Part shown: positions 1 to 64,000 of the stretch, piece after piece
How the letters are laid out: each line of letters opens with the position of its first letter
Position numbering within the stretch: position 1 is the stretch's first letter
From: Ectocarpus siliculosus
Lineage: Eukaryota; Sar; Phaeophyceae; Ectocarpales; Ectocarpaceae
Direction: 5' to 3'
NCBI GenBank assembly: GCA_000310025.1
Contig: FN649751.1
Coordinates: 6,891,540 to 6,955,539, forward strand
Length of the DNA stretch: 64,000 bases
Notes under the pieces: generated by a model
Told to the model about the DNA's origin: nothing
Database searches by the model: none
What the model saw: the letters and a program-made list of their open reading frames with translations, nothing else
Position numbers and translations under genes: made by a program

Positions 1-384
1 CTGGATGAACAAATTCCCCAGATGCGCACGCGAAATTCTACACATATCAACGGCTGCTGACGGATGTAGACAGGGAATTGTGGGCAGAAACAGTTGGACA
101 AATCTACCCCATAGAACCAGCGTAGCGTAGACACAAGCGAAGTGAGTTCATCCGGGATGCCTGCACCGGTTGCTGTCGAAAGGTTCACGGGAAGAATGTG
201 ATCACCGACACTCATCAAATTCATCAATCGATTCGGATAGGCACTGCAGCCAACTCGATGTGAGCCCCTTACGATTCGTTTACCCAATCAAAAACGGACG
301 TCAGCGGGCAAAAGCGAGCTAGGCTTTCCAAAAAATATTCCATATCCGACCTAACCTTGCATGAAACGAAATGCTATTATGAAT
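1..384. other. 3' flank, no gene seen
   Basis: No exon-like reading frame with splice signals and no repeat was recognised here. It lies downstream of the stop codon of the minus-strand rubredoxin gene, so the part next to that gene is presumably its 3' untranslated region. Confidence 0.4.
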
Positions 385-3300
385 TTAATCGTCGTCCATG
401 CTTGACTCCAAGAACTTGTTCTTGCCCGCTCCACACTCTGGGCACTTGAAGTCGTCCCCGAAAAACTTGAATTCTCGCCCCTTGGCTACGAACATCTTGT
501 ACCTGTGTAGGGGGAGAGAGACGCCAAGAAGCGAGGGGGTTTGTGTGCGCTTTACTTGACCGTTGCAGCATCTTCCTGTTCTTTGTCGTGCGTCTTCGCC
601 GTATCTTGAGGGTTTCCCTTGTGGCCGGAATTCGTTCCGGATTGGTAAATTACTCTTATCACTTGCCGCAAGTAACGAGAACAAGAGATGGGGCCAACAA
701 AGCCGTTGCATTGACTCATCCGTCAGGGGGGGGGGGGGTGTACTCATAGTCGTGCATGCCGTAGTTGTTAGACCATTGACCTCGCATGGGAAGGGGTAAA
801 GAGGGAAAAATGAGAGACAAGTGACCAGAGTGACTCAAGCACAATATTCAATATTCTGCCCGTCAATGAAACGAGCCACGCAGTTTCCTGCCGTTTGACG
901 ACCGTTTGTACACTTCAAAGGGGCCCCGTGGGAGTAAGGCATGAACATGGGGTGGGGGGGGGCTGCGAGAGAGCCGGTTGTAAGTATCGCCACTTGCAAA
1001 TGTGTCACCATGACGTGGGTGCGTACACCACATCGTGGTCATTCACACTCCGCGAGCTATCACGTTCATCTCGTGGTTCATGGCTCACAACCCGGCATGT
1101 CAACGAAAAGGTCGTTCGTGTCACACCGGTTGGGGCTGGACTGAGACGATCACTTGCCACAAAAACAACCCATTCACCCATCACGATTCACTCAACCCTT
1201 ACAAAAAAAAATGTCCCCCCACACATCCTCTGGCCACAGCATACTTGTCCTCCCGTTTTATAGCCAACACAAAACCAGCAAAAATTTGGCGTTGACGCAC
1301 GGTATGACTCATTATCCCTTTCATTTTTACTGGTCCCGACGCCACCAGCACGTTCGCACCGGGCAAAACCACGCCAACATGTACGAGAGACAACACCGAA
1401 CGAGAAACAATCACACCTTCAAGAGACCTAGAGCCCGTCTGCTGAAACTATGAAGAGCCGCGGGAGGAGATCGGCTGACAAAGCATATACATATGTAGAT
1501 ATCGTACTCAAGATCGGGACCGAGCAGAGCCAAAAAAGGCGGTACTTCAGTGAACACGCTCTCACCCGCAGACCGTGCACTCGTAGGCCTTGGCCGTCCC
1601 CTCCGCTTCCGGCTCCTTCTCGTCCTGTGGCTCCGTCTTCTTGGCCGCCATGTCCTCCTCCATTGCAGCGAGAGCCTTCGCCGCCTCGGGGTCGGACTCC
1701 GCATCGCCTGTCGGCGGGCCTCCCGTCTGAGAGGGGGGCACCAATTCCCGACGGGGGGGGACGGGGGGGGGTCATCGGCTGGTGAAACTAGGGGTGGGGG
1801 GGATCATGGCACGAAAAATTCACCACCTCCACGAGAAGGCGCCACGATTGACTCCGTCTTGGCTTTCGGCGGTCCGCTGCTCTGTGGGTGCTGTTGCCGA
1901 AAGAGGTACAATATAAGGGGGGATTCATACATCGTGTTCGTTGATACTACGCCCCCTGGACCGATTGATAAAGTTCGATCATTCCCGACGAAGAGGATGG
2001 ACGAAACAAAATCGAACGCTTCTCGGAATGCTCTCGACGACACTGTTAGACCTCGAGGTTAGGCCGCTAACGACCAGCAAAAAACGGCATAAAAACCAGC
2101 CCAAAAAAAACTATTTTTTCTTCATGACTCGGTGGCCGAATATTATTTACTTTGATTTTGAGCAGAAACGGGGGGACGAAGTTCTGGCTCCAGGTGGAGA
2201 GTTGGCTCTGCGTACTCTGCAACACCTGTCTACAGACCGTACTCAAGGGATCCCCAGGATTACATTTCTTCTCTGTCCTCTCAAAGGCCGAGAACATACG
2301 ATTTTCACTGTTTTTTAGAGGGGTTCGGCCAATTGCTCGATTGTCCTCCCTTGAACTTGAAACTCCGTTCCTGGTGATCTCTACCTTTGGTTTCTGCGTA
2401 CACAACGCAAAAAACCGCACCCCAATCCAAGTTGTTGTTGTTGAGGGGCGCGTCCCCCCGTTTGGGCTCTCATGGGCGCAAGTTTTAGAGATGATCGCCT
2501 TAAATCATGGCCGAAAAGAAAAAAAAGAGCACTCCCGAGTATGCTTTTTTCAAGATTTCGATGGTTCACGGCGCCCTTTGAAAGCGTACCGGAGACACGA
2601 TTGGACATGCGCACGAAGGCTCTCGTGGACGACAACTATTATACCTCGCCTTTCAGGTAGAGTGCGAAGCTTACGCTCAGACACTCTGACAAAGGCAGCC
2701 GCTGTCGAGCGCTGCCAAGCGGTGCCGACATTCGTTGCTTTGAAACGGGGCCATATGACACATGTTGAAATTCCACAAAAAAAGGGTGCCGAAATCACGC
2801 GTCATATTCGAGCTTGGTTTCCCCCTTCTCCCGCCATCCACAAGCTGCCACGAGCGATCCTGAGCACATGCGCCACTAGCCCTGCGCACACTGGTTGTCG
2901 GAAGCTATCAACTTTGCTCGTCCTCGATGAACTGGTCCCGATATGTACGTGAGCGTGTTTTGGTGGAAGCAAGAGATTGGGGTCTGATTCGGCTGAAGAA
3001 CTGGCTGCAGGCTCCAACTTCAAGCTTTTTCGAAAACACGTTCATGCACATATCGGTACCATTTCATCGAGAACGAGCAAAGTTGATAGCTTCCGAGAAC
3101 CAGTGTGCGCAGGGCTAGCGGCGCATGCGCTCAGGATCGCCTGTGGCAGCTTGTGGGCGGCCGCAGAAACAGCGCCTGGAACTGCCTCTGATGACACCAT
3201 TTTTTTCGGTCTATTTCCTCGACTCTCATCATACGCATATGTTTCGACTTTGCTGCTGCTGTGAATGCATACATATGCATGCGCTGCTGCTCCAGCTGAT

Positions 3301-6300
3301 GGGTTATACTAGTTCGCCTGGTCCACCAGTGAAGTACGCATGATCCTTTCATGGGTAGTCCGGTGGTTGTGTGTGTTGTGTTGTTGACAAAGTGTACAAG
3401 TTGAGTCATGTATTTTCAGCTGTGTATTTTCAGCGTTTTGGTGACGTAGCCACCTGTTTTTGGGATCGTTGATTGGTCACTTTGAACTGGCTCTAGTCTG
3501 TTGGGCTACCGAGCACGGACACTTTTTTGGCCGAAAAAAACAGGCATGTATGTTACGGCGGTTCAGGGCCGTTACGTACCCGTAGTCACGGGAACTCAAC
3601 AAAATGTGTTACGTACGCGTAATTACGGCAGCATACCGGGGATGAAATCTCGTCGTCCCCGGGGTGCTGAACACCGTATGGGGTGTTGAACACCGTACAA
3701 GTAGGACACAAACGCGATTACAGCAGGTAGAGATAAGGGGTTCAGGGGTTTACATGAGCCTTCCTTGTGTACACGCGTACACGTGTATACGTGTATACTG
3801 CGTGCGTTGGACATGCTGCTTGTGTTCTTCAAGCTTCAAACTTCAAACTGCTTCATATGCCGCAGGGCTGCACAGCAGTTGAGCTGCTGCCGTGGGGGCC
3901 CCGCAGCCTAGAGGTGGGGGTACGTGGGATGGAACTAGTTACGTACGTCTGGAATGTGTTACGGGTAATTATGCGTACCGTCGTAACATACATCCCTGGA
4001 AAAAAATTGTAATCTCGAGGTCTAACGCTTCCAACGCCGCCGCTTTGCGTCACTGGTCACTGGTTTTCTTGCACATTAGTCGAGCCTTAAAATTCCGCCC
4101 AGAGTTGTGACGTCTTCTGCAACACGTACGGTATTGCTTGCCCCGTTGCCATCACCAGCACACGCAAGGATCACCCGTATTTCCAAGGCACGTCGTCCAC
4201 CGAGCCTATCCAACAGTCTCGACAACAGTTCGACACCTACCTTTGACGAGCAACGAGCCAACGAACCAACGAACCAACGGCCACACGATCCGCGTTTGTT
4301 CGCCATTTAAGCCAACGACCATCACCACCCCTACCGTGTAAACCCAAGGAACCCAACGTACCTTGTAGAAGTCGAGCCCCCCAGCTGGGTCATCGTTGTC
4401 CACCATGTCCGTCGCTACCCTAGCTGCCCACTGATCGTCCATTCCGAGCTCTTCCCAGCCCGACTCAAGCATCTCTCCCTCAGGCACGTCGCTGACTGCT
4501 CACGTCAAGTTGCGCCCGATGAAGAAAGAGCAGAAAAAGAGAACATGGGGGTCGGCAAGTGTGCAGGTTCAGCACATTAACGTTTCGTGCAGATCTGACC
4601 TGCACCTACCGCATGAAGGGATAGGCCCACGACAAGACGCCAGACTTATGCTTTCGATAGAGAGGCGAACTGCGAAGGCAGCAGCTTAGCCTCTGGTATT
4701 GGAGAGAGAAATAGAGCATGAGAGGGAGAACGACAAAGGAATCGATCGCTAAGATGCTGACAAGACTCAAGGGTCAGTGTGTGTGTGTGCGGCAGAGCCG
4801 CATGAGGATGCCAACCGAGTACGTTATAGACCTCAAGACTCAACAGCATACCTTGAAAAAAGAAGCAACAAAGAAAAGGCGATGTACATTCATTCCCGAT
4901 GCCGCCGACGCTTGGGCAGCAAGGGTAATGGCTCAAGACCGACAACATTTGTCTACACACACGTTGCAGTTGTGGTGGCGGTGACGATGATGATGACTGG
5001 CGCCAGCTTCACATTGCAACAAAAAACCCAAACTCGACGAACATGAGGCATTCCAATGTATCTCCCTCCTGCATGCTTAGTTGGCTAGCCTGTGAGAACG
5101 GAAGTTCCTTCTCTTTGCACAAGACTTTAGATCGGGTCTTTTATGCGTCAAGACAACACCATCATCAGCAACAACACGCACAACCAATGGTCTGGCTCAA
5201 GCATCGTTTCAAGCAAACCGACGTTTCTTGCCAATGCTGCAGCCAAACACTGGCCCCCGCTGTTCTCTGAGCAGCAGGCAACATACACACTTCAAACACC
5301 CAGACCGCCAAAACAACCGAGCCAATGGTCTGTGTATCATTTCTCACTTGCAGCCCTGAGAGCGGACTCGGCCATATCCCGCTCCTTGATCTTGAGCATG
5401 TTCGCTCCGTCCACCGGGAACGACGACTGCACGTTCTGCCTGAGAGGCTACACATGGGGCAGCAATATAAAACAAAAAAAAAGAGAGCAAGGAGTGCGGA
5501 GATGGTACTAGGACAAACCAGGCAGCACCAGGGATGATCGGACCCTGCAAGGACAGCCGTTGTCGTAGAATGGAAACACATGAGTGTACAGTCGTGCCTC
5601 GCTGAAGGATACCACTATTACAAATACCATTATTGAGAAAAATCCCTTGGTAAAGGACAATTTTTTGTTACCGGCGTGGTGGCTCGCAGAATGTACAACA
5701 TTAGGAGAGGCATCAACGCTAACGACACTTAAGGAACCTTTGAAAAGCCAGGTGTGTCCTCAACCGAGGTTCGACTCTATTCAAAGGTCGGACAGGGACA
5801 AAAGCGCAGAAAACAAAAAAAACGCAAGCTGATGACCTTCCTCCTGTCTTGTTCTTGTACTTTACTTGAGTACATGCTTGCCAGAGCCTTGCCGTCGGGC
5901 CTTGTCTTCATCGTTTCCCGGTCCCCTCTCCCCCTCCTTATTCCAAGTCACTTCCTATACCACCTCTTCACCCCACGTTCTTCCCCCCCCCTACTGTCGC
6001 CTCCTAGTTCACACACACATACACACACCCGTCACGGTGCTTCGCGCTTGGTGATGTGAGAGCCTGGTCCGGCGTGTTCCGTCCCGGCTTCGTAGGGATG
6101 CGAGGTCAACGGTCAAAACGACTACGGCATGCACGGCGATGAGTACACCCCCCCCCAACACGTCGTCCGCAAGACTACCATCTGCCGTACCTCCAACGCC
6201 TCCTGGGCCTTGATGTCTCCCTCGGCAACCAGCCCCCCCAGGAAGAGCAGCTTGGACCGGACGTTCGACTGAGACCTGTCCGTTCGTCTCGTGGCCGCCA

Positions 6301-9300
6301 CCACCAGCTTCACCCCCTGCCAAAACAAAAAAAACAAACAAAACAAACAAAACAAACACGCAGCAAAGAGTCCAGAAACTTGTCGGGGGGAGGCGGAGGG
6401 GGGGGGGGGGAGGGGGGGTGAACTACGCACCTGTGTCTTGGAGCCATCTTTCGCAAAGAGAAATGTCTTGCGGTGTTTTTTTTCAAACACATTCAAAGGG
6501 CTCCACTCCACTGCCAGCAGCAATAACCTGTGACTGAACCTTGAACAACAAGATGAACGATCAACACTCCCGTTCCCCGGTCGCCATCAGTTCGCGAAGC
6601 TTGTCGTCAAGCAAGAATGACGAGAGAACACCAACATCGCCTCGCCCGTACTCCAAACAGACACCCGGCTTGCGTCATCGTCCTGTCCCAAGTTCGCATG
6701 CCGCATCAGATGATCGTGTAAGACATGTGCAACCATTCTGTGTATCTGCACGTTGTATGCATTTTGTCTCCCGACTGCTGTGAGGTGCCTTTGTAGTGCC
6801 TTTGTATCTCACCTTCAACGGGGAGAGTCGGAACTGCTTGAAAATGAACTTGATCGACCTCACGGTCTCCAGGGTTACCGCTTTCTTCCGGCCCACAGCG
6901 AGCATGCACTCCTGCAAAGCATGAATGAGAAGGCGAGTTGGGGGGAGGTCGTCTGAGTGGTTCCCCTATGACCATCATCCAAGCCCATCCCAACACGTGG
7001 CATCAAAGAGTATGAAGATTTCCACAAAGAACACAAGCTGAAAATCTTTTGAGGGACGTGTTTGGGATTGCATGCGGCACAACTCCGCAACGGAGAACGC
7101 GAACGGAACTATCCCCTCCACATTGCACGGATAGTGAGCCACAACTGCTCCATACCGTGTAATTCCCAGGGTATAATGCGCACTGCGATCTGGACCATGA
7201 GTTGGTATGAATGATTGTTCTCGAAAAACTGAAACTCTAGCACTGGGGGTTCACACAAAGGTCAACATCTCACGTACGTACGTGACCGCCCCTCCCTGCG
7301 GCATTGAACGATTGGACGAGCAATCGCAACTCGCTTCACGTAACTCTCCTCTGTTCCACATGAAGCAGCAGTAACGTTCTCCTTGCTCGGCTTTGGTCGG
7401 AGCTTCGGCTCCTCCGCAATACCGGCCCACCCCAAATGGCATCACAAGCCATGCTCTACCAACGTCGGTACCCAACCAAACGCATTCCTCAACCACCCCA
7501 AAAAATCGCACGACCTAAACAATTATCCAGATACACCCCTCTGGACCACCAACCAACCCCTTAGCGTACGTACGATACCTTGAACATGGCTTCTCGGTAC
7601 ATGGCGGGGCCCAGCTTCCCCTTGTACTCCTTGATGCAAAGCTCCATCTCCTTCTCGTCGCCGATGTGGTAGGTCATCTCGTCCGCAAAGGCCTCCACTA
7701 GATCCGTCTGCCGGTTAACGAATGCCGTTCCAGTTACCCACACCCCAGCTACACGTTGAAAATGTGCATGTGTCCCGCGATTTTTCCCCATGTTGTTGGC
7801 GTCCCGTTTCGGTTTTTCGACCCGCAGCAGGCCGGGAAGGAGAACGAACGAAACGGCAAGGGGGGCGACGGGCGAGGTTGGGGGCTGTGAGGAGAAAACC
7901 CCGACCCACAAAACCTCCCACGAAAACAATCAACCCTTCGGGGATTCTAGGCGCACAAAGCCTCTCCTGCCAAGATTCTTGATGACTGCCAAACATGTCG
8001 ACCCGATAGGAACGAAAACCAATGCTCCCGCCCCACGTGGTTTCCGCTGCTGACGACATCGCCCACTACCTCAGAGTACTGCAAACAGCGTGCGCCAACG
8101 ACGTTTTTTTGGCGGGAAGAGACGTACGATACTGCGAGCGACGGCTTTCTTGCCCGACAAGGAGACAATACGTAGACGTAGCTGTCTACCATCCCTTGCC
8201 TGTGACCGTTGCCACGACCAGTCCCCCGAAGAGCAGCTTGTTCTTCCTCGTTAGCGTCGCCTCTCGGCTGTTGGGATCCACCACCTGATTCGTTCTCCTC
8301 TCCTGTCCGCCAGTGAAGCCCTGGTAATCCTCCTGTTGCATCCCCGATGCTGCTCCGATAGCGCCTTCCACCATCTCTGAGACATGTTTGGCGGGCGGGC
8401 GGGCGGGGGGGCGGGGGCGTTAGCAGATCAACTCGATTGCAGCAGTACTACAACGGCAGTCACGTTTTTTGCTTTTGCGTGGAGGATAGAGGAGGGGGCG
8501 TTAGCTGGTACATGCGATTGCAACATAGTGAAATGCGATTGTCACGTCGTTTGGGCCGTTGCTGCTGGTGACTTGACATGGATGAATGCATAGGTCAGAG
8601 GTCCCATTCTTGTCCAAACGTGCCGGGTATCAACTAGACTTGATAATATTCGAACCGACCCCTGTTTCCACGTTTCAAATCTCGCGGATGCTGATACAAC
8701 CCCCCAGCAAAGCTCCCAGTTTTCGCCGCCGCTAAGTGTTTGTTACAGCTAGCTAGTAAAGAGAGAAGAAGGATGGCCATCTCGTGCCAGGCATTCTTTC
8801 GTGGGAGATCGTCTTGTGCACTTCGTTCACCTGGGCCAACACCAGGTGACTGACAAGCGTGCCACAAAATCAAGAGATCGCATAGCCAGCTGGACAGTTT
8901 CGTGCTTTCAGCAGGTGAAAGGTACAATATCAACATTCGAGACCAATCTGCAAATGAGCATCCCAAAACCGAGGACAACTTCCTTTTAGCTACAAACAAC
9001 CCTGGCATTGCGTCAAGAAACGGGGTACGGCAGCAATGCGCACTTGCGGGGCACTTTCAGTGTTGCCATTTTCATCTCTCATCTACATCGCATCGAAAAA
9101 ACAACAGCTACGAAACTCCCTCGACCCCATGAAAAAAACACAGCACCACGCTACAAAAATATGGAGGCGGTTTTCGGTTTCATGGCGGGTTGACAAAAAA
9201 AAAATCAGCACAGGGGAGGCACGTACCGCTGTCGTCATACCCGTCCCCGTCCACACTCATGGACTGCTGCTGCGGAATCCCCTGAACGGGCATCGCCGAA

Positions 9301-9416
9301 GCGACAACCACCCTCGAACCATCCGCTCCTTCGATGCGCACGGGGGCCCCGCCAGATCTCCCTCTCGGACCACCCCCCGCCATCTGCAGCGGTCGGACCG
9401 CCGGCGTTCTCGGTGC
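385..9416 (-). CDS. Rubredoxin-tailed protein, probably plastid (multi-exon)
   Basis: Exons read on the minus strand: 9416-9227, 8376-8200, 7707-7579, 6911-6813, about 6493-6431, 6316-6191, 5435-5348, 4491-4362, 1726-1566 and 502-385 (stop TAA). The last two exons join in phase to make a rubredoxin-like iron site, with YECTVCGYK split by the intron and then DDFKCPECGAGKNKF. These two CxxC pairs should bind one Fe. About 20 residues separate them, fewer than in a classic rubredoxin. The upstream part is mostly helical and charged. It includes RKNKLLFGGLVVATVTG, a possible short membrane segment near residue 110, and ECMLAVGRKKAVTLETV. I do not recognise that part. Three junctions (8200/7707, about 6493, and 5348/4491) are not fully phase-consistent, so a small exon or another splice site is missing. 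The true start is uncertain: M at 9383 is possible, or the 9416 exon continues from an upstream exon with a transit peptide. The 8199 donor looks like GC. Confidence 0.72.
2735..3255. repeat. Large degenerate inverted repeat (foldback-like)
   Basis: The stretch 2836-2966 is about 90% identical to the reverse complement of roughly 3035-3165. Shared blocks include GATCCTGAGC, CTAGCCCTGCGCACACTGG and GGAAGCTATCAACTTTGCTC. Weaker similarity extends outward to about 2735 and 3255 and includes the matched A/T-run blocks near 2778 and 3200. The spacer is only about 70 bases. The element lies in the last large intron of the rubredoxin gene. No transposase frame and no clear target duplication were seen. 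A foldback or MITE-type element is the likeliest origin. Confidence 0.7.
3541..3998. mobile_element. Non-autonomous hAT-type MITE with 8-bp target duplication
   Basis: Both ends read CAGGCATGTATGTTACGGCGG or CAGGGATGTATGTTACGACGG (right end reverse-complemented). They are flanked on both sides by the same eight bases, GAAAAAAA, at 3533-3540 and 3999-4006. An 8-bp duplication and a CAGG-starting terminal repeat are the established signature of the hAT superfamily. The motif GTTACG recurs several times inside both ends, as transposase-binding subterminal repeats do. At 458 bp it has no room for a transposase and none is seen. It sits in the intron between the 4362 and 1726 exons of the rubredoxin gene. 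Confidence 0.85.
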
Positions 9417-11801
9417 CTGGGAAATGAATGAGAGTTGGCGTTTGCGTCGTGGGTGGTGGTGCTGGTGTGGGGGAAGGTGTGCATCTGCACAAGTCGCTCC
9501 TTGTTGGGGTTTGCTGTGCCAGCCTTAATTGTGTTTTGGCTAATCAACCGCCAACAGCAAATAGCAGCCACATCGTATCTGTTGGGTTGTGAGTACGTGG
9601 CAACTGCTCGCGTCGCCGGCCAACAAGAGTGTTCGGTATTGACGGGCGCGGTCCGCCCCACCCCAACAATGCCACCCAGCCTTCAGACGTGCACCCACAG
9701 GCTGCCGGAGGCCAAACCCAATAAGAGGAGTGTATCCTTATTAATGGGCGGGCAGCGCGCCGGTGTATGTCATGCAGCACTTGTGTGGCGTTGTGGTGTG
9801 ATGCAGCAGTACGTCGGATGGCGCCCGTCAAAACAAATGAAATTTCGTTGGCACATCAGCAGCCTTCGGTGTCCACACACCACCTGCTTTGCTGTAGTCT
9901 CCGGCAGTGTATCAGTTCATGCCTTCCGGTTGCGTGGCATTCTTCGCGTTGTGTTGCCAGTGAAGGCAAGTATTGGAACGTTGACACATGCACATATTTC
10001 TCTTGTGCACACATACCGTATATGACACAAGATAACACACCCCCTTGGCCGATTTTCAAAGCTCGATTTCTCAACAGCAGCAAGAGTCACAGCGCCGAAA
10101 ACGGCGGCGTTGGAACCGTCTCGTCGAGAGCTGTTCGAAAAACGTATTGTTTCATTTATGCATCCTCTTCGTCGTGGAGTAATCGAGCTTTGAAAATCGG
10201 CCAAGGGGGTGTGTTATCTTGTGTCATATACGGTATATTGAGGAAACTACGTACCATGTACAAGTAAATTAGCAGTAGTTTTCCGCCACCTCCGTGCATG
10301 TTCCATTACTCTGGGGTATGTATATACATCCGCAACACGCGGGCAGTTCCATAGATGAAAACAACCAAAACAACCTCTCTGTAGTTGTTCTCGGGTCAGG
10401 AATCATGCAACTACATACTGTAAATGGGCTACTGCTGTAGTTACCCGCAGCAGTATCACATCATGGAGTACATACATTCCATCCGGAGGAAAGCAAGCGG
10501 TTGTTGTTTCAATAGCTGCGGCGCGTCGTGGGGGTTGCTATTGCTGTAGCTGGCGACATGCCGACCAGACCAGCAACAAGCCTGCGGTGTGATTCTACTG
10601 CATCCGACATGAAAGTGTGTGGCAGCACGCAGTGCGACCAGCTCGCAATCGGTATGAACACAGCAGTGCTGTTGTGCCCTGGGCGCAGTTGGCGACCATA
10701 AAGCGTGGATGTATATGTACAGCACGGACGGTGTAGACATGGATAAGCATACATAAAACAGGTCGTAGCTATGCTACAACAGCACGCTCGCATGAACGGG
10801 GGTATGTATGTATGTGTTTCACCAGGTTCGTGTGCGTCGAACACTCCCCCTCTTAGGCAACACCTTCCGGATCGGTTGGGTACAAGCGCAACAATGTGTG
10901 TACACAGAGCGTTGGACGCGCGTCGTGTGAAGGCGTGTGTGACGGGAGAGCACTTGCTCCTTCCTACAGCAGTACCAATTGGTTGTACACTCATACATGT
11001 GTGCATACGCGCACAAGCAGCTGTACATTGCAGCTGTGCACGTTTGTTCTTTGCAACAACGCAAAGTGCCCACCACCCATTGAAATTGGTGAGGCACGCA
11101 CACTCGGCGAGCTCACAAGCACATCCAACAGAGATCAGACGAGGCATACATCAGGCGTGCGCAGCCAGCGCCAAAGTAAACAAACACATGATCGATCCTC
11201 GTCGGGCCGTTGAGTTCAACTCGCTGCGGCAGCCACACACGGATCCTCCAACGGGCCGGAGCTCAGACTCCCACACACCTTCGATCGAAGCCCTCCCTTT
11301 GAAGGGCCCAAGACGAAGGCGCTGGCTGAGCTTCCACCGCCGGAAAGTGCCAGAGCCACCACGCCAACAGCGGCCTGTCGCCGCATCATGCCCCGAGCCA
11401 TCGTCCGTTCTTCGTTGTGTGACCCTGTGAAACACACACACGTGTACCGCGCGCGAAGCTTTGCAAGTTGCGTCTCCTGCTGTCTCCGTGGTGCCACACC
11501 TGCTGCCGAGCGATTCGACCACGACCACCTCGGCGTGAAAGACCTCGAGTCTACCTGGAAGCACAAATCAGCTAGACACGCGATCAACCCGAACGTGCGT
11601 GACAGAGACCAGAGCGCAGGACGCAATCGACACCGACGACGTCGGGGGCACAGCCGATGGCAAAGGGGAGGGGCGTCCGCAGTCGGTAACGATTTCAATG
11701 CACAATTTGTGCAACAATGTGCGACAGAGGCAGCAGACTGCTACTGCTGTACATGCCACCACTCCAAACGCCTTCTCTCAGCAGCAGAGGGAGGGGCCAT
11801 C
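9417..11801. other. Intergenic region between two divergent genes
   Basis: This region should hold the promoters and 5' leaders, and perhaps unseen first exons, of the minus-strand rubredoxin gene and the plus-strand amidohydrolase. Apart from the palindromic MITE at 10016-10233, no supported gene was found. Longer frames here, such as minus 10509-11147, have neither recognisable protein features nor splice context. Short TACTGCTGTA/TACAGCAGTA-like motifs recur, for example near 10430, 10966 and 11742. Confidence 0.45.
10016..10233. mobile_element. Palindromic MITE, perfect 53-bp terminal inverted repeats, TA duplication
   Basis: Bases 10016-10068 are a perfect reverse complement of 10181-10233 over 53 bases. 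The arms start CCGTATATGACACAAG. TA stands immediately outside each end, at 10014-10015 and 10234-10235. The 112-bp centre is unique and shows no coding signal. The TA target duplication suggests a Tc1/mariner-type origin, but the terminal sequence is not one I recognise. Identity of the arms suggests recent activity or gene conversion between arms. Confidence 0.85.
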
Positions 11802-14800
11802 ATGAAGATAGACTCGTACACCCACTTCGCCTGCCCGGCGTTCATGGACCATCTCGAAGCCGAGAGCGGACACCCGATGGTATTCCGGGGCCTGTTCTCG
11901 TCCATCCCAGAGCTGTCGGATATTGACCTTCGAATCAGGCAAGTATGTTGCTGCTCTGTCTTTTAGTGCATGTGTAAAAACAGCAGTGTCGGCGTGAGAA
12001 ATGTGTTCCAAAGAAACCCAGGCTCGGATTTTGGACAAAAATGCCCCCAAGAAATTGAGCATAGCAGCCGGCGCTACATTAATCCCTACTTCTACAGAAG
12101 TGTAAGTATACATTTAGAAGCCTTTGCTCGGACAAATAAGGTTTGAGCCTCGCTCAATAATGCAAGTACGTGTTTCTTTGAGCGGGCCTGCACGCCCAAC
12201 CGTCCATTGCGTGCGCCGCCGTAGAACAGCAACGTATGGTAGTCGAGATTACTGTTGTAGACTCGACGTGTCCTGGTACTTGCAGTAGCTGTACATCCCT
12301 TCTGCATTTACACATTCCTACAAGCAGTTGGCCTGTGACAACGGCAGGCGTCGGTGTCAGTTGGACCATGCTTGACGGGAACAGAGATCGACAAGGTTTC
12401 TACCGATGTAATGCGGAGTCAAGGCAACATCAACCACCATTCTTATTTTTGGCAGCTGTTCGCGCCTTGTGCCCTGTCATGTGCAACACAAACAATGTCC
12501 GCACTTTGCCACCCATGTGCGTGCATATCGTTTTCATGTGTGAGAACAATGTTTCATGTTCGAAGATCATCACTTGTGGGTTCGGAAACTCGCCGTTTGC
12601 GTACGACTCGCACAGCAGTACGACAGCACCAGATGCAGATGACCGGATTACATATCGTTGAAATGCCTTGTTGATACATGTAGGGGTTCCAGAGTCCACC
12701 ACTACAGTAGTCTTTCTTGCAAATTCGGCACGCGAAAGGCCGCCATAAGAACTCGATGCTGCTTGCTCTGTCGGTGGCACATCTTCTCTCGTTTTTCCAG
12801 GTACATGGACGAACACGGCATCGACGTCCACTGCCTGGTGCCGCTGCCATGGCTGGAGTGCGAGCCCGGACTGCACGCCGACGAGGGCAAGGCGCTCGAG
12901 GTACGAAGATCTCTGACAGTTTCGTGTTTTTTGTTGTTGCGGCATCGTGACCTTCGTCTCATGGCGTGTCGCTCTCCTTGTCCATCCCCCTGTGCACACC
13001 GAGCGAGCCCGAGAGAGGGCAGGGGAGACTCCGAGGCTTTTGGGAACATGGCCGAGCAGGCTGCGCCCATAATATCGGCTGTTGAAATCCTCGAGTAGGT
13101 GCGACATCGATCTCAATAGGCAGGAGGTGTTGCCCCGTCCTCGGAAGTAGTTCACGTCCTGTACTCTCCCCGGCTACATACCATTCGGTTTCGCGCCCGA
13201 CGCGCGCCGTTGTTTACATGGCGTGTGCCGCGCCAACGACATGTCGCGCACGCCTCTCCCAACGACAGGCTTGCAGGATCGCCAATGACGAGATGGCGCG
13301 AGTGGTCGCCCGGTTCCCCGACCGGCTGATCGGCGTCGCTCTCATCCCCACCACAACGGAACAGGTAGGTACAGTATGTGTGTCGCGTTCGATCTTGCTT
13401 TACGTATACCACACAGCACCTCGTTTGCGAGGCATAATCGCACATAGCTATAGCGCCGAAGAAGTGCTGCTGCGTGTGCCAGATTTCTGAGGCTGGGAAC
13501 GGAAGTGGCCCGTGGGTGGTACACACACCGACGCCGTACTGTACCGTAGAGCTAAGGCGGTTGCGCTCGCGGCGATAACGGTGGCCTGCGGTAGTCTTCA
13601 ACTAGACCGTGGCATTATGATGGGAAAGGACAGCAGTCGCACGCCGGTGGTTGCTTTGCTCCGTATCACCGCCTGCCAAATCTCCCGCCGCAACACGAAG
13701 ACTGCTGCGCCGAAAAACGTGCACGATGTTGACAGTCCCGCCCGAGCGTCGTGCTCACGAGCAATCAGAATGCGCCGCCGCCTTTTCCCGTGCCCCGTGT
13801 GCACCAGGCCATGATTCAGGAGACCACTCGTGCGGTGAAGGAGCTCGGCATGGCGGGTGTGGCTCTGTTCGTGGGGCCGACGGCGAAACCCCCAGACATG
13901 GCCTGCTTCGAGGGGTTGTACCGGACGTGCGAGGAGCTCGGGGCTGTCGTGTGGATGCACCCGTGCAGACCTCAGTCCTACGCCGACTACGACTCGTACA
14001 AGGTGCTTTGCTCGCTCGCTTGATGGCCTGTTAGGTCGAACACCCCCTTCTCCTTGCGCATGCTGGTGTTGCAAGTTACGGTGTGGTATGACCGCGCTTC
14101 ACCTGATAGCATGCAGTCTTGCTCTCAAGGTATGGCTACGCGCGCTTGATTATGGCAACGCGGAAAAGGGTTCGCCTCTATTTTGCTGCCATTATAAACA
14201 CGGCAATAACGCCAATCCGCCTCAGGCTGTTCTGCCGTGCCACCTGCTGACAGGGGGAGGGCAGCAAGCACCAAATCTGGAATACTTTCGGCTGGATTTA
14301 CGATACGTCAGTGGCCATGGTGCACATTGCGTTGGCGGGGGTGTTCAGGAGATATCCAGGTGTGATTCCTGGTTCGAATACAGTAGGCCAAGTAGAGTTG
14401 GAATGCCATGGTGTTTGCTCCATGTTTTTCTGGTAAATTAAGGGCTGGTCTTATCCACTTTGGTGGTCCCACACTTCACACCCACACCAACAGTTCCAAC
14501 AGGAAGATCCACAGAACTGTGGGAGTAAAATGGTGGCGGGTCCTAACCGCTTTGTAGCAAACCCAGACTTGAGTGGTCGGTATAACGACGAATAGGCTGT
14601 GGAGGCGTTGAGGTGCTGGTTTGCAATTGTGTGGAGATGGGTAGTTGGGCCAACGGCCAGTGGCCTCCCTTGAGAACTGCGCGGGCCGGCAGTTGTGTGT
14701 GTCGATGTGGGGAGACAGGGCCACGGCCAGTGAGCCCCTTGAGAGCTTCGCGGGCTGGGAACACCCTGCCTTTTGCAAGAACTCGATGGAACGGTTGCAC

Positions 14801-17564
14801 AGCCGTGTAGAAAGCGAGGATATGCTGCGGTTACATCGTTGTGGCACTGGTGGCAGCTTGCTGCTGCTGCTACTTGTCGCGGTGCTGTTGGTCAGCATGC
14901 GAGGAGGGCATCTTGTGCTCAAGGATTGATGGTGGAGCGTGTGTTGCTCGCGAGTTTGAAGACTGTACCTCGTGCCATGTTGCAACGTAGCGTGAAAGTG
15001 ACATCGTCGTGCACTCTTTGCCATCTTACCTCCAATAGACCGAATTTTGGTTGCCGTTGAGAACTCTGGGTTCCGTTTCGCTGAACTATGATTTCAATTT
15101 AGTGACTTTTGATTTTATTTCAAATGCTAGTCCGGATGTTCTGACCCAGTCTATTGCTTGCTGGAACTGCAGGTAGAAAAAAAAAAAGGTGGTCTTGTCG
15201 GTATTTTTTTTTTTCACCCAATCAAACAGGGACGTCTGTGCTGCGTCCCGTTTTAACTATTGGTGTGGGAGTGAAGTGTGGGACGGCCAATCTGGATAAG
15301 ACCAGCCCTAAATGAGGCGTAAAATGTCTTGGGTCAGCCGCACGACGCCTTCTGAATCGCTGTACCGGGTGTCTACATTAGAGTGCAAATATCTGCTCTA
15401 TTCGTACCAGCGCGCCTGCCGGATATTTGTTATGAAGAGTCGCTTCTTGCCGCTGATCGTGGCCTGTTGCTCCAGCCATGTCAGTATGCCAGTTAGTCGT
15501 CTCGTCCGGACCTACCATGTTGTTTTTCTTTCCTCGCAGGCCTCAAGGTAGTGACCCATCACCACGGCGCCATGGTGCCCTTCTTCACGGCACGGTTCGA
15601 CACACAGCGAAGAAATTTCCAAGAAGGTGCGGGGTTGGCTCTTGCTCTCTGGGGCAAGCCACCGTCTGTTAGAGAAGTTTTCGACAGACCCGGCTGCGTT
15701 TTGCATTTGGCGACGGTACGTGGTGGATTTATCTCGCCCACATGGTCCTTTGCAAGAAGAGTATGAGGTGGGTGTGAGAGCAGAATAAGGGGTATGAAGG
15801 ACAGGCCCACCTCGCGTTGTTGGTTGGCGCTGTATACACGATGAGCTCTTTAAGGACGCCGCTCTGTTTCCCCCCTCGCAGTCGAAGGAGACGACCTCTT
15901 AGAAGACCTCCGACTTTTCTACTGCGACACTGCTACCTTTGGTGAAAGTGCGGCGAATATCCAACAGGTGCGTGGTGTTGTGCAAGTTTTTTCTTTTTGT
16001 CTTCATTTCAAATCAGCGCTCAAAGCACTTGTGCCTTTACTCCATCCCGTGGTCATAAACAAGGGCTCCCTGAGGTCCCCTACCCACCCCTCCTGCGGTA
16101 CTGTGCCTTTGATTTTATATGCGAGGAGATTGCTGCACTCTCCTCTCTCCGTGTACACACGAGCTACTAGCGCTTTAAACCCAGGCCAGAAATGGATCAG
16201 TGAGATGACTCACTTTGCAAGAAAAGCTCGCATAGGCCGGGATTCGAACCCGTGACCCTGGCCACTATTATATAATAGAAGGTTTTCGAGGATACCAACT
16301 AGACTACCGGGTTGCCTTGGATTCGTACCAGCACAGTTGACGGCGTATTAAGGTTGTAGACGCGGGCGTCGCAGAGGGCTAAAACTAAAGTTCTCTGGAA
16401 AGACATCTATGATAGTGCGTGCGTCGGGCGACGGTGGGGCTGTCGTCCTTGCCGCAGGCGGCAGCCTAGAGAGAGACCTCGCTGTGAAATAGGTAGTGGG
16501 TATTTCGACCCCTATTGGCCAAAATGCTGAGTTCCAGTTGATGTTTGTTTTGATGGACTGGTGTGCGTTTCAAGGAAATAGACCACAATGCTTGCCGCCG
16601 GGCTTTCATTGGACAGCAGCATCTGCACTCGGCGGCTTCTGCAGATGGGTGCGACGAAAATGGACTTATCAAGCTCCACCCCTCTCCTCTCGTGACCTTT
16701 TTTTCGAATTTTGTAGCCGCGTTTCTTAATCTGCCGGAATATCTCAAGCAATCCCTAAGTCCCGCCTGCAACAACGTTATCCGAGTCATGTTTTTCTTTT
16801 GCGGTCGATTTGGTCGGTCTCCGATTTGTCCTCACATCGGAGAGATAATCCAAACTCTGCTATGCGTCATTGTCACAGGCTATCGACTTTTTTGGCAAGT
16901 CGCAAGTGTTGTTCGGGACCGACACGCCCATGGACATGGGAACGAGGGGCATGTTCACGAGAACAACCATCGCTTCCGTCGAGGCGCTAGGTGCCGCACC
17001 GGAGGACAAGGAGTCTTTTTACGCGGGGTGAGCTCCGCGTACGACCTCGTGTGTGACGGGGGAAGGTTGGTAGAAAATTCTCACCGAGGTTTCGTCTACT
17101 TTGGTTCACTTTTTAGAACTGGATGTGTGATTGTGCCACTTGGTTCACGACTATTGCTTCCATTACCTACCGACATCGGGGGCCTCACAGCAGTAGGGCG
17201 CCTATCGCCCATTGGCTGGCACAACAGCAATGAAGATGTTTTTCGAAAATGAACGCGCTATCATGGAAGGAGTAGCGATCCAAGGCGGGACTCGCGTTCT
17301 TGTTCAACAACAAGCTATTGTGAATTAATATATGCTTGAAGTAGAAGAGAGCTGCGGCAGCACGAGAAATCACGCGGGCGAAAGACAGCTGTTTTCTGTA
17401 TGGCCTGGTTTGACTTGCGTCACTGCTGTACCCTCTTTCTTATGTTCTCGCTCAGGAATGTCTTGGATATGCTCGGAGAGCGCTTCGCCGGCATATCCGG
17501 AGCTAGAGGAGCCGTCGCTGCTCGACCCAAAGGAGATAGTACTCGCATAGCTGCAAGCTTGTAG
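11802..17564 (+). CDS. Amidohydrolase-2 / ACMSD-type decarboxylase family protein
   Basis: Nine exons in consistent phase: 11802-11938, 12801-12900, 13269-13364, 13808-14002, 14269-14359, 15540-15626, 15882-15967, 16879-17027 and 17456-17564. They give 349 residues, near the usual 300-350. Members are metal-dependent TIM-barrel hydrolases or decarboxylases of aromatic or muconate acids; the substrate here cannot be told. Family blocks in order are the N-terminal MKIDSYTHF, ANDEMARVVARFPDR, VVWMHPCRP, FGWIYDTSVAM, LKVVTHHHGAM, FYCDTA and VLFGTDTPMD. The barrel histidines in WMHP and THHHGAM and the aspartate in GTD are present. The N-terminal HxH reads YTH, so the first metal His is replaced by Tyr. 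The first intron starts with GC (CAG then GCAAGT). Introns 5 and 7 carry mobile elements. The start is the ATG giving the conserved beta strand; no transit peptide is evident. Confidence 0.88.
14442..15308. mobile_element. Non-autonomous Harbinger-type DNA transposon with TAA duplications
   Basis: The ends are imperfect inverted repeats of about 52 bases. Both begin GGGCTGGTCTTATCCA and share CCCACACTTCAC and CCCACACCAA further in. TAA flanks each end, at 14439-14441 and 15309-15311. A 3-bp TWA duplication with G-rich ends is typical of PIF/Harbinger elements. At 867 bp it encodes no transposase. The 182-codon minus frame inside it is low-complexity and probably chance. Two related blocks of about 30 bp near 14658 and 14726 (CCAGTG..CCTTGAGA..GCGGGC) form a short internal repeat. 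It is inserted in intron 5 of the amidohydrolase gene. Confidence 0.82.
15985..16322 (-). mobile_element. tRNA-headed SINE, fuller copy
   Basis: On the minus strand the element begins with a tRNA-like head at about 16322-16233. It has a perfect A box (TAGTCTAGTTGG) and B box (GGTTCGAATCC). The acceptor halves do not pair, so it is not a working tRNA. A body of about 170 bases follows and ends in an A-rich tail at about 15990. The body (about 16010-16180) clearly matches the second copy at 27846-28031. Shared blocks include TTCAAATCAGC, CCTCCTGCGGTACT and GTGTACACACGA. It lies in intron 7 of the amidohydrolase gene. Confidence 0.75.
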
Positions 17565-20090
17565 ACAACAATCGTGGGGGTCGCTGACACCTGTTTCGAA
17601 AATTCGTAGAGTATCACTAGTCTCCGTCCTGTTGTGATGTGCTCCACACCTTTCAATCTCGGAGGGGTCCAGCCTTTCACCACCACCAATCCGCGTGGTC
17701 TCTTTAGCTGTTTCTTTCAGCGGTGCATCAGCACCAACTCTTGTTGGATGTTCGTGTTCCAAGGGATTTAGGGTACGGATTTGATCGCTTTCCGTTGTGA
17801 ATGTTTTTCCTACCAGTAGGATCGTCAGGTGGGTAGTCCGTGTCACGGTGCAATGTGGGTGCGTTGCGTACGACAGAGACAGAGAGTGATTGCCTAGATT
17901 TGTGGGAAGTACGCGAAACGCTCCCGGGTACCGACCGCAGGAACGCATGGAAATTCTTCGTATGTGAAAGCTATCCTACACGATGGGCGATATTTCGCGT
18001 GTGTGTGTCTTTATGTGTGTGTGCCGGGCTGAGCCGGGAGTTTATACCCGTCTACAGCAGCAGAATATGTACCAACTTCATTGGAGGGGTTCTGTGCACA
18101 GAAAATAAAGTGGACTGAACCCTGTGGCATGTGAGCCTGCAGCATCCTTTGGCATGTAAAAAATGGCATGTGTGTACCGTCGCCTTCCTTCATGTGTAGT
18201 AGATGACCCAACGAATTCATCTCTACATAGTCAATATCTACGAACTGAACGCGTCGAAGACAGATTAGCAATGAATCCATAGCATTAGCGAAGGCTACCT
18301 GTATTTCCATGATTCCCCGAACAGCACACAGCTATGTGGTACTGAGTGGAGACCGGAACGGGTTTTAGTAGACAAGCAACAACCGCTGTACAACAAGTCT
18401 GAATGCATGCATGCATGCATACAAGATCCAAGACGCGGTCCGCAGAAAGAAGTGACATGATTTTTTGCACGTCACCACACGTTTAGTTTGTTGCAGTGTT
18501 TGCTGGACAGACACTGCTGTTCCTACGTAGTCGAACGCAATTTCTCGGCCTCCTAACCTGGCCAAAATCCTTTGTATCCTCTCTCTGAGTTCACCTACTA
18601 AGGTTGTGTAGTTCTGCTATGGCACGCTTGCTTGTCCAGCGGGCCTTCTCCTACACATGAACTCTCCGAGAAAGTGGTGACCACTTCAAAAATATTCTGT
18701 CCATTCTGATACAGTACCCCGAAATACGGAACAAAAACAAACGCCTCTGGCAAATTTGACGGTCTCAATGAACAACAGTACAGTAGTAGTCTGCATCGGC
18801 TTATCTGCCTCACCAAACTTGCTATTAAATACTGTTTTTCTTTCGAATTGCCATTATTTTCTCTTCACGCGCGGGGAAGAGAGAGAAACCACACTGACTG
18901 ACAGAACACGTTCGTTCGTTTCCTGCAGACTCCCTCTGCGCCTGTCCTACGGTGTCTCTGTCCCTCAGCTATCTCTATCTCTTCTTGCCCAAGAAAACAG
19001 CCCGTACGGTACGAGGATAGTGGCGCGTCGTCGGGCAGCGTCGCATGACTATAGACATCAGTTCCACCATCAGAGCCACGGCACCGCCGTTTGCTCTGTA
19101 CCCCGTAGTAGTAGATGTAAATGTACATTATTACATTCATGCATCGTCAATGGTGGTGGTGCTGACCATACGAATGATGGGCGTTTTCTGTCCTCTCGCT
19201 TCCTCCGCGCCCGTAATAGTAATAGATAGTCTAGACGACGTAGCAGCCTTCTTCTCCTCCTGTCTCGCTCTCGTTTTCAGCAGTTCACAAGAAGAGTACA
19301 GTAGTACTACAGCTGTATGGTGCGTAGTACCTTTCTATCCATCCCCGTCCATGACGACACACAAACGGCACTTGAAAAAATCAATTGGGGAAGCAGCCGT
19401 GGTACACGGCAATCTATTTATTTTATATTTGTTTTTTTGGAATTCAGTCAGTCGTTGATTTTTTGGTGGATAGTCTTACCGTTATCGTTGTGAGCACAAC
19501 AGTAAGAGGGAACAGGGACTGCGGCAGAACCTTTATCTGTTGAAAAAAATAAGACACACAGTACATGGGCGAGAAGGTGGAACGAAAAAGTACCGGTGTG
19601 GTCGTACTTTTTTGATACTGCTGTGGAGTATGTGACCCCCGGCTGATGCGCGTCGAATAATACCATATATATTCCATACAGCCAGTAGAATTCGCACCAT
19701 TCCAGCAGTACAAGGGACGAAAAAAAAACAAACGCGCATAGTGTCATATGTTGCAAGCAGCGTAGGGTCACCCAGCGTGCCACCCTGCAAAGAAAGCTTC
19801 CTCGTCGATATGCACAAATTATCACTACAAGCGTAGGGTGTGTGATATTAAGATGTGTCGTGGTGGTGGATTCATTCATTCGGGGATTCGCCTGCAGGAT
19901 TCGGGTCTCCGCAGAATGAAGAATGGGAGGCGGCGGGTATCTGGTTGTCCTGTTCGCGGACCATCGCGCTCGGTGCTTGAGTGCTTGTTGACATTTGAGC
20001 ACCCTGCTCGTGCCACGAGCAGCGTTGCAAGATCATCGTGTGTGTGCGTGAGCTGCCACCCAGATCGTACAGGGGAAACGGGGGAGCATC
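17565..20090. other. Intergenic region, no gene supported
   Basis: The first few hundred bases are presumably the amidohydrolase 3' UTR. The minus frame 17370-17948 overlaps the last amidohydrolase exon and looks like chance. A short ATGC tandem run lies near 18405-18420. CTACAGTAGT/TACAGCAGT-type motifs recur near 18045, 18775 and 19297. No further gene or RNA was recognised. Confidence 0.4.
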
Positions 20091-23000
20091 ATGCGTCTGA
20101 GTGAGTTTCTTTCGGTGTTGAATCTTGCTGCAGTTGCACAAGGCGGCCATGGGACGGCTGGATGGGGTTCAAAATCAGCGGCTGTTGTGAGCGATCGACG
20201 CGTGTTCAACGACCGGCATCGCCAGCCCCAGTCTCGCAGCGCTGTAGCCTTCTTTGGACGCCGTCCTCGGACGTCGACACCGAGAGTGACTGGAAGCTCG
20301 GAAGCAGGATCAGCTGTCGACGCACTACCCGATGCATCAGGAGCAGGTGCCAATGGAGTACGCGGTTCGCCAGCAGCAGCGGACACTTCATCTGCTGGTA
20401 CTGCAGGCGATTCAGCCGCAGCGCCGAGGTATGCGTACCCAGCATGCGTCCACCACAGCGGCTATACGGTCGTCCTCACCAACCCATCTACTGTAGTGCA
20501 TGTTGCGGTTTGTTGGGCCTGTTTTTTGGATTTGTAGACCTTTCTGTGCAATTGGTATGTTGAAGGTGCAGTCGGCATGTCCGTTGATAGACTCCCCACA
20601 TGCGGCTCACGGCGGTCCTTCCCTCCAGTTCTGTTTCGTACGTACGGACATGAGACACATTCTGTATGCAGATGTGAAGCATTTCTTCTTCCTTCGAGCT
20701 TCGGCATGCCCTCAGCTTTCGCCGTTCTGTGAAAACACCTTCGTCCAGACGCACCACCCATCTCTCCATGCGTAAGTCTACCCATGGCAACATCTATTGA
20801 AGTAGCGTTTTGCATTCACAAATACACTCCGAAGTCACACTCTCCCAAGGAACTCTTTACAGATCATGATTGGTTTGGATGCAATGCAGAGTACTCTACA
20901 TGCATCGGTGCTAACAATGGTGCCGCGGCTTGGTGCCATGTGCATGATGTTCTGTATGACCCCGGATAGGAAATAATTTAGTTAACACCTGGCAAGACAG
21001 CTGTGCGAAGTACCATGTAGAAGCTGCGAGCAACGGTCGTTTCTTACTTCAACTGGACGACAGCAGTTGATTGGAATAGCCCACAGAGCATCTCTACTGT
21101 ACGCGGTTCAAGCTTCGACCACTGTTTCTACCACCAATACATAGCCATCATCGTCTTATTGGTGATTGTGTATCATCCCTCTCCCCCCCCCCCCCTTATT
21201 TCCACATTTTTTCTCACGTTTGTTTTCGTCCCGACCGCAACGACGCCCAGAGTAAGCGCCGCGCAGGGGATTGTCAACACGTTCCGAGACTTCTGGGGTC
21301 ACGCAAGAGACGGGACGTTCGCCTTGTGGGGGAATTTTAAGGCAAGAAGACATGTTCCTTCCACCGTGTGCATGGTTTCCTTCCGCATACAGATGGACCC
21401 TACCTTCTCCCTCGTTGCTTCCCGATTGTTCCCAGATGGTAGATTTTTCGAAGGAAGGAGCATTTTGATTCACGCGAGCGACTTGACACATCGCCTTACA
21501 TGTCACCTGTGCCACGAATCCAGCCCGTTGTTCTTAGAACGAAGTAAAATTGTATGAGTGAGAAATTGTACCTCTTGCGGTCTTGATGACATCACCTTCC
21601 TGTGTACCTCAGGACCAAGTCCGTCCTGTCCGTCGCGTTCGCGGAGACGCGTTTCTTGCTTGCCATAACACAAGCCGAGTCTAGGTTGTGTTTCGATCGA
21701 TAGATGCACATGGTCGAACTTGTCTATGTCCGTATCTGATGTGTTCCAGAATCACCCGCAATTTGTTCCCAAGACCGGCAGCATCTGAGATGGCGGGAAT
21801 CCAACACAACCATGCCTAATGATCGCATTGGTAGGTAATGTGTTCTGTCGGCTGCACGTTTCCCCTGAGTTTGACCCCGACCTTGTCTCTTCTACGCTCT
21901 TCCGCGCGAAATATTGTCGTTATCGTTTCTTAATTTTGGTTTGCAGACTAGCCAGGATATCCGGAAGCGAGTGAAGGCGGGGCATGTAATGACCTATGCG
22001 GAGCACGCGCACCTGGAGCGTGGCGCTACTGTGAGTTCAATGTGGTTCTTAGCCGGACGTGCGATAGTGCAGAGAGTTGTTCTCCATAGTCTGCGTGCCC
22101 CCCCAAGTCTCTTCGCGCTGGGGACACTTCCCTGAAGTGGTGCCATATGGCCACTTGAGCTTGTTGAAAGCCCCCTCGGTTCTAGAGTGCACTGGTTCTG
22201 TGTTGGAATTGTATCGCTCTCTCCGGTAGTGCTTCGCTTGTTGTTGTTGGCAATGCACGATCTTGTTCCTAGCCCCCCCCCCATAATTCCTTCCGCATGC
22301 TGCCATTGCTGTTACTATGCTGTTCGCTCATCGCGGAACTATCACGTCAACAGGACCGCAGAAAACTGCTGCAGTACCTTATCGCCTACGCGGTATCGCC
22401 GCAGAACTTCGTGTACGTAGTCTGGTACGTCCCGGGGCTCCTTCCCTCGACGTTCGTGAAACCTCATACAATCCGCTCCAAATACCACAGGTATGCATAT
22501 ACCGTACGTGTACCGTTTTTCGAACCGTGATTTTATCCGTGGCGCTTCTCGATTGGAAGTTACATACTCTTGTGCACAAAACTTCAGGTACTTGGTGTGG
22601 CCACCGTACGGACTGCTGTTGTTTGGGGTTTGGGGTTTGGGTGAAAGTTTGATGAGGGCCGCAGTGCTCGAGCCTGTTTGAGAGAGCGACTTCTTGGTCC
22701 TCCGCTGCTGTTCGTAGGCTTCTCAGCCTGGAGGCAACTTGTTGGCGATTTCCCGGCAGTACAGAACGATATCTGAACGTACTGCTAAGTCTAACGCCTA
22801 CCATGCATGTGGTGAGTATTTTCGTCGCCCTCTCGGCCACGTTTACATAGCTCACTTCATGGCTTCTGTTTTGCTTGTGTCGCCACGCCGTTCCCGCCTG
22901 TTTCGAAGATATTTTCACTGACCTCGTGTCGTCTACTTTTACTCCTTTGTGCTGTGTTTATGTGTGCTGTTCTCGGCTAGACTTGCCCTAGAGCGCGCGT

Positions 23001-24277
23001 CGGCCACGTGGGATGCTGTCACGGGGCTGGAGTTCCGGCTCCTGAAAGCGGAGGAGGGGTTCAAGGGAAAGCCTAGAGAAGAGGGGTCACGCCAGTCCAA
23101 GAAAATGGAGAAGCTGGAAAGGCAAAGAGAGATGGTGCTCGATGTGCTCGAGGCCGACAGCAAGAGGTGAGTCCGTCAGACGTCGGAGAATGCTTTGTTG
23201 TCTGGGCGCCTTGTGGTGTATGTTCTGGTGGGAGGCTGGGAGGCGTGATGCTGTGAGGGTGTTGAGGGGGATTTTCCCCTGCCAATTGGTGCTTTTCGTG
23301 AGATAGATTTGTTGTGCTGGGCTCGTGCGGTAAAGTGTAGCCCGGAGCCTATCGTCGATGAACTGAGGGACGCTTGTCAAGTATGGAGGTGTCCCCTCCA
23401 CCCGCCAGGCCTCGAGCACGATAACCGTACTGAATGCCACAACCAGATCGGAAAACCGCTTCAACTTCGCCCGTGCTTGGTCATGTTGCTCCTGATGCAT
23501 GCTGGTTTTCTCGCAGCGATGGTTTTCTTTTCCCTTTTCCTCTTTCGAGATACTTGCGCTCACAACTTCCTCGAGAAAACGCTGAGGTTCCCCCTGAAGG
23601 CAGTCCCTCGTGATCTGCGGCCAGCAGGCCTTCCCTCTCCTAACTTACCTATCTCGTGTCGTATCGCCAACAACAGGCAAGTATTCGAACGGTTCCAGGA
23701 GCACATGGTAGTCTCTGCCCCCGCCTCTCCAGACCCAGAGAATACCGCCGCAAGCAACAACAAGGGCACCACGAAGAGCAAGAAGCCAAAGCCCCAGAAG
23801 CTCAAGCTTCCCCCGGCTAGCAAAGGGGTCCCGAACGCGTACATCAAGACGCTCGGCAAGGGCACGGGGCTGTCGGGATGGTGGCACGTCTCGCCTGGGT
23901 TCTACGTGCGGTACTGCCTCAGCGAGAGGTTGAGAGACCTGGGCAAGATGGACGATGTCCTGAGAACCGTCTCGCTGGAATCGCTCAGCGACAGTGATTT
24001 GAGAGAGGCCTGCGACGCTAGGGCTATCAACGTGGGGAACCGGCTCGGGGGGGACCGTGAACCGCAGGACCTGCGGAAGTCGCTCGGGGAGTGGCTTGAC
24101 CTTACCTCGCCTGAGGTCGCCGCCGGGAGCAAGCTTGGCCCTGACACGGTCTTCCTGCCGGATCGAGCTAGGTTGTTGGGTCTGGGGCTCAACTGTCTGG
24201 AGAGCGCGCGGCAAGGGAGGACGGCAGAGTTGCCGAGAAAGGCGCTGGCAGTCGGAAAGGGGGGGGCGATTCCATGA
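20091..24277 (+). CDS. LETM1-type mitochondrial inner-membrane protein (divergent)
   Basis: Six exons in consistent phase: 20091-20428, 21251-21341, 21947-22030, 22354-22490, 22981-23166 and 23677-24277. They give 478 residues. LETM1 proteins sit in the mitochondrial inner membrane and are tied to K+/H+ or Ca2+/H+ exchange and ribosome contact. Residues 1-110 are Ala/Arg/Ser-rich with few acids, fitting a mitochondrial presequence. The family core follows: a helical segment, a weakly hydrophobic stretch VYVVWYVPGLLPSTFVK (LLPSTF is the family hallmark, about residues 200-208), a charged coiled-coil-like part (EKLERQREMVLDVLEADSKR), and the C-terminal LSDSDLREACDARAIN with LGEWLDL. No EF hand was seen. 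The membrane segment is unusually polar for LETM1, so this is a divergent paralogue. Intron 2 begins with GC (AAG then GCAAGA). A Lys-rich insert lies near residue 305. Confidence 0.8.
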
Positions 24278-25543
24278 AGCCTTTGCGTCGAGCGTGTTAG
24301 TCTACATAGATTCCTAGTTCTTGAGTCAGTATTTTCGGTGGCGTTTCTTTGCTTTTCCTTGAGTAGTTGGCGGTTTTTTTTTTATGCGTATTTTTGTTGC
24401 ATGGTTTGCTGGCGTGCAGCGGTAGACCACATGTGGGTCTGGAGATGGGTGACAACCTGTAGACAGCGAGTTCGATTTTGATTTTTGAAACGTGTTCTCA
24501 CTACAAGCACATAGTAGTTTGGTGTGAGCTGCTGCGAGAGACGTAACGTTCGGACACGCGCGCACACGTGACATATTTTTAACGATGAACTTTTTTACTG
24601 ATCATCCGAAAACAAGCAGACGCGCATCCATCACGACATGTATGGAAAATGTCGTGTGCTTTCGCTTGAATACGCGGGCCTACTTTCCTCGTCAAAAGGA
24701 GGCGTCGTTGCTTGTGTTTATCCCGTCGCCAATCTCCAGCACACATTCTCAACACATGGCCTCAAGCCGTTGGTGATGTTCCTCTCCCAGGGGGATTTCT
24801 CAGCGTGGCAATGTTGGTAGGAACCCCCACCTTCCCGACAAAACACGGCAACAAGATCGACTCGGTTGGCCCGCACTTCTTCCGCTCTCCACACTGTCCG
24901 GGAGCCTTCGGGCGAGATCCGCCATGTCCCTGGTCCACCGTATCTCTGACTTCATTACACTTTGAAGCAGTCTACAGAGCCGTCTTTTGCGTACATTCCC
25001 ACAAATCGACTTCGTTTGCAAATATTTATCACACATCCCTATGTTCCCAACGGAAACGGGCTGAAGTGCCCAAGGGAAGCGGGGGTATCACCGCTGCACA
25101 CACCAACCTCCGGCGAATTGAATGTGTACATATCTCTACCTAACGATTCGTGGACAGCGATGTGTGGAGACCACGGGGGCAGCAGGGCAGTGCTTGTGGG
25201 AAATATAGAGGGGGGTGCTGAAGGCTGGAGAAGAAAGATATCCGCGGAGCCCCCTCTCGTCCTCAGTCCTCAGCCAGCGTTCCTCGCTCGTGTGCTCCGC
25301 TCTGAGTGTCTGCTGTGCCCTTGTTCCCCGCCGTTTCACCCTTCCTCTCTCCGGGTGGACGATCTGCGAAGTTCTAGCTGCTTGGTTTTGGATTCGGTGT
25401 GGCTGCGAGGAAGCGAGGACGAGCTCTCGACACGCACACCAAAATCGCACTGCTGCGGGCTGCAGTTTGAAATTTGAAACAGCGCGCAAGAGCGACGACG
25501 CCAGTTTGAAAACGCGCACCCACCGAGGAGAGAGAAGGAGAGG
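24278..25543. other. Intergenic region upstream of SMC1
   Basis: The left part is the likely 3' UTR of the LETM1-type gene. The right part must include the promoter and 5' UTR of the plus-strand SMC1 gene. No additional exon, RNA gene or repeat was recognised. Confidence 0.4.
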
Positions 25544-28500
25544 ATGGGGCGTCTCATACGAATCGAAGCGGAGAACTTCAAGTCCTATGCCGGGACTCAG
25601 ATCATCGGCCCTTTCAAGGACTTCACCGCGGTGATAGGGCCCAATGGTGCCGGAAAATCCAACCTCATGGATGCCATCAGGTAGCGTATGATACGGCGAA
25701 GAGGGCGGTCTGTTGGCACGGCAATACAGCATGCAGTCACCTGCAGTTTGGCATCGGGGCAAGGCACACCACCTCGTTGACTTTGCGATGCTTTGATGGG
25801 GTGTCGTTCTACTGCTTTGCTGCGCAGTCGTGGTTGTTGGCGAGTTTTCTCCTGGTTGTGTCTCTAAAGCTACTTACAGCAGTACTTCAGTGGATCTACA
25901 GCAGTCGTGACCTGAGACTCATGACAACACCCCCCATGTTGTTTGTAGACACAGCAGACTGAGAGCAGGACCTTCCTACAGTGGGGTAAGAGCATGCCTC
26001 TCCAGAGATCGGCGAAGTCACGCCTTTGACACTTGCCCACTGTTTTGCGCAATAGGTGTGGTATCATACATATTGTCGAGAAACGCCTGGGCGCGACGCA
26101 GAAAGTCGTTTCGAATGCTCTGACGAAACGCTGTCTTCTCCCCTCTGCTCTGTCGCTTTGCCCCATCACGCGTCCATGTATAGCGTGTTTATTTCGGCCG
26201 TCCGGCTTTATCTCCTCGCATCTGCCCCCACAATTGCGCTACAGCGTGGTTCTACGTATGCAGTGTCACGTGGATATCCTCCTCCGTCCCTCGATCTCTC
26301 TCGAAAAGGGTGTCGTACTGCTGTGTATCATAGGGTCAATGATCCCAGCACGCCCATATGCGATAAAATTAGACCATCCGTCTAGCCAACGTTGACTAGA
26401 CGGATGGTCTATTTTTATCGCATGAAAGATACGCTCAGAGCTCGTTAGCACCAGGCTGGATCACATGGGCTTGCGGCTTAATCACTGGGATTGTGAGTAG
26501 AGATCTCCGGGGCCGGACCCCTCGCCAAACGTTGCTGTTTTGCAGTGGTAATTTTACGCAAAGCCCATGCTTCGCTGGCGAGCAGACCACCGAGAGCTCC
26601 CCTTCTCCTCACAGCGCGCACTCACTCTCAAAACGAACGGAGGGGAGGGCTTGGTGGTGTCACCCCAACGATTTTGCCCGGGAATAACGTGTAACTCCCC
26701 CCTCCTCCCGCACATTCCCACACGCGCGCGCGGTCCGCTGTCTTCGCCGATGCTGCCACCGCCGGTTGTGTGTCGGGCAGCTTCGTCCTTGGCGTGCAGT
26801 CGAAGCACCTGCGGTCGACCAAGCTCAGCGACCTCGTTTTCCGGGCCGACGGCGCGGTGCCTTCGTCTCGCCGTGCGATGGTCAAGGTACGCTAGTCAGT
26901 CAATCTGCCAGCCACTCAGTCGGTCAGTTCGGGAAGCATCCACCTGCTCTGAGTCGCGTTGTTTGATCGGTCGAGCTACGAAGGGACAATCAGAATCTGG
27001 GTGGGTGGTCAGTCGGTCAACGTGTCCTATGCATGCAAGACCATCAAACACCCACCCACAGAGATCACATGGCCTGTAGAAGCATTTTGCGTTTGAACGG
27101 CAGAGACCGTCGTCTTTTCATTGGTCGGCCGGTTAGCGCGGTCGATGCTAATACTCTGCCGCCCCCGTCATGCCTCACACAACCGACCGTGTCGTGTGAA
27201 GGTGGTGTATATGGTGGGTGAAGGCGAGGAGGTGGGAGGGCAGGAGGCCGGGGACGAGGTCCACTTCAGCAGGGTAATCAGCGCGGGGGGAGCGTCTTCC
27301 TACCGCTTGAACGACAAAGAGGTATGCACCTCTTTGCACCTCGTTCATCCTGTCGCGTGGTGATGACTCGGGGTGGTAGATGTGTGGTGTGGCCCGCAAG
27401 ATGTGATGAGGTTTGGTACAGCTGTCGGCGGTGTGTTTTCAAGCCCGTGCTACACTGCAGTACGTTTTTTGTTGTTGTGATATTGACGCGCTCGCCGCAA
27501 CCGTGGTGGTAAAAGAACATGTCGGCATGTCGACCCTAGCACCACCACCACCGAAACAGAGCAAAATACGGAACACGGGGGAAGAAAATGACAGCGATTA
27601 ACCAAAAGAACAGCAACAGCAACAGCAACAACAACAACAATACCAACCCAGCACTAACAACGTTGCCCGCAGGTGACCTGGGAAAGCTACGAGAAGCGAC
27701 TGAGGAGCATCGGGGTTCTGGTCAAGGCCCGAAACTTTCTCGTCTTCCAGGGAGACGTGGAGTCCATCGCCTCAAAGTCGCCCAAGGAGCTCACGCAGCT
27801 GTTCGAGCAGATCAGCGGCTCAGACGAGTCCAAGTGAGCTACCATTTTTTTTTTTTTTTTTTGTTCTTCACTTCAAATCAGCACTCACAGCACTAGTGCC
27901 GTTTATTCCGACCCGTGGTCACACAGAAGAGTTCCTCTCTACCCTCCCCTCCTGCGGTACTTTGCCTACGATTTTTAATGCGAGAAGAGTTCAGCACTCT
28001 CTTCCCTCTGTGTACACACGAACTAGCGCTATACCATAGCCACGGTTGGTTGTTGTGAGCCTGTTGGAAAGAGATTCGGTTCCTGTTCACAGTGGAAGTG
28101 CCGTACCCCTTTGGGGTACCGATGTCATTCTTGGCAACAGGGGGCGTTTGTAGGCCACCTAATTGTGGACGATGAGCATGAAACCATCGCAACCACCAGC
28201 GTTTGGAACACATTCCCTCACTTCTTTCTTCTTTTCTACCTCATTGTTCGAAGGATCTGCACGCCGACCAACTCTCACAGCCGGGGGGGCGAGGCCACTC
28301 CAAAGGCATACTCCACGCCTTGCGCCGACCCATCTTGTGCTTCATGCCGAGCCGTTTGAGAGTGCATGCGCACTTGGTTCCCGTGCGCGTTATTTGCTTG
28401 TCCTCTGAACACACAGGGCTGAGTACGAGGAGCTAAAGGCTGCGAAGGAGAAGGCGGAGGAGGACACCATCTTTAGCTTCAAGAGGAAGAAGGGTTGCCA

Positions 28501-31500
28501 GGCGGAGCGAAAGCAGGCAAGGGGTTAGCGATGTAGTCAGCATAGTCTACGGCAGTAGTGCACAACAACTTGTGGTGAGACACTTGCAACAGTCGACGGC
28601 GGCTGCGAAAGGTTAGAGTGTGAACCCCAGCAGCGTAGAAGCCTCGCGACATGACTCGTCATGGCGGCAGTTATGGTATGAATCCTGCAGCAGTAGCAGC
28701 AGCAGCAGCAGCAGCAGCAGATGTAGGGTCGGCAAGATAAATACCCGTAGGGCTAGATGCTGGATACCGTTCGTGGCGGTAGTGCCGGTGTACAGGAGCG
28801 AAATATGCTGGGAAGTAGCCATCGACGTGCTGCGTTGGAGATGTGACAAACTGGTCGCCTCTCGTTCTTCCGGGTATTGTAGCGCCGTACTCTCGGCCTG
28901 CATGTGCTTCCGCGAGCAGCACCTAGTCGCGGTGGAGTCGAGAGGTCTCGTGCGGGCTGTAGCGATGCGTCGTATTGCCTGGTGTTTCTTTTGCCTGACA
29001 AGTCGTGGTTGTTTGTCACTGTTTCGTGTCACAGGTAAAGGAGCAGAAGGAGGAAGCGGAGAGGTTCCAGAAGAAGCTGAAGGAGATGGAGGACCTGAAG
29101 ATCGAGAGCTTCCTTGTCCAGCTGTTTCACATCAACAAGGCAAGAGAGGAATCCCGCAACTGGGTCGGGAGGGCATCCACAGAGATAGGAACAGGGCGGG
29201 AGGGGCACCCGAGTATCATATATGAGGAGGAAGAGAGTCAAATGAACAGAAACAGTTGGGAAATGTGAAAAAGGAGAGAGAGATTATCCCCATGTCACGT
29301 GTCAAACATGGATCAGGAAAGAGAGACACACTCCCATGCTACAAACTTGAGTCTGTCTGCGCCAACATAACGCACCCTATATTTATCATTTATCAATCGT
29401 CCTCGTCGTCAGACGTAGATTCGCTGTTCATCTTTAGATGCAGAAAACCAACGACGTATGGCTCTTTCATGATGTGTTCATCCATGGTATGTGTTGTCCA
29501 CTGGTCTCATCAGGAAATCGTGCCTGTAAGAATGGAATGGTTTGTTCAACGGTATCTGGATTTATCGTGTCTTGTTTCAGGATGTCGACGAGCGCGAGGA
29601 GGACATCAAGCTGATGAGGGAAGAGCTAGAGGAAGCACAGGAGAGGGAGAAGGCGGCGGACGTTATTCTCAAGGTGGGGGTTACAAGATATGTTACGTAG
29701 TATTATGTGTGCGTGCAGTTCGGCGGTGTCAGTGTGGCGTTCTGAGACGGGAGAGTGGGCCGAGAGACAATGAGAGAGAGAGAAAGAACGAGAGAAATAA
29801 AAAGAGAAATATCGTAACCGCAACAATTATAGTCATTACAACACGTGCGCTTTTTTCAAATAGGAGCTGCGCAGTCAACACAATATTGCATGTCGGAGGA
29901 GAAACCCTTTCGACCGATACACACATAATCGTTTATTTGGCAGTTTCACCGATGATGCTGTGCAGTGCACTGCCGTGCAAGGAGGATAGTTTGCCGAGTA
30001 CGAGACCCCAAGAGTGTTCTTGCCGATGACACGATCTTGTGCGATACAGCTCGTTCCGCACAGAGAAAAAGTTGAATATAGAGAAGTCGTCAACCACCCT
30101 TAACAAGGGCTGCTAACCCCAAGTACGTGGTGCCCGTCTGCAAGCAAGTACTCGCCTCGCCTCGCAAGAAGGAGTTGCAGAAATGAAGCCATGCGAAGCA
30201 TCATCCATCGAGAAGCGTGCATGGCATGTACATTTGTGCGTGTTCCGAGGAGGCGAAACAAATTAAGCTAGACCCAAAACATGTTGATCTACAACTGCGG
30301 GTGTTGTGCTTGTACATCTACGTGGGTCCCGAGGGGATGCAGCATGAGCCAGACAAAAGCAGCTTGATCTAGAAAAGTGTGTACGTGTCCCGATCCTCGC
30401 AGAGCAAGAAGAAGGAAATGGCGAGGCTGAACCGCGAGCTGCAGAAGGCACAGGCGGAGCTGAACCAGCAGAAGCGTCTCCGTGACGACATGGGCCCCCA
30501 GCACATCAAGATCAAGGGGGGCATCAGCACGCTCAAGCGGCAGGTAGGTACTCTCGCTCGCCACGCCCAGTTGGTCGGTGTTGGTTGCGTTCCATGCACA
30601 GCGCACCTGCCCGCACTTGAGCAAAACTGTTTTTTTGCCCGTGGCTACGAAGTAGTTCCAGCACCGAATGCGGTATCTAACATGGTTGAGGTGGCGGAGA
30701 AGCTTCCCCGGGTCCCCTTTTGATTTTTTGGCGATACGGTATTGCGCTCCAATGTCCCCTGCGAGGTTTCTCAGCTGTCTTGATATACCATGTCTTGGTG
30801 TCTTGGTACGCTATAGATTCATGTTGCTGGACAACACACACGCTATTGTATCAATGACGTCGTTTGAGTGTCAGGCGGAAAGCGCGGTCGTTGTTAATTT
30901 AGAACATATATGCACACACACACACACGAAAAAAGGTGGCCGACGGTGACAAGGCCTTGGAGAAGATAGGCCGTGATCGGGATGCACAGCGCGGCACCGT
31001 GGCCGCTCTGTCTCGCGACATCGCAGCCGTCAAGCAGCGCGAAGAGGCTGCGGTGTCGGACGGCAAGGGCAAGGGGAAGAAGGGTGGCGGCGGCAGCAGC
31101 GGGGGCCTGGCGCGGCTTAGCGAGGCGAAGGCGGCGGTGAGTCACACTCGTCTCTCTTCTCTCGTCTCTCGTCTCATGTCATGTCTGGATGTGTTTGGTG
31201 TGCATGGTGCAAAGACAGGTCTTGTTGTTCAACCCCCATTGCACCAGGCATCATAAGCCCTTGGAAGGATGCTGTCAGGAATGCCAACGAAAGCACGAAA
31301 ACCAAGGTTGCGCTTTCAGCATCACCTCGTACAGTACTATGCACGTCCACAGGACCGAGGGCGTGCACGTGGTAGCAGTGCAGCGGATGCAGACACCACG
31401 CACCAGCTACCGGCGACTTTCTAGAATAGTTGCATTCTTTTCTAACTACCTTTTGCTTTCACCCATGCAAACAAACAAGATGTATCAAACTTTTGCACGT

Positions 31501-32325
31501 ACGCCACAGGAGTACGAGAAGCTCAAGGCCGATGCGCGAGAGAGAGGCTCCGGCGAGCGGGAGGAGATGGCCGACGTCGAGCGACAGCTCACGAACTCTA
31601 GGTCCAAGGTCGATCAGCTTCGCTCGGAGCAGGTAGGTGGGGGATTCGGCCGGGCCAGCTCGGCAGGTGTACCGTCTGCTGTTCTTTGCCAGGGTATTGC
31701 TCTATTTGGTGACAGACGGGGTGAGGCTGCCATCCACTGGTGTGTGCGCTTGTTGGGGGGCCCGCGAAGTATATTTCTTGTCTGAAGGACCCCCACGGCA
31801 ACACGCCTCCTCGTCAACTCTGACCGTCAGTACCTTGCTTGCGCTCCTTGCGAAAAACTCCAACGATTTACGTTTTGTGTTGGGGACTGCTTCTCAAGGT
31901 CGTTCTCTTTTGGGTGTTTCTCTGGATTGGTGCATCCTGCCCGTTGAAGGTGTGGAACAGGAACAACAGGGAAATCGTGTTGCAATGTGAAGGTTGCATG
32001 GATTCGGGGCCATGTTTTCCCGTAGTATTGTTGCTCGGTTGCCGTAAGCGTCGTAAGAGGATGAGCTTGCTCGAGTCCTAGCTCTGTCGATGTAAGCGAT
32101 GACGTGATTGTTGTCGCTGGTCGATCGATCAAGCACCCCTACCTGTGGACTCTTGAACGAAAAGCCCCTGCTAGCCTCAAGGTTTTGTCGTGGAATGAAG
32201 ATATTATGGGTCTCGAACGTGAACGAATTTCAAGGAATTTCTTTTCAAGCATCAAACAGACAAGATCCTTGACTTTGTGGTGTTGTTTGTTGCCAAAAAC
32301 GTGCATGCGCTGGTGCCATGCGACC

Positions 32326-32383
<58 letters not shown>

Positions 32384-35300
32384 CTCTCCTCCTACCTCGT
32401 GTGTTTTCCTAACATGCCACCCCAAACCAAAGGCATCTCTCGACGAGCGGCTGTCTGGCTTCGACGCGAGCGCGAAGAGGTTCCGTCAGCGTCGGAGCGA
32501 CATGGAGAAGACCACGAAGAAGGCTGCCTTGGACCGCGCCGAGCTGCAGAGCCAGCTAGACGAACTGACTGGGAGGAGCAAGGGCGACGCCCTCAGGGCA
32601 ACGGAGGTAGGGCGGACGCGACCAGTCGTTTGTGGTGTTTTTCGCGTCAGGTCTGCTTCTGTTGGTACGGTATGCACCATGGCCGCTGTCTTCCTCAGGG
32701 CGACGGACGTGGGGCGGATGTCACCACTAAGTTTTTCTGGTGCAGGCTTTGCTTCTGTTGGTACGGTATGCACCATGGCCGCTGTCGTTCTCAGGGCGAC
32801 GGACGTGGGGCGGATGTCACCGCTTGAGTCCTATTGTAGTTGCCTTGAGATTTGTCTGTCAATGTCTGCTGTAGAAGGATGACGTCACTGTACCGGCCAC
32901 GGCTGCTGTGGTACACCGTACAACGTCTTTCTGCTGCCCATGCCAGTCAGTGTGCTTGTCAATATGGCGTGGTTTTCGTCCTATTGGTTGGTGCGACGCC
33001 TGCTGGGATATGATGTTGCTAGCGCGCCACCGATGCAGGCACGTGGGAGGGTTCACCAGCGCTGAAACGTAACCATACATGTAGTGGACGGTGAGTGAAC
33101 GGCAACCTAAAATATCAAATCACATGGCATTCAGTACCATGTACTTGTATGTACTTCACGCACTTGTATTCGCGGTACCACTCGTCCCAACTCGACACAA
33201 GTCCAACCAACCTCAAGTCCTCTACCGTTCATTGTAACCCCAACATGTGTAGCACATAATTGCCTCCTGCACCTTGTACCCTGTACTTGTACTCTGTATC
33301 TCATTCCCCGTACCCTGTAACCGTGTACCCTGTGCCTAGATCGACGAGGCCCTTCGGTCCATCAACGAGCAGCTCAGGGACGCCAAAGACGACCGACGCA
33401 TGACCAAGCAACAGGAGAAGATGGCCGATTGCCTAGAGGTAAGTCATCCAAGAACACGGGCTATGTACTGTAGTTTTGTGGGAATGCGTTACACATGGAT
33501 GTGTTTTGTTCAGCAGAGAACGCACTGTTGTGTCAGAACCAGGGGACAAAGACTGCCGTCGCTCTATCAAAGGTCCGAGGGAGTTTATGAAATGTGAAGC
33601 ACGTTGCAGCAATGCTATTGGCAACAGGGCGAGGCGGCCGGCGACATCGGCGAGGAGAAGAACGCTGCAGGCTTGAATCCAGAATTATTTTTGATGGAGG
33701 AATACGGATGTGGTTGGCGAGTGTCAAACAAGCCGGAAGACTAGCGAAGGGCTCAGTGAGTATATTATGCACACGATATAGTGCTCAGGGTTGAGTGGTT
33801 CATATCCGAGACTCATGCAGCAGAAGCAGCAGCTCGATAACCCTCATTGGATAAGTACTCTGGCTATCCCTATCCACCAAACTCCTTCGGGGTGCGCGAG
33901 CCTGTGACTCTGCTATGCCTCTTTCCTTCCCGCTATCCCACTTCCAGGATCTGAACGGCATGAAATCACACCAAAACTTAGTACGTGGCAATGTTATTTA
34001 CCACCACCAACAACAGCAACGATAACCACCACCACCACCACCACCACCACCATTGCCAACAGACGTTGAAGCGCATTTATCCCGGGGTTAGGGGCCGCCT
34101 GGTGGACCTGTGCAAGCCGACCCAGAGGAAGTTCAACGTGGCCGTTACTACCGCCGCCGGCAGAGTGAGTTCATTCATAGTGGTCGATTCTGTCGCCTTT
34201 CGTAGGAATTACTGCTTTGCCCCAAAGCTCTTCTTTTTGGTGTCGGTGTTTTTCCCACACGCTGGTAATCTCGGGTGTCCATGTTTACGCCCGAACGTAC
34301 AGACGTACGTTGATTCTGGAGCGAGAAGATAATCATATGGTTTGGGAGTTGCTTCTGCGGCATACGGCGATCTCCTGCTCTTGCTTTTTTGGGTGCTAGC
34401 GTCTACTGTGTCTGCAACTGTCGTGATTGCGTAACGAGCACGGCTGTGTGATGCGTACCTATGATGCAACAGTTTCACCGTTTCATTTACCTTCATCCAC
34501 CGCGTCCCCTCCTCCCAACGACTCACTCTCCCCGGTCTCACGTCTCTACCCCCCCTTTTCACTCCGTTTACGTCGCAGCGGTTTCATCGAACATTTTTGT
34601 TTTCGCCCTCGCTTCTTCTCGCTCTCCCGAGGTTACACCTCTGGTCCATTAATTTGCCGTCTGTTGCTGAACGTGTTCTTTTTCAGTACATGGAAGCCAT
34701 AGTGGTCGACACAAAGGCGGAGTGCCTGGAGTGCCTGTCGTACATGCAGACCAACAAGGTCGGCAGGGCTCAGTTTATCCCCCTCGACACCATCAAGGTC
34801 AAGCCCATCAGCGAGAGCCTTCGTTCACTAGGCCCGAGGTGAGCGCTGCTATAGCTACCACAACCGCCACCAGAAGTACAGTCGTAGAGTCAGTAGCGGA
34901 AGCGAAAGTGTGAATGGTTGTTGTTGTCGCACTCGTTCCTGTTTCTTTTCTTGCTTGTGTCTTTTACCATGGCTTTCCGGCACGGATCTCTACCCATTCC
35001 CTGAACAACACGGAGACATTAACATAACATCAACATAGAGTACCTTTGCCTGCCCTTGTTCTTTTCTTGTCCTGTGAGTTGAAATCCTATCAACATAACT
35101 ACAATGTAGCGTGTTTCTTCCCCATGCTAAGCAGACAGACACATTCGAAACTGTCGTTGCACTCTGAACCCAAACATCACTCTGGCACTTCCCTGCGCAC
35201 TGAACTGAACCAATGCACCCATCCTCCGGCGAGGCCAATACCCGAGTACACTATTTGGTGTAATCGGCTCGTGTTGAAGGTGCGAGAGCATCATGAGACG

Positions 35301-38300
35301 AGGTCACTCCCCTTTTTCTTGCTCTGGTCGATTTTCCCACCTAATGGTATGGTAGGTTCCTTGCAACTGAGGTATCATGCCGAGAGAGAACACCAGCCTT
35401 ATTGTCTTTCACTTGACAATTTCCTTCTTATTTTCTGTGAAACACGTTAAAAACATTTTCAATGCAGCCACCGGCTGTGCGCGGACATCATGCAGGGAGG
35501 AGACGACGGTGTGAGGAAGGCAATCCTCTTCGCGGTCGGGAACACCATCGTCAGCGATACCCTTGATGCCGCGCGCGACCTCTGCTTCGGCAGTGGCGAG
35601 GACAAGAAGGCAAGTTGCTTGCTCGTGGGGTAGCAGGCAGCACAGCACCGGCGCGGACGTTTGGGGGCAAAGGAAAAGGGATGCGTTGGCAAGAATGGTT
35701 GGGCGAGAGGTTGAAGAAGGCGACGGATGGAAACGGCAGTTGACCTGTGCATGTGGGGGCACGGCAGAAGTGGTTTTCGCCGCAGACGGGAAAGAGACAA
35801 ACCAGGAGGCACTGTGTGAAAACTGCATAACAGCGGCGATAGCTCGGTTGGGGGCTGCGGCGAACGTTAGCTGCCGAATTGGTGGAAGTTGAATATCGGA
35901 TCAATGCTAAATGTCACGAGAGGGAGGTACCCTGGCAAGATTGTCTCAGGTACCCGAAATTTAGCGTACAAGGCGTATTGGTGGGATCTGCAGTGCTTAG
36001 ACCAAGACTTGCAGGAATTACAACAGGCGGGTTCTTTTGCCTTAGCGAATGAGAGAGTATGGATTTTCGCAGCGGATGTTGGAAGTGTGCGTCGCGGTGG
36101 TGTAGTTCGCCAATTACCAGAAGAACGGAATATTAGTTAGCCATCAGGCCGATGGTAAGACAACGGGAGGAACGAGGGACACTATTCATTATATTACATA
36201 CTTCGGAGTATCATGTTGGATTTTCGGTGACACGTTCGACAACTGCGTTGAAACAGTAGGTGTGCTCGAGGCGGTTGACCCGAACGGGTTTACGATACAG
36301 GTGTGCTCGACAACGACTGAACAAGAAAACAAAGCAGTCGACAGTACAGTACACCCGTCAACGCCTGAGCTGTGACACGGCCCATCTCACTCTGCCCCGA
36401 AACGACCACCGCACCCCAACCAAACGACATGAATGAAACCAGATCAAGGCCGTCACCCTGAACGGGTTCTTGATCAGCAAGTCGGGCAACATGACCGGTG
36501 GGACCACGACTCGCGACCTAGCGCGCGCTGGACAGTGGGACGAGAAGGAGTTCTCGGAGCTCAAGCAGCGGCGGCAGGAGCTGGAGGGCGAGAGGGAAAC
36601 GCTTTCCAGGGAACACCGGAACCGATCCCTCAAGGCACGACCAACTGTTTGTTTTTTTGGTTGCTGGAAAATCTGTTGTTGCTGTCTTCGTTGTTATGTT
36701 TTTTTTTTTTTGTTGCTGTTGTTTTTTTTTTTTGTTGCTGCCCTCCCCGTTCTCTCCACCTCCCGCTCTCGCCTTACACAATGACGCCCGTCGCCCGTCA
36801 CACCCACGTGCAGACTGAGCTCGAGACCAAGATCCGAGGGTTGGCCAACCGCGAGAAGCACAGTTCAGCAGACCTGGACATCACAAGGGAGGAGCTGAAG
36901 AGCATTGGGAAGCACCAGGAGGCGGCAGAGATCGACAGGGCCAAGGTACCCCCACCCCAACCCCATTTTCCTTCGAGAAGACCCTATGCGCAAGCACCGG
37001 CCCACGCTATTTCATCTGCGCGCTCTACCTCAGAGATGAACGGGGCGGTCGTTGGTGTCGCACAGAGATTGGCAGGCTTTTTTGGTGTTGCGGCGAGGGC
37101 AGAGGGTGTCTACACCGCGCTGAGAGATGCCTAGGGCTGAACAAGCAGCAACGATGGAGATAACGTGTCATCCACGAGCCAAAACTTGCAAAGTATTGGC
37201 TACCTACAAGCGCCGCGCAGACAGTTTGAGGCCCTCAATAGGTTCTCTGTCGACTGGCGATAAAAGCAAGTGGATACATGCCCACGTGTAACTCATCCAT
37301 ACACAGCTGTCCTCCCACCCACCCCCCTCCAAGGATTCGAACGTGTACCTACTTATGTTGGGACAGCAGCGCAAGATTTATCCCTCCTTCCGGCGCTCCC
37401 TTCCCTCCTGGAATATTAACCGGCAGATGGTTCCAAGAGGAAAGTGATTCTGACGAGTGTATCTTGTTGGTCAGGGCAATACATGTAGAGGCGCACTGAA
37501 GAACGCAAGCCCCGACTCAGGTTGCGGACACGACGGACGGTTTATGTTTGCACGTTGAGGGAAGAGAGGTATTTTGAGGTGAGGACGTCACCGCCTTCAC
37601 CCAAGCTTTGCCGTTCGCGGTGCTGCCGTCCGTAACTGCTTCCCGCAGGTGAACGCGGAGCTAGGGGAGAGGGAGGCAGACGTCAGCAGGCTCGAGGCCT
37701 CTCTGCTTTCGCTACAGAACAAGGTCGACGCCGTGGAAAATGAGGTAAACGGGGGTGACGGAGGCCGTAAAGCTTGCCGGTCGAGATTTCAGCTTTGGTA
37801 TGTTCTTCTGGTCTTCACGGGGGGCTAAGGTTCCGGTGTTTACGGGCGATAGCACCATTTTTTTCGGCATGTTTGTGTTGGTTTTGATGCGTTCGGCAGC
37901 GGTTCCGTGGAGCTATGGGGTACGGCGAAAGACGGGTGGTGGTTCGCCCGGTACAACTCTTGCTCCGCAGGTTTTCGTATTTTGTTGCGGCTGTTCTTGA
38001 GGCTGTAGCCTTAGGCCGTCGCTTTAGTCTCAGTTGCTGGTGCTGCTGGTGCTGCCGTATATCCATCGACCAACCGATTCATCAACCAATCCAACCACCT
38101 ACCTCAGCCAATCACCCGACCATCTTGCCGCGGAAGTAATGAGAACACGATTCGTTACGTGACGTGGCCGCGCAGGTGTTCGCACCGTTCCTGAAGAGCG
38201 TGGGCGCGAGCGACATCCGCTCGTTCGAGGAAGGCCAGCTGAAGGACATGCAGGAGCAGTACAAGGCGCGCATGAAGCTACAGCAGCACCGCTCCAAGCT

Positions 38301-38947
38301 AGAGGTAAAGAGGTGACCTGACCTTCGCCGGCCGGTCGGCCGAGAGGATACAGCAGGACAGAGGGTACAGCAGACAGATTTGCTTGAAGCCGTGGTCGAC
38401 AACAATAGTCATTCTGCCCGACTTGTGCTTGGGTGTAGGCATTGGGTATTCTGAGCAGGGGTGAGAGGCGAAACACGTTCGTACTTGACCAAGTTGCTTG
38501 TGCGAATACGTGCATGGCAGAGACAGCTTCACTCTTTGTGCCGAGCAACCACCGCTGAAGACATTCGTGACAGTTTTGTAGGTTAAAGAGGCAATAGTGG
38601 GTTTTCTACGATTTGCGCGAGCGAATAGACGGCCGAGAGGTCGGGTGAAATCACTCGACGCAGATTGCATTCGGGGAGTTTGATGTCTTTTCATCGCTGT
38701 GTTGGTCACATTCTCAAATATATTTTATGTGGTCTAGCAATATCTGTGGATTTATTTGTTCGTCTCGCCTGTCTGATGGTTTTGGCCCTATCCCTTTAGG
38801 CCCAGCTGGCACACGAGCGTAGCCGCGATTTCGACGGCCCGTTGGACAAGCTTACGCGAAAGATCAACGCGCGGAGGAAGGAACTGGAGGACCAGCATGT
38901 CAAGATGGAGGAACTGGTCGAGAGAGAAAAGGTAAGGGAGAGTTCGT

Positions 38948-39017
<70 letters not shown>

Positions 39018-42000
39018 GCGTGCCTTAGGATAGGTGACCTGTTCTCCTTGTTGACATTTTCTCTCTCTGTTACCACTTCGCAAGTAGGGCCCTACATCTC
39101 CTTCCGCAACGCCACGAACTGGTGACGTTACTGCCCACGGATCAATTACGTGACCGTATCGCGGAAAGTTGCAAGCGGGTCCGTGAGTTCACAACACCGT
39201 TTATCCGCACAAGCAGATTACGTTCCCTTCAGCCTCCACACCCCCCCCCACAACGACGCGCCCACACCTTCTCCTTCCCCGTACTGCTGTGGTCGTGTTC
39301 CACTTTTATTTTTCGCACTACTGTATATGTTCATTGATGCCGTGGCGGCTGAAGGTCTGATCCCCCTTCCTCCCCGTCCCACGCTTGCAACAACTATTTC
39401 GAAGAGCCCCCCTGTGCTTGTCACCCCTTCTGACGCCGGCTGTGTATATATCGGTCCTCGCGATATGATAGAGCATCATGGAGGCCGAGGACGAGGCGGC
39501 CAAGGAGCACCTAGCGGCGAAGGAGGTTGCGAGAAGACACGAGGGGGAGGTCAAGGCAGCTCATTCCGGCAGACAGAAACTCGTCAAGGTGTGTCTTGGA
39601 GGTTGTATGTTTGAAGCCTGTGACTGTGCGACTGAGAACAATGTGGCTCCGACGGTGCAGTAGAGAAAGAAAGGGAGCAAGACAGGGACAAGACAGGTGG
39701 GTGGGTGCCCTTTCCATGCACACGGCTTCCTGGCTGTGTTGGGAGGCAACGGTACGGTACGGCAGTTGGTACTCGGAAGAGGACAAGAGAGTTGGCTACG
39801 CGGAGCGGTGCCTAGATTGGTCAACTCAATCGCAACGGCGTGACAGACAGTGAAAAATCGAGAAGAGCTTTCGTGGGAAACGTTGAGTGCACTTTGGAGA
39901 CCAGCCCGTTTTTCGTTGCTCCACGGATCTGAAACCCTTTGAGTTTGAAACAAACACGGCCAGAACCAGAAAGTTCAATTCCACGCTGTGTTTTGTTCGG
40001 TTGGGGTGTAGGTGGGGCGAGGCGCGAAACGGCGTTTGAAGTGCTCTTGAAAGTCTGTCTGATACTCTTCTTGTTTCGCTGCAATGCGTGGATCCATTTA
40101 CCAACGACGAAGGATGTTGGTCGATGGTACCGGTGTTTAGGTCCTCCGGACGCCAGAGATAAACCACCTATCCGTGCGCGAGCGAGAAGAAATACAGAGG
40201 AGGATGGCTTGAAAGTGAATGGTTTTCATTTTTTTTGTACCGCTACACTATCAAGGCCTCAATCAAGCACCAATCACGGGAGAGGTAAGGCGGAGGAATG
40301 GCGGTTAGGTTTCCTCTCACTCCTGTGGCGCATTGGCGCCTATCCCAACGTCTGCAATCAGCGCTGGTTGTATTATTTCGCCGACCATATTCCCAACACC
40401 TCAAATCAAGCCAACCACACGAACGTCGACATCGCCCTCCGTTTTTGCCGAACCGCCCCCCCTCCCCCCCAACAACGTTTGCAGGAGCGGGACGGCATCA
40501 GCAAGCGCATCATGTCGGAGGAATCTGCCCTGGAGCAGCTTCGTGCCAAGCTCCACGGTGTCCTCCAGGAGGCCCGTGTGGAGCAGGTAGCGCTCCCGCT
40601 TGTGGGAGGCGGTACGTTGGCGGGGGGAGGGGAGGGAGAGAAGACCCGCAGCCGGAAGAGGAGCAGGGGGGAAGACGGGGACGAGGAGGAGGAGGAAGAG
40701 GAAGAACACTCCGAAGAGGTCTGTTGGCTCCGGTTCCCATGTTGTCCGTGGTTGGTGGTGGTGGTGATGTGGTGCTTAAGTACCGTTGGTGTTGCCTGAA
40801 CCGGTCGTGTTATGCTGCATGTCTCGGCTTTCCCGCACCGATATTAGAATCTTTGTGATATTCTCCTCGGCAAGAGAGTGCCATGCCAGCTAAGTGTTGG
40901 GTAGGTCTTTCGCTCACTATGTCGCACCTCGTAACCCATCTCAAAAAGTGTCGTGCTGCGAGCGGTCAAAACGATTTGCGGGGTGTCTCGTATCTCATTG
41001 CCCGGAAATACTGTTCGACCGCGTTGCCATCAGGTTCGCCAATGACAGCATTAGCCAACGGAAGGCGAGGCTGGCTGTTGCCTACCCTCGGAGTATCACC
41101 GTGTAAATCTTCGGCAAACTTTTTGCGTTGAGGTCGGGTACGCCCTACCATGTCATTTTCGACCACCCCCATTCGCGTTTATCTCTGTTCCAATTTTTTT
41201 TTCCCGTTTTCTTTGCTCGTTGTTGTTTTTACCCTTTGTTTCCCTTTCGCCGTTTTTCGACCTGGGGACGACGAGTACAGAACAGCAGCATGGAAGGAGG
41301 AGCCAGGTCCTCGGGCGCGAGTGGCATGAGCCTGTCTGGCGTGTCAGGCACTCAGGGCTCGTCCACAGCCCACTTCAGCCAGGCACAAAACGCCTCTGTG
41401 AAGGAAGACAGAGAGAAGGCGCTCGAGGTGGGTTGTACCGGCATGCCGTTAGTGGCATGGTATGTCATCTGCGAATGTCCCTAGGGAAGTGCACGAGAAA
41501 CTATTTTTCCTGCAAGGTTGCTGTTGTTGTTGTTGTTTTTGTCTTCACATTAATAACTTTTCCGATCTCTCTACCCTGTACCTTGATCTGTCCGTACTCA
41601 TTAAACACTTGACCGAGTGATGCCCGTTGTCACAGGCTAGCTTACCTAAGAAAGGTATACTCAAACAATTGGACACGAAGGGGGTGCCGGGCACAAGACG
41701 ACCAACTACTCACGCACGAGCTGATATTCTGATATTCTGATATTCTGATGTTCTTGACTGCCTCGGTTATGGTAATGTTTGTGCAGATGATCTGGATCGC
41801 AGGGAATATTTGCCTAGAACGCGTGCTGTATGTGCGTAGATGGTTTCAGCTTTCACAGCTGTGATTGTCAGAGATGGTGTCAGATCGTTAAGTTCGCCAC
41901 AGGAAAATGACCCTTCGACTTATGCAAGAGGGTAAAGCATCGAGAATCGAAACCCTTAGTCCAGACTGTGCTAGACCTTCGAACCAATTGAACTAAACCA

Positions 42001-42415
42001 ACCATGCACGAAGATTGGTGTGCAGGAGCTTCCACTCGTTCGGGTCACTGGTCCTTTTTCGAGAGACGGGCTAGATGGCGTAATTTTTGTGGGTGTGCTA
42101 CCCCGATAGCAGAAGAGGTTTGAGGAAGGGTCTTTGGACGTGAGCTATGTTTACCGAAGAGGTGCTTTATTGATTGCGGATATTGTGTGACGGGGTACTC
42201 GTCTGGTGGTACACAACTACAGCAGGAGATTGTGGTGGTGCGGGTGTGGGATACCACGTCCACAACAATGGTGATAAATATTTAATGAGTGCCAGATCGG
42301 TTAAACTGGGCTGGTTTTGTGGACTGTGAATCTTGTTCGCTCGATTCACTGAACAGTGTGATCTTGTTGCTTCTCCTCAGTGACCTGAGTGACGGCGATC
42401 TTTGACAACGAGACG

Positions 42416-42452
<37 letters not shown>

Positions 42453-45400
42453 CGCTGTTTGTTTGTTCGTTTGACGATGACGCAAGGTGGACCTGTCCAA
42501 GCTGAAGAAACACCGTGGAGCGAAGGATGCGCAAGGCCTGGAGGAGGTGGTGTCAGGCTACAGGAAGCAGATGCAGGAGCTGCAGGCCCAGATCAACCAG
42601 ATGACCCCCAACATGAGGGTGAGCTTTTCTCTCATTGAGTGCAACCGAAGTAAATGATGCACCTCATGCCTGCAGCTTGTACCTACGAGGGGTTGTCCGT
42701 TGTTCGCTATTTCCCCTCCATCCGCTGAGGTGTGCTGTAGAGCTTGGTAACCCTTTTGCCGGATAATTTGTAGAGGTACGCTTTTCAAGTCATTCGTCGC
42801 GGCGATGGCCTGGAATTTTTTTTTCATATTTTTTCTGCATCATTTTCTGCCCTTGGCATCGGCGCCTGGGTTCCAAGAGGTGCCAGGATCTGTGTATGAA
42901 AAATGCCGCCCTTGGGTCACATGGCGGAGGAACAGTGATTCATAGCATTTTCGAATTGGTCTGGTTCACAGCAAGCGGTGTTTGAAAGGTCAACACGCGC
43001 ACAGTGGTTCATGAACCATGTCGCCCCCCCCCCCCCCCCCCCCCCCCTTTTGAACATGCTTGCGGGGGTCTCTTTTAGGGTGTGGAAAAATTCGGCGAAC
43101 TGAGCGACCCCCCCAAGGGCTCCGGGCAAAAGTTTCAACAATCCAAACAAAAAGCCCCAAGGGCAATGGTCAAATTTAACCAGGGCAAACCGCCGAAGGG
43201 AAGAAAAAAAAAAAAAATATGAACACCCACCCCCCTGTCCCTCCCAACTGCTTTAAGAAAATAATTTCTGTGCGGCAATACCCAACACCCTGCAAAACCC
43301 TGGGATGAAAATTTCCCGCGGCGATACTTGCCAAGGTTTTTTTTTGTTTCTACCTTTTTTTGCCTCCCTGGTTTTGTTCTTTGAAACCAAATATCGTGGA
43401 AAGGAAATGTAAATTCCCCCCCCCAGGATGCATTGGTGCTCTTTATTGNNNNNNNNNNNNNNNNNNNNNNNNNNNNNNNNNNNNNNNNNNNNNNNNNNNN
43501 NNNNNNNNNNNNNNNNNNNNNNNNNNNNNNNNNNNNNNNNNNNNNNNNGGGTTTTTTTTTTTTTTTTTTTTTTTTTTCTTTTGGGGGGGGGTTTTTTTTT
43601 TTTTTTTGAGGAAGAGGAAAGGGGGACCTTTCAAAGGAGAAGAAAACCCGGGGGGGAAAGGATGGCAAAGGCCGGGGGGGGGGGGTTTCGGGTTAAAGGA
43701 AGGAAAGGGGGGGGGGGGGGGCCCAATTAAACAAGAGGACCCCCAAAAGGGGGGGGGGTTTTTTTTTTTTGGGGGGAAACGGAAGAAAAGGGGGCCCCTT
43801 ATGCCGGGGGGTGGTACTTAGGGGGGGTTGTCGGTTTTTGGTTTTTTCCCCCCCTTCGGGGGGGGGGGGGGGAAGGGGTGGGAAACCTTTTTGGGGGAAA
43901 ATTTGAAGGGGTAGGTTTTTAAAGTTTTTTGGGGGGGGGGGGGCCGGGAATTTTTTTTTTATATTTTTTTGGAATAATTTTTTGCCCTGGGAATGGGGGC
44001 CGGGGTTCAAAGGGGGGCCGGGATTTGGTTAAAAAAAAAGCCGCCCTGGGGTCAAAGGGGGGGGGAAAAGGGATTTAAAGAATTTTGAAATTGGTTGGGT
44101 TCAAAGAAAGGGGGGTTTGAAAGGTAAAAAGGGGCCAAGGGGTTTATGAACCATGTGGCCCCCCCCCCCCCCCCTCCCCCCATTCTGATCATGCTTGCGG
44201 GGGTCTCTTTCAGGCTGTGGAGAGATTCGGCGACGTGAGCGACCGCCTCAAGGCCTCGGGGCAAACGTTCGAGCAGTCCAAGCAAAACGCCGCAGGCGCA
44301 GTGCTCAAGTTCAACGAGGTCAAGCAGCGGAGGTGAGGAAGAAAGAATAGAGTATGATCACCGACCCCCGTGTCCGTCCAACGTGCTTGAGGACAGTAGT
44401 TGCTGTGCGGCAGTACCCAGCACCATGCAGACGCTTGGGATGAAAGTTTCGCGCGGCGATACTTGCCAGGCTTTTTGTTTGTTTCTACGTTTTTTTGCTT
44501 CCTTGTTTTTGTTCTTTGAAGCGAAATATCGTGGAAGGGAAGTGTAAATTCGCCCCCCAGGTATGCATTGGTGCTCTGTATTGTGTATATAATACCGTTT
44601 TTACTGCTGTCTTGAAGGCAGCAAACACTATTACCCATGCCGCCCATGGAGGGCTTGTTTCTAAGCCCACGAGGCGGAATGACTCTTTGATCTCTACATC
44701 GGGCTCTTTTGGGCTTGGAGTGCTTCTCTCAACCCAGATTCCTAGCATATCTCAGAATTTCGCGCCGTTGTGTCGGACGGGTTGGGAAGCGGGAGAAGTC
44801 GGAAGGGGAAGCGCGCACGCAGGCGCAGACCTCACCATTGGAGCCAATGAAGTGGTGACCAAAGCCACACCGCACGGGGCCGCATCAATGGGTTACTGCA
44901 TACCTTTGCTCAGCCGCGACGTATACCGTATTGGGTGGACCATGGTAAAGCACGTGGTAGAACGTCCTTTACTTGTATCGCACAACAATCTGGACACACA
45001 GTCGCCGCTGACATGTTTGTCATCTTCTTTTTTGTCCCGTGATCCAGGTACGACACCTTCATGCAGGCCTACAACCTCGTGTCCGACAACCTCAACACCA
45101 TCTACAAGGTAAAACCATGGTTTCAGGAAAAAGATTTTTTCGAGGAACGATTTTGTAATTGAGTGTGGTTCATGGGAGGCGTGAAACCGCTCAGAACGGA
45201 GAACGTCTCGAGTGCTTCCGACACATACTATGAACTAGCGGCAGCCTGACTAGTTTGCAGTCCTGATCTATCTGCGCATGAGGAGATACTGTGGCGTGTT
45301 TTGTCCTCGCACGTGAGGTGTAGCGGCTGCAATCATATCTTACAATCAGTCGAGGGACCTCTCATACTCAGTATAGCTTCAGCCTCTATCCAAAACGCAA

Positions 45401-46885
45401 CCCCATACGTGCATTCGTCATCCTAGCGGATTATCTTGTGCATGCCAATCTCTATCACATGACATCGGCAGCATAAAATCTTGCAAAGAGCAAAACCCAT
45501 GACACCATGTCAAGATATATCACAGCCGCGTTTTCCCAGAGGATCCCAGCTCAAAATCACATGAACTTGGCTAGCAGCAGTGAACTGCGGGGCTCAACGC
45601 GTACCGCCGATCCCCCCCCCCCCTTAACCCCCCCGCGACCAGGACCTCACCCGCAGCAGCAAGCACCCCCTAGGAGGAAACGCCTTCCTGAGCCTCGACA
45701 ACCCGGAGGAGCCGTACCTTGGAGGAGTCAAGTTCAACGCCATGCCCCCAATGAAGCGCTTCCGCGACATGGAGCAGCTGTCGGGCGGGGAGAAGACGGT
45801 GGCAGCGCTCGGCCTTCTCTTCGCGATACACAGGTGTGTGGTGTTGTTGTTGCTCGCCAGATCCAGCGTGCTTGTCTGTGTTTGAACGGCCTGCCCGGTC
45901 TGCTGGTTTGACTCACCGGAACGAAGTAGGCGTTTTTTTTTGTTCCTTCTGGCCTTTGAGGGTTGGGATATTGGTATGCAGTGACAGTCGATGGAGTTGT
46001 CTTACTCCGACGACCGACGATACAGGGAGGGGGACCTTGACGTCATGGATTGGGCAGGTCGGAGAAGTTTTTGTTGGGAATACGGGGGCCTAAATCATCG
46101 ATAAAAAATTGGTTCCACGGATTAAACACTTGCCCCCCACCCACCCTTTCATTCCTTCACCCCTTTTGTCGTTTACCTTTTTTTTCTTCGCGGAGTGTCA
46201 CTCGTTCATCCCTTGTATCGTTTATTGTGCTCTTTTGTTTGCTGGAGCGTCTGTCGTTCGCCTCTTTCTATCGGTCATCGTGTTCTATTTTACGGTGCTT
46301 CACTTCTTCGCTCCTTCGTTCCCCCATCTTATTCTTTTTTTGCGGTACCCAGCTTTCGCCCGGCACCATTTTTCGTCATGGACGAGATTGACGCTGCCCT
46401 AGACAACATCAACGTGAAGAAGGTGTGCAACTACATCCAGGGGAGGAGCGGCGACTTCCAATCCATCGTCATCTCCCTCAAGGTATTGGATTTTCGCCAT
46501 GGAAATCTCCCATCTCACAATGGTACTGTCTTTTTTTCCCTGTTGTTGCTGCTGCTCCTCCTCCTGCTGTGTTGCGCGTTGGTTGAATCCCATTGTCCCG
46601 TTGTCCGTGCCGTCCCCTTCCGATTTCCACGGCACCACTATTTGTGTGTCCGCGCGCCCTGCGCCACGGCATTCTCCGTCCCGACCTCGAATGTGGGGTC
46701 GCGACTCTGTGCTCAAACACTACCGTTTCATGGGACATGGTGATAAAGACCCCCTCCTCCCCCATGCCCCGTTACAGGATATGTTCTACGAAAAAGCGGA
46801 CGCACTGGTGGGGATCTGCCGTGACCACGCCACCAACAGCTCGCGCACGCTTACCCTTGACCTTGAGGCTGTCGGAGAGGCATGA
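25544..46885 (+). CDS. SMC1: SMC1, cohesin ATPase subunit (29 exons)
   Basis: Exons: 25544-25680, 26781-26886, 27202-27321, 27673-27833, 28417-28516, 29035-29139, 29581-29673, 30403-30543, 30936-31136, 31510-31632, 32433-32606, 33340-33438, 34063-34164, 34687-34838, 35468-35609, 36443-36634, 36814-36945, 37649-37744, 38176-38304, 38800-38931, 39472-39588, 40485-40718, 41281-41427, 42487-42618, 44214-44332, 45048-45108, 45643-45833, 46353-46482 and 46778-46885. Phases agree throughout, giving about 1,291 residues (usual about 1,230). SMC1 pairs with SMC3 to form the DNA-embracing cohesin ring. Seen: Walker [10 protein letters not shown] (residues 32-40), SMC1-type [12 protein letters not shown] and [13 protein letters not shown], long coiled coils, hinge (about 500-690) with [12 protein letters not shown] and MTGGTTTRD, signature QLSGGEKT (about 1195) and Walker [14 protein letters not shown]. 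Extra length comes from a Gly/Lys linker near 365-378 and an acidic insert near 958-996. Four introns start with GC (28517, 29140, 35610, 36635). An assembly gap lies in intron 24. Confidence 0.95.
26358..26423. repeat. 66-bp near-perfect hairpin
   Basis: Arms 26358-26385 and 26396-26423 are 28 bases each and pair with one mismatch around a 10-base loop. They start ATGCGATAAAA and meet at CCGTCTAG. The hairpin lies in SMC1 intron 1, closer to its 3' end. It could be a minimal foldback insertion or a transcribed hairpin. No flanking target duplication was obvious. Confidence 0.8.
27846..28031 (-). mobile_element. SINE, second copy, 5'-truncated, with poly(A) tail
   Basis: On the minus strand this copy ends in a pure A tail (T run at 27846-27862). 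It matches the body of the 15985-16322 element. The tRNA head is missing. The direct repeat TACCAT flanks it at 27840-27845 and 28032-28037. A tail plus target duplication plus 5' truncation is the classic mark of LINE-driven insertion. It sits directly behind the 5' splice site of SMC1 intron 4 and shares its first bases with the donor region. Confidence 0.75.
28687..28720. repeat. CAG microsatellite in SMC1 intron 5
   Basis: About ten near-perfect CAG/AGC units with one interruption. It lies in the intron and has no coding role in the SMC1 model. Confidence 0.85.
32331..32382. repeat. (TC)n-(TG)n microsatellite upstream of SMC1 exon 11
   Basis: About 20 TC units are followed by six TG units. 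The run ends about 50 bases before the exon 11 acceptor and probably serves as, or has expanded from, the polypyrimidine tract. Confidence 0.9.
32593..32830 (+). repeat. Tandem repeat of about 100 bp copying the end of SMC1 exon 11
   Basis: Three starts of the same unit lie at 32593, 32695 and 32791 (TCAGGGCRACGGA). The units share TTCTGTTGGTACGGTATGCAC and CATGGCCGCTGTC. The first unit contains the real exon end and donor (GAG then GTAGGG). The second and third carry the decayed form GACGTGGGG. So 2.4 copies arose by tandem duplication across a splice site, and only the first donor was kept. Confidence 0.85.
34026..34052. repeat. CCA microsatellite before SMC1 exon 13
   Basis: About nine CCA/ACC units lie within 11 bases of the exon 13 acceptor at 34062. 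The usual pyrimidine tract is therefore interrupted by A at every third base. Confidence 0.85.
38952..39015. repeat. (GA)n microsatellite in SMC1 intron 20
   Basis: About 32 GA units start about 20 bases behind the exon 20 donor at 38931. The run is purine-rich on the transcribed-sense strand. Confidence 0.9.
41930..42003 (-). repeat. tRNA-like relic in SMC1 intron 23
   Basis: The minus strand shows an A box (TAGTTCAATTGG), a pairing anticodon-like stem (GTCTA with TGGAC) and a weak B box (GGTTTCGATTC). The acceptor and T stems do not pair, so it is not a working tRNA. It may be another tRNA-derived SINE head or a decayed tRNA gene. Confidence 0.35.
42419..42448. repeat. (CT)n microsatellite at the SMC1 exon 24 acceptor
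   Basis: About 15 CT units lie some 40 bases before the acceptor at 42486 and probably act as its pyrimidine tract. Confidence 0.9.
42640..44190. other. Assembly gap (100 N at 43449-43548) with low-quality duplicate flanks
   Basis: The sequence from about 42430 to 43448 and that from about 43560 to 44587 are two readings of one stretch, offset by about 1,139 bases. The left copy decays towards its right end. The right copy begins decayed, with inflated homopolymers. A corrupted copy of SMC1 exon 24 lies at about 43625-43757 and a corrupted copy of exon 25 at about 43079-43194. The clean exons are 42487-42618 and 44214-44332. Reading frames in this block are artefacts. The true intron 24 is probably about 450-500 bases and has no gap. 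Confidence 0.9.
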
Positions 46886-48690
46886 TTCAGCGCATGCCAC
46901 CAGCAAAACTTGGGGCAATGGGGCGCTGATTCGAAGAGGCTTTGGCGATACCGCGAGGGTTGCAAGCGAATTTTCAACCCGGTGGCGGCCATGGTCTCAA
47001 CTCAACATCATCATCACTCTTTGTCTGTAGCTGAAAGGCAGCAATTGTTTTGCTAAGGGACTTGAAATATAGGGTAGGTACGGGGCAGCATCGTTTGTTG
47101 TTTATCGGAGGGTTGCACAAGCTTATGGTGTCCAGGGTTGTACTGAATTGCGGTCTCAGAGTTGGTTGTGCCCATGTACAGTTTGCCTTTTTTCCGTTGT
47201 GTGGGATTGTTGGCTCCGATTGGTCCGAGTAGATTTCCGTTGCCTGTATGATGCAGCGCTTCTTTGATGGGATATGGAGTCCAAAGGCGAGCAGGTGGTG
47301 GACCCCATCCATCCTGCCGGAGGTGTTGTGTATCTGGTCCTGCAGTAAGTGTGCGGTAGCTGTTTCCCGAAGTGCGGAAGCAGGTACCACTACTGTAGAT
47401 TGCGTTGATGCTTGTCGTACCAGTAGTGTCTGGTATCATGATACTTTCTGCACTGGTAGTAGGTTGTCTCGACGTCCTTCTCTATTGTTGGTCTTCGATC
47501 TTCAGATGTTTGCATTGTGTAGAGTAGAGCGGGATAAAATATATTCAGCAGCACCACCGCCACGTTGATTGTTTGGTTTTCGTGTTGCATTGCAATGAAG
47601 CAATCAAGTCGTTTTCGCGTTTGTTTCACCCACTCATTGTCGGAACGCTACCGCTTGTGCTGTGCCCGTTTCAAGTAGTAAATGAGACCGAAACAGAAAG
47701 GGTGAGCACTATACGCTCTCACAGTAGCTTTATGTCCACAGGTCGTACCTCCCTTTACGAACATGTGTTCTTAGTGAAAGCGAACACACAAGATAAAAAA
47801 ATTGATTAGGTATCACCGCTCTTTTCGCATTCTGTTTATGCATGCGTTCATCCCGAACAGTATCCGGGGTGCCCGAAGTATGCAAAGTATGGCCTGAGGG
47901 ACGCCCCGCCCAGCAAGTGTCAGGCTCACAAGAGGGCCGGTCAATACACCACCAATCGCCACGGAGAGCTGCTGATGGCAACCCGTGACGGCGACGGTAA
48001 GTTACAACCGTGAACCCGTGCCCAGTGGCTGTCGCAAGGCACGGTCCGAAAACTCCATCACGGCAACGGTGTGGTGGGCCAGAGGGTTACAACAAAACTG
48101 CGGTCGTCCTTCATAACGTAGAGGCGCCACACGCTCTCGCATGCGACGTACAGACTAGTACGTCATGTGTGCAAAACGCGCTTGCATGTGCCTCTTTTCG
48201 CACGCACTTGGCACCATTTGGAGGTTCGTGGTGAGCGTGTTCGAGACTGATTGGATCTTCAGGAAAAGCGAGTGAGCGTGAAACATCAAGCCCGGCGCTC
48301 GCCAACCACACATCTTTCGCACTTCGGCGCTCCTGTTACTCTCAACGACACTCGCTCCGCTCAAGGACAAGGTCAACATAGCACAGACCAGACTCCATCC
48401 TGTCTTGAAGAAATAACGAGAAGCGATCACCTGTCTGGCATATCAAGCACTGCGACTTGCCGGGCGCTGTTTCATCGCCCCGGGGATTTCTTATACTCTA
48501 GCCGTGTTAGTGAACCCATTCGACGGTGCCCCCATTGTGCAAGGTTGTTGGCAATTTCCACTGTGTGTGACATTGGATCAGCACACGCGCCCACGTACAG
48601 ACCATCGATTCAAATTATCATCCGTCGCGTCTCACGACAAAAAGTACTGCTATATTGGAACCGCAGCACCGACGCGAACCAATGACCCCG
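46886..48690. other. Convergent intergenic region, no gene supported
   Basis: It lies between the SMC1 stop and the stop of the minus-strand haem-binding/ankyrin gene, so both 3' UTRs are here. No motif-bearing frame, RNA gene or repeat was recognised. Confidence 0.4.
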
Positions 48691-50670
48691 TTACGAGGGA
48701 ACCTTCGACGATGCAAGTGTTATCATCTCTATGATCGTATCACTGCAGCTGAGTCTCCTCGCAAGATCCAGGGCTGTGTCTCCGTCGTATAACGCGGCCT
48801 TTTGGATTTACATCAATCAGACAAAACGGCGACAGGCGGGGATGACGTCGTGAGAGGAGAAGATGCAAGAGGTTGTGCAGGCGGGGTACGTTTGTGCGCT
48901 CGGCTCGAGCACCAATCACGGTGTCTGAGAGCGCAGCCACCATCGCACCTACATACAAGGTGGGTGCGAAAGTAGCACTTGGATGGGAGGGTGAAGGGGC
49001 TGGGGTGGATGCTTTCTCCTGTTTGGCGATCATGCCGAAATCTTGTCCTGCCGGGGGTTGGAACCGATCGTGCCGTTTGAAAAGTAGCAGGGCTGAGTGC
49101 GAGCTTCGGAAAGCGAAACAATCGTGCCAAACACTACCACAACAGCTTCTCGCATTCATTCGAAAGGACCGGAACTTTGTACGATATTTGTCATGGCAGC
49201 CCTACGCGCTGATCGCGCAAACGACGGCAACCGTACCAGCCGCGGCAATACAGAGGTACACCATTTCACGCTTGCCTGCGTTCGGACGTCCGCCCCGGCG
49301 TCTAGCAGCAATCTGATCACCTTCGCCGAGCCCCCCTCCACCGCCTTGAGCAACGGCGACATCCCCGTGCGAGGGCAAGCGGAGTCGACGGGCACCAACA
49401 GGCTCTTTGGCTGTGTTTCTTCTATTTGGGCGCTGTCTCCATCTGCGTCTCCCCCGGCGTCTTCCACCTCCTCTCCGGGGGGTTGCTGGTATCGTGAGGA
49501 CAATACGTTCCTCACCGCTTCAGCGTCGCCTTGCTCTACGGAGGCATGGAGTACGGCCACCAGTGCCTTCACGTTATTAGTTTGTGTGTTGATGGCGAGA
49601 GCAGAAGCAGTAGTAGCAGCAGCCGGGGTGTACCCAGTGTCTCCGCTGGCGACGAGAGGAGTCCCAAAAATGCTGCGACGAAGGGAGAGGGATTAGCGTT
49701 AGAGAAGTGGAGGGCCGTATACAGCAGCCTCCGCCAACGACAGCAGTACCGCCACCACGATTGTATGCCATACTGCAGATGCTGCCAATGCTGCTAGACT
49801 ACAGGAACGAAATTTTTTTGCCTGTGCTCCCGACAACAAATGTCAAAATCAAACAGAGATATTGGTCGACCTTTGTCCATTCGTCGGAGCTCTGGGCATG
49901 GCGACACGTCCAACCGCTCAGCGAAACCAGGCGCTAACCTCAGTCGCTTTTGTACAAAACAACACGGCTGTTGCTACCATATGGAAATGACACACTATAG
50001 CAGCACACCTTGAGGATATCAGCGTCTTTGGTTGCTGCGTAATTGGGCACAAAACACGACTGGTATGATACTACTGCCGTCATCTCTGTGTGGCCAACCT
50101 GATATAGTCCTCGTCCGTCAGAACAGCAACCGCGCGCCTACTCCGAGCCAGCTCCACAAAGTAAGCCTCCAGTCTCTGATGCTCCTCATACCGTAAACCT
50201 TCCAACCCAGCATCAAGCTTGCCACCACCGTCACCATAGCCGCGTCTACTACCCGCAGATGCTCCAATCACGCGGCTCGCATCGTGTCCAGCGCATCCAG
50301 CGAGTGCCCCTTCGTGGTTATAGGCCTCGTCGTCGGATACATCAAACACGATGCCCTTGACCGAAACAAGCGTGGGGTGTCCGGCAAGGACAGCTAGGGG
50401 CATTCGCGGGAGGCTACGTTTGACAAATGAGGTCGTTGTTGGTCTACCGGTGTCATTGGCTCCTCCCCCGAAACCGAGCGGGCAGGTGATTGCTGCTGCT
50501 GCTGCTGCTGCTGTTGGCGTAGCTGTTGCAGTTGCGGTTACCAATGATGAATCGCCAGCAGTAGGATGAGGGGTGGGAGATCCGAAGCCCAGGGGACAAG
50601 TTGGTGCTGTTGTCCCAGATGGTTGTGATCGCTGCCACTGCGCCGCAAAGGGACACGTGCCACCGCTCAT
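48691..50670 (-). CDS. MAPR/cytochrome b5-like haem-binding plus ankyrin-repeat protein
   Basis: Three exons in phase: 50670-50099, 49672-49276 and 48798-48691. They give 358 residues. The N-terminal 70 residues are low-complexity with a poly-Ala run and three Cys-Pro sites (GTCPFAAQ, PTCPLGFG, ITCPLGFG). Residues of about 85-190 resemble the membrane-associated progesterone receptor fold: VSVKGIVFDVSDDEAYNHEG, then CAGHDASRVIG, then a helical RLEAYFVELARSRR. Of the two haem-pocket tyrosines of that family, the first (in AYNHEG) is kept. The second position (ALAGCAG versus the usual PYGVFAG) is leucine. The C-terminal half is ankyrin repeats, including TGMSPLLKAVEGG, VIRLLLDAGADV and DGDTALDLARRL. 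The last intron is GC-AG (CAG then GCAAGC), and skipping that rule breaks the ankyrin repeat. No membrane segment was found. The start is the only ATG before the CP motifs. Confidence 0.78.
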
Positions 50671-51295
50671 GCTCTCGCTGCTTGCCAGCGTTTGCAGCTC
50701 TCAGCTCTAATAAAGGGGTTCTCGGCCGAGGTACACTTTGTTGTCCAGCTGATGACCTTCGTTCTACCTTGTGCTTGGGAATACCGGCAGGTAGAGGCAG
50801 GTGGTTGTGAGAATGACACCGGCAGCCGTGAGTAGTTTGATTCTGTCGTACGTCAAGCGGTAGATACGGCTGCTTACGCAGGCTTGTGGAAGGGCGAAGG
50901 GAGAAGGGAGCCTCCAACACTCGGGACTCAGGGTTTTCGGTGTGGGAGTGTGGGAGGTTTCACATTGGTTCTGAATTGGTTCTGGCTGCAGAACCCGTAC
51001 AGTAGAACCCTGGTGAGATTGAAGCCTACGTAGCAGCCTAGCAGTGTTTTCAGCTCAACAGGCAGAGACCCAGTCGACTCCGTTCCTCGATCAGACCTTT
51101 CTCCCGCCTTGTACCTGACACCGCTTCGACTCCACGGCGGATCACCCCTCGCCTTGCCACTACGGTCCTTCGATTGTACAGTACTGCTGTAGTCCCGCTG
51201 TCCCGCTCCACAACCCCAAGGGATTCCTTCCCTCCTTCCAGCTTCCAGGGTGACTGCCGCCGAGAGACACCCACAATCAATTGCCGGCCGCCCCA
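50671..51295. other. Short divergent intergenic region, likely bidirectional promoter
   Basis: About 625 bases separate the ATG of the minus-strand MAPR/ankyrin gene from the ATG of the plus-strand CCCH frame. Both transcripts must start here. No TATA box or other element could be called with confidence. A palindromic GTACAGTACTGCTGTAG stretch lies near 51178. Confidence 0.4.
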
Positions 51296-52816
51296 ATGGC
51301 GGACCCGAACGGAGAAAGCGATATTTCGGCAGCCCTGGCGCTGCAGGCCGTCAACCTCCAAGCGCTTTTGCAGCAAACGCAAAGCGTGTCCAACAATGTA
51401 GCAGCGTCACAGCACCAGCACCAGCAGCAGAAGCCGCGGCAGGCAGGAGATGTCTGGGCAATACTTCAACAGCAACAGCAGCAGCTCGACGTACAACAGC
51501 AGCAGCTTGGGGCATTGATTCCCATGGTACTGGCGATCACTCCAAACCTTCTCAACCTCCAGGCTAACAGGTCTCTACCGCCCAGCGGGAGGCACAGAAA
51601 CGCGAGGCAAGGGAGTGGATAAACAAAGATGGGGTTCGACGGTGGTTTGCCGCGGCGTTCGTAGGCCCGCGCGTGAGTGCATCGCGGCTGCAGGAACAAG
51701 CTGGGGACGCGCTGGTCATGTCGGACGCGGTGTTCAAGATGCTCAACACTCTGTCTGGCATCAAGATCGCGCCGTTCGCTGCACGCCAGCACGACGTTCA
51801 GCTCGGAAGCGACAAGAAGAGAGGTGTCGGGACAGGTGTTCTCCCTGACGACAAGTTCGCCGCGTTGGTGTGCGGGCTCGAGGCGATGGTACATCTCGGT
51901 GCGACCGCTGCCGGCGAAGCTCGCGCTGAGGCCTTCCTGGCGCCTTTTCGCGACATTTCCAAGCGCCTGTGCACGTACGTCGCTAGGTTTCGCGTCGGCT
52001 TTAAGGGCGAGTTCGGGCAGATGTTGGCGAACAACGTGAAAAATGCTATTGATCGAGACTTACTGAGAGTGGGGGCGGCTGCTGGCGAGGCTTCGGACCT
52101 GTTGAGGGCACGCTTTTCGCACTCGCCTCCAAAGGGTGACCTTGACCAGCTCGACATTCCGAGCATCACGCCGGTGTCCTTTGACCACACGCGACAGGCC
52201 ACGGATGAACTCATCGGGGCTCACCAGCACATGCTTCTAGCTTCGGTGGCGGTGGCCTCGGGTTCTAGGGGGTCAGGATGGGCGGCGCGGCGGCCAAACA
52301 GCAAAAGATGACGCCGGCTGCTCCGTTGGCAGAAGGAGGGGGGCGAGTGCACCTTTCAGCGAGCACAGGACCTTCGCCAAGGAATGTTGCGCTCAATCAG
52401 GGGAGGGTTCCGTTCAAGACGTGCATACGTTGGTACACCTCTGGCACATGCCGCTGGGGCAGTGTTTGCAGGTTCTCTCACGACGCCGCGAGAGCAAGCG
52501 GAAGGGGAGAATTTGGCAGCAGCGGCGCCAGCGGGAGTAGGAGCGGGGCGTGGATTGCCGCCTCCCGGGGGGCGGGCGTGGGGGAGGAAGCCAGGGGGCT
52601 ATTGCCTCTCTGTTCGGCAGTGGCGGGGGATTCGGAAATCAAGGGCGGGGGGGCGGTAGCCGTGGCGTTTTTCCAAAGGACCGCGGGGCTCGGCTGGGTG
52701 GGGTAGGGCCGGAGACGGCATCCGAAATCGTCGGGCAGCGGCAGGACAACGGGGTCCATCGCACACGCGGGAATTCCGCTGCCAAGGCCTGTTTCGCCGA
52801 ACGAGGTGTTGGGTGA
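51296..52816 (+). pseudogene. Intronless CCCH zinc-finger protein broken by frameshifts
   Basis: Coding-quality sequence runs through three frames. The first part (51296 to about 51575) is Gln-rich and helical. The second (about 51577-52270) is a helical domain of about 230 residues with FKMLNTLSGIKIAPF, LVCGLEAMVHLG and LANNVKNAIDRDLLR. The third carries one canonical zinc finger, C-x8-C-x5-C-x3-H in TCIRWYTSGTCRWGSVCRFSHD shortened form (CIRWYTSGTC then CRFSH, about 52420-52470). A Gly/Arg-rich tail follows in yet another frame (to 52816). The shifts fall at a TCTCT run near 51575, a G run near 52270 and a G run near 52565. They are either real mutations or sequencing errors. No introns are seen, which is unusual here. 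The layout (helical core, then a nucleic-acid-binding finger) resembles a gag-like or retro-derived protein, but no reverse transcriptase is adjacent. A functional RNA-binding protein with base-call errors remains possible. Confidence 0.6.
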
Positions 52817-55160
52817 GTGGCGAAGGGTGACTCTGATTGTTTTCTCTCTGTGCGTGGCACACGATGCACATATACTAGCTTTAGCACCGGTTTTTGGGTA
52901 CACGAGGTGAATTTATCGATCATCCATTCCTTTCAAGCGCTGTTCGTTGGTTTTCACAGGCCTTCCCGAGGTGCAGTGAAGTCGCGGGGGTCCTCGATAT
53001 GTGATTTACGTACGGTACGCGATTTCGGTGCGATTTTTTTCGTTTCATGTACGGGCCTAAGGGAGCTGGGGATGATTTAGCAGAAGTAGGGCACCCGCAA
53101 AGAATAACTCATGAGGGGGGTAGCAAATACATGTCACGGGCGGGTCCTGCTATAATAGCGACATCGACGCTAAAAGAGATTTGTCTGAATCTGCGCATGC
53201 TCCTCCCTCTTAGGCTGGCGCATTGACACAACATGTGAATACCTCGAGAGGATTTTAGAAGCCCTCGGCGCTTTCACAACGCAGAACGTGGCTTGTGTAC
53301 CCGAAAATTAGGTGGCTGACACATTCGCATAGTAGTCGAGACTGAGAAGACCCTCGCGCTCCGGTTCGTCAGCCCCGGCTTCCGTTCGGCGATCGTTTGC
53401 TGCTGGAATGTATCGATGTCGAAAAGGGCCAACAAGAACATGAAACATATGTCAAGACTGCTCGACGTGAAACATTTAGGGCAAATAGCGTAGCTGGTGT
53501 CGGCCAAACATTTCTTTGAAAAAAGCACCCACTGCACACGAGACGCTAGGCATGGTCTTGTTATTTCGGCAGGAACAATTGCACAGGGGCACATGCCGGG
53601 AGAAAGCCGGGCTCTCGATTATTATTTGTCTGGGCAAGGGGAAAATCGCTCTCGGCTTGTCACTTGTGTTGTTATCGTTGTTCACGCCCGCAAAGCACCC
53701 TCAACCCAAACGAAGCAGGTTTCTTCCTTCAACTGACAATGAAACAGTGTCGGTGCGGACGAGCCCAAGAGGGCCGGGTCTCTGTCGCATCCATCGAAGG
53801 GGCAGGATTTCCGCTTCACGCAAAAATCGGACCTCGCTGGTATCGTCAAAGAGGAGGTGGCTATTGTCCTGTTGTGTCCCGTTTGTATTCTTGAGTGATC
53901 GGTCCACGGCTTTGCTTTAAGGTTGTAAATCCATCATGTCTCAGAATCGAGCCTACGTTCTTGCCTAGGAGGACGTACACCGGACTCAGGCCGTGTGAAC
54001 CTGGAACACTAATACTTTGGAAGCCCGTAGTCCTCATCCTGTTTTGTTTTGTGCGCTGTGTTTGGTTACAGACTGATTTAGCGTGCGGATGCGGACTTGC
54101 CCCGTACTGGATTTATCTGGATTCTTTGTTTTCGATTTTTCAATGGGCTTATCTCTTTTGGAATGAATTTGAAGGTTTTCGTCCCCCGAAGTAGATGAAA
54201 TTCGGATCTGGACGTACCTTTCGAGACTTCAATTCTATCGAGAATCAAAAAGTCTCTCTCTCTCTCTGTGCGATTCCGTCCCAGTATAAGCATAATGTAT
54301 GTATTTTGTTCGTTTTCAAAGTACGCTTGACTCTCCCTCCCGGCTCCTAACACAGCCCCGGTTTCATTCTCATTTGTACTGGCACGCAGATCGTGCCTCG
54401 CGGAGGAGTCTCCCCTGGTGGAGTAGCTAAAAAACATCTCTTTCGCAGGGGGGGTGAGCCGATGCGATAGTCGGCGACAACGCGAAGCAGTCGGTGCGTT
54501 TACTGGTGTTGGACGCATTGTGTACCTGCTTGCGTGTGTCAAACGGCGGGGTTGTGGTGTCACGCTCCCGTACCCTGGGTCGGAGGGCATCCTCGAGGAC
54601 AGAGCAAATGTCTTTGCTTGCCTTGCGAGCAATGAATAATTCATCTTGTCTCTGCCGAACCGCTTGATCGATCGATTTATATTTGCTGGTGATGCGTGAA
54701 CGTCTGAGCAAAGACCTCTGCTCTGTACGTATGAGTGTCTCATATCGATCGTCCTACAGTAGTCTTTCTCACGCGTTTGTTTGTGATGGATGAACGCGGT
54801 CGGTGAGGCGGTCGACTCATTTTTCTCAACCCTGCCGTGGGTTGTAGGGAGTCCGTGGACAAGACGTCCACGCTGGGGTCCACGGATCAAGCAAGAGGCA
54901 GAGGGCTGCCGACTACCACACCACGGAACGGGAACGAATGTACGTCACGAGCCGCTCGGTTGGTCGTCGGTGGCCTTCTTTCTTTTTTTCACATGGGTAT
55001 CTGAGGGAAGGTGCCCGTACAGGGTTCGGTGGACTTAACATGAGCTGGATGATTGCGCCCGAATAGGAGCGTTGAATGATCACATCGATCCGAGACCACG
55101 TCTTGATTGACGTTCCTAGTGGCACCAACAACGAGCTTTTGCTAGAAACACGAGTCGTAG
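52817..55160. other. Intergenic region, no gene supported
   Basis: The 270-codon minus frame at 54078-54890 has no recognisable motif and no splice support, so it is treated as chance. Upstream exons of the HRDC-like gene may be hidden here. None could be joined in phase. Confidence 0.35.
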
Positions 55161-56146
55161 GTGAAGATTGTAACCATTGGTGGGACTCGCGCATCTCTCT
55201 TAGACGACCAGGTCGGCGGCCGCCTCTTTTCTCACGAGCCTAACTATGAGCAGGCGTGCAGAAGTGAACTCGACGACCAGTTGCCATCTGTGCATCCACG
55301 CCTTTGTTTTTTGCTCTTCCCGTACAGGACGCTGACTCCCACCCAACGACAGCAGATGAGGCGATTCCTTCTCATGTGGAGGGGCAAGGAACTCATGCAC
55401 AACGGGGAGGTTTCCGCCTTCGCCCTTTCGGAGCCACAGGTATGCGTTCGGGCGCGCAAGCTGTCGAAACGTCTTCTTCAGCCCGGTACTGTATACAAAA
55501 AGATACCCTTTGATGAACCTCGAGTGCCGCGTTATCAACTGGTCGTCAAGATAAACTGCGCATGTTTGTGCACCCATTCCCAACATTGCGCTTAGCTCGA
55601 GCTCCGCCCGCGAGTCACTCCGCTTTCACCTACGCAATACGTCCGACGTTATTGGTTCCTTGATTATTTCCTGGATACTTTTTTCCTGCTTTCCTCGTTC
55701 GTTGTCTTACAAGCCGCGCCAAGATTATCGAAGAGTAAACAAACCTCGGCCCCGCATACGGAAGAAGTTTGACTTTATCCGACCTTGCCTGCTATCGAAA
55801 ACATGACTTCTCTACTGTGTGTCTCAGATAGAACGAGTGCTGGAACGAGTGCCGACCTCAGTGGACGGCCTTCGCAAGATAACGGGCGTGGAGGGTAAGT
55901 GCTATCATTTTTTTTTGCGACCAGCTACTATTGTCTCATCGCAACATGGTGCGTCCACACAATGTTGTTCGTACCCTCCAGGCATTCACAAGGAACGATG
56001 CCATTCTGTCGCAACCCCCTTGTCGACAGACCGTCACCTTTTCTGCCTCTAACCCTCCTCTATTCGCAGACGGCGGGAAGCTGGCCAACTGTCTCGTTGC
56101 GATTCATAGATTCGCCGAACGCAACAACTCCTCGCCCGAATGGTAG
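55161..56146 (+). CDS. HRDC-like C-terminal gene piece
   Basis: Three exons read in phase: up to 55439, 55828-55894 and 56070-56146 (stop TAG). The first exon is open back to an ATG at 55161. A strong pyrimidine tract and CAG at 55321-55327 suggest that its real left edge is 55328 and that earlier exons are missing. The joined sequence has TLTPTQRQQMRRFLLMWRG, then NGEVSAFALS, IERVLERVPTSVDGLRKITG and KLANCLVAIHRFAER. This pattern fits the helical HRDC domain found at the C terminus of RecQ helicases and RNase D, where it binds nucleic acid. No helicase or nuclease motifs are found in the preceding kilobases. It may be a small stand-alone HRDC protein, the tail of a gene with distant exons, or a fragment. 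Confidence 0.5.
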
Positions 56147-58475
56147 TAGACGTCGGCGAAGACCAATGCGAGGTAGGTCAGTGTCCTCGACTCCCCCCAA
56201 TCTTGTGGCTCGACGTCGACAGGTGTCCTATCGTCGTCGGCAAGGCCGTATGAATGGGTTTCGGGTTTGTCGCAGTGGACATGGCGCAGACACACGGGGT
56301 GTAGCACCTCGATGGTTCTAGGTTGCATGGTGCGGGAGAAAATATAGAGTACAACTATACCGCCAGTCTAGAAACGTATACACGGAAGGAGCGACGGTGT
56401 AGAGCATTGTCAATGACACCAATGGGTCAACAATCGGCCATCCACACCTGCCTGGCCGCGTGAGTTTGTTCAGCGTAGTGTCTGACTCTCGAACGCAAAG
56501 CCGCCCCGGTAGCCACGCGGGAAAGAGAAAGACGGAGCAGGGGGGGGGAAGAAACCTACATACATATGATACGACGGGTGCGTGTGTGCATGGTGACTCT
56601 TGGGCTACGTATCGCGTTTTTCCGACTCGGAGTGCTCGTCGCGTGTGCAATAAGCGTGAGGGTTTCTTTTTTCTTCGAGTGTTTTCGATGTTTAATCTGC
56701 CTTCGTCGTGTCGTGCAAGTACTGCAATTGAGCTCACTCAATATATGGCTCCACCACCAAATGTTGTCTTTCAGGATCAGTCTTTGTGTGCATAGTTCTG
56801 TGTACAAGGATCACGGGTTCTTACAAGTGTGCTGCAGGCGTTTTGGTCAACGGGTGGAGTCAGTCGGTCCCCGGGCACTTTGCCTCGTGGTCGAGCTCGT
56901 CCCTGCTTGTGTATTCCGATTTTTTTGTGATCAAGTCGCACTCCGCCCTTGGATCGCATCCGTCGGCGTACCCTCGTTTCTGAACGGTCATTAGTTGTGT
57001 TTGCATTGCCACACTGTGGTTGAGTCATTTCCGATGTGGTGTTTTTCTCGTTCATATGCAGTGGATGCAGTGCCAGATGAGGTAGGTCTACATTGGAACG
57101 CTGTTCGTACCTGGCAATAGGCTTCTCTCGTTCGACAACAATTGTGTGACTCTGAGTACGATTCCCAATCGTGTGTGGCGTGCGCATACGTAGTTTCGGT
57201 TGAGACTGCCGTTTAGTGGGATGTTTTTGGTCTGGAGAGTGCTTCGGGAGAACGCGCTATGGTAATGAATTGCAGGCCTTGCGGAAAGCGGTGCGAGAAT
57301 CTACTATCTATACTCGCCCCGACATATTTGTTGAAAACTGTCGGGGAGGAAACGCGGTGCGTGGAGAGCGTGGGGGGTGGAAAACCGTTGGGACTCCCTG
57401 ACGCGCACGTAAAACGCTGTTCTTCATCATTGCACTGGCAACTAGTGCTTCAAGGACGAGCGAATGTCCACGGTTTGGGAGATAGTTGTACTCGAGTGGG
57501 AGGGGGCGTTACGTGCTCACGTACATGTATGTAGAAGGAGATATCGTTGTCGGTGTGACTGGCGGTCGGTGCAAGCTGCTACAATATTGTACCAGGCATT
57601 CCACATAGGATCAAAGTAGGTGAAATGGACTAGGCTTGTGATTTGGGTGCTTGTGGTCGGTCAAGGACACGGGAAAAAACGCCATGCATGGTGCAATGGG
57701 CCGTAGTGGTAACTCATGAGAACGAGTTGTTTGAACTGGATGTGTGAGTGCTCCGAATGGGAAAAGGACACACTTCCTCCATCTTCCCCTTGAGCATGGC
57801 GTATACAACTAAGGGCCAAAACATACAACAACCCCGTTGGAGGCATCGACTTGACCCACCGGATTGGTAGAATCCTTGGCCGCGAGAATAAATGTCACTC
57901 GACGCATGTCACACACGCCACCAATTGCTGGCACCGAGACCGGATGGCACGCATCAAGGATGAACGGCACGCAATCCACCCGTTGTGACGCATATTTATA
58001 TGGTATACACCTGCATCGATTCACTCAGTGGATTGGACTAAAACTCTTGGCCAGGGCGGAAACAACACGCACGCTTCCAAATACTAATCTTGAAAGGGCC
58101 AACCACACATAACTACCTTGAACCTTGAGCCATTTGACGTTTCTTACAACATACTATCGGGCACCTAACTGCCCGCTGTAGGCATCCCACACGTACTTGT
58201 ACTACAATTCCTGACTTGTAGAACAGTACTTTTTTCATCAAAAATGATATATATGCATAGAACAGTCTACAGCATGAAAAATCCATTGCAACTCCCGAGT
58301 GGAAAGTAAAAGAAAATGGACAATAATCTCGACTATCGTAACAAACTATTCGCCCACAACTTCGGTGTATGGCGCGTCAGGCAAACGTGTACCACGAGGT
58401 AGCCTTTCGTGCATTGACGAGACTGCAAGGTACAAAAAAAACAAATCGTCCTAAACTACACAACACTAGTCTAGT
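56147..58475. other. Intergenic region, no gene supported
   Basis: No splice-bounded frame, domain motif, RNA gene or inverted repeat was recognised. The first part is the likely 3' UTR of the HRDC-like gene. The right end is the 3' flank of the minus-strand intronless gene. Confidence 0.4.
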
Positions 58476-59219
58476 CTAAATGTTTTCAGTCTTGGTCTTG
58501 CGATCTGCGATATTGTTTTCACTCTTGATCTTGCGACGCATGGTCCCAAGGGCCTTTGTAGGCACAAAAGTCTTCCAGTCTCCAAACGACATGCGTCCAA
58601 TGTAAGGAGAAAGCACGGCTACGTTCCTGGTACCGTGCCCAAAGATATCCCAGTGCACCCTACGCCCTGTTTCCGAGTCCAAGATCCCATCGACCCTGAA
58701 AATGTCGACCCTCAGATCAACTTCGTTGACAAACGCAAACAGTTCGCCCACGTTAACACTTGATCCCGGGAAGTCCCATCGAGCCCCTCCAGTCCCAAAG
58801 AGAGGGACTTCTTGCGAGAAATCATACATCGCTGATATCATTTCCACCGACGACGGCGACATGATGTTCAGAGGCGTGAACAATACATATTCAGAGCCCA
58901 ACCCTTCTAACGTGGTCAAGACAGTGCCTCCATCTGCCCAATTGTAGAGGGTCCTGTCACCGATACGATTAGCCTTGAACGCATTGGGACCTTGAAGGAA
59001 GGCCTCTAGCTTCTCCTTCTTCACTCTGCGAAGTCTCCTCATCCTTGAATTCTTTCTACACGACACAATACCCCGTTTCTCGTCTGGCGTGAGGACGTGC
59101 CCTTCTTTCACCAGTTGAATCATGCGAGACACGCGTTCGTTGTGCTGCTCGTCTCTCCCACACTCGCTGTTGACGAGGGAGTCCTCGAGGAAGCCGATGC
59201 TCTGATTCACGGAGGCCAT
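58476..59219 (-). CDS. Intronless gene of unknown function (247 aa)
   Basis: A single open frame on the minus strand. I take the ATG at 59219 as the start. The frame is open to 59456, but that extension is Pro/His/Arg-rich and looks like leader sequence. The protein begins MASVNQSIGFLEDSL. It has a basic block RMRRLRRVKKEKLEAFL and then a globular part with ADGGTVLTTLEGLGSEYVLF, PLFGTGGARWDFPG and GRRVHWDIFGHGTRN. It ends in a basic tail (RRKIKSENNIADRKTKTE). The basic regions may be nuclear-targeting or nucleic-acid-binding. No family is recognised. No signal peptide or membrane segment is seen. Being intronless among multi-exon neighbours, it could be a retrogene, a captured gene or a lineage-specific gene. 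Confidence 0.6.
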   Translation of the reverse strand: MASVNQSIGFLEDSLVNSECGRDEQHNERVSRMIQLVKEGHVLTPDEKRGIVSCRKNSRMRRLRRVKKEKLEAFLQGPNAFKANRIGDRTLYNWADGGTVLTTLEGLGSEYVLFTPLNIMSPSSVEMISAMYDFSQEVPLFGTGGARWDFPGSSVNVGELFAFVNEVDLRVDIFRVDGILDSETGRRVHWDIFGHGTRNVAVLSPYIGRMSFGDWKTFVPTKALGTMRRKIKSENNIADRKTKTENI

Positions 59220-60481
59220 CTCTACACTATTCTGGTGTGGTGTCCCTGTGACGATTTTGTTGTCAGGAGGGTGGTGATTGAGCTGTGGCGGAGAGCGGGA
59301 GAAGTGTGAAGTGTGGAGGGGGAGGAGCGGGAGCGTGGTGAGGACCGAACCCATCAACCATCGTGACGTACGCAGCTTGTCGGAATGGTTCGGAACCCGA
59401 CGAGCCTTCTCCGGAACGTTCCCTCTTAGAACGCGCACAATATGCGAGGAAATCAACGCTGCTGCCTGATGGCGATCTTCGGGAACAAGTTCGACGGGAG
59501 GAGGTTGAACCCCCAGTGGTGGATTTTGTTTGTGGTTCTGCCTCTTTTCCTCAAGGTTGGACAGGGGCCGCGTCGTGTCGTCGAGACACAGCGGAGCAAC
59601 TCGGTGTCCGCAGTACCGTACAGCAGTAGTAGCGGGGGAACAATACGTGACCTCTGGCAGCGATTGCTTGCATCTCTGCTTGCCGTCCGTGGGAGACAGC
59701 TAATTTTCAATAGTATCAAGGGTTTGGCATCGTGATCGGCCATAGCAGCGGTCGCGGTGGTTTGGGTTGTTGCAGTTGTCACTACGCGCAGTCATAAGAA
59801 CATACATGTGATATGGACACCTTCCGTGGTCACAGGCCAACCATTTCCTACCCATAAATAAATGCGGTAGCCCTTTCGGTAGAAGTCAAAAACGGCATAG
59901 ATCCGGACCCAGAAAAATATTCCAGATAATAAGCAGGGCAGTCTACTAACCCGGAGACGAGTGGACCCGGCCAAAAGGAATAGAAAAACAGAAACAGGAG
60001 GCCCCCCAACACGAAAGGATATCTAAGAGACATGGGGGGGGGCGCATATTGGCCGCTGGGGTTGCACCAGCCGAGGCATTGCTCGCCACACGCCCATCCA
60101 AAAAGCGTCGTGCGGGTGATTCTCGGATCGCTCCAACGGAACAACTTTACAACAGAGACCAAAAACACAAACAAAAGGAGAGGAAGGGGGAAAGCGATGC
60201 AAACTATTGGCGGGAGATGTATGCCTACCACCTCCATCATCAGTCCGGCATAAATTTCGCTACCCGTTCTATACTATCTCCGTACTGCTCTCCTCAACTG
60301 CGTTCTTGCCCTCTATCTGGGTCTCTCTACGTTCCTTCCCCCCAGTTCCCTCGGTTGTCGCGGTTTTCTAACCCTAGCCCGTTTCTCTGCGCGTGTAGTC
60401 TGCTGGCCTTCCTCCTCGTGAATTTTGACCATAAACCTCTCCGCTCCCTGCATCACCCCTTTGTACCACGTCAACCCTCGT
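59220..60481. other. Intergenic region, no gene supported
   Basis: Upstream of the intronless gene. Several frames over 100 codons occur (for example plus 60049-60642 and minus 59848-60240), but none shows family motifs. The second is hydrophobic by composition only. Confidence 0.35.
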
Positions 60482-60840
60482 CTACCTTGACTGCGAAAGT
60501 CCAACAGGCACGAGGTGTCCCGAACGTCCTTTTGTCGTCGCCGGAGGATTCGAACGTGACATCAAAATTCTTTGAAACCTTCCTTCAAACATTTCGCCCG
60601 GAGTGTTCCGGGCCCCGCCTGCCTGGGGCCTCCACGCCATGATGTTACCGAACAGCACTCGCTTCGAGGGACGCCCGTAGGGTTGTCTAGCCAGTGCCCC
60701 GGCAAATGGTATCCAGTCGTCGTTCCCAACGGTGGTTTCCAAGTTTTGGTATCCGATCTTTTTGAGGGTCTGGGGTGTGGAGAGCTGTCGATATCGGCCG
60801 CAAGTGCGGCGAACCCGTAACAGTGGCCGGTGGTGTACCT
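60482..60840 (-). mobile_element. Relic of LINE reverse-transcriptase C terminus
   Basis: The minus-strand frame reads RRTCGRYRQLSTPQTLKKIG, then WIPFAGALARQPYGR and PSKRVLFGNIMAWRPQAGG. In many LINE proteins the region after the reverse-transcriptase thumb has the order RLRWLGHVARM, LPKRVLFGEL, GGQ, and this relic keeps that order. No upstream palm motifs (such as YADD) are seen, and stops follow, so it is a dead fragment. LINE activity would explain the two SINE copies in this window. Confidence 0.45.
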
Positions 60841-61506
60841 TCGAAAAAAGACGTTTCGGGGTGCGTTCACGCCCACTCCAGCTTACACCCCGCTCCTCCT
60901 GCTCCTCCTGCTCCTCCTGCTCCTGTTCGTCTCCTTCTTCATCATGTTCACCCCCTTCCTCCCTCCCTCCCCTCCCCTCCCCCCTCCCCTCCCCCTCCCC
61001 CTCCTCTCTTCTTCAGCTTTCCTACCACCTTTCTGTTCCTCGCTCATGTATGTCGTGGCTGCCGGAAAGACGCCCGGGCTAGGCCTACAGCAACGCCTCT
61101 CTGAGGGTGTGCTGATGGAGTGCAGGGCACAGCGGAGTACGGGCTGTCTTTCGCACTGTACGTTTAATGCCTTATCTTCCATTGACGTTTACGTTACAGA
61201 CTAGCGTTCCCGTTGTTGCCTGGAACCATACCACGCTCTCAGATCCGTTCATTGTTCGAGAATCTTCCTGCGTCACTATTCACGCTCCTTCTCCCCCGTC
61301 GTTGCCCCCGGTTCTACTTTCTGGGTGGCACTATTGGCTGGAACCTTCGCGCACTGGCTGGTGTAAAGGTGCGCTGACGGTGCAGCTGAAGGCGAGTGTG
61401 GTCAACGGCAGTGTTCTCTCTTGCTGTCTCTCTTGCTGCCTACCTCAGCCATAGACTGCACATAGGTTTAGTTACATATCATGGGCGCAGTCTCTGCAAG
61501 GTACGG
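60841..61506. other. Intergenic region with CT-rich low-complexity tract
   Basis: A CTCCTG tandem run at about 60894-60925 and a long C/T-rich stretch at about 60950-61015 are seen. No gene is supported. The right end is the 3' flank of the RING-finger gene. Confidence 0.45.
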
Positions 61507-61647
61507 TCACGCGCTGAAGGTCTTGATCTTTTGCGTGACGGCCCTGCGACAAATCGGGCATTCCTCCAAGCGAGAGGCGCACGCGAGGCAGATGCAGTGG
61601 TGCCCACACGGAACTAAAACGCAATTTACCTCCTCTGTCATGCACAC
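61507..61647 (-). CDS. Last exon of a RING-finger (C3HC4) protein, partial gene
   Basis: The exon has a good acceptor (TTCGCAG at 61654-61648), starts in phase 0, and ends at TGA 61509-61507. It encodes 46 residues: VCMTEEVNCVLVPCGHHC, then ICLACASRLEECPICRRAV. This is most of a C3HC4 RING finger; the first Cys pair is partly in the preceding exon. C-terminal RING fingers of this compact PCGHxCxCxxC...CPxCR type are typical of XIAP/MGRN1-like E3 ubiquitin ligases. The upstream exons, at higher coordinates on the minus strand, could not be identified with confidence. An exon-like Ala/Ser/Glu-rich stretch near 61860-61920 is a weak candidate. Confidence 0.7.
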   Translation of the reverse strand: MCMTEEVNCVLVPCGHHCICLACASRLEECPICRRAVTQKIKTFSA

Positions 61648-63011
61648 CTGCGAATAGAGTAAGCCAAAGGTTCGGGTGGTACATGCTGTTGAGGGCAGGT
61701 TAGGACGGATGCAAAACTACTGCTTCAATCATGCCACTAACGGTGCGCTAGTCGCTCGCCGGACCGTTGCATGCTGCCGCATAGACAGAGACGAACGATT
61801 CAAATGCTGTTCAAAAATGGTCATGAGACTCGAAGCACTCACGATGCATTCGTTCCTTTCCCGTTCATGTTCCGCAGGTCGTGCCTCGCTTGAAGGGCTG
61901 CTTGCAAGGGACTCCGCCTAGGCAGAAGCATTGAGGCGGACGGCAAGGGGGCGCGCGGGGTGTGTGGTGAGCAGGTTGTCCCGTTGTGTGAGAAGGCAAA
62001 CAAATACATTCGCGGAGACCTTCCATTTTGCTGGAAATTTCCGCGCCGGTGTACTGCGCACCGAAAAGCCGTGTTCTCTGGTCTGTTCATTTCCGGCGAA
62101 CAAGACGTTGTCGAAGATGCAGCGACATTCATACCTCATGCGCAAGAACCCCCTCCCCCCCTCCAGCTTCCGTGACGAACCCCGAATGTTTTCATCCCGT
62201 CGCCGACCATGGCTCGCCATGGGGCGGTTGCCGACACATTGGCCCCTTCGTGTCTATTCGCTGTATTGCTCAGATATGTTGAAATTCATTATACCGTTCA
62301 TAGCTCGTTCTACCTCCAGATCATCTACCGGCACCATACGCGAATGAAGCATCCACGTTACATGGGGAAATGTGCTTTTTCCAGTCAAGGCCCCTCTGCC
62401 GGGGCGTGAGGCCTCATCCAACTCAACTCTTGCACACGATCAACCTTATCCCTCCAACTTTGACGAGTGCCACTATTCTTGGAGCTGCTGAACATCGTGG
62501 CCGTTTAGAAAAGGAATACAACAACCGCTTGGCGCCGTCCGTACTCTTTCAAACCCGTCGGATCCATACCGCAAACAACAGTGGAAACACTTCCTTACGC
62601 AAGATGGTATGTACCGTTTCCAGCTACAGACTACCTGTCACGACACAAGGAGACATAGGACACCCCAAAGTGGTAGACGAGCGTCATCGTTTGCAACGGA
62701 AAGAAGCTGAAAGGAACAAATATGGTTCGGCTACCACAGTGCGAAGTCTCCAAGGAGAGTTCTCCCTCCCATAACTGCAAATGCTCCTTGAGAACGAGTG
62801 CTTGGAGATGTCTTCAGACCATTTTCCCCCTATATCTTCGGAGTTTCTCCTGGACACAAACCGTTTCACTACACGCGGATACTGTCGACGCATTCTTTCG
62901 TGGTGGACGCGAAACGACCACCCCATGATCATCTTCTCCAATATATCGCCTACCCATGTGTCACGCACTAGGCAAGTACACAAATCCTCAGCCTCGTTTC
63001 GTCTGCCTTAC
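61648..63011. other. Undetermined: introns or intergenic between RING and TPR genes
   Basis: This should hold upstream exons of the RING gene and downstream exons or the 3' UTR of the TPR gene, both on the minus strand. The open minus frame at 62983-62684 could be the exon after the TPR array, but it has no recognisable motif and its splice junction was not proven. Confidence 0.35.
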
Positions 63012-64000
63012 CTGAGCACGACGAAGGTTCAGGACGTGAAGCGCGTTGAACACCTGCAAACCCTCCCGGCCCATCTGGGCCTCCCTGATTGCCAGACAGC
63101 GCCTGAACAGCTCCTCCGCCTCCTCCAGGCGCCCTGCCTCCTCAACGCATACACCAAGCGAGTACAGCGACGTGGCCACCTCCAAATCCTCTCGACCCAG
63201 TTTGGCCTCCCTGATCCCTAGACAGCGCCTGAAGAACTCCTCCGCCTCCTCCAAGCGCCCTGCCTCCTGAGCGCATCCACCAAGCGAGTACAGCGTGTTG
63301 GCCACCATCAAATCTTCTCGACCCAGCGTAGACTCCACGATCTCCAGACAGCGCCTGAAGAACTCCTCCGCCTCCTCCAGGCGCCGTGTCTCCTTTACGC
63401 ATCCACCAAGCGAGTACAGCGTATTGGCCACCTCCAAATCCTCTCGACCCAACTTGGCCTCCGTGATCGCCAGACAGCGCGTGAACAACTCCTCCGCCTC
63501 CTCCAGGTGCCCTGCCTCCTGAGCGCACTCACCAAGCGAGAACAGTGACGTGGCCACCTCCAAATCCTCTCGACCCAGCTTGGCCTCCCTGATCATCAAA
63601 CAGCGCCTGAAGAACTCCTCCGCCTCCTCCAGGCGCCTTGCCTTATGAGCGCATCCACCAAGCCAGTACAGCGTATTCGCAACCTCCAAATCCTCTCGAC
63701 CCAGCTTGGCCTCCCTGATCGCCAGACAGCGCCTGAACAGCTCACCCGCCTCCTCCAGGCGCCCTGCCTCCTGAGCGCATCTACCAAGCGAGTACAGCGA
63801 CGTGGCAACGTTCAAATCTTCTCGACCCAGCTTGGCCTCCTCGATCGCCAGACAGCGCCTGAAGAACTCCTCCGCCTCCTCTAGGCGCCCTGCCGTCCGA
63901 GCGCATCCACCAAGCGAGTACAGCGACGTGGCCACCTCCAAATCCTCTCGACCCAGTTTGGTCTCCCTGATCGCCAGACAGCGCCTGAACAGCTCATCAG
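63012..64000 (-). CDS. Kinesin-light-chain-type TPR array protein, partial at right edge
   Basis: One uninterrupted exon runs in from the window edge to a clear donor (CAG then GTAAGG at 63012/63011). It holds seven full 42-residue TPR units plus partial ones at each end. The unit pattern is LEEAEEFFRRCLAIREAKLG then REDLEVATSLYSLGGCA. Each unit is 126 bp and the DNA copies are very similar. The last unit is degenerate (VFNALHVLNLRRAQ). TPR arrays of this subtype bind proteins. In brown algae they also form the recognition part of NB-ARC-TPR immune-receptor candidates. No NB-ARC motif is visible because the N-terminal part lies beyond the window, so that role is inference only. Confidence 0.85.

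What the first reader, a model, noticed from the sequence alone, without database searches (positions are those of the whole stretch)
42430..44590. Gap inside SMC1 is a false duplication made by two low-quality contig ends
Bases 42430-43448 and 43560-44587 match as two readings of the same 1.1 kb, offset by about 1,139 bases, with a 100-N gap between. Homopolymers swell towards the gap on both sides and the SMC1 exon 24 and 25 copies nearest the gap are corrupted, as in bad read ends. The clean halves alone give an unbroken reading frame.
Basis: seen in the sequence. Interest (0 to 1): 0.75.

Follow-up and report, generated by a model that had tools for sequence, protein, structure and literature searches.

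The report
Assembly artefact: one stretch written twice
A 1-kb piece of a brown-alga chromosome gene is printed twice around an assembly gap because old sequencing reads from each side became garbled after crossing the same long run of C, so the duplication is an assembly error and not biology, and the same error recurs at most of the few similar gaps I could check.

Summary
Observation confirmed; interpretation supported, with a sharper cause. Window 42414-43448 and 43549-44583 are two readings of one 1,035-b stretch (offset 1,135, no indels, 75-76% identical) around a 100-N gap. They do not decay gradually: each is clean up to a poly-C tract (43024-43047; 44159-44181) and garbled beyond it, from opposite directions. 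The differences copy neighbouring bases: 75/75 in the left copy equal the previous base in the read direction, 159/160 in the right copy equal an adjacent base. That is the pattern expected of Sanger traces after slippage in a homopolymer. It excludes ordinary divergence of duplicates or alleles. Clean exons 42487-42618 and 44214-44333 read collinearly through SMC1; the garbled exon copies lose their splice donors. The host assembly is a Sanger-based Ectocarpus one. In samples from it, 26 of 30 poly-C(20+) tracts lie within 800 b of an N run, against 1 of 11 arbitrary loci, and 12 of 14 gaps of exactly 100 N hide overlapping flanks. The true locus should be about 1.13 kb shorter. This is a known kind of assembly fault (negative gap, homotype false duplication), not a real genomic feature.

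The parts
42414..43448 (+). left contig end: first reading of the 1,035-b stretch; clean to 43023, garbled from 43048 to 43448
43024..43047 (+). poly-C tract (24 C) at which the left reading turns bad
   Evidence: identity profile
43449..43548 (.). 100-N placeholder gap (a negative gap: the flanks overlap)
   Evidence: overlap
43549..44583 (+). right contig end: second reading of the same stretch; garbled from 43549 to about 44158, clean from about 44185
44159..44181 (+). the same poly-C tract in the second reading (C16 T C6)
44214..44333 (+). clean SMC1 exon (called exon 25), CAG acceptor and GT donor at 44334
43079..43198 (+). phantom (garbled) copy of the second exon; donor GT reads GG
43622..43753 (+). 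phantom (garbled) copy of the first exon; in-frame stop, donor lost

Best explanation
False tandem duplication made by assembly. Sanger reads entering from the left and from the right both cross one poly-C tract inside an SMC1 intron. Slippage in the tract leaves each trace as a mixture of phases, so the base caller often writes a neighbour's base where a base stands alone. Base spacing is kept, so there are no indels. The two untrimmed tails look about 25% different, so the assembler does not merge the contigs. Mate pairs still place them as overlapping neighbours, and the negative distance is written as a standard 100-N gap. Shown here: the overlap, its break at the poly-C, the neighbour-copy errors, and recurrence at other gaps. 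Inferred: slippage as the physical cause, the role of mate pairs, and the 100-N convention.
For: Ungapped dovetail. Corruption begins at the poly-C in opposite directions. Errors copy neighbours: 75/75 left (57 previous-base only, 0 next-base only; null mean 42.5, max 56) and 159/160 right (null mean 97.3, max 114); isolated bases are wrong 29% and 50% of the time, bases within runs 8% and 5.5%. A simple phase-mixture model predicts 48% (left) and 61% (right) of held-out error bases, against 0% for random substitutions. The whole genome holds only these two matches. The same pattern occurs at L033, L035, L039, L041, L074, L075, L082 and L096; overlap exceeds all controls in 11 of 14 gaps of 100 N, plus L096 by BLAST. 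Poly-C(20+) has an N run within 800 b in 26/30 loci against 1/11 arbitrary loci (p = 9e-6) and 14/30 poly-A(20+) loci (p = 0.001). Published Ectocarpus v1 to v4 assemblies rest on Sanger data, and V2 had 11,588 gaps (PMC11541908; PMC7386250).
Against: No reads, traces or quality values are available, so slippage is inferred from the error pattern. The phase model predicts only about half of the error bases and its weights do not transfer well between copies, so real trace behaviour is more complex. The right copy shows both lagging and leading neighbours. L096 has no long poly-C in the part held, so poly-C may not be the only trigger. Two sampled 100-N gaps (L048, L091) show no overlap.
Confidence: 0.97

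Rival explanations
1. A real tandem duplication of part of SMC1 that has since diverged.
For: Two copies do lie side by side in the assembly.
Against: 24% substitutions with no indel in 991 b; 234 of 235 differences copy an adjacent base; which copy is degraded switches at the poly-C; the copies end exactly at the contig ends.
Confidence: 0.01
2. Two alleles of one locus left uncollapsed (heterotype false duplication).
For: A common cause of false duplication in diploid assemblies (PMC2864568, PMC9516828).
Against: Divergence without indels and the neighbour-copy errors do not fit alleles. Published Ectocarpus Hi-C and V5 assembly work used haploid material (PMC11541908, PMC7386250).
Confidence: 0.01
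3. The same false duplication, but from ordinary quality decay at read ends, with the poly-C only coincidental.
For: L096 has the pattern without a long poly-C in the held part; some worsening towards the gap in the right copy.
Against: Abrupt onset at the poly-C on both sides here, no decay towards the gap in the left copy, and strong association of poly-C tracts with N runs across the assembly.
Confidence: 0.1

Closest known systems
Negative gaps in draft assemblies (PBJelly paper, PMC3504050)
   Same: Adjacent contigs that should overlap by mate-pair distance but do not overlap by contig sequence.
   Different: The Sanger-validated examples shown there trim 1-43 b; here the overlap is 1,035 b and the cause can be read from the error pattern.
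Homotype false duplications from sequencing error (Ko et al. 2022, PMC9516828)
   Same: Duplicates flanking a gap, caused by sequencing errors, able to add false exons.
   Different: Read depth and k-mers, which define that class, could not be measured here.
Duplicated overlapping contigs (Kelley and Salzberg 2010, PMC2864568)
   Same: Neighbouring contigs whose ends overlap.
   Different: There the cause is haplotype divergence; here it is garbled base calls.
Stutter peaks in Sanger traces (PMC10643650)
   Same: Extra signal just before or after the true peak, often from polymerase slippage at homopolymers.
   Different: Known from single traces; here it is preserved in a genome assembly.

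Membership tests
Negative gap | contig ends on either side of the gap represent the same sequence | tested here: met
   1,035-column dovetail, 0 indels, z = 37 against control maximum 5.3
Negative gap | mate-pair distance predicts overlap | not testable with these tools
   no reads held
Homotype false duplication | gap between the duplicates on one scaffold | tested here: met
   100 N at 43449-43548
Homotype false duplication | differences are sequencing errors, not alleles | tested here: met
   234 of 235 differences copy an adjacent base, no indels
Homotype false duplication | read depth below haploid level over the copies | not testable with these tools
   no reads held
Sanger slippage stutter | garbling begins after a homopolymer in the read direction and copies neighbouring bases | tested here: met
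Sanger slippage stutter | superposed peaks in the chromatogram | not testable with these tools
   no traces held
SMC1 gene | clean exons encode SMC1 sequence in frame | tested here: met
   joined clean exons align to fission-yeast Psm1 998-1066 (6yuf, E 6.6e-6); downstream exon in 46126-46740 matches SMC_N (7.5e-14), best to SMC1A among PDB chains

The most novel reading that the evidence does not exclude
In the Sanger-based Ectocarpus assemblies, 100-N gaps are mostly hidden overlaps. Long poly-C tracts (2,314 runs of 20 or more C) trigger a sizeable share of them, giving a systematic class of phantom exons, stretched introns and false tandem duplicates that can be found and removed from sequence alone.
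Probability: 0.7. Interest if true: 0.3.

Novelty: not a real feature. Interest (0 to 1): 0.2.

Why it matters
The local consequence is modest: both clean exons survive in the right order, so a spliced model can still be correct, but the intron looks 1,595 b long instead of about 460 b and two phantom exons exist. The general consequence is more useful. In a sample of 14 hundred-N gaps from this assembly, 12 hide overlaps. Exon-duplication, tandem-repeat, intron-length and poly-C statistics taken from Sanger-era Ectocarpus assemblies should exclude such flanks. The neighbour-copy signature is a read-free test for such artefacts.

Tried and rejected
Real duplication and allelic duplication were rejected on error pattern and lack of indels. 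A second genomic copy or paralogue was sought and none found (that DNA search skips very common words). A global aligner missed the L033 overlap that BLAST finds, so the ungapped end-overlap scan with control pairs was used as the fair test. The phase-mixture model was only moderately predictive on held-out data, and its weights did not transfer well between the two copies. A search for papers on Ectocarpus with false duplication found none in the held library.

Full report
WHAT IS THERE. The window contains one run of N, 43449-43548, exactly 100 bases. The sequence before it (42414-43448) and after it (43549-44583) are two readings of the same stretch at a constant offset of 1,135 bases. BLASTN aligns 991 bases at 76% identity without a single gap. 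The end-to-end overlap is 1,035 columns at 75% identity with no indel. It reaches the last base of the left contig and the first base of the right contig. Scanned against control pairs made from left and right flanks of different gaps, its score is z = 37 against a control maximum of 5.3. Searching the whole genome with the region returns only these two copies.

WHERE EACH COPY IS BAD. In the left copy the sequence is normal up to a run of 24 C (43024-43047) and garbled beyond it. In the right copy it is garbled from the gap up to the same tract (44159-44181, written C16 T C6) and normal beyond. Mean homopolymer run length is 1.35-1.39 in clean parts, 1.88 in the left tail and 3.02 in the right tail. 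In fact the change is abrupt at the poly-C, and the left tail does not worsen towards the gap.

WHAT THE ERRORS ARE. Taking the clean copy as truth on each side, 75 of 75 errors in the left tail equal the previous base in the direction of reading; 57 of them can only be the previous base and none can only be the next base. In the right tail 159 of 160 equal an adjacent base. Random substitutions with the same base make-up would give 42.5 (max 56) and 97.3 (max 114). Errors fall on isolated bases (29% and 50% wrong) and rarely within runs (8% and 5.5%). A simple mixture of lagging and leading phases predicts 48% (left) and 61% (right) of error bases in held-out halves, against none for a random-substitution control. 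This is what stutter after slippage in a homopolymer would do to base calls; stutter of this sort at homopolymers is described for Sanger traces (PMC10643650). That slippage is the physical cause is inferred, since no traces are held.

THE GENE. The clean exon 42487-42618 followed by the clean exon 44214-44333 gives one reading frame. The joined peptide aligns without a break to fission-yeast Psm1 (SMC1) 998-1066, with human SMC1A next. A downstream exon within 46126-46740 matches SMC_N, best to SMC1A among solved structures. The garbled copies 43079-43198 and 43622-43753 have lost their GT donors, and the latter has a stop in frame. The artefact therefore lies inside one apparent intron of 1,595 b, whose true length should be about 460 b, and a spliced transcript need not be disturbed.

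WHOSE GENOME. The held genome has 189.5 Mb in 492 contigs and at least 150 matches to the EsV_1_7_cys family, none in 14 control genomes, which points to Ectocarpus. Ectocarpus v1 was built from Sanger reads and later versions up to v4 re-scaffold it (PMC7386250). V2 had 11,588 gaps and a contig N50 of 33 kb, while the Nanopore-based V5 has 10 gaps in its chromosomes (PMC11541908). Which version is held here is not known.

HOW COMMON. The genome holds 2,314 runs of 20 or more C, both strands counted. Of the first 30, 26 have an N run within 800 b (25 within 500 b), against 1 of 11 arbitrary loci (p = 9e-6) and 14 of 30 poly-A(20+) loci (p = 0.001). Poly-A tracts may themselves be products of garbled ends, so they are a conservative control. 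Fourteen distinct gaps of exactly 100 N were seen, this one included. Eleven have end overlaps above every control pair, and a twelfth (L096) shows the overlap by BLAST over the 217 b of left flank held. Two (L048, L091) do not. One longer internal gap (1,262 N, L066) does not either.

WHAT IT MEANS. The best reading is a negative gap: two contig ends that overlap in reality but differ too much in called bases to be merged, laid side by side with a placeholder of 100 N. Negative gaps (PMC3504050), overlapping duplicated contigs (PMC2864568) and error-driven homotype false duplications (PMC9516828) are all described. What this case adds is a visible cause, the poly-C tract, and a signature that can be tested without reads. 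That the 100-N length is the assembler's convention for negative distances is an inference from this sample and from general knowledge, and was not found documented for this assembly.

Noticed in passing
window 63051-63995 (- strand): Tandem array of 7.5 units of 126 b (85% matches) encoding 42-aa tetratricopeptide repeats of the TPR_12/TPR_10 kind, open over the whole array.
   Followed up: partly
L096 1-217 and 607-816: The only gap met among 11 arbitrary control loci is also a 100-N gap with overlapping flanks and a homopolymer-inflated left end, without a long poly-C in the held part, so other triggers may exist.
   Followed up: partly
G000:C1:960161-960260 (L052, L053, L054): A 100-N gap with three poly-C runs of 20 or more within about 620 b and only a short (92 b) end overlap; may be a more complex version of the same fault.
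   Followed up: no
window 42418-42448: A perfect (TC)15.5 repeat just left of the clean exon; it is where the right contig's garbled tail ends, and may have hindered the join further.
   Followed up: no
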